Source: a virus
DNA length: 42,322 bases
Virus record (IMG/VR): IMGVR_UViG_3300025266_000011
Location: 1 to 42,322 of that record
Reading direction: 5' to 3' (one strand)
A model generated the notes under the pieces. It made no database searches. It was not told the DNA's origin and saw only the letters and a program-made list of their open reading frames with translations. The translations under genes were made by a program, and so were the position numbers. Positions 1 to 42,322 of the stretch are shown here, one piece after another (the stretch's first letter is position 1; every line of letters starts with the position of its first letter).

Positions 1-250
1 CTTCGGTAGTCTCTTCAAGATAAGCGATAAGAGAGTCTATACTTAATCCAGTGGTGAATATATTTAATTGGCCTTTTCCATGTGCTGCTTTAATCTGCTT
101 ATCTTCGACGGATTCTAACCAATTCGCAACATGCTCAGATAAGTCGTTAGCTTTGTCTGCTATCTTACTGCTAGATAAATGTGCTGTAGGTATGCGACAA
201 TAACTAGATTCTAACCCAGTAGTATTATCTGCGCGATATAAGCATTTAAC
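1..250. repeat. Left copy of 250-bp end overlap
   Basis: Bases 1-250 match 42073-42322 at a constant offset of 42072 with nine substitutions and no gaps. The simplest reading is a circular or terminally redundant genome whose contig was not trimmed. Both copies lie inside the same minus-strand gene. All nine differences are at third codon positions and are synonymous. Confidence 0.9.
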
Positions 251-475
251 TATTCTAGTGCCTGCTATTTCAACTGGAACATTTGCTGAATTATACGGCT
301 TAAACTCACCTAAATTTTCACCTAGACTAGCAAGTTTAGTACTTAACAACTGACTGCTAGTACTAGAAAAACTAGCTGGATTAGCTGGATTAGCTGGATT
401 AGTAACCACTGGCGCGATCTGATTAGCAGGCGCATTATCCATAGCATTAGTTTCATTAATTGTATTCGTATTCAT
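1..475 (-). CDS. Unknown phage protein, N-terminal part (gene crosses the map join)
   Basis: This is the 5' part of a gene that leaves the window at base 1 and continues at 42072. Joined through the end overlap it gives a 267-residue protein (475 bases here plus 42072 down to 41744). The start at 475 is the only ATG with an open frame, because the ATG at 480 meets a stop after two codons. The N-terminus is low complexity, rich in Asn, Pro and Ala, with a three-fold NPA repeat encoded by 9-bp tandem repeats near 372-400. Beyond residue 60 it looks folded, and the C-terminal half is helical. I do not recognise the family. It is the promoter-proximal gene on its side of the intergenic switch region and may be an early gene. 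Function unknown. Confidence 0.8.
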   Translation of the reverse strand, partial: MNTNTINETNAMDNAPANQIAPVVTNPANPANPASFSSTSSQLLSTKLASLGENLGEFKPYNSANVPVEIAGTRIVKCLYRADNTTGLESSYCRIPTAHLSSSKIADKANDLSEHVANWLESVEDKQIKAAHGKGQLNIFTTGLSIDSLIAYLEETTE

Positions 476-506
476 TTCATTTACTCTCTTAGCTGGTTAT
501 TAAACT

Positions 507-567
507 CTTAACTTAATTGTTAAGTCATTAAACACTAGTGGCCAACTAACCTAGTACCAGTGTTTAA
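507..567. repeat. Two inverted repeats between minus-strand genes
   Basis: CTTAAC at 507-512 pairs with GTTAAG at 519-524. TTAAACACT at 528-536 pairs exactly with AGTGTTTAA at 559-567 across a 22-base loop. They lie between the 58-residue membrane protein gene and the join gene, in the leader of the latter. There is no T-run, so I would call them operator or leader structure, not an intrinsic terminator. A triplicated CTAGA stretch follows at 578-595. Confidence 0.5.
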
Positions 568-593
568 CAACTTAATAACTAGACTAGACTAGA

Positions 594-770
594 CTACCTT
601 TTTCCTACCTTCTGAATTATATATAACTGATTACATACAGTAATAATTTCATTTTCGATACTATCGCTAACTGCGTCTACTGCTACCATTATCAACGCTG
701 CTAGCATACCTAATATAACTAACCCAACTACCCCAACAACTAACCCGACTATAATAATAGATATATTCAT
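594..770 (-). CDS. Small membrane protein, 58 residues
   Basis: An open frame runs from ATG at 770 to TAG at 594-596. The product has one long hydrophobic stretch from about residue 3 to 31, rich in Val, Ile, Leu and Gly (several Gly spaced three or four apart). A short acidic segment follows (DAVSDSIENE, residues 32-41), then a basic C-terminus ending KVGKR. A single-span inner-membrane protein is the likely form. A GGAG lies about 13 bases before the start, a little far but usable. It sits upstream of the join gene on the same strand and could share its transcript. No family recognised; a role in membrane exclusion of other phages or in lysis control would be guesswork. Confidence 0.6.
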   Translation of the reverse strand: MNISIIIVGLVVGVVGLVILGMLAALIMVAVDAVSDSIENEIITVCNQLYIIQKVGKR

Positions 771-1082
771 AACCTAACCTACTCCAATAAACTAATTAAT
801 TAAAAGAACTACTACCTACTACCTACTACTAATGCAATCTATATACCAACTTATCTATACACTCCAATTTATCTAACCTATTGATTTATAACGATATTTA
901 TTTCCTGAATACCTGCATTATTGGCACAGTGTACCTACTATGCACTAATTAAGTGCTACCTTGCACCAATTCAGTACCTAAACGGTATAAGTTATTGATT
1001 TGCTTGCATTTTATTCCTTATATCTATGCACCTATAAGATACAACTTGTTACCCTGTATGTATACCACTATGGCTGGTAGTA

Positions 1083-1215
1083 CCAGTGCTATACATATAC
1101 CGACCAGTTGTATATACAAGTGCTATGTTATAACATCACATAACTTGACCGACCACTGCTATACTGTACACCTATCCAGTACTGTATATCTATCCACCAC
1201 TGTATATACGTACAG
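1083..1215. repeat. Cluster of five direct repeats, about 22-bp spacing
   Basis: CCAGT or CCACT followed by a TATA-like tract occurs at 1083, 1104, 1153, 1176 and 1198, all in the same orientation, with steps of 21, 49, 23 and 22 bases. The wider step is about two repeat lengths. Spacing near two helical turns suits an iteron or multi-site operator. The bound protein is unknown. Confidence 0.5.
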
Positions 1216-1362
1216 GTAGGGGGTAGGTAGCCTTTTTAGTTTGGCATCGCGTGTGTATCCTAAAACGACCTTTAAATATTACTAAACTTTTTACAGATAC
1301 TTACTTGCAGCTAACAGATATTCACTAGTAGTATATTAAAAGAGCTGTATTATAATCCCCAG

Positions 1363-1390
1363 TTGCGTAGCTAGCAGTATACAGTATAGT
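1363..1390 (+). promoter_or_regulatory. Possible sigma70 promoter for packaging/virion genes
   Basis: TTGCGT at 1363-1368 and TATAGT at 1385-1390 are separated by 16 bases and lie just before the small terminase gene. A perfect TATAAT at 1351-1356 lacks a good -35 partner. The first pair would give a leader of about 30 bases that contains the ribosome site GGAG at 1415-1418. This is a motif match only. Confidence 0.35.
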
Positions 1391-1424
1391 ACTTACATAA
1401 GAAGCGCAATTAACGGAGTCTGCA

Positions 1425-2084
1425 GTGGGTGATATAAATAAAGTATTAGATTCTCTTGGCGGCTCTAGTATGCCAGCGAGCACGGCTAATCTGAACCATA
1501 CTAATACTGGCGCTACCACTAGTATAGAAGAGAAGGCTCTTAAACTATTAGGTTCAGGTGTTAATCCTGAGCAGACAGCTATGGCACTGGGAGTATCCCC
1601 TAGCCGTATCAGTCAGTTAATGTCAGAAAAAAAATTCGCAGATAAGGTAGCTACTTTACGGTACGCTGTATTACAGAGCGCTACCTTACGTGACGGTAAA
1701 TACGACACCTTAGAAGATAAGTTAATAGATAAGTTAGACAAGTCTATGCCGTTAATGGTAAGGCCTGACACTATCTTAAAAGCTATAGCTACTATTAATA
1801 GTGCTAAGCGACGAGGCCAATCGGCTGCTCCTTCAGTATCCAACCAGCAGAATATAGTTCAACTAATACTACCTACCGTTATAACTCAGAAGTTCACTAC
1901 TAACATTAATAACCAAGTCATTAAAACAGGATCTAAAGAACTTGTTACTATGGCGTCAGGTACATTAAATAAAATGGTAGAATCTGCTAGAGATAATAGA
2001 GAGGCTGCATTAGCACTTACTATAGACAGCGCGGAGACAACTACTAATGAAAACGACATACCGCACGAAAGGAGCACAGCATAG
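1425..2084 (+). CDS. terS: Terminase small subunit (predicted)
   Basis: The 219-residue product probably recognises phage DNA and hands it to the large terminase. Residues about 36-68 form a helix-turn-helix-like segment (LLGSGVNPEQTAMALGVSPS, then RISQLM), as in many small terminases. The rest is mostly helical. Translation starts at GTG with GGAG at 1415-1418 about six bases upstream, and no better ATG lies near. It is the first gene of the rightward operon, two genes before the large terminase, which is the usual place. The call rests on the HTH and position; another DNA-binding protein is possible. Confidence 0.65.
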   Translation: MGDINKVLDSLGGSSMPASTANLNHTNTGATTSIEEKALKLLGSGVNPEQTAMALGVSPSRISQLMSEKKFADKVATLRYAVLQSATLRDGKYDTLEDKLIDKLDKSMPLMVRPDTILKAIATINSAKRRGQSAAPSVSNQQNIVQLILPTVITQKFTTNINNQVIKTGSKELVTMASGTLNKMVESARDNREAALALTIDSAETTTNENDIPHERSTA

Positions 2085-2265
2085 GATACGGGACGTGTTA
2101 GATAAAATGCAAAATAAACCTGTAGTTGTTAAGCCTCTAGTTTATACAACGCAAGAGATAGATGCAGCTAAAGCTGTGCTTTTGCGTATAATGCGTAGAG
2201 GTGCTGGCACTAACTATGTAGCGTCTACCACTAACCCAGCGAAAGAGAACTCAGATGAAGCCTAG
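2047..2265 (+). CDS. Unknown small basic protein between terminase genes
   Basis: The 72-residue product overlaps the end of the small terminase gene by 38 bases and the start of the large terminase gene by 11 bases. It is basic in its N-terminal two thirds (MKTTYRTKGAQHRIRDVLDK), with a predicted helix around residues 35-52, and ends in a polar tail. A downstream ATG at 2107 is possible, but the strong AGGAG at 2069-2073 is too far from it. The tight overlaps on both sides support real coupled translation. No family recognised. A packaging accessory role fits the position only. Confidence 0.6.
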   Translation: MKTTYRTKGAQHRIRDVLDKMQNKPVVVKPLVYTTQEIDAAKAVLLRIMRRGAGTNYVASTTNPAKENSDEA

Positions 2266-3835
2266 AGATACTGGAGATAGCCCGCACGCAGAGCAGGAGA
2301 AGCAAGATCTTTTAGAGTCCTTAGGTGATGTATCTGATAACACTCAGCCGCTAGCTCCCGTAGATAACGTAGGTACACTAGGCGCGTCTGTAGAAGAGAT
2401 ACAGATGTTAGCTAAGCAAGACTTAGATTTCTTAGCTGCAATGGTAATGCCACTAATCTTTACTTACTGTTATCCTGAAGTACTTAAAGCTGTGTGGCAG
2501 TGGCTGCTAGACTTTGTAAAAGAGCCTCGTACATTCCCGCAGCTAGCACTAGGTTTACCGCGAGGTTTCGGTAAGTCTACACTAATGAAAATCTTTCTAA
2601 TATATACTATACTATTCACTAACCGTAAGTTTATACTAGTAGTAGCTGCGACTGCTGATTTAGCAGAAGCTATCATAGCCGACGTAATGGATATGTTAGA
2701 GGAGCCTAATATTAAAGCTACTTTCGGTGACTGGAAAGCTGGGGTAGAGAAAGACACGCAGAAAGTTAGAAAGTTTGGCTTCCGTGGGCGTAACGTATCT
2801 ATAGTAGCTGCCGGTGCATTAACTAAGGTACGTGGTCTTAACATTAAGAACGAGCGACCAGATGTAATATTAATGGATGATATGCAGTCTAGGGAGTGCG
2901 CTGATTCAGCTTTACAGTCAGAAACTTTAGAGAAGTGGATGGTAGGTACATTAATGAAAACTAAGTCTCCTACAGGCTGTATGTTTTTATTCGTAGCTAA
3001 CATGTACCCAACTAAGAACTCTATACTCCGTAAACTAAAGCTTAACCATACGTGGATTAAGTTTATAACAGGTGGTTTACAGGCAGACGGTAGCTCGCTA
3101 TGGGAAGAGTTGCAGCCTGCTAAGCAATTATACGCTGAGTATGAGAATGACTTAGCTATGGGTCATCCGGAGATATTCTGTGCAGAAGTCCTTAATGACG
3201 AAAACATTCAAGCTAACAATCTTATTGATCTTGCTAAGCTACCTCCTGTACCTTATGAAGAAGGAGATATTAGTGCTGGTAACTTTATTATTATTGACCC
3301 TTCTAATGATAAGATAAATTCAGATGAAGTATCTATAGGTTACTTTGAAGTCTACGATGCATCTCCTGTACTGTGGACGCTAGAAGAAGGCAGATACTCT
3401 CCAGGAGATACTATTAAGAAAGCTTTACAGTTGGCTCTAGCTAATAACTGTAGACTTATAGTAGTAGAATCTAATGCGTATCAGTACAGCTTACTTTACT
3501 GGTTTGATTTTATATGTCAGCAGCTAGGTATACAGGGTATTGAGTGTGTACCTATCTACTCTGGGTCTAGCTCTAAGAATAACCGCATACTTAACTTCTT
3601 TAAAGCCTACGCTGCCGGAGAGTTATATTCAGTAGATATGGCTAGGTTATCACTGCACATGCAGATAAGCCAGTTTAACCCGTTACGCAGAGACAACACC
3701 GACGGTATACTAGATCTTATGACGTATGCCCCAAGAGTAATACAAGAGTTTGGTGAGTTTATAGTAGCGGGTAATATAATAGAGAGTCAGGAATACGATG
3801 CGCTAGAAGTACCGGACTTTAACTCTTCTTTTTAA
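2255..3835 (+). CDS. terL: Terminase large subunit
   Basis: This 526-residue protein is the DNA-packaging motor: an N-terminal ATPase that drives DNA into the prohead and a C-terminal nuclease that cuts the concatemer. The Walker A motif is LPRGFGKST at residues 101-109 and Walker B is VILMDD at 204-209. In the nuclease domain, acidic residues typical of the RNase H-like fold appear as D348 (IIIDPS), E405 (IVVESN) and D487 (DGILDLM). The length is normal for podoviral terminases. It starts 11 bases inside the preceding gene and is followed by the portal gene, the standard order. Confidence in function is high; cos, pac or direct-repeat packaging cannot be told from the motifs. Confidence 0.93.
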   Translation: MKPRDTGDSPHAEQEKQDLLESLGDVSDNTQPLAPVDNVGTLGASVEEIQMLAKQDLDFLAAMVMPLIFTYCYPEVLKAVWQWLLDFVKEPRTFPQLALGLPRGFGKSTLMKIFLIYTILFTNRKFILVVAATADLAEAIIADVMDMLEEPNIKATFGDWKAGVEKDTQKVRKFGFRGRNVSIVAAGALTKVRGLNIKNERPDVILMDDMQSRECADSALQSETLEKWMVGTLMKTKSPTGCMFLFVANMYPTKNSILRKLKLNHTWIKFITGGLQADGSSLWEELQPAKQLYAEYENDLAMGHPEIFCAEVLNDENIQANNLIDLAKLPPVPYEEGDISAGNFIIIDPSNDKINSDEVSIGYFEVYDASPVLWTLEEGRYSPGDTIKKALQLALANNCRLIVVESNAYQYSLLYWFDFICQQLGIQGIECVPIYSGSSSKNNRILNFFKAYAAGELYSVDMARLSLHMQISQFNPLRRDNTDGILDLMTYAPRVIQEFGEFIVAGNIIESQEYDALEVPDFNSSF

Positions 3836-3861
3836 CTTAAATTTAATAACAGGAATAACTA

Positions 3862-5874
3862 ATGGCAGCATCTACTCCAATACCATTAAAAGCTAAGTCG
3901 CAAGCATCTTTTATAGCTTATTATAAAAGCGTGCAAAACTTACAGAACTATACACGTAGTGAATCTAGGTCTAGACTAGAGCGCATAGATAAGCAGTATC
4001 AGCGCGAAGTAGATTACACGGAAGAGCAGCAGCGTGCTAAGGCAGCTAATAATCAAGGCGACCCTTCTAGATTCCAGAACATGGTAGTTCCTATTATTAT
4101 GCCTCAAGTAGAAGCATCTGTAACTTATCAGACTTCTGTGTATCTAACAGGTCACCCTCTATTTGCTGTAGTATCTTCTCCTGCGTTTATAGGCGAAGCT
4201 AAGCAGATGGAGTCAGTAATAGAAGACGAATCTATACGTGGCGGCTGGACTAGAGAGCTTATGTTATTCTTTCGTGACGGCTTTAAGCACAACGTATCGT
4301 TCTTAGAGGTAGACTGGAGCGATGAAGTTAGTTACTCAGTAGAGAGCGCTGTAGTTACACCTAGTACTCCAGACGGTAGTGCTGTAGCAGGTACACCTAA
4401 AGAAGTAATCTGGAGCGGTAACAGAGTTCGTAGACTAGACCCGTATAATACATTTGTAGATGAGAGAGTACCACCGGCAGAAGTATATAAGCGCGGTGAG
4501 TTCGCTGGTTACACTAAATTTATGTCTCGTATAGAGCTTAAGTCTTTTATAGCTACATTACCTGATAAGCTTGTAGCTAATATAAAGCCTGCATTTGAAT
4601 CTGGTACAGGCACTATGGCTGGCGCTACTGACTCAGGTGCTATGAATTACTATACACCAGATGTAAATGTAAACGTAAACGATGAGTCAGCTAAGCATAA
4701 CGGTACTAACTGGCTAAGCTGGGCTAAGTTAGAAAGCGATAAGAAAGACCCTATTCAGTATAAAGACGGTTACGAGTTAACTACCTTATATTGCCGTGTG
4801 TTACCTTCTGAGTTTGACCTTAAAGTACCTATGGCTAATACTCCTCAGATTTATAAACTATATATTGTAAATCATGAGCATATCTTATATGCAGAGTTAC
4901 AGACTAACGCTCATAACTACTTACCTATCCTATGCGGTCAGCCGCTAGAAGATGGTTTAGGTTATCAGACTAAGTCACTAGCAGAGAACGCTGAACCTTT
5001 CCAGCAGCTAGCTACTTCTTATATGACTTCTATTATAGCTAGTCGCAGACGTGCAGTTACAGACCGTGTCTTATATGACCCGTCTAGAATTACATCTGCT
5101 CACATTAATAGCTCTAACCCTTCTGCTAAGATACCAGTACGTCCGGCAGCTTACGGTAAGAACATAGCAGATGCTGTGTATCAGTTCCCATATCGTGAAG
5201 ACCAAGCTTCTAGCTCTATGCAGCAGATACAGTCTGTCATAGGTTTAGCTAACGGACTAGCTGGCCAGAACCAAGCGCAGCAGGGACAGTTTGTTAAAGG
5301 TAACAAGACCCTATCTGAGTTTGAGTCTGTTATGCAGAACGCTAACGGTAGAGACCAGTTAGTATCTATCTTATATGAGGCGCAGGTATTCGTACCTATG
5401 AAGCATATACTTAAGCTTAATATCTTACAGTACCAAGGAGGCACTAAGATATTTGACAGAGAGAGCGAGACTGAAGTTGAGATAGACCCAGTAGCTCTAC
5501 GTAAAGCAGTAATAGAGTTTAAAGTATCTGACGGTTTAATACCTGCAAATAAGCTAATTAACTCAGATACCTTAGGTATAGCTTTGCAAGCATTAGGTAG
5601 TAACCCACAGCTAGGAGGTGGCTATAACATAGCACAGTTATTCTCTTACTTAATGAAAACACAGGGAGCTGAGATTGGAGCCTTCGAGAAGTCAGCAGAA
5701 CAACAAGCGTACGAGCAGGCAGCTAACCAATGGCAGCAGGTATCAATGCAGGCAGTAGAAGCTGGTATGGACCCAGAGAAGCTACCGCCTATGCCGTTAC
5801 CAGAAGCTTTTGGTTATCAACCTAACAAAAATAAACCCGCACCTAAAGAGCAACAAAACGATGTGCCTACATAA
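3862..5874 (+). CDS. Portal (head-tail connector) protein
   Basis: At 670 residues and directly after the large terminase this is the portal, the dodecameric ring through which DNA enters and leaves the head. The N-terminal third (residues 1-130) is charged and helical. A long central region alternates strands and helices, and there is a helical stretch rich in Gln near residues 440-480. The C-terminus is a Gln, Pro and Lys-rich tail (about 610-670), as often seen for the portal crown or barrel. AGGAA lies about eight bases before the ATG. No single residue motif proves the family; size and order do most of the work. Confidence 0.85.
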   Translation: MAASTPIPLKAKSQASFIAYYKSVQNLQNYTRSESRSRLERIDKQYQREVDYTEEQQRAKAANNQGDPSRFQNMVVPIIMPQVEASVTYQTSVYLTGHPLFAVVSSPAFIGEAKQMESVIEDESIRGGWTRELMLFFRDGFKHNVSFLEVDWSDEVSYSVESAVVTPSTPDGSAVAGTPKEVIWSGNRVRRLDPYNTFVDERVPPAEVYKRGEFAGYTKFMSRIELKSFIATLPDKLVANIKPAFESGTGTMAGATDSGAMNYYTPDVNVNVNDESAKHNGTNWLSWAKLESDKKDPIQYKDGYELTTLYCRVLPSEFDLKVPMANTPQIYKLYIVNHEHILYAELQTNAHNYLPILCGQPLEDGLGYQTKSLAENAEPFQQLATSYMTSIIASRRRAVTDRVLYDPSRITSAHINSSNPSAKIPVRPAAYGKNIADAVYQFPYREDQASSSMQQIQSVIGLANGLAGQNQAQQGQFVKGNKTLSEFESVMQNANGRDQLVSILYEAQVFVPMKHILKLNILQYQGGTKIFDRESETEVEIDPVALRKAVIEFKVSDGLIPANKLINSDTLGIALQALGSNPQLGGGYNIAQLFSYLMKTQGAEIGAFEKSAEQQAYEQAANQWQQVSMQAVEAGMDPEKLPPMPLPEAFGYQPNKNKPAPKEQQNDVPT

Positions 5875-5885
5875 GGAACGACCTA

Positions 5886-6173
5886 ATGGCAGTACTAGTA
5901 TCTAATAGATTCTCGTCCTACGAGATGACAGAAGACGAGCAGCTACAGTCTTCTGTACTTAACTTAAATCAAGTACAGAACATCAAGAGTCAGATAGCTA
6001 TCTTAGCAGAACAGAAGATAGCTATAGAACCTAACGCAGCTGAGTTCAACTCTTACATTCAAAACGAAGCTTACTTGCGAGGTCAGATAACGTCTCTTAC
6101 TTATCTGTTAGATGCCTCGGAAGCAGCAGTAACAGCCCTTAATACCCACACCCACCACATAAGCGAGACTTAA
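5886..6173 (+). CDS. Unknown helical protein between portal and scaffold
   Basis: The 95-residue product follows the portal gene after 11 bases, with AAGGAA as ribosome site, and ends one base before the scaffold start. Residues about 15-85 form a long, mainly helical region with Leu and Ile spacing that could be a coiled coil. The C-terminus is His-rich (THTHHISET). Its place in the head-assembly block suggests a head or connector accessory protein. I do not recognise a family. Confidence 0.7.
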   Translation: MAVLVSNRFSSYEMTEDEQLQSSVLNLNQVQNIKSQIAILAEQKIAIEPNAAEFNSYIQNEAYLRGQITSLTYLLDASEAAVTALNTHTHHISET

Positions 6174-6174
6174 C

Positions 6175-6879
6175 ATGAGCATAATGGATAAAATATTTGG
6201 TACACAGGCGCCAGCAGCACCAGCACCAGCACCAGTAGTAGCACCTCAACCACAAGGTAATATACCATCTGAGCCTAGCATTGTAGCGATTGAAGGTAAT
6301 CCTACATCTCCTGCAATACCTGCATCCCCGCTTGACCAATATAGCACTCTTTGGGATACTGACCCTACTAAGAAAGCAGAAGAAGGATATAAGCAGCTTA
6401 CTTCAGAGCAAGTAACTAGCGCAATGTCTAAAGCAGACTTCGCGCAGAACTTAGATCCAGCTTGGCTAGAAGCAATATCCGCTGGCGGAGAAGGTGCTAC
6501 TGCTGCTTTACCTCAGATTCTTAATGCTATGGCTAGACAGGTTATGACACAGTCTACACTAGTTAATAGTAAAGTTACTCAACAGCAAGTAGATGCTGCC
6601 GTAGCTAAACAACAAGGTGCTATACCCGCCCTGCTTAGACAGCAGCAAGCAACTGACCACCTTAAATCAACAAATCCCCTGTTCGACAATCCCGCTATTA
6701 AACCTGTAATGGAAGCTGCACGTGACCAGCTACTATTAAAACATCCCAACGCTACAACCGCAGAAATAACCGAAATGACCCATAACTTTGTAACTACCCT
6801 TGGTGAGTCGTTTGCTCCCGTTAAAGAAGTAACCAAAGCGCCGGATGATATAGATTGGGATGCGTACATTTCTCAGTAA
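6175..6879 (+). CDS. Scaffolding protein (predicted)
   Basis: This 234-residue protein sits between portal and major capsid genes, the normal slot for the scaffold that guides prohead assembly and is then lost. It has a Pro and Ala-rich N-terminal linker (residues 10-27 alternate P and A), an acidic helical middle, a Gln-rich helical stretch (about 120-160) and an acidic C-terminus (EVTKAPDDIDWDAYISQ). Low complexity, acidity and helix content match podoviral scaffolds, which share little sequence. No protease gene is seen nearby. Confidence 0.75.
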   Translation: MSIMDKIFGTQAPAAPAPAPVVAPQPQGNIPSEPSIVAIEGNPTSPAIPASPLDQYSTLWDTDPTKKAEEGYKQLTSEQVTSAMSKADFAQNLDPAWLEAISAGGEGATAALPQILNAMARQVMTQSTLVNSKVTQQQVDAAVAKQQGAIPALLRQQQATDHLKSTNPLFDNPAIKPVMEAARDQLLLKHPNATTAEITEMTHNFVTTLGESFAPVKEVTKAPDDIDWDAYISQ

Positions 6880-6937
6880 CCGTTTAACCGTACATACTGT
6901 ACTTACACTTTATACCTAAAGCTATAGGAGATTTATT

Positions 6938-8167
6938 ATGCTAGGTAATATTTTTAACACTGGTAATTTTACCACAGATCTAGCAAAGAAGTCTTTTGCT
7001 GGCATGATTACACGACTGATGCCTAACGGCTCAGCTCCTCTGTTCGGTCTATCTTCTATGCTTGCCTCTGATACAGCGGTAGCAGTAGAGCATGGTTTCT
7101 TTACTAAAACTATGATTTTCCCAGAAGTTAAGATTAACAACGGTAGCGGCTATAACGCAGCTGCTACTACCATGACGGTAGACTCTACTGCTAACATACT
7201 TCCAGGTATGATTATGCGTATAGAGCGTACCGGCGAGAACATTATAATTGATACTGTAGCGTCTGCTACTTCTATTACGGTTAGCCGTAGTATCGGTACT
7301 GTAGCTGCTGCTGCCATTAACGATAATGATGACTTTTATCAAGTAGGTAATGCGTTTGAAGAATCTTCTGAGCGTCCTAACCCTAACAACATTGTACCTA
7401 CTCGTGTAACTAACCTTACGCAAATCTTCCGTAATACTTGGGCTATCTCTGGCTCAGCTAACGCTACTGAAGTTATTGCAGGCGATAGTACTGACGCTGA
7501 AAACCGTCAAGACTGTTCTGCCTTACACGCTGCGGATATCGAAAAGGCTATTCTGTTTGGTCAGAAGTCTAACAGTACTCGTAACGGCCAGCCCTTCCGT
7601 ACCATGAACGGTTTAGTTAACATGATAGAAGATCCTAACTTCTACCCTGCTAGCTATGGCGGTAGCACTAACAGCTTTACTGCTGGTTCTACTACTAACT
7701 ACACTCAGTTAGAAGGTTTCTTAGACCCAGTCTTTGACCAGACTACTGACCCTAAAGGTGCACGTGAGCGTATGCTTTTCGTAGGCGGTAAAGCTAAGGT
7801 AGTTATCAACAACATCGGTCGTATTAACGGTGAGTATAACTTAGTAGATGGGCAGACTAACTTCGGTCTTGAGTTCTCTACTTTAACTATGCCTCGTGGT
7901 AAGTTCCGTATCGTTGAGCACCCTTTACTTAACACTAACTCTGTGTGGGCTAAGATGGCAATTGCTATCGACTTACCTACCTTTAAGCTAGCTTACCTTG
8001 CTGGCCGTAAGACGCAGAGTAAAGAGTTTAACACTAGTGGTAACCAAGCTGCGGATAACGGTATTGATGCAGTAGGTGGTACTCTTACTACCGAGCTGAC
8101 AACTACTGTTAAAAACACCCCTGCTAACGCGGTTATTCGTAACCTTACAGCAGCTGCCGCAGGTTAG
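6938..8167 (+). CDS. Major capsid protein
   Basis: The 409-residue product should build the icosahedral shell with the HK97 fold. It resembles the capsid family once listed as DUF5309 (SU10-type): an N-terminal GLSSML region, an inserted beta domain of Thr, Val and Ala-rich strands at about residues 65-130, then PTRVTNLTQIFRNTWAISG at about 153-172 and a conserved segment around ADIEKAILFG. GGAG lies eight bases before the ATG. It follows the scaffold and ends before a hairpin, which fits high expression. The family assignment is from memory of the pattern. Confidence 0.85.
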   Translation: MLGNIFNTGNFTTDLAKKSFAGMITRLMPNGSAPLFGLSSMLASDTAVAVEHGFFTKTMIFPEVKINNGSGYNAAATTMTVDSTANILPGMIMRIERTGENIIIDTVASATSITVSRSIGTVAAAAINDNDDFYQVGNAFEESSERPNPNNIVPTRVTNLTQIFRNTWAISGSANATEVIAGDSTDAENRQDCSALHAADIEKAILFGQKSNSTRNGQPFRTMNGLVNMIEDPNFYPASYGGSTNSFTAGSTTNYTQLEGFLDPVFDQTTDPKGARERMLFVGGKAKVVINNIGRINGEYNLVDGQTNFGLEFSTLTMPRGKFRIVEHPLLNTNSVWAKMAIAIDLPTFKLAYLAGRKTQSKEFNTSGNQAADNGIDAVGGTLTTELTTTVKNTPANAVIRNLTAAAAG

Positions 8168-8198
8168 TAACTAGTAACTAGTAACTTCGCTACCTAAA

Positions 8199-8232
8199 GT
8201 CTACCCTGCTTAACTGCTCGGTAGGCTTTCTT
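8199..8232 (+). terminator. Possible terminator after capsid gene
   Basis: GTCTACC at 8199-8205 pairs with GGTAGGC at 8220-8226 (one G-U pair), followed by TTTCTT. It stands 30 bases after the capsid stop. The stem is short and the T-run interrupted, so it is probably a partial terminator or mRNA-stabilising hairpin. TAACTAG repeats lie just before it at 8166-8184. Confidence 0.4.
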
Positions 8233-8275
8233 AGTGCAATACACACTAGTAATTAAACCCAAAAAGGATAAACCC

Positions 8276-8677
8276 ATGCCGTTAAATAACCCAACACCAC
8301 TTACCTCTACTTCAGAAGTTCCTGTACCTAAGTGGCAGCACTATAAGTCGTCTCGCCCAGCACTAAAAATGATTACTAAAGAAGGTACTCGCGTAGTCTT
8401 TACTAAGTTTACATTCATGACGCAAGACCAGCTAGTGATTAGTTACTTAGATGCAGAGATAGCTCTAGGTTTAAACGTTATAAGTAAAGGCGAACTGCTT
8501 ACCGCAGAAGAGTCTGACCCAATGGAAGCTCTACGTCGTAAGCACATTGAAGAGTATAAAGCTGAAGAGATAGCTAAGCGCGTAGCTGAAGCTAAAGGTG
8601 AAACCAGAGTTCTAGGTAACACTGAAGGTGGCGGAGCTAAACTTAAAACAGCCACTACTAAACACGTAGCTAGCTAA
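8276..8677 (+). CDS. Unknown protein, possible head or neck accessory
   Basis: I take the ATG at 8276 as start because it has a purine-rich GGA site (8261-8268) at good spacing; the in-frame GTG at 8234 has none and would place the hairpin loop region next to the start. The product is 133 residues. The N-terminal 80 look folded with beta strands (TRVVFTKFTFMTQDQ). Residues about 88-112 are a charged helix (EALRRKHIEEYKAEEIAKRV), and the tail is Gly, Lys and Thr-rich. Its position after the capsid gene and before the tail adaptor suggests a head decoration or completion protein. No family recognised. Confidence 0.65.
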   Translation: MPLNNPTPLTSTSEVPVPKWQHYKSSRPALKMITKEGTRVVFTKFTFMTQDQLVISYLDAEIALGLNVISKGELLTAEESDPMEALRRKHIEEYKAEEIAKRVAEAKGETRVLGNTEGGGAKLKTATTKHVAS

Positions 8678-8691
8678 TAGTTTACTTTACA

Positions 8692-8720
8692 TAAATAGCT
8701 AGGTACTGCTTAGCTATTTA
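8692..8720. repeat. 10-bp stem hairpin between genes
   Basis: TAAATAGCTA at 8692-8701 and TAGCTATTTA at 8711-8720 form a perfect 10-bp inverted repeat with a 9-base loop. It is AT-rich with no T-run on either strand, so it may stabilise or process mRNA between two head/tail genes. Confidence 0.5.
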
Positions 8721-8756
8721 AATAAAGTGAATTAACTGTATACAGGATTATAACTC

Positions 8757-9347
8757 ATGACTTTAAACGAATTAATTGCAGAGGTATACACCCTCACTAA
8801 TAGACCAGACTTAACAGCAGAGACTTTATCAGCTATTAAAGCTGCTACACTTAAAGCACACAGAAGTGATTTTTACTCTAAAGATATATACGAGACAGGT
8901 ATATCTTTTGGCTCACTTGAGTATAGACAAGGTTTAGATTACATTACTCTAATCTCTAACTTCCGTGCGTTTAAATACTTACGCAAAGCAGACAGTGCAA
9001 TAGACGATACAGGTGTATTCTTTACTGTAATTACACCAGAAGAAGTTATAGATAGCTATGGTAAAAACCGCACTGATATAGCTTACGTAGCGGGGCGTAC
9101 ATTAGAGATGCGCTCATCTACTTTATTTCAGTACGGCTTACTAGGTTGCTATGTGTTACCTATAGTTACTACTAATGGGTATTCTTCTTGGGTAGCTGAA
9201 CAGAACCCTTTTGCTATAATTTACGAGGCTTGTAGAGTTATATTTAAGTCTATAGGTTACGACCAGCAGTCTAGTACGTTTACTGGGCTACTGTCTGAAG
9301 AATACGAATTACTTAAAATGTCAGCTGTAGCTGATGTTGGTTATTAA
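8757..9347 (+). CDS. Tail adaptor / tubular protein A-like (predicted)
   Basis: The 196-residue protein is the right size and in the right place (after the capsid genes, before the spike) for the ring that joins portal to tail nozzle, the role of T7 gp11 or P22 gp4. The N-terminus (MTLNELIAEVYTLTNRPDL) is a helix. A beta region with GLDYITLISNFRAFKYLR follows, and the C-terminus is helical. Podoviral adaptors of this general type often start with such a helix and carry a mid-protein beta segment. Family membership is inferred from size, layout and order, not from a diagnostic motif. Confidence 0.6.
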   Translation: MTLNELIAEVYTLTNRPDLTAETLSAIKAATLKAHRSDFYSKDIYETGISFGSLEYRQGLDYITLISNFRAFKYLRKADSAIDDTGVFFTVITPEEVIDSYGKNRTDIAYVAGRTLEMRSSTLFQYGLLGCYVLPIVTTNGYSSWVAEQNPFAIIYEACRVIFKSIGYDQQSSTFTGLLSEEYELLKMSAVADVGY

Positions 9348-9365
9348 ATAAACTTAGGAGATTTT

Positions 9366-11642
9366 ATGTCTACAGCTAACATATGGCAACCGACTACTAT
9401 AATAAGCCCTAACGCAGATACAAAAGCGTTAATACAGAACTTTACTGCAACTTCTTCGCAAGCAGATTTTACAATAACTGGCTACACTTATATACTAGAT
9501 ACACAATCTCTAGTTATCTATAGAAACGGTTTACGTTTAGTAAGAGATACTGACTGGGCAGAAGTATCTACTACTGAATTTAGTATAACATCACCTAACG
9601 CTAATGCAGGGGATATTATATCTGCTGTAGGTGTAGTAGGTATTATACCTGTGTTACCTGACGAGTTAGCTAGGTTTGAAGCAATTCTTGCGGATACTGT
9701 TGCAGCTAAAAACGCAGCTGTAGTTGCTAAAAACGAAGCTGTAGCTGCTGCTGCATCCTCAACAACCACAGTTGACACATTTGCAAACTTAATCTTATTA
9801 AGCCCTACTAACACTGGTGGAGAATATGCATCACAAGATAGGATTGGAATCATATACATATTACAGCCAGCTAATTATACAGCAGCTGCCGCAGACGCTG
9901 TCTTTTCGAATAGCAGAGTAGGCGCGGCTAATTTTATTTCTAGCATTGCAGATTTATCACACTCTTATATATTCCAAACAGTTGCTGAATTAAAAAGCAG
10001 CTTGCTAGTGTTTGCTGTTGGTAAATCTCTCGAAACAACTAACTACCACGCAGGTATAATTGGTGGGAGCGCAAAATATACAGTAAAAACAGCAGCACAG
10101 GCTTCATCGGATGGAGATACGATTGATGGTTTTGGGAATCATTCAATTAGTGGTGGTATGGTGGCTATTCTGAGTGTTGAGATATATACACCGTTACTTT
10201 TTGGAGCGAAAGAAGGTCAAGTTGCAAGTGACAATCTGGAGGCTTTTAACCTATTAGTTACACAACAAAATAAAATAAGAGTTAGTTATTTAGGTAATTA
10301 TTTCATAGATAGACAGCTTGTTATTGGACACCCAACGAATAAACGTCCGGACTTTGAATCTGCTAATTTTGATCTGAGGATTAAAACAAGCTACAGATCA
10401 TCTGATGATGCAGTAGTATTTGATGGTATGGGAGGTACAGTTTGTACAGGAAGACTGGAAGTTGACTGTGGTTCAAGTACTTATGCCTCAAGACGCCAAA
10501 GAGATTGTGTAAGATTAAAAAAAGCAGAGCGTATTATATTACCTGCAATTCAAGCTTTTGGTGCAAAAAGAAACGGGTTTTTCGCAGATAGCGCAGCACC
10601 GAATAAGACAAGTCTTTCTAGCGTACCTTTTATGAAAATCAGATTTTCCGGTGGAGAGTTAACGCAGTCAGCACAATCATTTACTAACCAAGGCTCTGCT
10701 AATTCAATACAGCAATACACAGATATAGTATTAGATGCAATACCTGAATTTTTGGAAGAACTAGACTATTTAGATTTTGATGGCAACCCTTACATTATTC
10801 AGGCAATTGATTTAGCAACAAAAACAATACAGGTTCATCCTTGGGTTATATCTCCTGTTATTGGCAATGTGACGTTACTGGTAGGATCAGGCGTGAAATT
10901 CACTGGCGGCGATACGTCATTGTGGAATATCGGTACCTTAGATTTAATGAATAACACTGTCATGTATAAGCCTCATGCGCTATACCCACCAACTGTAGAT
11001 ATACTCCACAGCAACTTCAGTAAAATTGTAGTAGCAGTCGGGCGCAGAAATAACGCGGTGCAGGGTGGCGGTATAAATTTGTTGTATGTAGAAGGTGGCA
11101 ACAGTACTACTTATTCAGCAGTTGTATCTAGTGGCGCAATGGATTCCTTTTACATAAATACATCAGCAACAGCTTACCTTCAAAATACTAGAGTGCTAGC
11201 CCCAAATAATGGTAATGTGTACACCCAGAGAGAAAATAAAATAGTATCTTTGAGTGTTGGAGACGATAACGCTCCTTTATTCTCTGCTAACTCAAAACCT
11301 AACAATGGACAAAGAATCTCATCTAACTTAGCCCCTAAATTTACATCAACAACATGTTTACCTAACTCACTAACAAAAGATACATTAACAGTTAACCTTA
11401 AATACAGTGAGGATCATAATAGAAATGTAGGTTGTGAAGCTCAGATGTTTTTAGCGACTGGTACTGGTTCAAATGGGCAAGCCACAGGTACGTGGACATT
11501 TAACCCTCCCGCTGGATGGACTGTAAATGGTAGTACTAGCGTTACGGCTACTGGTATGTCGCGCCCTACTTTGTTTTTTACTCACTACGACATAGCTACT
11601 CTAAATATCAGGTTAAGCAAGCTAGAAATGGTTGGTCTCTAG
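9366..11642 (+). CDS. Tailspike / tail fibre with beta-helix region
   Basis: This 758-residue protein probably binds, and may cut, a surface polysaccharide. Residues 1-110 form a beta-rich virion-anchoring domain with a YRNGLRLVRDTDW stretch common in phage fibre N-termini. An Ala-rich helical neck follows at about 112-135. From about residue 275 (YTPLLFGAKEGQVASDNLEA) the sequence has the entry motif of pectate-lyase-like right-handed beta-helices. The last 100 residues look like a beta-sandwich cap. GGAG precedes the ATG at nine bases. Codon and word use change after the neck (about 9760): CTA and CTAG become rarer and AAA and GGA commoner, so the receptor part was probably acquired separately. 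No catalytic residues can be assigned. Confidence 0.8.
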   Translation: MSTANIWQPTTIISPNADTKALIQNFTATSSQADFTITGYTYILDTQSLVIYRNGLRLVRDTDWAEVSTTEFSITSPNANAGDIISAVGVVGIIPVLPDELARFEAILADTVAAKNAAVVAKNEAVAAAASSTTTVDTFANLILLSPTNTGGEYASQDRIGIIYILQPANYTAAAADAVFSNSRVGAANFISSIADLSHSYIFQTVAELKSSLLVFAVGKSLETTNYHAGIIGGSAKYTVKTAAQASSDGDTIDGFGNHSISGGMVAILSVEIYTPLLFGAKEGQVASDNLEAFNLLVTQQNKIRVSYLGNYFIDRQLVIGHPTNKRPDFESANFDLRIKTSYRSSDDAVVFDGMGGTVCTGRLEVDCGSSTYASRRQRDCVRLKKAERIILPAIQAFGAKRNGFFADSAAPNKTSLSSVPFMKIRFSGGELTQSAQSFTNQGSANSIQQYTDIVLDAIPEFLEELDYLDFDGNPYIIQAIDLATKTIQVHPWVISPVIGNVTLLVGSGVKFTGGDTSLWNIGTLDLMNNTVMYKPHALYPPTVDILHSNFSKIVVAVGRRNNAVQGGGINLLYVEGGNSTTYSAVVSSGAMDSFYINTSATAYLQNTRVLAPNNGNVYTQRENKIVSLSVGDDNAPLFSANSKPNNGQRISSNLAPKFTSTTCLPNSLTKDTLTVNLKYSEDHNRNVGCEAQMFLATGTGSNGQATGTWTFNPPAGWTVNGSTSVTATGMSRPTLFFTHYDIATLNIRLSKLEMVGL

Positions 11643-11679
11643 CTTTAACTAATACACAACTAACTATAGGGACAGAGCA

Positions 11680-12027
11680 ATGCCACCAGAGCACAGTGCA
11701 GAAACAGAGTTAGTCAGACTAGGAGACAGGATGGATGCGTTTATGTCTAGCCAAGCCGAGTTTAATAAGAACATTAACGAAAACCTTAAAGAGCTATCTA
11801 AGACTCAGTTGCAGTCTCGGTTACAGCAGCAGGAGATTAACAACTTACACAAATCTCTTGCAGCTACCTCTACTAAAGTCGATGAAACTAATAAGGTTGT
11901 AGCTGTAGTTCAGATTAATCAGGCTTTATTATTAGACTTTAAATCTCAAGTTAGACAACTTAAGTGGAGTTGCTTAGCTTTATTTGTAACAGTAGCTTTA
12001 GCTATAGCTAAGATGGTAACTATCTAA
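11680..12027 (+). CDS. XhlA-like coiled-coil protein with C-terminal membrane anchor
   Basis: The 115-residue product has a long charged coiled coil (residues about 8-92) and one membrane span at the C-terminus (about 96-112, CLALFVTVALAIAKMV). This layout matches the XhlA family of holin-associated lysis proteins. Its stop overlaps the start of the DUF5675 gene by one base (TAATG), and the holin gene is next, so a lysis role is well supported by context. A spanin-like protein is the main alternative, but there is no partner lipoprotein in this block. Confidence 0.6.
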   Translation: MPPEHSAETELVRLGDRMDAFMSSQAEFNKNINENLKELSKTQLQSRLQQQEINNLHKSLAATSTKVDETNKVVAVVQINQALLLDFKSQVRQLKWSCLALFVTVALAIAKMVTI

Positions 12028-12389
12028 TGATTATACAGCGCTTAAAGTCACCTAGCGATAGAACTAATGGCAAGTTGTTATTACCTGACCACACCGAGTT
12101 CCCTACGCTAGAGTTACCGTGGAGAGATAACCAAGTTAATATTAGCTGTATCCCTGCGGGAAACTATCGCTTTAAGCGTGATACCCATGGACGTCATCAG
12201 TGGTTTAGAATGATGTATGTACCTGAGCGTACGCACATAGAATTCCACGCAGGCGGAAGTCCACGAGACAGCCACGGTTGTATACTTATTAGCCCAGAGT
12301 GTTATCATGCTATGCTGTTCTTTTACGGAGATGAAAAACTGATATTCACTATGGAGGTTAGAGATTATGTTTGGTGCGCTACTAGGTAA
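12027..12389 (+). CDS. DUF5675-type protein, candidate cell-wall enzyme
   Basis: The 120-residue product matches the pattern I know for DUF5675: TLELPWRDNQVNISCIPAGN at about residues 27-46, then IEFHAGGSPRDSHGCILIS. The latter has H74, H83 and C85 in an arrangement like the His...SHGC active site of YkuD L,D-transpeptidases. No lysozyme, amidase or transglycosylase motif occurs elsewhere in the window, and the gene lies between an XhlA-like gene and the holin. A peptidoglycan-directed role, perhaps the endolysin, is therefore a fair inference. Such activity is not established for the family to my knowledge. Confidence 0.65.
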   Translation: MIIQRLKSPSDRTNGKLLLPDHTEFPTLELPWRDNQVNISCIPAGNYRFKRDTHGRHQWFRMMYVPERTHIEFHAGGSPRDSHGCILISPECYHAMLFFYGDEKLIFTMEVRDYVWCATR

Positions 12390-12891
12390 AGTATTCGGTT
12401 CTGATAAGGCTATGGAGAAAGGTCTCGGTATGATTGAGTCTGCTGGAGATAAGCTCTGGTATACTGATGAAGAGAAGGCTGATGATAGAGCTAAGAAAGG
12501 AGAGCAAATCAGAGCTTTCATGGTTAACTGGATGGAGTCTACTAAGGGACAGAATATAGCTAGGAGAATGCTAGCTGTAGGTATTACTTTTGTCTGGCTT
12601 AGTATGTATGTCATTGGTACTATAATGGGTATTGTAGCTCCTTGGTTAGACTCTACTCTACCCTTAGATAGCGCTGGTGTAGTTATAGAAGGGGCTTTAA
12701 GTACTTACGGAAAGTTAATGGCTAGCTCTGTTGCTTTGGATGCTAAAGCTGATAAGATGAGCGGTGCGGTAATGCTCATATTAGCTTTTTACTTTGCTGC
12801 ACCTCACATGGATAAGATTGTTGTAGGGGCTTTAGAGAAGTTCGGCGGCGGCAAGCTTAAACTAAACGATACTAATAAAGCAGGTAAATAA
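12367..12891 (+). CDS. Holin, 3TM superfamily type (predicted)
   Basis: This 174-residue protein probably forms the inner-membrane lesion that starts lysis. The N-terminus (MFGALLGKVFGSDKAMEKGL) is amphipathic. A charged cytoplasmic-type region follows (about 30-66). A strong hydrophobic region at about 67-93 (MLAVGITFVWLSMYVIGTIM) ends in PWL, and another hydrophobic stretch lies at 133-147. The C-terminus is basic. The order DUF5675 then this family (holin of 3TMs) is common in phages. The ATG has GGAGG nine bases upstream, inside the DUF5675 gene, which it overlaps by 23 bases. Confidence 0.75.
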   Translation: MFGALLGKVFGSDKAMEKGLGMIESAGDKLWYTDEEKADDRAKKGEQIRAFMVNWMESTKGQNIARRMLAVGITFVWLSMYVIGTIMGIVAPWLDSTLPLDSAGVVIEGALSTYGKLMASSVALDAKADKMSGAVMLILAFYFAAPHMDKIVVGALEKFGGGKLKLNDTNKAGK

Positions 12892-12892
12892 A

Positions 12893-13936
12893 ATGAAGAT
12901 AAACTTGAAACAAGCTTTAAAGCTAAGACAGACTTTAAGGTTAAACTTAAGGCAAGGCTTAAAAGAAGGTAAAGCAAACTCAACAGTCACCCGTATTTTT
13001 ACGCCACTTCTAGGCTCAGGTGTGCAACATTATACCCATAACACCATTACTATGAGTGCAGATTTTGAAATAGAAATAGATTATAAATTATATAATCTAA
13101 CAACCGACAATGCATTAATCGGAGATACGGACGCACTCAGCGGGGATATTTGGAAAATTAACAAAGATAACAACAGTATGCTTATAAGAATCGGAGGCAC
13201 TACTTACACGACTACAGGCTCATACACGGAAGATTTAAAACTAAATACAGCTAAAATGACAAGAGTTGGCACCACAGTTAAGGTTTTCAGGAATGATGTA
13301 GAAATATACTCCGCCACGATAGCCCTTGTTGACTTTACTATTAACATGGTTGGTACTAGACAGAATGGGGCTTATGATTCATTTAGCGGGATACTTGCTA
13401 ATTATAAAGTAACTAATATTGCATCTTTGGTTATGGACGCACCGCTGGATAAACAATACACAGCAGCAGCGCCAACAGTTATAAATAACGCCGATGCAAA
13501 TAACCCACTAACAGCCGTTAACCTTGATAATGCTGGGTCTGCGTTTACTTCTAGTGATACTTATGGGTGGTTAGGTGAGAATAATGTCGGAGCACCAACT
13601 CGTATTTCCGATGACTGGACTAATAATGGAGATGGGAGTTACACGATAGATACACCTGACGGAAATTATGGCGACTGTGAACTTCAATTTGGAGTTAGCG
13701 AGGTGGGTTTCACGTATTTTGTTGAAGTAACTGTGAATGAGCCAGTTGGAAATTCTAGCCTTAGACTGAGGAACTGCGACCCAAATATTGATTTTAGGAC
13801 AGCGGGTGATTATTCAGGGTCGGTAGTAGCTGCCTCTTCTGCATGTCCAGTCATTAATAGGCGTGGAGGCGCTAGACCTTTTATTCAAACTATTTCTAAT
13901 ATATCTAACAGACAAGTTTTGGAGGTTGCATCGTAA
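12893..13936 (+). CDS. LamG-like / beta-sandwich protein, possible receptor-binding protein
   Basis: The 347-residue product starts with a basic amphipathic segment made of repeating Leu-Lys/Arg-Gln units (residues 1-26). Two beta-rich domains follow. Residues about 45-175 look like a concanavalin A/LamG sandwich (strands around DFEIEIDYKLYN and GSYTEDLKLNTAKMTRVGTT). Residues about 230-347 look like a carbohydrate-binding-module-type sandwich. Base composition differs from neighbours, as in the tailspike receptor part. The stop overlaps the next start (TAATG). I infer a virion surface protein that binds host or glycan. Confidence 0.55.
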   Translation: MKINLKQALKLRQTLRLNLRQGLKEGKANSTVTRIFTPLLGSGVQHYTHNTITMSADFEIEIDYKLYNLTTDNALIGDTDALSGDIWKINKDNNSMLIRIGGTTYTTTGSYTEDLKLNTAKMTRVGTTVKVFRNDVEIYSATIALVDFTINMVGTRQNGAYDSFSGILANYKVTNIASLVMDAPLDKQYTAAAPTVINNADANNPLTAVNLDNAGSAFTSSDTYGWLGENNVGAPTRISDDWTNNGDGSYTIDTPDGNYGDCELQFGVSEVGFTYFVEVTVNEPVGNSSLRLRNCDPNIDFRTAGDYSGSVVAASSACPVINRRGGARPFIQTISNISNRQVLEVAS

Positions 13937-14388
13937 TGAAAAAATGGAGCATGATAAGTGAACAGACAGAATTAACCAATCCTGCGCTAGAGTGGTATAA
14001 AGAGTGGGCGTCTATGATGGGCGTATCGCATGACACAGTTAACCGCATACACTGTCATTGCCCTCCCGCTAACTTGCTTGTAGGAGTCGAAGAAGTATTA
14101 ATTTTTAACTCTGAACTTGCTGAAACTGATAGACCCGCAGCATTGCTGCAATCAATAAGGCAAACTGCTACGTTTATGTTGTCTGAATCTGCTAATGTTT
14201 TAACAGGTGATGATTGGTTATTCGATGAAATGTACCGTACAAGTTATCACCGTATCTGGTGTGAGCGTTACACGGATGGAGAAACGGCACTTTTTGAGTC
14301 AGACTATCTAGCAGTATTTGGTCAGGCAGCAGGCACCACAACACAAGAGCAAGCAAGCGCACAAATAAAACAGTACTTTACAGCTTAA
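13936..14388 (+). CDS. Unknown protein paired with the LamG-like gene
   Basis: The 150-residue product is translationally coupled (one-base TAATG overlap) to the LamG-like gene and shares its atypical composition, so the two probably moved together. It is mostly helical, with a Cys/His-rich spot (IHCHCPPAN, residues 38-46), a DDWLFDEMYRTSYHRIW segment and an AQIKQYFTA end. A chaperone or capping partner for the preceding protein is one guess from position. No family recognised. Confidence 0.55.
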   Translation: MKKWSMISEQTELTNPALEWYKEWASMMGVSHDTVNRIHCHCPPANLLVGVEEVLIFNSELAETDRPAALLQSIRQTATFMLSESANVLTGDDWLFDEMYRTSYHRIWCERYTDGETALFESDYLAVFGQAAGTTTQEQASAQIKQYFTA

Positions 14389-14408
14389 CATTAACGGAGA
14401 GTAATCTA

Positions 14409-14678
14409 ATGAGAGTAACAAATAACCAAGTAAAGAATATACGTGCAGGTAGATACACAATTAGTGTGTTTACTTCTTCCGGTACAGCAGCTGTAGAAAT
14501 AAACCCTGCAGTCTTAGGTTGGATACCTGTGCCAGATGCTAGTTTTACTGCTAGCGACTCTAGCTTATACAGTTTACCCGCGGGACAGGTGCGAGTAGCA
14601 ATAGCTGGAGCTAGCACAGTAGTAGATATAGAGCCATTTACAGAGTATAACGAAACCTCAAAACCTACTGATATTTAA
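14409..14678 (+). CDS. Unknown small beta-rich protein
   Basis: The 89-residue product begins at an ATG with GGAGAG ten bases before it and sits between the LamG-like pair and the nozzle-like gene. Alternating hydrophobic and polar residues (GRYTISVFTSSGTAAVEINP, then VRVAIAGASTVVDIEPF) indicate a small beta-sandwich or barrel. It may be a virion decoration or tail accessory protein. Composition returns to the CTAG-rich style of the structural genes. No family recognised. Confidence 0.6.
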   Translation: MRVTNNQVKNIRAGRYTISVFTSSGTAAVEINPAVLGWIPVPDASFTASDSSLYSLPAGQVRVAIAGASTVVDIEPFTEYNETSKPTDI

Positions 14679-14699
14679 TTACTAGTACAGGAGAGCATC

Positions 14700-16226
14700 A
14701 TGGCTCAGCAGAAGTATATATTTGATATGCAGGATACAGTGTTTCCGTTACTATCTACGCAACAGACTAGAACTATCATGGGTGCTACAGTAGGTCGTGC
14801 ACCCGCTGCTACTGCTAAGCCAGGTGTTGCTTATATGCACAATGTAATGCCTACACAGTACGGTATGGATTCGGTAGGTTATATAGACAAGGTACCTAAC
14901 ATAGGAGGTGTGGCAGGTAATGCTAGCCCCTCTGATATTAGAGTTGTGTTCGGAGATACAGGTGACAGATACTATGTAGCGTTTACTGCTAGGGGTGACT
15001 TCTATAGAATGAATGACACCCACACAGGTTGGCAGCAGATAACAGGTAACTTAACTTTTAACCCTTTTGAGAAAGATAGCCTTACTACTGCTGTAGTTAA
15101 CGGTATTAGTTATCTGTTCTACAGAAAGACTCACATGTATAAGTTAATAACATCTACTAGTACATCTACCTTGCCTAATGTAACTCCTATCGGTCTATCT
15201 GTCAGTGATGTTATAGGTATAGTAGCCAGTAGTGGTTATTTAATAGCTTATACTGAAGACGCTATAGCTTGGAGTAGTACTATAAACCCACTAGATTTTG
15301 CACCTAGCCAGATAACAGGTGCAGGCGGCGGTAAGGTAGCTGGTGCAGATGGGCCTATACTGTTTGCTACTTCTAACTCAGTAGGTATATTACTATTCAC
15401 AGCTAACAATGTAATAGCCGGTACCTATACTGGTAATGCTGTATACCCGTTTAAGTTTCGGGAAGTAGCTAACTCTAAAGGTGGCGTTAACTTAGACACA
15501 GTAGCATGGGAAGCTAACTCTGAAAGTCAGTATGTCTATTCTAAGTCAGGACTAATGGCTATAAACTCACAAAAAGCACAGCTTGTGCTACCTGAAATTA
15601 CTGACTTTATATCTGGTAGAGTTTTTGAAGACTTTAATACTACTAGTAAGTTATTAGAGACTACTGTAATTGCACTAGACGCTCAGTTAATTAAGAAGAT
15701 TAAGTATATAGACTCTAGGTATTTAATTGTATCTTACGGTCTACCTTCAACTGACAATGTGTTTACTCACGCACTAGTTGTAGATACTAGCATGAATAAA
15801 GTAGGTAAGTTGCGAATAGCTCATAAAGACATATTTGAGTATATAGGCGTAGGTGACCAGAGAGAAACTCAGAACATAGGGTTCCTAGATACGTTAGGTA
15901 AAGTAAGCATAGTAGACTTTGAAGCTTTCTTTACTGGTGAAGGTGTGCTAGTTATGGGTAAGTTGCAAGCTACACTTACTCGTCTTATAGGTCTTATGGG
16001 TGTACAGGTAGAGAACGTACGAACAGGAGCTGCATTAGACTTATTCTCTAGCGCTTCTTTTGACGGTAAAAACTTTGTTAACAACGCAGGCTATTTAGCA
16101 ATGAGTGCTAATAACGTAAGAGACTTCTCATTTAGAAGCTCTGCATTAACTCACAACATAACTCTAATAGGTGACTTCAGCTTAGTTACTATGGAGATAA
16201 GCTATAGAGTAGAAGGCAGGAGATAA
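14700..16226 (+). CDS. Tail nozzle / DNA stabilisation protein-like (predicted)
   Basis: This 508-residue protein is beta-strand rich throughout, with repeated blocks such as SGYLIAYTEDAIAWSSTINP and a GGKVAGADG turn that suggest propeller-like blades. It resembles in size and layout the P22 gp10-type stabilisation protein and other podoviral nozzle proteins that plug the tail after packaging. GGAGAG lies seven bases before the ATG. It is followed by a small fibre-like gene and the internal virion genes. The role is inferred from order and secondary-structure pattern. Confidence 0.6.
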   Translation: MAQQKYIFDMQDTVFPLLSTQQTRTIMGATVGRAPAATAKPGVAYMHNVMPTQYGMDSVGYIDKVPNIGGVAGNASPSDIRVVFGDTGDRYYVAFTARGDFYRMNDTHTGWQQITGNLTFNPFEKDSLTTAVVNGISYLFYRKTHMYKLITSTSTSTLPNVTPIGLSVSDVIGIVASSGYLIAYTEDAIAWSSTINPLDFAPSQITGAGGGKVAGADGPILFATSNSVGILLFTANNVIAGTYTGNAVYPFKFREVANSKGGVNLDTVAWEANSESQYVYSKSGLMAINSQKAQLVLPEITDFISGRVFEDFNTTSKLLETTVIALDAQLIKKIKYIDSRYLIVSYGLPSTDNVFTHALVVDTSMNKVGKLRIAHKDIFEYIGVGDQRETQNIGFLDTLGKVSIVDFEAFFTGEGVLVMGKLQATLTRLIGLMGVQVENVRTGAALDLFSSASFDGKNFVNNAGYLAMSANNVRDFSFRSSALTHNITLIGDFSLVTMEISYRVEGRR

Positions 16227-16229
16227 CCC

Positions 16230-16646
16230 ATGGCTAACGATTACGTATCTCAGATAGATATAAGTTTAGGGCAAGTACCAGAAGTATTAGATGCAGAGCT
16301 GTATCAGTCGTTGCAGGATATATACAGCACCTTGCAGATACTAGCGTCTAGTGTGCAACCTTTGTACTATACCAGTAAAGACATAGCTACGTCTTATACT
16401 CTAAGTACAGACGACCAGTTACTTCGTGTAAACGCTACTGCTGGTAGTGTAGTTATTACGTTACCGCTAGCTTCTACTTGTAAAGGTAGACGTTATACTA
16501 TTAAGCGTACAGATGCTAGCGGCAATGCTGTTACATTAGTACCCACGTCGCCTGAACTATTAGATAGTAGCGGCTCAGCTATAACTATAGCCAGTAATAC
16601 CGCTGTAGAAGTACAAGCAGGGTTAGATTACTGGGACACAGTATAG
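16230..16646 (+). CDS. Small virion fibre-like protein
   Basis: The 138-residue product has a short helical N-terminus (residues 1-45, probably the trimer or virion anchor). A C-terminal beta domain carries the pattern YTLSTDDQLLRVNATAGSVV, ITLPLA, then GRRYTIKRTDASGNAVTLVP. That pattern is common at the ends of phage head and tail fibres and appendages. It starts three bases after the nozzle-like gene with AGGAGA as ribosome site. It probably decorates the tail or head and may bind the host surface. Confidence 0.65.
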   Translation: MANDYVSQIDISLGQVPEVLDAELYQSLQDIYSTLQILASSVQPLYYTSKDIATSYTLSTDDQLLRVNATAGSVVITLPLASTCKGRRYTIKRTDASGNAVTLVPTSPELLDSSGSAITIASNTAVEVQAGLDYWDTV

Positions 16647-16672
16647 TATGTTACCCCTAAGTGCATCCCTAG

Positions 16673-16699
16673 TTGACGTAGCTAGCTAATACATATAAC
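16673..16699 (+). promoter_or_regulatory. Weak promoter-like sequence
   Basis: TTGACG at 16673-16678 with TATAAC at 16694-16699 (15-base spacing) lies in the only real gap of this part of the operon, just before the GNAT-like gene. It could boost the internal virion genes. The spacing is short and there is no other support. Confidence 0.25.
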
Positions 16700-16707
16700 C
16701 TATTAGT

Positions 16708-17139
16708 ATGATAAACTATACAGTAAAGCAAGCTACTCCTCAGCAGATAGAGGATATATTATCGGAACCTCAGATAGCTAGCAAGACAGTTCTACCTGTT
16801 AGCACTATACTGGAGCGTAAGTTGCCTTACTTTATACTTGAGTATAGTGGTTACAGGTTACTAGCCAGCTTGTTTACTTTAGATAAGGGTGTACTAGAAG
16901 CTCATATAGCTTGCCCTAAAGATTCAATAGTAGCTAGCAGAGTGCTAGTACTGTTAGGTTTTAAGTGGGTATTTAAAGAAGCTAATAAAGCTAACATACA
17001 CACTATAATTACTACAGCGCCTAGAGGTAAGATAGCTAACTTCGCTACTAAGCTAGGATTTATAGAATATAAAACAGAGGCTAGTTTAGCAGGTGTTGAG
17101 CTAGTTTACTTTAAATATACAAAGGGGTTACAATCATGA
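16708..17139 (+). CDS. GNAT-fold-like protein, T7 gp13-like position
   Basis: The 143-residue product has the flow of a small acetyltransferase fold: a central strand region LEAHIACPKDSIVASRVLVL, a helix, then PRGKIANFATKLGFIEYKTE, which resembles the end of GNAT domains (FATKLGF). It stands directly before the internal virion protein genes. In T7, gp13, a small protein reported to be GNAT-like, occupies the same place. A structural, not enzymatic, role in building the internal core is plausible. Its stop overlaps the next start (ATGA). Confidence 0.5.
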   Translation: MINYTVKQATPQQIEDILSEPQIASKTVLPVSTILERKLPYFILEYSGYRLLASLFTLDKGVLEAHIACPKDSIVASRVLVLLGFKWVFKEANKANIHTIITTAPRGKIANFATKLGFIEYKTEASLAGVELVYFKYTKGLQS

Positions 17140-17510
17140 GTATGGGCGGAGAAGCTAGTACATCTAGCACTAACACTGACGAAGATATTAGTAAGTTATT
17201 AAACAGTAGTGCTGTTCAGACTGAGAGTTTAGATATATCACAGGAAGGTGTTGATAAAATAACCAGTGACTTACTGAGCGGTAAAGACGGGCTAGCTTCT
17301 ATCTTTGGAGGGGAGCAGAGCTCTGGTATATATAACTCCAGTGTAGCTGCCCAAGAGGCTGGTAACTTATCTGCTAACATCATTGGTGAGATAGCTAAAC
17401 TTAAAGCTAAGAAAACTAACACTACTGACTTGGAACAAATAGAAGAGTCTGAACGCAGAGAAAGAGAGAAGACTAACTCTGCTACTGTTACCGCTGGCTT
17501 TGGGCCTTAG
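17136..17510 (+). CDS. Unknown internal virion accessory protein
   Basis: The 124-residue product begins at an ATG overlapping the previous stop (ATGA), with AAGGGG eight bases upstream. It is Ser and Asn-rich at the N-terminus, helical in the middle and strongly charged near the end (EQIEESERREREKTNSATVT). It lies at the head of the internal virion gene block, where T7-like phages keep gp14. No family recognised, so the assignment is by position only. Confidence 0.55.
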   Translation: MSMGGEASTSSTNTDEDISKLLNSSAVQTESLDISQEGVDKITSDLLSGKDGLASIFGGEQSSGIYNSSVAAQEAGNLSANIIGEIAKLKAKKTNTTDLEQIEESERREREKTNSATVTAGFGP

Positions 17511-17521
17511 GAGATTAACTT

Positions 17522-19603
17522 ATGATTAATATGGCTATACCTAACCCAGTAATGGCGGCTGCTGAGAAAGCTGCTGATAAGAAAGGTACTGATAAGTTCT
17601 TTCAGGCACCTTCCGGTAAAGCAGAGTCTGCTCCAGCTACAGAGGAGGAAGACAACGCAGATACCTTTAATGATATACGTAAGCTAATTGGCAAGAACAG
17701 AGCGCTCGCCACTGCTAACTCTGAAGCTGCTACTGCTAATATGGGTGTAAGCGCAGGTCTAACTGATACTATAATGAAGTCTATGGACTCAGCCACTAAA
17801 GCTGCTCAGACTATAGCGTTAGTTACAGACACTGCTAAGCTAGAAGCAAGCAATGCTACACGTGACGCGTATACAGCCGCTGCTGGTGATGCTAAGTTCC
17901 AGCAAGATATAATGGCTAGACTGTCTGAAGACGAGAGTAGAGTAGAGACTTTGCTTAATCAGAACGCTGATATTATGGCTACTGAGTACACTGGCGTACA
18001 GTTCTTGGATAACATAGTTAATCAGTTCAATGTTAACCTTAACGCCGGCTCTCTTAGAAACGCTAGTAACCAGTTAAACCAGACTAAAGGTGAGATAGCT
18101 TCTGTGACTGGTGCTACTGATAGCTTCGCTAAGATTAACATGCAGGTAGCTAAGAGCGTTACTAACGAATCTATACGAGCTAACCAAGAACTTATAGCTT
18201 CAAACGCTGAAGTAGCTAAAGCTAAAGCTGCGCTTGACGGTCTTAATACAGCTGATACAGCTATGACTAACTTACTGAACGCAGGTCAAAGAGAAGTTGC
18301 TAACCTTATGGGCTTAGCTAGACTAGAAGATCAGGAGTTAAACAGAGCTGCTGCCGCAGAAAATAGAGAGTTTACTAGAAAGTCTCAGCTACTAGAGCTA
18401 GAGAGGTATAAAGATGGTGCAGAATCTAGAACTATTAACCTAGAAGTTAATAAACTTAACCTTAAGTATGCTCAGGATGTAGCTCCTTATAAAGCAGAAG
18501 CTTATATAGCAGAGCTAACTGAGAAGAAGCGTCAGCTAGCATTAGATAAAGAGATGGAGCCGACTAGAAGGAAAGCTCTTATGGTGCAGTATACTACAGC
18601 TATAGAGAACGCTCCTATTAATAAAGAGCAGGCTCAGCTAAGACTAGCTGCAAGTAAAAAGCAAGTAGCTGACGCAGATGCTTTAGAAGTATCTTATGTT
18701 ACTGCTGCTAATGCTGCGGAAGCTACTGCCGGTTTACCTATTAGCTCTGCTCAAGAAGTTATGGCAGGTATGGCATCTAGCGGCCCGTTAGGTACTAAGT
18801 ACCAAAACTTAATACTAAGTGGCGGCTCAGGCGATATTAACTTCGCCTCTAATCCTTTCGATTCTGCTACGTACTTATCTAAAGTAGACCCTAAGAGCGT
18901 TGCTACGCAGAACACTGGTACAGATTTACTAAATACTATAACTCAAGCACAGGCTGCTAAGTATATAGAAGCAGGTAACGGTGTACCTAGAGATGAAGCT
19001 ACGCAAAAAGTAGATTACAATAATACTGCTCAGGAAATTATGAATAACTTTGCAGCTAACATTGTAACTAATGATACCACTAACCCTTATAGCCTACCTC
19101 CTATGTCAGTGCTTACACAGAGTAGAGCTGTAAGAGAGAGTGCTTTTTATAAGAAGGTTATTCAAGCTACACAGAAGACTGAGTTCGACCCTCAGTTCTT
19201 TCTTGACGAAGGTGTCGCAGCTATTAATGCAGGTGTAGTTAGTACAGAAGAAGTTGCTTCTGGTATTGTAGCTATGGTTAACGCAGGTCAGCTGTATAAT
19301 AATACTACATCAGGTGGCTTTAAGCGTGTAGGTTTGCGTGACCAAGTTAGTTATAATACAGTTATCAAGAGACCTGTAGGGTTTATTGCAAATCTTCCTA
19401 CTAGCAGTCTACTTGCTAACACTGCTGTTGTAACTGACTCTCTATTCGGTGGTATAATATCTAGCACTGAAGCAGGTAAGAGCTTCTTAGCTGACAGTAA
19501 CAGCAAACGTAACACTAAAGTAGACCTTGATAAGTATGGAGAAGTTTTGCAGATACTAGTCAAGAACCTATCATCCACACCTAAAAAAGAGAGTACTGAC
19601 TAA
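17522..19603 (+). CDS. Internal virion / ejection protein, helical
   Basis: This 693-residue protein is nearly all helical: long Ala, Lys, Glu and Gln-rich stretches (about residues 55-390) that would pack as coiled coils, then a mixed C-terminal third. GGAG lies nine bases before ATG 17522, and a second ATG follows four codons later. It ends overlapping the 1670-residue gene by one base (TAATG). The pair matches the T7 gp15/gp16 arrangement of core proteins that leave the head with DNA and span the periplasm. No catalytic motif seen. Confidence 0.65.
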   Translation: MINMAIPNPVMAAAEKAADKKGTDKFFQAPSGKAESAPATEEEDNADTFNDIRKLIGKNRALATANSEAATANMGVSAGLTDTIMKSMDSATKAAQTIALVTDTAKLEASNATRDAYTAAAGDAKFQQDIMARLSEDESRVETLLNQNADIMATEYTGVQFLDNIVNQFNVNLNAGSLRNASNQLNQTKGEIASVTGATDSFAKINMQVAKSVTNESIRANQELIASNAEVAKAKAALDGLNTADTAMTNLLNAGQREVANLMGLARLEDQELNRAAAAENREFTRKSQLLELERYKDGAESRTINLEVNKLNLKYAQDVAPYKAEAYIAELTEKKRQLALDKEMEPTRRKALMVQYTTAIENAPINKEQAQLRLAASKKQVADADALEVSYVTAANAAEATAGLPISSAQEVMAGMASSGPLGTKYQNLILSGGSGDINFASNPFDSATYLSKVDPKSVATQNTGTDLLNTITQAQAAKYIEAGNGVPRDEATQKVDYNNTAQEIMNNFAANIVTNDTTNPYSLPPMSVLTQSRAVRESAFYKKVIQATQKTEFDPQFFLDEGVAAINAGVVSTEEVASGIVAMVNAGQLYNNTTSGGFKRVGLRDQVSYNTVIKRPVGFIANLPTSSLLANTAVVTDSLFGGIISSTEAGKSFLADSNSKRNTKVDLDKYGEVLQILVKNLSSTPKKESTD

Positions 19604-22600
19604 TGGGTAGCGCATATCAAGAAGCATTAGATAAGGTAGAAGCAGGGCAGGATTTAAGTTCTGCTTCAGCTCCTTCTTATATAACTGACGCTGATACTAT
19701 GAGTATGGCTAATGGTAATCAAACTTTCTTGCAGTCTGCCTTCGATACAGTAGAGTCTATACCTAAGTTCATAGGTGCATCTATTATATCTGGCGCTAGT
19801 CAGTTGTATAACATAGCTCCTGATGTAGGTAACTTAGTTAGTGACGTAACTGGCTTAGGTGACCCTGATGAAAGATTTGTTAGATTAGATACTGCGGAAG
19901 TAATCTCTGGTTTGAATAGTAACCTAGGTCAGTTCTATGAAGAAAATAGAGAGGGTACAGACCTTGTAGGGTTTGTTCTCTCTAGTATAGTTCCTGGAAT
20001 GGCAGGTGTTAGAATACTAAACGCAGGACAGAAGTCACTACAGGCTACTATTGCTACTGGTCGCTTCGGTGAAGGTACCTCCAGAGCACTCGGTTTACTA
20101 GCACCTAACAAAGGTGAGTTCCTTAACAAAGCAATTAAAGAGCTTGCTACTAACGGCTCTGCTCCTAGCTTACTTAAAGGTAACGCTCTTAAATCTATAA
20201 TGTCAGGCGTAGGACAGAACGGTTACGAGGCTTTAGCTTTCGAAACTGCTGTAGCTGCTACTCTGTTTAACTCTCCTGTACTAGAGAATCAAGACTTCGG
20301 AGACTTCGTTACTAACGTAGCCTTCGGTGCAGTCTTATTCGGTGCAGTAGGTGGAGTAATAGATGCTACTAAAATTAACTCTGCTCTTAAAGGTGCAGCT
20401 AATAACGCATCTGCGGAAGCTAGACCTTGGACATATATACCAGAAGCGGCACCTAAGTCTAATGCGTATGAAGTAATCTCTATGGACTTAGAAGCTTTAG
20501 CTAACATGCCTAGCGTACTTAAAGGCAGTACTCCAGAGCTACTAGCTAGAAGTAGAGTACTACAGCAGACTGCTGACTCTACTAGAGCTACATTAAATAA
20601 CAGAGTACGTGCTAACTTTAATGTTATATCTGGCGGTGACCAAGAAGCAGCTACTGCTATGTTTAACACTATAAGCAGACTAAACCCACATGACCAGCAG
20701 TTTGCTCTTATAGGTTTATCTGAATCAGGTAGACTTACAACACTAGCTAAGCAGACTAAAGAGCTAGATAAGATAGCTAATAAAGTCGCAACAGGTAAAG
20801 CTACAGACGCTGATATTGCAGCGCTAAATGCTACTGCTGAAAGTACAGGTTACTTAAAGGTATGGGGAGAAGGTGCGGGTACAGTATTAACTGATGCACC
20901 TGTAGTCACTAGTGTTGTAGACATACTTAAGAAAGGTCAGCAGATAGGCATTAATGCTAAAGGTGTATTCGTAGGTAAGGCTGGTAAAGCTGGACAAAAA
21001 GTTAAGCCTGCTACAGGTGGTAAGAGCTGGAAGTTCGATACTAGTTATAACTTAGGTGCTAAGGCTGGCGCTAAGGGTGGTGCTTGGGATATATTAAAAG
21101 CTGATACTCTTACTGCTAACGCTCGATACATATGGGCACAGAGTTTACCTGCATTTAAACCTACAGCTAAGGCTCCTGTCACAGTCAATGTTACTGATAT
21201 ACCGCTACTTGAAAAGGTGCTAGTAGATGTAGCTCCTGAGAACTTACAGTTTGTTAAGTTCACTGGCTTAAAGAAAGGCGAAGAGATAGGTGTAGACTTT
21301 CTAAGTTACGTAGGTAATAAGAAAGTAGAGGTAGCTAATAAGCTGCTAGCTAGTAAACGTAAGATACCTTTAACTCAGGAAGAGATTGCGGCTCAGGTTA
21401 ATGTAAAGAACGCATTGCTATCTGGCGAACAGTCGGCAGAAGCTGTATCTGAGTTTGCGCGTAGAGACGTACTTGCTATGCAGAGTCATGCAGAAGATTA
21501 TACAGAGCAGCTAGTTAACTCTGGTTTACGTTCAAAGAACGAAGGTACAATGCCTATCTGGAATACTCCGCAGCATATGAAGCTTACTTATAACGATGCA
21601 CCGTTTGCAGGTTTAGATAACCATGTAGCAGAAGGTATGGTTATAATTAAAGAGCAGCAGAAGTTATATCAACAAGGTGCGGATACTGCCTTCTCTAGTA
21701 TTATAGGTAAAGACGCAGCTAAGTTCGAAGCTATTAGCAGCCAGAAAGTATACGTAGGTGCTAACCCTAGTGGTGCAGGTGCTGGTTTACTTACTGCTGC
21801 TTCTGATAACTACGGCACCCTAGCTGCTAGTGTAGGTAACATAGGCCGTACTACTTCTAGTGTGATTAATAAGTTTAAAGACAGAAGTAGAGAAGTCTTT
21901 AGTCCGCTGCTTATTAAGCTAGCACAGAATCAAGAAGCTGCTGTTGAGTACTCTACAATATCTACACGTATAAGAAACATAGAAGGTGAGTACGGACTTA
22001 ACGAAGCAGGCGATGCTATGGAGTCTCTAGCTTTAATTAAATGGAGAAAGGCATCTAAGCTAGCAACCGAAGCAGAATTACCTCCACCTAAACGTCCGCG
22101 TGTTAACGAGAAAGATATGCCTCGTATAGATATTAAGACACCTGAAGCTAGGGCCTTGATTAAAGCTCACATAGAAGTTAACGGCATGCGTACTATAGAC
22201 CTAGGTAAGATCCGCTCTGCTCAAGGCGTACAGTTTGGTCGTGACCCTGCTGCGTTTTATCCTATACCAGTCAACCCTACAAACTATAAGCACTTTGCTA
22301 TAGTAGTAGACCAAAGCGTTACTTCTGGTCAGCACTCTAAGTCTCTCTACGCTAACACAGCAGAAGAGTTAGATGCTCAGATTCGTAGAATGAAAGAGAA
22401 CCCTCACTTTAAAGTATTAACTAAGAAAGAAGCTGAAGATTATTATAAAGCTCGTGGTCAGTTTGATTATGAGAAGACTATTAATAGCAACTACTTAGAC
22501 TCAGCTGCACGTAGAAAAGGTGTATCTGCACCTGCGTTACCTGCTACTGACACTAAGAAAATTACAGAAGACTTTCTTAACTGGCACTTAACTAGAGAAA

Positions 22601-24615
22601 CTGGTCTAGTACGTGAAGCAGTTAGCGGTAAGTACGAAGTACAGTTTGAAGAGTTGCGTAGACTAGGTGACGAGTTCACTAACGTAGCTACATCTAAGTT
22701 CGGTAACAGCTCTATTACTGAGTATGCAGACGAAGCAGTTAAGAACCCGTTTGCAGATTATATTAAGACAGCTCTTAATGTACCTAAGCAGTCTGACTAT
22801 CCTTGGTGGGTACAACCTAACAAGTGGGTAGATGATGGGGTTAGTGCAGTCTATAATAAGATAGCAGCTATAGGAAGTAAAGTTAAGACTGATGCTCAGA
22901 TAGCAGAGATAACAGCTATACAGGAAAGAGCAGGCTTTAAGGTAGCTCCTAACTACGATGCAGAAATGGATTTGTTTGCTAACGCTACTAGTGACAAGGG
23001 TGTACTTAGTAAGTTTATAGGTAAGGCTAATGGTATACTAGCTACTATAGTACTGAGACTGGATACACTTAACGCAGTTAACAATGCTATATCTGCTAAC
23101 GTGCTATTAGGTGCAGAAACTAAAGCAGTAATGCGAGCTATGCAGCGCGGTGACGAAGGTGCAGTAGGTGCTCTAGCTAAGGTCATGAAGATAGGAGTTC
23201 CTGGTACTGATGCTTCTATGACCTCTGCTGGTAAGATGATATCTGAATCCATACGCAGGTTCCATGTGTTCGGTAAAGACTCTCCAGAGAAAGCGTTCTA
23301 TCGTGAGAATGGATTCCTTACTCCTATACATGACCAGTACAAGACTGCGTTAGATACTATTACTTATGACGGTAGAGAAGCTATAGGTGCTTATGGTAGT
23401 AAGCTTAAGAAGATGGAAGAAGGTTTAGCTGAGCTTGCTAACAAAGGTGAACAGTGGACAGGTAACAGACTAGCTGAAGAGTTTAACAGATTCGTAGCAG
23501 CTGATGTAATGAAGCAGATGACTGACGTAGCTGTGGGTAGAAACCTAATGACAGCTAAGGAGCAGCTTGCTTATATTAATACTTTTGTTAACAGAACGCA
23601 GGGTAACTACTTAGCTGCTCAACGTCCTATGTTATTCCAAGGCCCTCTAGGTCAGGCTATAGGACTGTTCCAGACTTATCAGTTTAACTTACTACAGCAG
23701 ACTCTACGTTATGTAGGTGAAGGTCACGCTAAAGATAGCTTAACTCTCTTAGGTCTGCAAGGCGGTATTCACGGTATGAACGGCCTACCTGCTTTCGATG
23801 CTATTAACACCAGCCTCATAGGTAATGCTTCTGGTAACACAGACCATAAAGACTTGTTCGATGCTACATACGGAGCAGCTGGTAAGCAAGGAGGTGACTG
23901 GCTTATGTACGGGTTAGCTAGTAACATGTTCCTAATACCTGAACTTAAAGTTAACTTGTATACTCGTGGTGACATTAACCCTAGGCACATAACTATAATT
24001 CCTACTAACCCTAGTACTGTACCGTTTGTACAAGCTAGCGGTAAGTTCTTTGCTAATCTATTCGAGACAGCTAAGAAAGTAAAGGCGGGAGGTGATGTGT
24101 CTACTACACTACTACAGGGGTTAGAGCATAATAGTTTAAGTAGACCGTTAGCTGGCTTAGCTCAAGTACTGCAAGGATTTAATAACCCAGAAGCTGCTAG
24201 TTATAGCACTAGTAAGAAAGGTAATGTTATTGCAGCTAATGACTTGCTATCTCTATCAAACTTAACTCGTATGGTAGGTGGTAAACCTTTAGACGAGGCT
24301 ATAGCATTAGACGCTATGTATCGCTTTAAGGCTTATGGTTTAAGAGATGCTAAGAAGAGACAGGTGTTAGGGGAGGCTGTTAAGACTACTATGCTAGCAG
24401 GGCAGAACCCAACAGCTGAGCAGATAGAAAACTTTAGTAAAGGGTATGTAGAAACTGGCGGGAGACAAGAGGAGTTTAATCAGTGGTTCGGTCAGCTATA
24501 TAAGACTGCTAACCTGAGTCAGGTAAGTGCACTGCAAGATAACTTAGATAGTCCATTCAATCAAAGTATGCAAAGACTTATGGGAGGTAAAGAGATAAGA
24601 GACTTTACTAAATAG
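19603..24615 (+). CDS. Giant internal virion / ejection protein (1670 residues)
   Basis: The largest gene, last in the rightward operon, probably encodes the main ejected core protein that helps move DNA across the envelope. Glycine-rich hydrophobic stretches near residues 120-140 and 233-255 (FGAVLFGAVGGVID) could contact membrane. Most of the rest is helical with Lys/Glu-rich segments. The C-terminal third (for example GPLGQAIGLFQTYQFNLLQQ) is more hydrophobic. I looked for lytic transglycosylase (GLMQ-type), peptidase and RNA polymerase motifs and saw none. One-base overlap with the preceding gene. The size resembles ejection proteins of several marine podoviruses. Confidence 0.7.
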   Translation: MGSAYQEALDKVEAGQDLSSASAPSYITDADTMSMANGNQTFLQSAFDTVESIPKFIGASIISGASQLYNIAPDVGNLVSDVTGLGDPDERFVRLDTAEVISGLNSNLGQFYEENREGTDLVGFVLSSIVPGMAGVRILNAGQKSLQATIATGRFGEGTSRALGLLAPNKGEFLNKAIKELATNGSAPSLLKGNALKSIMSGVGQNGYEALAFETAVAATLFNSPVLENQDFGDFVTNVAFGAVLFGAVGGVIDATKINSALKGAANNASAEARPWTYIPEAAPKSNAYEVISMDLEALANMPSVLKGSTPELLARSRVLQQTADSTRATLNNRVRANFNVISGGDQEAATAMFNTISRLNPHDQQFALIGLSESGRLTTLAKQTKELDKIANKVATGKATDADIAALNATAESTGYLKVWGEGAGTVLTDAPVVTSVVDILKKGQQIGINAKGVFVGKAGKAGQKVKPATGGKSWKFDTSYNLGAKAGAKGGAWDILKADTLTANARYIWAQSLPAFKPTAKAPVTVNVTDIPLLEKVLVDVAPENLQFVKFTGLKKGEEIGVDFLSYVGNKKVEVANKLLASKRKIPLTQEEIAAQVNVKNALLSGEQSAEAVSEFARRDVLAMQSHAEDYTEQLVNSGLRSKNEGTMPIWNTPQHMKLTYNDAPFAGLDNHVAEGMVIIKEQQKLYQQGADTAFSSIIGKDAAKFEAISSQKVYVGANPSGAGAGLLTAASDNYGTLAASVGNIGRTTSSVINKFKDRSREVFSPLLIKLAQNQEAAVEYSTISTRIRNIEGEYGLNEAGDAMESLALIKWRKASKLATEAELPPPKRPRVNEKDMPRIDIKTPEARALIKAHIEVNGMRTIDLGKIRSAQGVQFGRDPAAFYPIPVNPTNYKHFAIVVDQSVTSGQHSKSLYANTAEELDAQIRRMKENPHFKVLTKKEAEDYYKARGQFDYEKTINSNYLDSAARRKGVSAPALPATDTKKITEDFLNWHLTRETGLVREAVSGKYEVQFEELRRLGDEFTNVATSKFGNSSITEYADEAVKNPFADYIKTALNVPKQSDYPWWVQPNKWVDDGVSAVYNKIAAIGSKVKTDAQIAEITAIQERAGFKVAPNYDAEMDLFANATSDKGVLSKFIGKANGILATIVLRLDTLNAVNNAISANVLLGAETKAVMRAMQRGDEGAVGALAKVMKIGVPGTDASMTSAGKMISESIRRFHVFGKDSPEKAFYRENGFLTPIHDQYKTALDTITYDGREAIGAYGSKLKKMEEGLAELANKGEQWTGNRLAEEFNRFVAADVMKQMTDVAVGRNLMTAKEQLAYINTFVNRTQGNYLAAQRPMLFQGPLGQAIGLFQTYQFNLLQQTLRYVGEGHAKDSLTLLGLQGGIHGMNGLPAFDAINTSLIGNASGNTDHKDLFDATYGAAGKQGGDWLMYGLASNMFLIPELKVNLYTRGDINPRHITIIPTNPSTVPFVQASGKFFANLFETAKKVKAGGDVSTTLLQGLEHNSLSRPLAGLAQVLQGFNNPEAASYSTSKKGNVIAANDLLSLSNLTRMVGGKPLDEAIALDAMYRFKAYGLRDAKKRQVLGEAVKTTMLAGQNPTAEQIENFSKGYVETGGRQEEFNQWFGQLYKTANLSQVSALQDNLDSPFNQSMQRLMGGKEIRDFTK

Positions 24616-24651
24616 TAGGGAGTCTCTTTTAGTTTTAACGTGTGTGTCCTT

Positions 24652-24675
24652 TAGGGAACGGAAGCCCTATTTTTT
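24652..24675 (+). terminator. Terminator ending the rightward operon
   Basis: TAGGG at 24652-24656 pairs with CCCTA at 24665-24669, followed by six T. The stem is short, but the place, just after the last rightward gene and facing the leftward operon, is right. The stem includes the stop codon of the MazG-like gene on the other strand. Confidence 0.55.
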
Positions 24676-25116
24676 ATCCGCTCTATCCTGCGCTTGCTTA
24701 TCAGTATAAACACCTAACTTATATCTAGCTTTATCAGAAAGGAGTAACTTCTTTCTATTAGCAAAGAGCGTATCTTCTCTATCAATACCACACTCCTGTC
24801 TTAACCCTTCCATGTAAAACTCTAAGTCACCTAACTCCTCGATAACATTATTAATATCTAAAGGCTTGTTATAGAAAACAGATTTCTTAACTGCATCTAA
24901 CAACTCACCTGACTCACCGCTAATACCTACTGCCATGTGTAATAAGTTACACTGACTAGCAGATAAGCCATTTAGTATATCTTCGCCAGACTTAACTAGC
25001 GCTGTTACCATTACCTGATGTAGAGTTTTTACTGTATCGCCTGTATGGATTTGTGTAGCTGAAGGTTTAGATTTTACTTCAGGCCAGTCTCTAGGGTCAC
25101 GATTATGTCCACTCAT
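24667..25116 (-). CDS. MazG-like nucleotide pyrophosphohydrolase
   Basis: The 149-residue product has the all-alpha NTP pyrophosphatase metal motifs: ESGELLDAVKK (E68 and E71) and EELGDL (E94 and D97). Such enzymes hydrolyse nucleoside triphosphates to monophosphate and pyrophosphate. Phage versions may adjust nucleotide pools or alarmone levels. I choose ATG 25116 because it overlaps the preceding short gene as ATGA; an in-frame TTG at 25131 is less likely. It is the last gene of the leftward operon. Confidence 0.75.
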   Translation of the reverse strand: MSGHNRDPRDWPEVKSKPSATQIHTGDTVKTLHQVMVTALVKSGEDILNGLSASQCNLLHMAVGISGESGELLDAVKKSVFYNKPLDINNVIEELGDLEFYMEGLRQECGIDREDTLFANRKKLLLSDKARYKLGVYTDKQAQDRADKK

Positions 25117-25250
25117 TTGTATTGACTCCAATAGTCTTTGTTGTGTTCTAGGTTATAATAAACAAGAGCAGCTAGAACATTTAGTCTGCTGTGCTTAGCG
25201 TTTGCTATTAACTCAGTTAAGAGTGTAGGCTTCGGTTTAGTTTCTTTCAT
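25113..25250 (-). CDS. Unknown 45-residue protein
   Basis: A short frame from ATG 25250 to TGA 25113-25115 fills the gap between the lipoprotein and MazG-like genes. Both ends overlap neighbours as ATGA, a strong sign of coupled translation. GGAAG lies about ten bases before the start. The peptide has a basic N-terminus (MKETKPKP), a helical middle (LLTELIANAKHSRLNVLAAL) and a Tyr/Asn-rich end. Not recognised. Confidence 0.65.
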   Translation of the reverse strand: MKETKPKPTLLTELIANAKHSRLNVLAALVYYNLEHNKDYWSQYK

Positions 25251-25546
25251 AACTTAAACTTCCAGTCTATGAATACTTCTGTTTTAGAGTATTCCTTTTT
25301 GTCATTAAAGGGTTGACCTGTTAACCATTGCGAGTGATGCTCTACACCGTAGACTAACTTCTCTTCATACTCCCAGTACATCTTTAGTCTAGCAGTAACA
25401 GGGTGGTTAATACGCTCCTTGTTATAAGTAAGTTCTAGCTCCTGTACTTTATAACCTACACCTACTGAGTAAGTAGGCGCAGCGCAGGAAGTTAGTAGAC
25501 AGGCTGGTATAACTGATGCTGCGAATAACAATACTATCCTTTTCAT
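25247..25546 (-). CDS. Outer-membrane-type lipoprotein
   Basis: The ATG at 25546 gives 99 residues with a classical lipoprotein signal: MKRIVLLF, a hydrophobic core and the lipobox LTSC (residues 18-21), so Cys21 would be lipidated. The residue after it is Ala, compatible with outer-membrane sorting. AGGTG precedes the ATG at about eight bases; a GTG nine bases earlier is less likely. The mature part is beta-rich, with KLVYGVEHHSQWLTGQPF and a KTEVFIDWKFKL end that resembles outer-membrane strand endings. Candidate roles are superinfection exclusion or modification of the envelope. An outer spanin is less likely because it lies far from the lysis genes. Function not proven. Confidence 0.65.
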   Translation of the reverse strand: MKRIVLLFAASVIPACLLTSCAAPTYSVGVGYKVQELELTYNKERINHPVTARLKMYWEYEEKLVYGVEHHSQWLTGQPFNDKKEYSKTEVFIDWKFKL

Positions 25547-25555
25547 ACATAGCAC

Positions 25556-25861
25556 CTAACTATTTAAAGTTCCTGTACTGCCGACAATGATAATACCAGA
25601 TGTGTGACTTAGTCTAGTATCTATCATACGCTTGGTTAGTTGTGGGTAGAGTATCTCTAAATCCTCGTCACTATATACCCCGTCCATCATTACATTACAG
25701 TAAGCTGCAATCTCTGCCAGCCACTCACTCCATTCATCTTCCTTACTTCCTAACTCAAGTAACTGTGCTTTAAGTACTGGGTGTCTATTACACTCTAGTA
25801 GCATACTTACTTTGCCGTCTGGGAAATACGCAAGCGTTCTTTTGACTCCAGCTTTTGACAT
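25556..25861 (-). CDS. Unknown 101-residue protein
   Basis: The ATG at 25861 has AAGGAA ten bases upstream, inside the end of the HTH gene, which it overlaps by 55 bases. The product begins with a beta segment (KRTLAYFPDGKVSMLLE). An acidic helical part follows (KEDEWSEWLAEIAAYCNVMM), and the end is a Gly/Thr-rich tail. The large overlap is unusual for this genome, but the ribosome site supports it. No family recognised. Confidence 0.65.
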   Translation of the reverse strand: MSKAGVKRTLAYFPDGKVSMLLECNRHPVLKAQLLELGSKEDEWSEWLAEIAAYCNVMMDGVYSDEDLEILYPQLTKRMIDTRLSHTSGIIIVGSTGTLNS

Positions 25862-26172
25862 CTTTTGTTTCCTTTATATGTATAAGTTAAACCATGTCTA
25901 TGAGAGTGACGAACCTCTCCTAGACGTATACCTCTACTACTAAGAACACTAGTAATGTTAGGTACGCTTGACTGATAAGCTTCTGCTATATCTTTAAGCC
26001 TATAGCCAGTACGTATCATATTAAGTATGAAAGGTACAGCATCGTCCCAGTAATCTAAATTTCTCTTAATTACAGGAACAACATCAAACTCGTCTACTAT
26101 TACAGTAGTAGCAGTCCTGCCTAGCAGCTTAGGTAACACTTCAAGATTAGGTTTTATATCTTTCATGTTCAT
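25807..26172 (-). CDS. Small helix-turn-helix protein
   Basis: The 121-residue product has a probable HTH at about residues 49-82 (ILNMIRTGYRLKDIAEAYQS then VPNITSVLSSRGI), the pattern of homing-type or resolvase-type DNA-binding segments. A basic tail follows (HRHGLTYTYKGNKRCQK). It may be a transcription regulator, for example acting on the repeat arrays in the intergenic regions, but that link is only a guess. ATG 26172 and ATG 26166 are both possible. It follows the DUF3987-like gene by three bases. Confidence 0.6.
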   Translation of the reverse strand: MNMKDIKPNLEVLPKLLGRTATTVIVDEFDVVPVIKRNLDYWDDAVPFILNMIRTGYRLKDIAEAYQSSVPNITSVLSSRGIRLGEVRHSHRHGLTYTYKGNKRCQKLESKERLRISQTAK

Positions 26173-26175
26173 AGA

Positions 26176-27537
26176 TTATAAGTCTCTTTCTTCTTTAGTT
26201 AATAGGTTCCAATCTATAGCACCAGCTACTCCGCTATCTCTCTGCTTCTTAATAGGTAAGTACCCATCTGAGCCTATTGATTGAATCTTTTCTGCAACCT
26301 GTAGATTATTAATTATCTCTACTAGCTGCTGTCTGTTATCTAAGTCTTGGTGTACTAACTTCCATAAAGCTTTGAATCGTATTGGTGTATCCGTACTGTA
26401 TACTATATCCATTACTTTATTAGCTATAGCTGAGTGCTTAGATTTACCGAACTCACCTAGAGCTTTAGGCATTAGGTTCTCAGTGTGAGTCAGTAGAGTG
26501 TTAGCAGCTACTACATCTTTAACAGTCATCTGAGTACCTATCCTAGAGGCTACCATAACTAAGCATACTTTAAGCAGATGGGTTAATCTTCTATTAGCGT
26601 AATGCTCAAAGCGAACATCATCTATAGGCGACCAGCCATGATATATGTTATGTAGTAAAGCAGAAGCTTCATCTGTCATAACTATCTCACCTCTTACCTG
26701 CTCCTTAATATCTTTAAGTAATGTTACAAGTCTATCCTGTAACTCTGTATCAGGCGGAGGTGGGAACGTATACAACACACCACTAGGTTCAGCGTGCACT
26801 AGAATTACTCTACTAAAGAAACCTTGACCTATAGCTTCTACAGGAAAAGCGGTAGCAAAACCTGTCGGTGTGTTACCCCCTAGTATTGTAACTGTAGGGT
26901 GAGGTATATAGATAGAGTCAGAGTTTTTAAGTTTGTAGTCAAAGACCCCTTCGTAATCCCATAACTCTCCTAGTATACTAGCGAAGTCTAAGTTACCTAT
27001 ACCTATAAAGTTATTGAACTCGTCAGCTGCTATAAAGCTCTCTGCTGCTGGCTTATCTAAGTAACTCTCAGGGTCGTTCTCATTAAACTCACCGAAAAGG
27101 TTAGCGTCTAGTATAGCATCTATGTGAGCTTCCATACCATCACCTCCCCTAGCTGTGTCTAGTTTAGTAGACTGCTCTGCTAAGTCTAATAGATACTTCT
27201 CTTGCCTAGTTTTCTTAGCAGCAAAAGTTTTATAGCCTGCCTGCTTCATTAACTTAGCGCCTATCTTAATAGCACTAGACTTCTTAGTTCCTGGCTTACC
27301 TATAAGCATGGTATATAAGTTAGGACGTATAACAAAGTGCCCGTGGTTAAAGTGAATGTTCCTTCCTAGGTAAGCAGATAGACAAGTAACAGCAGTCCAG
27401 CGGTGAAAGAATGTAGGACACTCTGTCTGGCTAGTATACTCTAGGTAAAGAGATATAAAATCTACATCCGGTTCTGATTCTTTAGGTTGCATATTAGCTA
27501 CAGCCTTCTTATTCTGTTTCTGACCAGTACTCAGCAT
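26176..27537 (-). CDS. DUF3987-type ATPase, probable replicative helicase
   Basis: The 453-residue protein has a P-loop (LIGKPGTKKSSAI, residues 78-90), a Walker B-like FIAADEF (168-174) and a following TILGGNTPTGF that could be the sensor segment. This set is typical of DUF3987 proteins, seen as helicase parts of phage and plasmid primase-helicases. No primase domain is attached. It overlaps the polymerase gene by 29 bases, with AAGG before ATG 27537; ATG 27492 is the alternative and matches better where homology would start. The pairing with DNA polymerase supports a replisome role. Confidence 0.7.
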   Translation of the reverse strand: MLSTGQKQNKKAVANMQPKESEPDVDFISLYLEYTSQTECPTFFHRWTAVTCLSAYLGRNIHFNHGHFVIRPNLYTMLIGKPGTKKSSAIKIGAKLMKQAGYKTFAAKKTRQEKYLLDLAEQSTKLDTARGGDGMEAHIDAILDANLFGEFNENDPESYLDKPAAESFIAADEFNNFIGIGNLDFASILGELWDYEGVFDYKLKNSDSIYIPHPTVTILGGNTPTGFATAFPVEAIGQGFFSRVILVHAEPSGVLYTFPPPPDTELQDRLVTLLKDIKEQVRGEIVMTDEASALLHNIYHGWSPIDDVRFEHYANRRLTHLLKVCLVMVASRIGTQMTVKDVVAANTLLTHTENLMPKALGEFGKSKHSAIANKVMDIVYSTDTPIRFKALWKLVHQDLDNRQQLVEIINNLQVAEKIQSIGSDGYLPIKKQRDSGVAGAIDWNLLTKEERDL

Positions 27538-29935
27538 AACCTTGTTCTAAGTGTAAGCCTCTCTTAGCTCCTGCTGGTACAACGAAAGTACGAACTACGC
27601 CATCGTATGCTTTAATAGTAACTGGGACTTGCATCCGCTCTACTACCATATCGCATAAGTTCTCATGACCTATTCTGTACTGGAAGAATATAGAGTCGTG
27701 AATCTGAGCTAATAGTTTGAAGTTCTTGGAGTGTTGTGGGTTGATAGCTATGTCTTGAAACACTGACAGGTAGCTGCAATTTAGTGTCTGGGCGTTTAAG
27801 CTCTGCGGTGGGTGCGCTATGTAAGCGTTCAGTGCAGTCTTAGACTTAGATGGATTCTGGAAACAATAACGTACCCAAGCTTTACCTGCGTACTCTGCGT
27901 AGTTAGTCTCTGCTTCTTGCATAAACTCTTGTACCATACCTGCATGTTCCCAGCTATGATGTACTGCTTGACTACTTAGCTTACTGGTACGCATTACTTC
28001 TTCTATAACACCAGCATAGAATACACCTCTTATGTCTGGGTATACTTTATGGAACTGCTCTAGTAGATACTCTGCTACTTCTATGTGTGTCCAGAATCTG
28101 TTAAGCCCTAGTAACTGCTTAGCTCTAACTATATTCTCTTCACCCATAGTAGTTATTAATACGAACGCTCCCATGTTGTAGTTAGCACCATGATTAACTG
28201 GCTTACCTAACTGACGTAGCGACTTGTTTACTTCCTCAAAAGGTACACCAAAGAACATACTAGCATTAGTTCTATGGAAGTCTGGGCTATGCTCTACGTT
28301 CATGATAAGCTGCTTGTCTCCAGATATATAACCTGTATCTCTTGACTCTGCTTGCTCTAAGTCTACTTCACATAGTCTAAAACCTGCATCTGCTTTAAAC
28401 GTCTGCTTAACTATCGCCCCTCTAGGTATCTTCTGTATGTTATCTCCGCACCAGAAGTGATGGGACTTACTAGATAGGCGACTACTGTCTGTACCATGAG
28501 GTTTAAGACTGTATAAGAATCTGCTACCTGTACCGTCCTGTCTGCTAAACTCTTTACCTGCTGTGAGGTAGTTGCTTATAAGAGTTCTAGACTTACGTAT
28601 CTTTAATACCATGTCTACTATTCTAGCATTGAACGGGTGACGGAACCTAGCTTTCTTTAAGTGAGCTTCGTCAGTAGATTTAAAGTCACCACAGCCTAGT
28701 ACTTTAAACAAGGCTTTCATTTGTACAGGTGACTTAACATTAAATGGGGCTGCTGTTGAAGGGATATCTAATATAACGTTTAGTTTACTAGACAGTTTAC
28801 TTATATTAGCTTCCTCCATATCTCTAGCTATCTGTATCTTAGCCATGTCTCTGTTTATACCAGTCATTTCTGATAGGTGGCAAGGGAATACTAGAGGGAA
28901 CTCTAAGGCATAGTTAGTAAACGCAAACTCAGGACACTCTAGTAACATAGCTAAGAAGCAGTTACCTGTACCCCATGTATCTAGTGCGTTATACTTATAG
29001 TATTCGTAGAGGTCGTTAGTCTTAGCTAAGTCTTTCCAGTAAGTAGCTTCGCGAATAAAGAAGCTGTTAAGAAAACCTAAGTCTTTAGGTAGCTCGCTAT
29101 ACCAGCAATGGAACAGGTTAGCTGTATCGTATAGATAGTTATAGACTGGTGCAGAGTAGCGAGCAAAGTAGGCTATGTCATACATAAAGTTCTGACCTAC
29201 CTTGGGTGCCTTTAACTGCCAGTTCCACTTACGCATAATAGCAAGTGCGTAGTCTGAGTCTAGCGGTAGTACTACACTGTAGCTACCTATACCATTAGCT
29301 GTATATGCAAAGCCAGTATAAGATAAGCACTTAATCTGTACGTCATTCTTAACTGTCTCTACATCTATAGATACTAAGAAACATTTCTGCATACTAGCAA
29401 AGGCCGTAGCCTCTACCTCTGGTGTTAGTATTGTAAACCCTGAAAACTTAGTGGGCGTGTACCAACTCTCTGGCGTAGTAAGCTTACGTATAACTCTACG
29501 AGTCATGAACTTACCAAAGGGTACAGTAACTAAATGCTTAAGCGGCTTGACAAACACTACCTCTATATCAGGGCAGGTAGCATCAAAGCCGCTTATTTTA
29601 AAATAACTTCCTGCGTAGTCGTCTAGGCTAGGTGCAGCCCTAGAGTCCCACTGTAGTAGTTTCTTAAGCATACCTATGTTGCTGCTTACTACTCTACTAA
29701 CTGACTTCTGCTTACAGTACATCTTAACAGAGGTTAGCGTAGACACTTCTTCTAGTCGTACGAAGGTAGTGACAGGGCCTACACATGCTTTTAGGTGAGG
29801 TAAGAAAGTCTTATCGTAAGCAGTACCCCAGAAGATTATAGCATCATCTGCTTGTTGCACACCTGCTGCCCCTGCTGCTGCTTTAGCTGCACGTAGTTTA
29901 GCTATGTGTGCTGCTAAGTCTAGCTTAGTACTCAC
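27509..29935 (-). CDS. Family A DNA polymerase with 3'-5' exonuclease
   Basis: The 808-residue phage replicase carries both domains. Exonuclease motifs are SIDVET (D191, E193), VGQNFMYDIAYF (D253) and YNALDTWG (D319). Polymerase motif A is CEVDLEQAESRD (D525). Motif B is RQLGKPVNHGANYNMG (R574, K578, Y586). Motif C is QIHDSIFF (H746, D747), where the usual HDE is HDS. The start is GTG 29935, overlapping the preceding stop as GTGA. The poorly conserved N-terminal 180 residues have no 5'-nuclease. A phage-specific T7-like or marine podovirus-like replicase is the best reading. Confidence 0.92.
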   Translation of the reverse strand: MSTKLDLAAHIAKLRAAKAAAGAAGVQQADDAIIFWGTAYDKTFLPHLKACVGPVTTFVRLEEVSTLTSVKMYCKQKSVSRVVSSNIGMLKKLLQWDSRAAPSLDDYAGSYFKISGFDATCPDIEVVFVKPLKHLVTVPFGKFMTRRVIRKLTTPESWYTPTKFSGFTILTPEVEATAFASMQKCFLVSIDVETVKNDVQIKCLSYTGFAYTANGIGSYSVVLPLDSDYALAIMRKWNWQLKAPKVGQNFMYDIAYFARYSAPVYNYLYDTANLFHCWYSELPKDLGFLNSFFIREATYWKDLAKTNDLYEYYKYNALDTWGTGNCFLAMLLECPEFAFTNYALEFPLVFPCHLSEMTGINRDMAKIQIARDMEEANISKLSSKLNVILDIPSTAAPFNVKSPVQMKALFKVLGCGDFKSTDEAHLKKARFRHPFNARIVDMVLKIRKSRTLISNYLTAGKEFSRQDGTGSRFLYSLKPHGTDSSRLSSKSHHFWCGDNIQKIPRGAIVKQTFKADAGFRLCEVDLEQAESRDTGYISGDKQLIMNVEHSPDFHRTNASMFFGVPFEEVNKSLRQLGKPVNHGANYNMGAFVLITTMGEENIVRAKQLLGLNRFWTHIEVAEYLLEQFHKVYPDIRGVFYAGVIEEVMRTSKLSSQAVHHSWEHAGMVQEFMQEAETNYAEYAGKAWVRYCFQNPSKSKTALNAYIAHPPQSLNAQTLNCSYLSVFQDIAINPQHSKNFKLLAQIHDSIFFQYRIGHENLCDMVVERMQVPVTIKAYDGVVRTFVVPAGAKRGLHLEQGYAEYWSETE

Positions 29936-30126
29936 GATTTTGTACCAGCTTGTTCTGGCTTATCTGCTTGCTCGATAGTAACGTTAGCTTCTACATTAGC
30001 TACCAGTCTGTTTAGTAACTGGTTAGTAAAGTTAGCTAGGTGGTCATGTCTGAGTCTAGGTACATGGTGACTTTCCATTAACTTAGCAGTAAGTTCTGTA
30101 AGGGCTTTAAATGTTTCGTTATTCAT
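29932..30126 (-). CDS. Unknown 64-residue protein coupled to the polymerase
   Basis: I choose ATG 30126, which has AGGAAA eight bases upstream; an in-frame ATG at 30171 lies inside the terminator hairpin and has no site. The peptide is mostly helical (ETFKALTELTAKLMESHHVP, NQLLNRLVANVEANV) with a polar tail. Its stop overlaps the polymerase start as GTGA, so it may set polymerase expression through coupling. Not recognised. Confidence 0.6.
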   Translation of the reverse strand: MNNETFKALTELTAKLMESHHVPRLRHDHLANFTNQLLNRLVANVEANVTIEQADKPEQAGTKS

Positions 30127-30155
30127 TAGCTGATTTCCTGTATTATGGATACCAG

Positions 30156-30183
30156 AAAAACCCCAGACCATTACAGTCTGAGG
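30156..30183 (-). terminator. Intrinsic terminator after the SSB-like gene
   Basis: Read on the minus strand, CCTCAGAC (30183-30176) pairs with GTCTGGGG (30168-30161), eight pairs with one G-U and a 7-base loop. Five T follow (30160-30156). It lies downstream of the SSB-like gene and upstream of the polymerase block, so readthrough would set replicase levels. Confidence 0.75.
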
Positions 30184-30215
30184 CTTATTAGATTACTAGC
30201 GCTAACTGCTAGCTA

Positions 30216-30641
30216 CTAGATGATAGTAATATCTTTTACTTCAAGATAGAACTTCTCTTTATCTTTCTTGTCTGCACGTAAGCTGGTAGTGATAACACAC
30301 TCAACATCTTTAACCTGCTCAATAACATCGCGGATAGTTTCTAACTGCAATGCTTCTTGGAAAGGCTTAGCACACTTCTTAAGATTACCTACTCCGTACT
30401 CATTACCTAACATAAACATAGTGTTAGACACATCACCACCATTAGGCTTAGCATCCTGCGGGTCACTAAGTTCTAACGTCTCTACCATAGTAAAGCTAAG
30501 CTCAACTGCTGCCTTCGCGTTAATCTCTTTCATTTCGAAAGAGGCTTTAACGCTGTGTGTACCGCGAGGGAAAACAGCAAAAGCTGGTAAGTCGGCTAAG
30601 TCATCTAATTTTGTGTCTAACAAGCTATCTAAATCTGACAT
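30216..30641 (-). CDS. Candidate single-stranded DNA-binding protein
   Basis: The 141-residue product is beta-rich in the middle (GTHSVKASFEMKEINAKAAV) with acidic N-terminal residues (MSDLDSLLDTKLDDLADL) and an ordered C-terminus (EKFYLEVKDITII). It lies next to a Sak4-like recombinase gene, where phages often keep their SSB, and has its own AT-rich upstream region and a strong terminator, as expected for an abundant protein. AGGAA precedes the ATG. It has no acidic tail of the E. coli SSB type. Assignment is by context and fold impression. Confidence 0.45.
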   Translation of the reverse strand: MSDLDSLLDTKLDDLADLPAFAVFPRGTHSVKASFEMKEINAKAAVELSFTMVETLELSDPQDAKPNGGDVSNTMFMLGNEYGVGNLKKCAKPFQEALQLETIRDVIEQVKDVECVITTSLRADKKDKEKFYLEVKDITII

Positions 30642-30776
30642 AATAATGTATTCCTAATAAAGTTAATAATAATAATATAGTATATAGCATATAATAATAT
30701 ATAATATAGTGTGTTAGGGAAGTTCCTAACTATATGCACACTAGAAGTTAGAGCTAATGTGCATTGAGTTAAGTGC
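30642..30776. promoter_or_regulatory. AT-rich regulatory gap with nested hairpin
   Basis: An outer stem TAGTGTG (30707-30713) with CACACTA (30737-30743) encloses an inner stem TTAGG (30714-30718) with CCTAA (30725-30729). It lies just after the recombinase gene. Next to it on the side of the SSB-like gene is a run of about 50 nearly pure A/T bases with several TATAAT-like words. A promoter for the SSB-like gene is likely here, but no good -35 can be fixed. Confidence 0.45.
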
Positions 30777-31646
30777 TTACTGAGCTTTCTTGTTTCTTAA
30801 TCTAGCTAGCATCTCTGCTGTAGATTCTTTTTCGTTACTAGGTACGGTAGGCTTTACAGTTGCTCCTGCTTCTGGCTTAAAGATAGATAGTAAGCTCGGC
30901 TTATCCATAGCTTCTACTGCTACTGCTGTCCTGCTGCCAGTCATAATAGTAGTCGCGTAAGTAGAGCTACTGCTGAACACATGCTTCTTGTTCTTACGTT
31001 CTGCATATACTACATGACCGAAGTACTTAGCTACGTTGCGAGAGAAGTTACGAGTACCACCTACAGGTACTAGAGTTTTCTTCTTACCTTCTGTCTCTAC
31101 CTCAGCTTCGTGACTAATAACTACTACGTTATAGCTAGCTTGCTGTAAGTAAGACAAGAACATATCTAGCAGCTTACCTAAGTTACCCCAGTCATCATAG
31201 TTAAGCTTGTAATCTTCTGCTTCGCCCTTAGTTATGTGACTGATAGCACTGTTAGTTAGCTGAGTAAGAGAATCAAACACTACAACAGTATTGTTGTCTA
31301 GCGCAGGTAAGTTAGTATCTACAAACGCTGCCTTCTCTCGCTTGCATATCATACAGTTTACTTTACCATGTGACTCGCATATAGATACTGGGCCTTTAAT
31401 CATCTTAAGTACAGTCTCTATAGCTATAGGGTAGCCACGAGTATCTGGTAAGTTGATAAGCTCTATGTTCTCCTGCCATGCGTCAGGTAACTGGAACAGT
31501 GTATCGTGACCGTTCTCCATGTCTACCCAGATAAGCTTAAAGTGCTCGGCTAACTCACCTGCAATAAGAGACTTACCTGTTTTAGGCGCACCGTATACTA
31601 TAACACTAGCAGTAGCACTTGCTTTTAAAGACTTGAGGTTAGCCAT
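30777..31646 (-). CDS. Sak4-like RecA-family ATPase (AAA_24 type)
   Basis: The 289-residue protein has the short RecA core of phage Sak4-type annealing/recombination ATPases: Walker A YGAPKTGKS (residues 18-26), an early acidic DMENGHDTL, Walker B VVVFDSLTQL (121-130) and VVVISHEAEVE as a later conserved segment. Between A and B sits C90, H93, C98 and C101 (CESHGKVNCMICK), a probable zinc-binding insert. It would act with the neighbouring SSB-like protein and nuclease in recombination-dependent replication. The start overlaps the previous stop (TAATG). Confidence 0.75.
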   Translation of the reverse strand: MANLKSLKASATASVIVYGAPKTGKSLIAGELAEHFKLIWVDMENGHDTLFQLPDAWQENIELINLPDTRGYPIAIETVLKMIKGPVSICESHGKVNCMICKREKAAFVDTNLPALDNNTVVVFDSLTQLTNSAISHITKGEAEDYKLNYDDWGNLGKLLDMFLSYLQQASYNVVVISHEAEVETEGKKKTLVPVGGTRNFSRNVAKYFGHVVYAERKNKKHVFSSSSTYATTIMTGSRTAVAVEAMDKPSLLSIFKPEAGATVKPTVPSNEKESTAEMLARLRNKKAQ

Positions 31647-31999
31647 TACTCTGCGTCCCCACTGCCCGTATCGTCACTAAACAAGTGAGCTTTCTTATCT
31701 TCTGCAAAGACAGACCAGCAACGTATAGTACAGTTACTCTCGTTTAGGTTAGTCATAAGCTTCTTAGGGAACCACTCTACTAACATCTCACCTGTGCTAG
31801 TGTTAGTGATATTAATAAGTATAGCCTTATCTGTATCAGCTTCTATGCTGTCAAACTTTAGCTCTATACTACTACCAGTACGTGTGTCGTATCTGATACC
31901 GAAGTCGTTGTTGTACTCTTCTGGTACTGGAGTACCTTCTTGTACTGCTACTGGCATAGGTGCTGTAACCCACGCTGGTATACTACCTGAATCACTCAT
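31646..31999 (-). CDS. Unknown 117-residue protein between nuclease and recombinase
   Basis: Both ends overlap neighbours by one base (TAATG), and AAGGAA sits inside the last codons of the nuclease gene as its ribosome site. The product has a Pro-rich N-terminus and a beta-rich core (GSSIELKFDSIEADTDKAIL, then MLVEWFPKKL). It carries a CTIRCWS pair of cysteines and an acidic C-terminus (FSDDTGSGDAE). The acidic tail and location next to a recombinase would suit a DNA-metabolism accessory or SSB-like protein. Not recognised. Confidence 0.6.
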   Translation of the reverse strand: MSDSGSIPAWVTAPMPVAVQEGTPVPEEYNNDFGIRYDTRTGSSIELKFDSIEADTDKAILINITNTSTGEMLVEWFPKKLMTNLNESNCTIRCWSVFAEDKKAHLFSDDTGSGDAE

Positions 32000-33168
32000 T
32001 AGCTGTTTCCTTTATCTATCTGACTCTCTACTAAGTCGTAGAAGTCTACATGAAACTGGTAGTTAGCCAGCTCTCTATCTATCTTATCTACTATCTCTTG
32101 TGTAAGAGGTGCATTCCTAGATAAGTTCTCGGTACTCATAGTGCATAGACTTAGGTACTCACACTCGCGGAAGAAATCAAAGCAAGCTTCTCCGTGCATA
32201 GGGTGTGTATTAAAAGACTCGTATAACTTAATACGCTCTACGTCTATAAGTAATTCTTGCAGCCATAGTGCGCGCTGTAGTAATGACTTACGAAACGGTA
32301 GCTCTACATAGTCGTAGCTCTTAGTTTCGTATACTAAGTACAGCACTAGGTAACTTGAAAGCTCAGGAAATATTATATCTAATACAACACTGTAACCTAC
32401 AGCTTGTCCTGAGTTCTTATACATAGCAGAGTTAGCAGTACCTGAAGAAGTCTTATTCTCTAGTACCATTATCTCGCCTGTAACTTTATGCTTTAGTACT
32501 GCATCTACAAAGCCACGATAGTAGAAACCGTCTGGCATTTTAATACAAAACGATAGCTCGATAGCTGGCTTACCTTGGTAGTACACTAGCTCATAGTCGT
32601 CTAAGAAACCACACTCTAGTAGGTTCATAAACTTCTCTACTGCAAACTGAGCTAACCAGTAGCTCTTGTTCTGTCTAGGTGTAGCTTCTAGTAAGTCGGT
32701 ATCCCAAGCTAAGAAAGTCTCTATGATTACTCTGTCAGGGTTAGTAGTATACTCTAATGCAGCAGCAACTCCCGTACCTACAGCGTGACCATAAGCAAAG
32801 GTAACACCCTGCTCTGTTTCTTTCTCGTCTGCTAGTGCTATCTTACTAGAACCTAAGCGGTATAGCTGGTTCTTTCTAGGGCACTTGTGCATAGTAGTAC
32901 GAGAAGAGTGCGACATAAGTTTAAGTCTAGGGTCTATCTCACCTTCTGCTAGTGTAACTAAGTTAATAGGTATACTATGGTCAGTCGGTGTATCTAAGAA
33001 ACTAGTAGACACATCAGCTGAATTAGAATCTAGTGCAGGGTAAGATAGCTCGTCTAATATATTGTCTACCTTAACCTCTGCGCGGCTCTGCTTGACTGGT
33101 TTATTGCTAGGGTTCTTAGCCTTATGCTTAGCCAGTATAGCAGCGATACGTTCTTTAGATGCAGTCAT
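31999..33168 (-). CDS. PD-(D/E)XK nuclease, Cas4/AddB-like, with likely Fe-S cysteines
   Basis: The 389-residue protein carries the nuclease core GFVDAVLKHK (D222) and LENKTSSG (E237, K239), with SGQAVGYS (Q255) after it, as in the PDDEXK_1 family. C96 (HKCPRKNQ) and a C-terminal trio C329, C336 and C342 (ACFDFFRECEYLSLC) are arranged like the iron-sulphur cluster of AddB and Cas4 nucleases. It lies two genes before the Sak4-like recombinase and would process DNA ends for recombination. Residues 1-70 are low complexity. Its stop overlaps the next start. Confidence 0.78.
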   Translation of the reverse strand: MTASKERIAAILAKHKAKNPSNKPVKQSRAEVKVDNILDELSYPALDSNSADVSTSFLDTPTDHSIPINLVTLAEGEIDPRLKLMSHSSRTTMHKCPRKNQLYRLGSSKIALADEKETEQGVTFAYGHAVGTGVAAALEYTTNPDRVIIETFLAWDTDLLEATPRQNKSYWLAQFAVEKFMNLLECGFLDDYELVYYQGKPAIELSFCIKMPDGFYYRGFVDAVLKHKVTGEIMVLENKTSSGTANSAMYKNSGQAVGYSVVLDIIFPELSSYLVLYLVYETKSYDYVELPFRKSLLQRALWLQELLIDVERIKLYESFNTHPMHGEACFDFFRECEYLSLCTMSTENLSRNAPLTQEIVDKIDRELANYQFHVDFYDLVESQIDKGNS

Positions 33169-33611
33169 TAGTATAAGTACTCTGGAGTTACCTGTCTAGC
33201 ACCCCATACATATATACTACGTGCGAACTGTACACAAGCGTTGTTATAAGCTTCGCTATACCTAACACACAGCTTACTTGCTAGTATCTTTGATACTTGC
33301 GTAGCATCGTAACCGTTTACTAAGCGAGGTACATTAGGCATATTAATATAATGCGTATAGTGTAGCTGCTCAGCAGTAGGGCATAGCCAGTTAACTAATA
33401 ACTTAAAGCCTTCCATGTTGTCTATGTAACATTCATGGGTAGCTTTAGTGTATACCTCAAAGAGTACATTGCAATGCGTAGGTTCACTAGCTAGATTAGA
33501 ACGGAAGTTAGTAGACTGACCTGCTGCTTTTAGTGCAGCAAAGCGAGCAGCTAACGCAGTAGAGTCGGGTAGAGTAGTAGTAGTAGTAGTAGTAGTAGTA
33601 TCTATACTCAT
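33168..33611 (-). CDS. Unknown protein with N-terminal polythreonine tract
   Basis: The ATG at 33611 lies three bases after the previous stop with AGG about ten bases before it, so I prefer it to the in-frame upstream start at 33647. The 147-residue product starts MSID followed by nine Thr encoded by a (GTA)9 repeat on the plus strand (33574-33600). The rest is mixed alpha/beta with several Cys and Tyr (EVYTKATHECYIDNMEGFKL, then LVNWLCPTAEQLHY). It ends where the nuclease gene begins. No family recognised. Confidence 0.6.
   Translation of the reverse strand: MSIDTTTTTTTTTLPDSTALAARFAALKAAGQSTNFRSNLASEPTHCNVLFEVYTKATHECYIDNMEGFKLLVNWLCPTAEQLHYTHYINMPNVPRLVNGYDATQVSKILASKLCVRYSEAYNNACVQFARSIYVWGARQVTPEYLY
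33574..33600. repeat. (GTA)9 trinucleotide repeat
   Basis: Nine uninterrupted GTA units encode nine Thr in the minus-strand gene. Slippage would change the Thr count without a frameshift. Confidence 0.9.
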
Positions 33612-33613
33612 CG

Positions 33614-33964
33614 CTATATACCTAGCTCTAATAACAACTGCTGCCAAGCTGTATCTCTATTAGCATCTGTGCCAGTGTAGCTAACGTCAAAGGTAGCTTT
33701 CATTACACTCTTACCTTCTTGCTCTAGCTTAGCTATTTCACGATGTAAGCGGTCTATGACAGCACCTAAGTCTCTACGCTGTTGCTTTAAAAAAGATATA
33801 GTAGATGCAGCTGACTTAGCACTATCTTCTAGTGCAGTAATCTGCTTTATAATACTACGCTTCTCTTCAGTACCTAGCAGACTAGAACAACAATCGTTCT
33901 GTAGCTGAGTACATAAAGGAGACAACGGTGTAGTTTCTGGCGGGTGGTTATATGCGCGAGCCAT
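33614..33964 (-). CDS. Unknown coiled-coil protein, 116 residues
   Basis: The product has a Pro/Thr N-terminus, a CC pair (NDCCSSLL) and a long helical heptad region (about residues 33-88, including ISFLKQQRRDLGAVIDRLHR), then a short ordered end. The start overlaps the previous stop (TAATG). Together with the two small helical proteins before it this forms a run of coupled short early genes. No family recognised. Confidence 0.65.
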   Translation of the reverse strand: MARAYNHPPETTPLSPLCTQLQNDCCSSLLGTEEKRSIIKQITALEDSAKSAASTISFLKQQRRDLGAVIDRLHREIAKLEQEGKSVMKATFDVSYTGTDANRDTAWQQLLLELGI

Positions 33965-34152
33965 TAGTTAACTCCTTGTAAAGCATCAGCTAACTTACGT
34001 GTTAGTGCATCTATCTCTAACTGCTTGTTAACAATGGTAGCATTACGTTGCGAGATTAAGTCACTGAGTTTATTACAACGTCTATCGTTAAACTCAAGTG
34101 CGTTAGTTACTTTAGCTAGAGCATCAGCTATTGAAATTGAAGAGTTAGCCAT
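33964..34152 (-). CDS. Unknown small coiled-coil protein, 62 residues
   Basis: A helical peptide (DALAKVTNALEFNDRRCNKL, then VNKQLEIDALTRKLADAL) with regular hydrophobic spacing, probably a dimerising coil. Start and stop both overlap neighbours by one base, which supports it as a real gene despite its size. Function unknown. Confidence 0.65.
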   Translation of the reverse strand: MANSSISIADALAKVTNALEFNDRRCNKLSDLISQRNATIVNKQLEIDALTRKLADALQGVN

Positions 34153-34439
34153 TATAAATCATCCACTGTTATTTTAGACATAGCTTTGCTAGTCTTAGCT
34201 TTCTTAATAGCTCCAGTAGATATACTAGTATTAGTTTGGTGCTTAAGGCCGCGTACTAGAATAGAACATTCCTCGTCAGATAGTATAGTAACTACATCAG
34301 GGTCTGTCTTTAACGTACGGTGTATGTCGCGAAGGAGGGTTGATATGTTAGGTACTTTAGCTGCTAGCATAGACTCTAGCTGAGCTAACTTCTCTTGAAC
34401 CTCAAAGGCTTGAGAAGTTGTAGGTTTAGGTGTAGTCAT
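34152..34439 (-). CDS. Unknown 95-residue helical protein
   Basis: The first gene of a coupled run of short genes. The ATG at 34439 has AAGGAAG nine bases upstream. The product is helical (QEKLAQLESMLAAKVPNIST, LLRDIHRTLK) with a basic Lys-rich segment (AIKKAKTSKAMSK) near the C-terminus. A DNA-binding accessory role is possible. Not recognised. Confidence 0.65.
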   Translation of the reverse strand: MTTPKPTTSQAFEVQEKLAQLESMLAAKVPNISTLLRDIHRTLKTDPDVVTILSDEECSILVRGLKHQTNTSISTGAIKKAKTSKAMSKITVDDL

Positions 34440-34618
34440 GAGACTTCCTTATATTAGCTGGGGTTTAGGGTTATTAATTTTGAAGAGTTTTTAGCAGAGT
34501 ATCTAGTCCGCTTCTAAGGTACAGTCCTTAGCTTGAGTCTTGCATCAATTGGACTCTTACACGCTTTTTTAAGTATACTCAGGTTGGTGTGTGCAATGGT
34601 AAACTGAGTTAAACTGAG
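34440..34618. other. Gap with small inverted and tandem repeats
   Basis: No gene seen. CTAAGG (34514-34519) pairs with CCTTAG (34526-34531). GAGTC (34535-34539) pairs with GACTC (34552-34556). AAACTGAGTT is repeated exactly at 34601-34610 and 34611-34620, reaching the stop of the next gene. Probably a leader for the short gene run; no clear promoter. Confidence 0.5.
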
Positions 34619-34864
34619 TTAGAGTAAGTATATAAGAGGTGTTGCGTCTACTAAGTAGAAATTAAGCAACTTACCCTCACTACTATACTCTAGCTTGTAC
34701 TTCTTACCGTCTTCTAACTGTAGTAAAGCCCATCCTTTATCCATATACTTCTCTTTAATTACAGCCTTAATGATACGAGCGTGTAATGCAGGGTCGGCAG
34801 CTATGGATGCAGTATAATCTAGTGGAGTTTTAAGTGCATTCCATATAGGTTCGTACGTGCGCAT
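34619..34864 (-). CDS. Unknown 81-residue protein
   Basis: The product has a helical first half (DPALHARIIKAVIKEKYMDK) and a beta second half (WALLQLEDGKKYKLEYSSEG then KLLNFYLVDA). It ends in a hydrophobic tail (PLIYLL), a compact alpha-beta layout. It stands alone between two structured gaps and directly follows the large hairpin at 34909-34962. No clear Shine-Dalgarno is visible just upstream, so expression may depend on that leader. Not recognised. Confidence 0.55.
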   Translation of the reverse strand: MRTYEPIWNALKTPLDYTASIAADPALHARIIKAVIKEKYMDKGWALLQLEDGKKYKLEYSSEGKLLNFYLVDATPLIYLL

Positions 34865-34908
34865 AGATTAGGCGGCCAGTGAGTAAAGGTAGGTAAGGTT
34901 CTTTAAGT

Positions 34909-34962
34909 AGACCACTCTTAGTGCTGTAGGAAACCAGCTAAAGAAACTACAGCGAGTGGTCT
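34909..34962. repeat. Strong bulged hairpin in the leader of the 81-residue gene
   Basis: AGACCACTC (34909-34917) and GCTGTAG (34923-34929) pair with CTACAGC (34947-34953) and GAGTGGTCT (34954-34962). That is 16 perfect base pairs with one 5-base bulge and a 17-base loop. No T-run follows on either strand, so it is not a standard terminator. The loop is nearly complementary to the ribosome site of the gene before the polymerase. Confidence 0.75.
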
Positions 34963-35031
34963 TATTAAAAAACCCTACACTAGCTAAGTAATAATAGCTA
35001 GGTAGGTGTCGAGGTTAGTGCTAACTATAAC

Positions 35032-35778
35032 TTATAAGTTAGCGAGTAAGTCTTCGGCAGATACGTTAAGGAAAGTATCAGCTTTCTGTAACAAGAACTC
35101 TACGCACTCTTCGAAGTCTTCGATGTTAGGTGAGTTCTCAGCGTAGATAGCTAACTGCTCTACCATTAAGTTAAGAACGGCTTCGTTAGTCTTAACGCCC
35201 GATAACTTAGACACTAGAATCTTAGCTGCGTTAGCAACCTGTTCGACTTTCTTACCAGTAATAGCAGGCATACATTCAACGTAGTCCTGACCAAACGCTT
35301 CCCAAGTTTCTTTAGGAATACCACCACCACGTCGCTGCGCTTTAGGTATCTTAGAGATAACGTCCCAGCTTACTTTATCTACAGGAAAGGTAGCAGCGTT
35401 AATGCTGGTATCTTCTTGTAATAAGTCACGCGCTTGTGTGTTAACTACGGATTCCATTGCATCTAGCAATAACTCTAAACCTTTACCGCCAGCTTCTAAG
35501 ATAGCTACGATACCTTGAACAGAAGGGTAAGGCATAGCTAGTACTACTGGCTGACGCACTGTTTCGATACCAGTGTCTTTATCTTTAGATTTTTTAAAGT
35601 TAAACTGCGTAGCTTTGGTAGTTACATCAAAGTCGTAGTTAATTTTAATAGTATCTAATAACGCTACCATTTCTTCGTTACTAGGGTTAACTGCTTTGAT
35701 AACTACAGGGCCGGTAGCTACGTCAGCAGTATGGCTTGCTTCGTTATCTTGGTGGGTTGTTGCTTCTGATTCTGGCAT
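35032..35778 (-). CDS. Unknown 248-residue protein with its own strong promoter
   Basis: The product has an acidic, low-complexity N-terminus (about 1-25), a beta/alpha body (KINYDFDVTTKATQFNFKKS, PVVLAMPYPSVQGIVAILEA), a basic Gly-rich turn (PKAQRRGGGIPKETWEAFGQ) and a helical, acidic C-terminus. Such acidic helical tails occur in DNA-metabolism partners. A near-consensus promoter and a leader hairpin lie just upstream, suggesting high or separately timed expression. Its stop lies within the inverted repeat GCTAAC/GTTAGC (35020-35043). No family recognised. Confidence 0.7.
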   Translation of the reverse strand: MPESEATTHQDNEASHTADVATGPVVIKAVNPSNEEMVALLDTIKINYDFDVTTKATQFNFKKSKDKDTGIETVRQPVVLAMPYPSVQGIVAILEAGGKGLELLLDAMESVVNTQARDLLQEDTSINAATFPVDKVSWDVISKIPKAQRRGGGIPKETWEAFGQDYVECMPAITGKKVEQVANAAKILVSKLSGVKTNEAVLNLMVEQLAIYAENSPNIEDFEECVEFLLQKADTFLNVSAEDLLANL

Positions 35779-35846
35779 AAGTTTAATACTCTCTTAGTGT
35801 TAGATTAGCTGGTTAGGTTGTAGCTAAACTTTGTGGTTAGATTAAA

Positions 35847-35869
35847 CGGTTGGCTTTTTCTCCCAACCG
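35847..35869 (-). promoter_or_regulatory. Leader hairpin
   Basis: CGGTTGG and CCAACCG (35847-35853 and 35863-35869) form a perfect 7-bp stem with a 9-base loop, beginning close to the expected transcript start of the promoter at 35877-35904. On the minus strand it is followed by TTTAAT. It may protect the 5' end of the mRNA or act as a weak attenuator. Confidence 0.55.
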
Positions 35870-35876
35870 AATAATC

Positions 35877-35904
35877 AGTATACGCAGTATTGAATTTGCG
35901 TCAA
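35877..35904 (-). promoter_or_regulatory. Sigma70-type promoter
   Basis: On the minus strand TTGACG (35904-35899) and TATACT (35882-35877) are separated by 16 bases, a close match to the bacterial consensus. It lies between a finished gene (stop at 35913) and the 248-residue gene, pointing at the latter. Confidence 0.75.
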
Positions 35905-35912
35905 ATTCTTTT

Positions 35913-36269
35913 TTACTCTAGGGTAGGTGCTTTGGGTACGCCTGTAGTTAACAGTTCAGCTACTCTATCTTGCGCTTTAGCTTTGAGTTCTTCTAGCTTA
36001 GCTTTACGGTTATCTATATCTACTTCTTTAGCGGGACTAAACCCGCACCACTTTAGTTCTATATTACACTGGGTAATAATATTAAGCTGCTTATCTATAG
36101 CTAGATTATGCTTTAGTTTAACCACATCTCTATTAATAGTATGTATTAGATTAATAGATGCAGTACTTATCTCATCTACATTTGGTATAGTACAAAAGGG
36201 CACTGGTCTAATTGCATAGTGTATAAGCCAGTTGTACATAGTATTTATCTTTTGTAATTTAGATTGCAT
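35913..36269 (-). CDS. Unknown 118-residue protein
   Basis: The ATG at 36269 has AAGGAA ten bases before it. The product has an N-terminal helix with aromatic residues (YNWLIHYAIRPVPFCTIPNV), a middle helix, and a charged coiled-coil-like C-terminal half (KAKLEELKAKAQDRVAELL). It follows the 56-residue gene in a short run behind the helicase. No family recognised. Confidence 0.65.
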   Translation of the reverse strand: MQSKLQKINTMYNWLIHYAIRPVPFCTIPNVDEISTASINLIHTINRDVVKLKHNLAIDKQLNIITQCNIELKWCGFSPAKEVDIDNRKAKLEELKAKAQDRVAELLTTGVPKAPTLE

Positions 36270-36288
36270 TAGTTTATTCCTTAGTTAA

Positions 36289-36459
36289 TTAATTAGATTC
36301 TATATGAACTTCTAATACTTCTGCACCGTACACTGTAGTAGACATAGGCGCTAAACTTAAAGCTCGCTCTATGTCTTGATGTAACTCAGCCCTAAGCTCA
36401 GTATCATTAAGTGAGTGTGATGTATCCGTATCTACCTCTAACTCTACTGTGATTTTCAT
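36289..36459 (-). CDS. Unknown 56-residue protein
   Basis: A short frame from ATG 36459 to TAA 36289-36291 starts one base after the helicase stop, with AAAGGTAAG as ribosome site. The product is a balanced alpha-beta peptide: strand (MKITVELEVD), helix (TELRAELHQDIERALSL), strand (TTVYGAEVLEVHIE). That layout looks like a real small fold. Not recognised. Confidence 0.7.
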   Translation of the reverse strand: MKITVELEVDTDTSHSLNDTELRAELHQDIERALSLAPMSTTVYGAEVLEVHIESN

Positions 36460-36460
36460 A

Positions 36461-38263
36461 TTATAACTTACCTTTAAAGAAGATAGCTTTCTCAGCTAAG
36501 GTGTTACCCTTAATACGCTGCGATAGTATACCTTTAGTGAATGTTTCTGGCTCACATATAACATAGAGTTCTTCTCTAGCTCTAGTAATACCAGTGTAAA
36601 GTAACTCACGCTGTATCATACCAGCATGTGATTGGTGTATAGTTAAGAATACCTTACGCCACTCAGAACCTTGACTCTTATGTACTGTAAGCGCGTAGCT
36701 ATGCAATAAAGCATTAACATCTGCTGACTTATAGACAGTGATTATAGCCTCTGTGTCTAGTAACTTAACTACTATCTTATGGCTAGCTTGCGTTACTCTA
36801 TCCTCGCTGCTAGCTACTGCATCTAACATAAAATCTACGTCTTCGGGGTCGCACTCGTGGTAGTTAGATTCATCACCTCTGTTAGGATTAAAGCCCCAGT
36901 AGTCTAGCGTACGACTAGAAGGTTGTACTTTAGTACCAGTATAAGCTGGGTTATGTACTATCTCTACTATCTCAGCATCTTCTCTATCGTAGAGTACCTT
37001 GTCTCCCTCTGAGAAGTAGTGCTTATTAAAGCCAGCCATCACCTCGAAAGTAAACCTGTTATGCTTACGTGCTATATGATTAGCTATAATCTTGTTAAGC
37101 TCAGTAGTACCGCAGGCTTTATTATAAGGTATAAGTATCATATCCTCGTCAGGTATATAGACTCCCTTATCTATAGCTGATTTAAAGAACTCACCTAGTG
37201 TCATAACTGCGTGCTCTGCGTTAAGCTTCTTCTTCCAAGGGTGTATAGTTAGCTTACCCTCTTCTTTCCAGCTAGCATACTCAGTAGCTGGTATAGGCTT
37301 ACCTGATAATACTCTATGAGCTAAGCGTATAATAGGTGACTCTAGTGCTTGTCTATATACTTGGTCTAGCTCTATAACTGGTAACTCTAGCATCTTAAAG
37401 CCTAGTATAGCAGAACCGAACACTGGTGGTAACTGCTGTATATCACCTATAAATATCCACTGTACTGTATGGTTAAGCGCAGCTTCTACTTCTGCATAGA
37501 ACTCTACTGATAGCATACTAGCCTCTTCTACTATAATGGTAGAGATAGACTCAGGTAATGGGTTATTAGCATTACGTGCAGGTATAAAGCGCATAGTACT
37601 CTTAGCCATACCAGTCTCTTGGTCTGTTATATCAAAGTAGTTAGGTTGGTACTCTAATAGCTTATGCCCAGTTATACAGTTGTTCTGCATTTCCTTAGAC
37701 TGTACCTTACGTATGTTATTAACAGCGCGTCTAGTGTAAGATATAATTATAATACCTACACCTCCGTCTTTAAGGTGGCTATGTCCGTCAGCTTGTAAGG
37801 GTAGTGTACGACCTGCTTTAATGATAGCTTGTATACCACCTTGTGAGCAAGTAGTCTTACCTGTACCTGCCGCACCTATTAGTACACCCGACTCACCACT
37901 AGCAGCAAGGTCTATAAACTTTTGTTGCCTAGTGTTATAGGTAATTACTTCGCCATGCATACCAGTAGTCTGCGCTAGATTACTAGCAGTATCTGGCTGC
38001 GCTGACTGTTGCACTACCTCTACTGTAACCTCTACCTCTTCTATAGGTGTAGATAGTACCTTAGATTCTTTTGCTGCTAGCTTACGTAAATTAGCTATAC
38101 GCTCAGCTAAGGTAACAGGTTTAGTAGTAGTAGAGCTAGTAGAGCTAGTAGAGCTAGCTGGTGTAGGTACTGGTACTGGTTTAGCCTCTGCTGCGTCTCT
38201 GACAGCTTTATTAGCTCTAGCTCTGGCTAATAACTCTGGCATAGTAAGTTTATTTAAAGCCAT
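36461..38263 (-). CDS. SF1 DNA helicase, RecD/Pif1/Dda-like
   Basis: The 600-residue helicase shows the full motif set: I VLIGAAGTGKTT (residues 127-138), II IIVEEAS (E246, E247, with E in place of the usual D), III FIGDIQQLPP (271-280), V ALTVHKSQGSEW (524-535) and VI LYTGITRARE (555-564). It should unwind DNA 5' to 3' during replication or recombination. The N-terminal 110 residues are a low-complexity linker with Ser/Thr repeats (encoded by GAGCTAGTA repeats near 38124-38160) and no extra domain. The start lies one base after the preceding stop. Confidence 0.9.
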   Translation of the reverse strand: MALNKLTMPELLARARANKAVRDAAEAKPVPVPTPASSTSSTSSTTTKPVTLAERIANLRKLAAKESKVLSTPIEEVEVTVEVVQQSAQPDTASNLAQTTGMHGEVITYNTRQQKFIDLAASGESGVLIGAAGTGKTTCSQGGIQAIIKAGRTLPLQADGHSHLKDGGVGIIIISYTRRAVNNIRKVQSKEMQNNCITGHKLLEYQPNYFDITDQETGMAKSTMRFIPARNANNPLPESISTIIVEEASMLSVEFYAEVEAALNHTVQWIFIGDIQQLPPVFGSAILGFKMLELPVIELDQVYRQALESPIIRLAHRVLSGKPIPATEYASWKEEGKLTIHPWKKKLNAEHAVMTLGEFFKSAIDKGVYIPDEDMILIPYNKACGTTELNKIIANHIARKHNRFTFEVMAGFNKHYFSEGDKVLYDREDAEIVEIVHNPAYTGTKVQPSSRTLDYWGFNPNRGDESNYHECDPEDVDFMLDAVASSEDRVTQASHKIVVKLLDTEAIITVYKSADVNALLHSYALTVHKSQGSEWRKVFLTIHQSHAGMIQRELLYTGITRAREELYVICEPETFTKGILSQRIKGNTLAEKAIFFKGKL

Positions 38264-38264
38264 A

Positions 38265-39311
38265 CTATAAGTCTCCTGTAGGTGTAGCTACATCGGGTGC
38301 AGTCTGACTAGCTAGTAGTGCAGCTTTCTTAGCTAACTTAACTCTGTTCTGCGCTACTCTATAAGCTAGCTTAGCTTTTAAGAATGCTAGGTTACTGGAG
38401 TATTCAGTAGCTAATGGTTCAGACTCTGGTGCAGTAGCTATAAGTACTGATATCTCAGATTCGTTTTTCTGGATAACTTCTCTATCTACTGCGCTTATAC
38501 TAGGTAGTAGTGTATAACCTACGGACTGGCTATCACCACCTAAGTAATCTATATGATTCTTAATACCTGCATCTAGTGTACGAGTTAAGCTATGGAAGTG
38601 AATAGAGCCTACATCTATATTAGATTGGCAGTACTCTTTAACTTCTTTAAGTAATGCTATAGGTGTATTAAACATTTTAGCTCTATTAAAGCTATTAGCT
38701 ATAGTAGTCTGGTATAGCATAGCTTTATCTTTAGGGAACTCAGCAGCGCGATTAGCCCAGTGAGCTATAGTGTTAGCCATTTCGTACATCTCTACACTAC
38801 TATCATTAATAAGATAAGTAAGCTTATTAGTTAAGCGTTTAAGAGACTCGTATTCTTTTTCATCTAATTGAGCTTCACCAAAGCTAGTTATATTCTTACG
38901 CCATGCTTTTATCCAGTTAGGTATCTGAGATAAAGCACAGTTACCGTAAGTAACTCTAAAGGTAGGTTGCTTAAAGTGAGGGTGTAGTATACGTCTTGAT
39001 TGGTCTAGTACCTCTACTAGTTGGCATATATTATTCTCTATAACTACACTAGTCTGTAGTGAGTTAGGTGTTAAGCTACTAGGGTAGTCCCACTGTATAG
39101 AGTTACTGCTATGTAGTAACGCCATGAATAGTAGGTATGAGTCCGAAGGTTGTATTAACCCGCGACAGTGGCGTATATATAACTTATGTAGCTGCTTAGA
39201 TTCTAGTGTGAATACTGGATGAATGTAACCACTAGTGTGTGGTATAGTTAAGAAGTCCATACCAGTAGTAGTAAAATCTATGCCAGATATAGCACAGGTA
39301 ACTTTAGCCAT
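38265..39311 (-). CDS. Unknown 348-residue early protein
   Basis: The product starts with MAKVTCAISGIDFTTTGMDF and a beta-rich part with Cys and His (LHKLYIRHCRGLIQPSDSYL). Middle helices follow (KEYESLKRLTNKLTYLINDS), then a long Ala/Lys-rich helical C-terminus (LAYRVAQNRVKLAKKAALLA). It overlaps the preceding gene by eight bases and directly precedes the helicase gene. Because no primase is recognised in this genome, it is one of the few early proteins large enough to replace one, but no primase motif is visible. Function unknown. Confidence 0.65.
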   Translation of the reverse strand: MAKVTCAISGIDFTTTGMDFLTIPHTSGYIHPVFTLESKQLHKLYIRHCRGLIQPSDSYLLFMALLHSSNSIQWDYPSSLTPNSLQTSVVIENNICQLVEVLDQSRRILHPHFKQPTFRVTYGNCALSQIPNWIKAWRKNITSFGEAQLDEKEYESLKRLTNKLTYLINDSSVEMYEMANTIAHWANRAAEFPKDKAMLYQTTIANSFNRAKMFNTPIALLKEVKEYCQSNIDVGSIHFHSLTRTLDAGIKNHIDYLGGDSQSVGYTLLPSISAVDREVIQKNESEISVLIATAPESEPLATEYSSNLAFLKAKLAYRVAQNRVKLAKKAALLASQTAPDVATPTGDL

Positions 39312-39645
39312 TAGATTTAGTCTCCCGCTTTATTGTCCAGTTGAAAGAATCAGCTAAGAAAGCGCACTTAATAGTAGGGTGGTAACCTAGTATTATAGTT
39401 AATATGTTACCGCTATCTAGTACTACTTTAGCTGTCATTATACTACAATAAATCTGCTCAGGTACACTTACTATAGTGTACAGCTTTTGTGGTGTTACAG
39501 CTGTAATCTTATGGCCAGTGTCACGATTATTGTTAAAATCAGCAAATGCTGCTTTGCTCATGTTTAGATAGACTTGTCTACCTACTAAGATTTGCATATT
39601 TACTGGTAGTCTATTAGCTTTAGCTACAGTGTTAGTAGTATCCAT
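39304..39645 (-). CDS. Unknown 113-residue protein
   Basis: A beta-rich small protein (MQILVGRQVYLNMSKAAFAD, KLYTIVSVPEQIYCSIMTAK, GNILTIILGYH) with barrel-like strand spacing and a basic tail (WTIKRETKSNG). Start overlaps the previous stop by one base and stop overlaps the next gene by eight bases. An OB-like or SH3-like fold is possible. Not recognised. Confidence 0.6.
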   Translation of the reverse strand: MDTTNTVAKANRLPVNMQILVGRQVYLNMSKAAFADFNNNRDTGHKITAVTPQKLYTIVSVPEQIYCSIMTAKVVLDSGNILTIILGYHPTIKCAFLADSFNWTIKRETKSNG

Positions 39646-40136
39646 TAGTCGTTCTCCAAGTTTAGCTCATGCGCAGCTTCTTGCTCGCTAGTCATTAAGT
39701 CGTTAAGGTACATATGCTCAGTAGCTGCTGCTAACTCTTCTAAGTTACATAGCGCAGGGTCGTCAGTGTATTTAATATAACACTGTTCCCAATAGTCTTC
39801 TTTAGAAGTAGCAGTATAGTCGGCAGTAGCAGGTACGCTAGGTGTAGGTAATGAATACAAGCTAGGCTTACCTGTACCTAGCTCCATTAGTGTTTGCTGC
39901 TGCTTAGCTGCTGCTATAGTCTGCTCGTCTCTACTACTATAAGCTGGCTTAACACCGGCATTATCTATCTTAGCTTTAAAGACAGATAGTGTAGAGATAA
40001 CAGATAGACTAGCATCAGATAGTGGTTGTTCTCGCTTACATACTGCTAGTATATGCAGTATCTGTACGCTAGTTAGTACTGGACGGTATTTAACTAATTT
40101 ATTAGCTGGTGTATTAGCTGGTGTATTCATTAGCAT
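39645..40136 (-). CDS. Unknown 163-residue protein
   Basis: The product starts MLMNTPANTPANKLVKYRPV; ATG 40136 overlaps the preceding stop and ATG 40130 is also possible. A helical N-terminal part (VQILHILAVCKREQPLSDAS) is followed by a Gln/Pro-rich linker and an acidic C-terminal helix (LEELAAATEHMYLNDLMTSE). No family recognised. Confidence 0.6.
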   Translation of the reverse strand: MLMNTPANTPANKLVKYRPVLTSVQILHILAVCKREQPLSDASLSVISTLSVFKAKIDNAGVKPAYSSRDEQTIAAAKQQQTLMELGTGKPSLYSLPTPSVPATADYTATSKEDYWEQCYIKYTDDPALCNLEELAAATEHMYLNDLMTSEQEAAHELNLEND

Positions 40137-40642
40137 TAAAGCTCCATTAGTGGTTGGTGGTTTAGTATAATTTTAAGTGTACCTAGTGTACCTGCTTTGT
40201 TACTAGGTAAGTACATAGTCTTTACTCTAGCATAAGTTTCTAAGCTAGGTGTGCGATAGTAACGTTTAAGTACAGTACCGCTAGGTGTTACTAGTAAGTG
40301 TGTAGCTAGTGACCTGCCTATAGTAGTTACTTCTTCATTATTAGCTACTGCTATAGGATTAGCACCTACTAGTTTAGCTGCTGCTATCCAGTCCTTACCG
40401 TGCTCAGCTAACGGCCCTGCTATAACGTGAGCTATTTCATGTAAGATAGTATCCTTTATCTCGTAGTCAGATAGCTTAACCATCCAAGGCTTAGATAACT
40501 GTATAACTTTCTTGTTATAATCACATAAGCCTAAGCTAGTTATTCTAGTATTCCATTTAAACTCCCAGCCGTTAATACTTCTAGCACCTAGGTGTGTACG
40601 CATTAACTGTATAGCTAGTGTTTCTACGTGGCGTAACTCCAT
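40136..40642 (-). CDS. SprT-like zinc metalloprotease
   Basis: The 168-residue protein has the SprT/Spartan signature: HEIAH at residues 68-72 with a third zinc ligand H81 in AEHGKDW, preceded by TSLGLCDYNKKVIQLSKPWM, the usual strand before the active-site helix. Related proteases digest proteins crosslinked to DNA. The C-terminal half lacks an obvious zinc ribbon. The gene is second in the early operon, starting directly after the first gene's stop. A role in clearing host proteins from DNA is inference. Confidence 0.8.
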   Translation of the reverse strand: MELRHVETLAIQLMRTHLGARSINGWEFKWNTRITSLGLCDYNKKVIQLSKPWMVKLSDYEIKDTILHEIAHVIAGPLAEHGKDWIAAAKLVGANPIAVANNEEVTTIGRSLATHLLVTPSGTVLKRYYRTPSLETYARVKTMYLPSNKAGTLGTLKIILNHQPLMEL

Positions 40643-41044
40643 TTAGTTTCTACTCCCTACAGCTTGTATAGCATTAAGATAAGCTAATACCTCTTCATCA
40701 CTAAGGTATCTATCTTGCGTCACACCTGCGTTAGATAGGTCGGTTAGATAAGATAGAGATAGTGGAGTAGTATATAGTAATGTACTTACTAGCACTACTC
40801 TATACATATCAATAGTCTTAATCCTAGCTGTAGGAAACGGCATATTTGGTATACTATACGTAACTGCGCTAGTATACTTATACATAGCTACCTGCATATC
40901 TTCCTTACCTAAGAAGATTATACTAGCACTTGCTCCCTCTTCTAGTAAGCTATAACCATTCATAGTTATCTGAGTTATACTAGTTAAAGGAGAGGTTACA
41001 TAGGTAACTAAACCTAAGCTTGTTTCATTAGTTGATAGTTTCAT
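40643..41044 (-). CDS. Unknown first gene of the early operon
   Basis: The 133-residue product is the first gene behind the TTGACA promoter with its TGCCA repeats; the leader is about 75 bases. It is beta-rich with many Thr, Ser and Tyr residues (SLGLVTYVTSPLTSITQITM, VAMYKYTSAVTYSIPN), then helical near the end (LSDEEVLAYLNAIQAV). Being first expressed, it could act on host functions or regulate the array, but nothing in it shows DNA binding. Not recognised. Confidence 0.65.
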   Translation of the reverse strand: MKLSTNETSLGLVTYVTSPLTSITQITMNGYSLLEEGASASIIFLGKEDMQVAMYKYTSAVTYSIPNMPFPTARIKTIDMYRVVLVSTLLYTTPLSLSYLTDLSNAGVTQDRYLSDEEVLAYLNAIQAVGSRN

Positions 41045-41081
41045 TAGCTGATTCTCTTAGTTAGAACTAAATTGGTAATTA

Positions 41082-41143
41082 TGGCACGTTTTGGCATTTT
41101 GTGCCATTTCGTGCCATATTGTGCCATAATGCCACAATGCCAG
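41082..41143. repeat. Seven TGCCA/TGGCA repeats, 10- and 8-bp phased (array 1)
   Basis: TGGCA at 41082 and 41092 and TGCCA at 41102, 41112, 41122, 41130 and 41138 follow each other at steps of 10, 10, 10, 10, 8 and 8 bases. The sites fall on one face of the helix and change orientation once between 41092 and 41102. They cover the spacer, -10 and leader of the early promoter. Confidence 0.9.
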
Positions 41144-41153
41144 AACATGTCAA
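41126..41153 (-). promoter_or_regulatory. Early leftward sigma70 promoter inside repeat array 1
   Basis: On the minus strand TTGACA (41153-41148), a perfect -35, is followed after 16 bases by CATTAT (41131-41126), four of six matches to -10. It points at the first early gene. TGCCA sites sit within its spacer, on the -10 and downstream, the arrangement of operators for a repressor or activator. Confidence 0.7.
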
Positions 41154-41220
41154 GGGGGGTCTTAGTGTAACTATCCCCCTTTTGTGTATCTGTCTACGGT
41201 ATATACCTAGTTACTGTATA

Positions 41221-41281
41221 TACCTAACTACTAGTATACACTCTATATAGGGTAGAGAGAGTGTATAGCACTAGTTAGGTA
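41221..41281. repeat. 61-bp imperfect palindrome
   Basis: TATACACTCT (41235-41244) pairs with AGAGTGTATA (41258-41267). Outside it ACTAG (41230-41234) pairs with CTAGT (41271-41275), and TACCTA (41221-41226) pairs with TAGGTA (41276-41281). That makes 21 base pairs with two 3-base bulges and a 13-base loop. It could extrude as a cruciform. Confidence 0.75.
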
Positions 41282-41544
41282 GAGTATGTGTTACATGATT
41301 GATGTATAGTTATAACCCCACTTATTTAAATAAATACATTTAATACTTATATTCTTATATACTACTACTATATATACACTAGCTAGCTAGTCACTGCTAT
41401 ATATAGTTACTGCTAGCTAGTACTAGATATATACTGCTACCTAACTACTAGCCCTAGATAGATGGTAGGTAGATAGATAGTAGGTAGTTGTTAGGTATAT
41501 AGATAGACCAATATAGACCGATATACATACCCCCTTTTTTCAAA

Positions 41545-41592
41545 TGGCATTGTGGCAATGTGTCACGATGTGGTCATTGTGCCAAAATGCCA
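41545..41592. repeat. Inverted, degenerate TGCCA array (array 2)
   Basis: TGGCA at 41545 and 41553, a TGTCA variant at 41561, TGGTCA at 41571 and TGCCA at 41580 and 41588 form a second array, with one more TGGCA at 41623. The 13-mer TGGCATTGTGGCA at 41545-41557 is the exact reverse complement of 41130-41142 in array 1. CCCCCTT-type sequence precedes it as in array 1, but TTGACA is missing. Confidence 0.85.
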
Positions 41593-41672
41593 TTTTTAGT
41601 TATACCCTATAACTATCAAAAGTGGCATAAGAGAGAAGGTAACTAATATTAGATTATTAAAAGACAGACAGC

Positions 41673-41696
41673 AAAAAACCAGCTATTAAACTGGTT
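41673..41696 (-). terminator. Terminator after the join gene
   Basis: On the minus strand AACCAG (41696-41691) pairs with CTGGTT (41682-41677) and is followed by four more T (41676-41673). It lies about 50 bases after the stop of the gene ending at 41744. The stem is short. Confidence 0.5.
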
Positions 41697-41700
41697 AATG

Positions 41701-41721
41701 ATTAAGTATTAAGTATTAAGT
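41701..41721. repeat. Three tandem ATTAAGT units
   Basis: ATTAAGT is repeated exactly three times between the terminator and the stop of the join gene. Function unknown. Confidence 0.85.
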
Positions 41722-41743
41722 ATTACTAGGCGCTAGCAGTTAC

Positions 41744-42322
41744 TTATAATGCAAATAATGCATCTTTCGAAGCGGCTTCTATCTTATCCATACGCACCAT
41801 AAATCTACTAGCTAAACTATCATCTAATAAACCGCATAGATTAATAGCTTTTCGCATTGCTTCCATGTCTTCAGTTTTAATACTAGCCTTCGGACTGGCG
41901 AATAACTCGAACTTACTTTTATAAGCGTTAACTACACGTTGAATATTAACTAGTTGATTTTCGTTAGCTTCTAGTAAGCTTACACCTAGTTTATTGGCCA
42001 CTATCTCAGATAAGGGCGCTTCAAAGCTTACGTTAAACCATGCTGCTATTTTCTCTTTCGTAAGTCTTCCGCCTTCGGTAGTCTCTTCAAGATAAGCGAT
42101 AAGAGAGTCTATACTTAATCCAGTGGTGAATATATTCAACTGGCCTTTACCATGTGCCGCTTTAATCTGCTTATCTTCGACGGATTCTAACCAATTCGCA
42201 ACATGCTCAGATAAGTCGTTAGCTTTGTCTGCTATCTTACTGCTAGATAAATGTGCTGTAGGTATACGACAATAGCTAGACTCTAATCCAGTGGTATTAT
42301 CTGCGCGATATAAGCATTTAAC
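41744..42322 (-). CDS. Unknown phage protein, C-terminal part (gene crosses the map join)
   Basis: The frame is open to the window edge and continues at base 250 of the left end; the join with 1-475 makes one 267-residue protein. An internal ATG at 42139 is not the start, because the frame upstream matches the left-end copy residue for residue. The part here contains LSEHVANWLESVEDKQIKAA, then FTTGLSIDSLIAYLEETTEG, and a helical C-terminus (KTEDMEAMRKAINLCGLLDD). Not recognised; no catalytic motif or membrane span seen. Confidence 0.8.
   Translation of the reverse strand, partial: VKCLYRADNTTGLESSYCRIPTAHLSSSKIADKANDLSEHVANWLESVEDKQIKAAHGKGQLNIFTTGLSIDSLIAYLEETTEGGRLTKEKIAAWFNVSFEAPLSEIVANKLGVSLLEANENQLVNIQRVVNAYKSKFELFASPKASIKTEDMEAMRKAINLCGLLDDSLASRFMVRMDKIEAASKDALFAL
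42073..42322. repeat. Right copy of 250-bp end overlap
   Basis: Matches 1-250 except for nine third-position changes, so the unit genome is 42072 bases. The copies are not identical, which argues against simple duplication of one read set. Confidence 0.9.

Follow-up and report, generated by a model that had tools for sequence, protein, structure and literature searches.

What could be the role of two opposed arrays of short boxes that face each other across non-coding DNA in the genome of an uncultured phage? The sequence studied is an IMG/VR virus record of 42,322 bases, which was analyzed over its whole length and is referred to as the window. The initial annotation proposed that this locus was a replication origin with initiator-binding arrays or an early genetic switch. 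Both remain the leading readings; GC skew and AT-richness gave no support.

Layout of the array locus

Positions 1–250 of the window are repeated, with some mismatches, at 42073–42322. These overlapping contig ends indicate a circular or terminally redundant genome of ~42,072 bp. The differences between the two end copies indicate that the record contains two strain versions of one stretch. Rightward late genes for terminase, portal, capsid, and internal proteins occupy 1425–24615, and leftward early genes run from 41044 to 24667, encoding DUF3987 primase-like, polymerase A, RecA-like ATPase, PD-(D/E)XK-like, Dda/RecD-like helicase, and SprT-like proteins; some of these early and late gene names were inferred from sequence character. 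No phage RNA polymerase was detected among the proteins scanned, hence early transcription is probably carried out by the host polymerase. The array locus occupies the gap 41045–41743, with the leftward early operon on one side and the conserved leftward gene reg on the other, and the small terminase (TerS) gene is located ~1.9 kb from the arrays (features in Table 1). A second non-coding stretch of ~0.9 kb (481–1424) separates the divergent reg and late operon and is probably the late promoter region. Within the early operon, e141 (30216–30641) gave a weak DUF669 match (E 0.087), which fits a protein that binds single-stranded DNA and is encoded next to the RecA-like ATPase.

Table 1 Features of the array locus and of the genes discussed, in window coordinates.
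Feature	Position	Strand	Remarks
e248, conserved early protein	35032–35778	-	Probable paralogue of reg; candidate binder
e163, early protein	39645–40136	-	Divergence tracks box divergence best; weak candidate binder
First gene of leftward early operon	40643–41044	-	133 aa
Array 1, seven TGGCA/TGCCA boxes	41082–41142		Spacing 10-10-10-10-8-8
Sigma-70-type early promoter overlapping array 1	41126–41153	-	-35 TTGACA 41153–41148; 16 bp; -10 CATTAT 41131–41126; TG before -10
Non-coding island, gene-free	41143–41544
Imperfect palindrome	41221–41281 (41221–41249 / 41253–41281)		29-nt arms, 83%
Recurrent island centre, AT-rich tract and ATACATCAA-like box	41295–41345	-	18-island alignment, loose, read by eye
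Array 2, five TGNCA boxes, opposed to array 1, without promoter	41545–41592
Intrinsic terminator of reg, adjoining array 2	41677–41696	-
Gene reg	475–1 (5' part) and 42072–41744 (3' part), joined across contig ends; record copy 41744–42322	-	267 aa

In array 1, TGGCA boxes start at 41082 and 41092, followed by TGCCA boxes at 41102, 41112, 41122, 41130, and 41138. The boxes of array 2 start at 41545 and 41553 (TGGCA), 41561 (TGTCA), and 41580 and 41588 (TGCCA), and an outlying TGGCA is present beyond it at 41623. Since the core TGNCA is itself palindromic, the inverted orientation of the arrays depends on the centre base and the flanks. The description of inverted arrays flanking ~400 bp of non-coding DNA was confirmed, with clustering and pairing far above shuffled sequence: seven TGCCA/TGGCA boxes fall within 61 bp against a maximum of 4 in 200 dinucleotide shuffles of the window, and the opposed period-8 array pair scored 28.4, the best of the genome, compared to 13–15 for shuffles. 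The exact 13-mer reported to be common to both arrays in opposite orientation, TGCCACAATGCCA, was likewise recovered, with one copy per array and no other copy in the window; at one mismatch, 4 copies were present versus 0.02 expected. A DNA similarity search of the locus against known phages yielded nothing useful, and an RNA family search at the locus gave sub-threshold microRNA noise only.

The -35 element of the early promoter lies just outside the array 1 boxes and the -10 element is built from box sequence. In many members of the group, the box itself constitutes the -10 (TGG-CATAAT, TGG-CACAAT, TGG-TATAAT). Sites overlapping a promoter, as looked for in an operator, were observed. Across the relatives, the mean promoter score was 8.96 for the early-side array and 7.44 for the other array, the early-side array scoring higher in 19 and lower in 4 of 25 (Wilcoxon p 0.0008). 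The view that a single element is present in two opposed copies, of which only one has a promoter, thus holds for the relatives as well.

Of the properties ascribed to the DNA between the arrays, the lack of genes and the large palindrome were upheld, while special AT-richness was not. The GC content of the island (33.8%) is below that of the genome (40.2%) and similar to that of the other non-coding DNA at 481–1424 (34.4%). An equally strong palindrome or fold was not seen in all relatives. Short simple repeats are abundant in the island.

Conservation and drift among relatives

Relatives were recruited via the RecA-like protein, the helicase, and the capsid, and were read as contigs. Each contig was subjected to a motif-free scan for three pitch-8 boxes facing three alike at a distance of 120–900 bp; the scan covered 28 relatives, with 29 contigs holding the locus. 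The top-scoring opposed pair of the whole genome was the array locus in 24 of the 29 contigs (16/18 and 8/11), with locus scores of 22–36, while most shuffles scored 12–18 and the highest 21. The array locus ranked second in G018, carried irregular TGCCA boxes in G009, and was represented by a single array adjoining the contig end in G035. At the equivalent place, G033 displayed 10-bp boxes (GTGCTATGTT) and G036 7-bp boxes (CAATTAA-like), both above shuffles. Further shorter loci also carry arrays, L144 among them. No complete locus without arrays was found among the relatives, and the conservation check suggested at the outset was therefore passed, as arrays are present in every relative with a complete locus. 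When the two genes closest to array 1 were used as queries, no further relatives were found.

The arrays of the relatives face each other at an inter-array distance of 250–442 bp. Their box core drifts through TGCCA, TGACA, CGACA, AGACTG, TGACTGTG, TACCA, and CACCA, and the full box series reads TGCCACAA, TGCCAGAA, TGACATTT, AACCAGAA, CGACAATC, CGCTAGAC/TGTCAGAC, TACCAAGG, and CACCAATT, leading to TGACTGTG. Judged from sequence, such drift at fixed geometry is as expected for a site with a co-evolving binder.

Some loci depart from the common arrangement. G015 has a third array (24521–25253; L095 4521–5253), and two small ORFs lie between its arrays. In L214 (G030) and L225 (G033) reg is inverted relative to the early operon, with the arrays unchanged. 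A 44-kb contig placed in a bacterial bin (L220–L222; NVSS01000025.1, labelled Coxiella sp. MAG NORP135) is a phage relative with arrays, and its presence in that bin likely reflects a binning error or an infecting phage.

Cultured phages carry an analogue of the locus. In PaMx41 (Jamesmcgillvirus, Fredfastierviridae), opposed CAAGGT/ACCTTG arrays with a pitch of 11 were found in the equivalent gap, with a raw score of 22.3 compared to 11.1–14.5 for shuffles; since several pitches were tried, this call also leans on the match falling in the expected gap. The pitch-11 arrays are kept in 8 aligned records (PaMx41, PaP2, 119X, PaMx32, PaMx33, FBPa48, 20Aug470, and TF17), whereas the Tiera gap contains opposed 27-bp copies that are not clearly arrays. 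The initial annotation knew of no named phage with this layout, a statement now superseded by the unannotated analogue, with different boxes, in PaMx41, PaP2, and 119X. Among close relatives, an insertion of ~23 bp in the early-side array alters the number of CCTTG-type boxes (L237, L238 (119X), L241 (20Aug470), L243, and L244 (PaMx33)). The records of PaMx41, PaP2, 119X, and PaMx33 share ends inside the island. This was rejected as a biological signal; the joined sequences are gapless and other records open elsewhere, which makes a common numbering convention the likelier cause. Phage Shea, with 98.6% ANI to PaP2, displayed turbid plaques, superinfection-resistant clones, and an unintegrated 41.5-kb contig (PMC13348215). 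Shea reportedly ties PaP2-like phages as a kind, and not yet the array locus, to episomal persistence.

Candidate binders and possible roles

We compared protein divergence with box divergence while core genes were held constant. The partial correlations (r) with the boxes were 0.49–0.51 for e163, 0.44–0.46 for DNA polymerase, 0.35 for e248, 0.30–0.35 for TerS, 0.09–0.15 for reg, and 0.01–0.09 for e348. As the value for the polymerase nearly equals that for e163, covariation does not name the binder. The case for e163 is further weakened because it was not detected in G029, G031, and G034, all of which have period-8 arrays. Three other candidates were rejected: reg as the sole binder, since it is absent from the array-bearing G004, G007, and G012 and its divergence does not track the boxes; e348, for its low covariation; and TerS, whose helix is constant while the boxes differ.

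No recognisable DNA-binding domain was found in the candidate binders, and no ribbon-helix-helix protein among the early proteins scanned against Pfam. Comparison of reg with e248 gave an hhalign E of 0.0034 at a probability of only 9.6%, and the AlphaFold models of e248 (pLDDT 82.7) and reg (79.2) have the same order of elements. Based on this alignment and the modelled element order, the two proteins are probably paralogues. Each has a short acidic-hydrophobic tail at its end, and their family has no known fold or name. A PDB structure search with both models returned no match passing E 0.001, and the e248 model had one strong viral structure match, which is nameless. Protein searches with e248 and e348 in annotated phages gave no match; the e348 alignment was too diverse to serve as a search query.

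The preservation of layout while the boxes drift points to a phage protein that would bind both arrays and control early genes, replication, or both. Control of early transcription is the best supported of these roles because the promoter lies inside the boxes, and bridging is the simplest reason for a pair, given that the opposed, promoter-less array 2 is kept at 250–440 bp. Our preferred reading, which we hold to be evenly poised between right and wrong, is that the arrays are paired operators through which a phage-encoded protein exerts repression on the early promoter, bridging one array to the other. One DNA-binding protein, co-evolving with the boxes, would assemble side by side on each array; occupation of array 1 would shut the early promoter, and two filled arrays might meet by looping of the 250–440 bp between them, resulting in cooperative shut-off. 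Possibly, the island additionally serves this protein as an origin of replication.

Alternatively, the locus may be a replication origin in the first place, with the arrays as the iterons of a phage initiator by which the island would be melted, and the promoter overlap serving autoregulation or transcriptional activation of the origin. We regard this as possible, though less likely than not. It is consistent with two iteron-like arrays flanking a gene-free island in which an AT tract and, at the centre, a ATACATCAA-like box recur, with the polymerase A, primase-like DUF3987, helicase, and RecA-like ATPase genes of the adjoining operon, and with a PaP2-like relative that reportedly persists as an unintegrated episome (PMC13348215), a state needing an origin. 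However, the AT-richness of the island does not exceed that of other non-coding DNA, no initiator family was recognised, and in most contigs of the clade to which the window belongs, the detrended GC skew reaches its minimum at ~0.71–0.80 of the genome from the arrays. Cumulative GC skew, which had been put forward as a check, showed no extreme at the locus that was common to the panel, in a test confounded by gene orientation.

It is improbable that the arrays form a pac site, at which the small terminase would bind both arrays and cut between them as in SPP1. In SPP1 pac, direct-repeat sets likewise cover promoters close to the gene for the small terminase (PMC4737164), the overlapping contig ends are compatible with terminal redundancy, and TerS shows some covariation with the boxes. 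Yet the helix-turn-helix of TerS (G-V-T-P-x-R-I-S-Q-L-L) hardly varies among phages whose boxes are TGCCA, TGACA, CACCA, or TGACTGTG, and a constant recognition helix with changing boxes makes a pac site less likely. The arrays also sit at the early and not the late operon. Moreover, the repeats of SPP1/SF6 contribute little to TerS binding and need not be read at all (PMC4737164), hence strict periodic drift is not expected of pac.

We consider it very unlikely that the locus supports a plasmid-like, episomal state as a centromere for partition (parC type) or as a site of iteron handcuffing. Arrays paired about a promoter resemble the geometry of ParR/parC, and a PaP2-like relative has been reported as an episomal pseudolysogen, but no ParM, ParA, or TubZ-like family was found among the early proteins scanned. 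Finally, the chance that the arrays have no function and merely reflect a recent duplication, or the drift of simple repeats in non-coding sequence, is negligible: the island is rich in short simple repeats, but opposed arrays with different boxes occupy one syntenic place in all complete relatives, far above shuffles, and this conservation already contradicts such an explanation.

Significance and comparison with known systems

The locus is probably the master control site of a podovirus group that is uncultured but widespread, with 349 capsid relatives in IMG/VR, and offers a naturally occurring series in which DNA boxes would co-evolve with their predicted binder. Owing to the analogue in cultured Pseudomonas relatives, its role in repressing early genes, in starting replication, and in the episomal pseudolysogeny that has been reported is directly testable. 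A broader proposal, which we consider rather unlikely as a whole, is that the locus represents a new kind of phage control element, in which opposed tandem-box arrays keep a fixed geometry while box and pitch (7, 8, 10, and 11 bp) turn over rapidly with the binder, and which would enable these podoviruses to persist as repressed episomes without an integrase or known repressor. Operator and iteron arrays are already known; as far as our searches went, an opposed pair whose box and pitch both drift has not been described.

Iteron-type origins (lambda ori/O protein, iteron plasmids) share with the locus tandem short boxes, non-coding DNA with AT tracts, and adjoining replication genes. They differ from it in that here two opposed arrays stand 250–440 bp apart with a 7–11-bp pitch varying among relatives, no known initiator, and no skew support. 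SPP1/SF6 pac has similar repeat sets around the cut region and promoters, fairly near terS, whereas here the TerS recognition helix does not track the boxes and the locus belongs to the early operon. As in MetJ/omega ribbon-helix-helix operators, the window has 8-bp tandem boxes with the palindromic core TGNCA. However, the constant 7–8-bp palindromic boxes of such operators are only roughly matched in the window, and some relatives have a pitch of 7, 10, or 11 bp and a non-palindromic core. The lambda OR/OL system with CI also has its operators in two clusters some distance apart, one of which overlies an early promoter; in contrast, the phage studied here has no recognised repressor or integrase, its arrays comprise 3–7 boxes at 7–11 bp, and the loop is much shorter. 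The Jamesmcgillvirus gap of PaMx41, PaP2, and 119X differs from the window in its 11-bp pitch and its box, and the families e163, e248, e348, and reg were not found there, but it likewise separates the early operon from a leftward gene and likewise contains opposed arrays.
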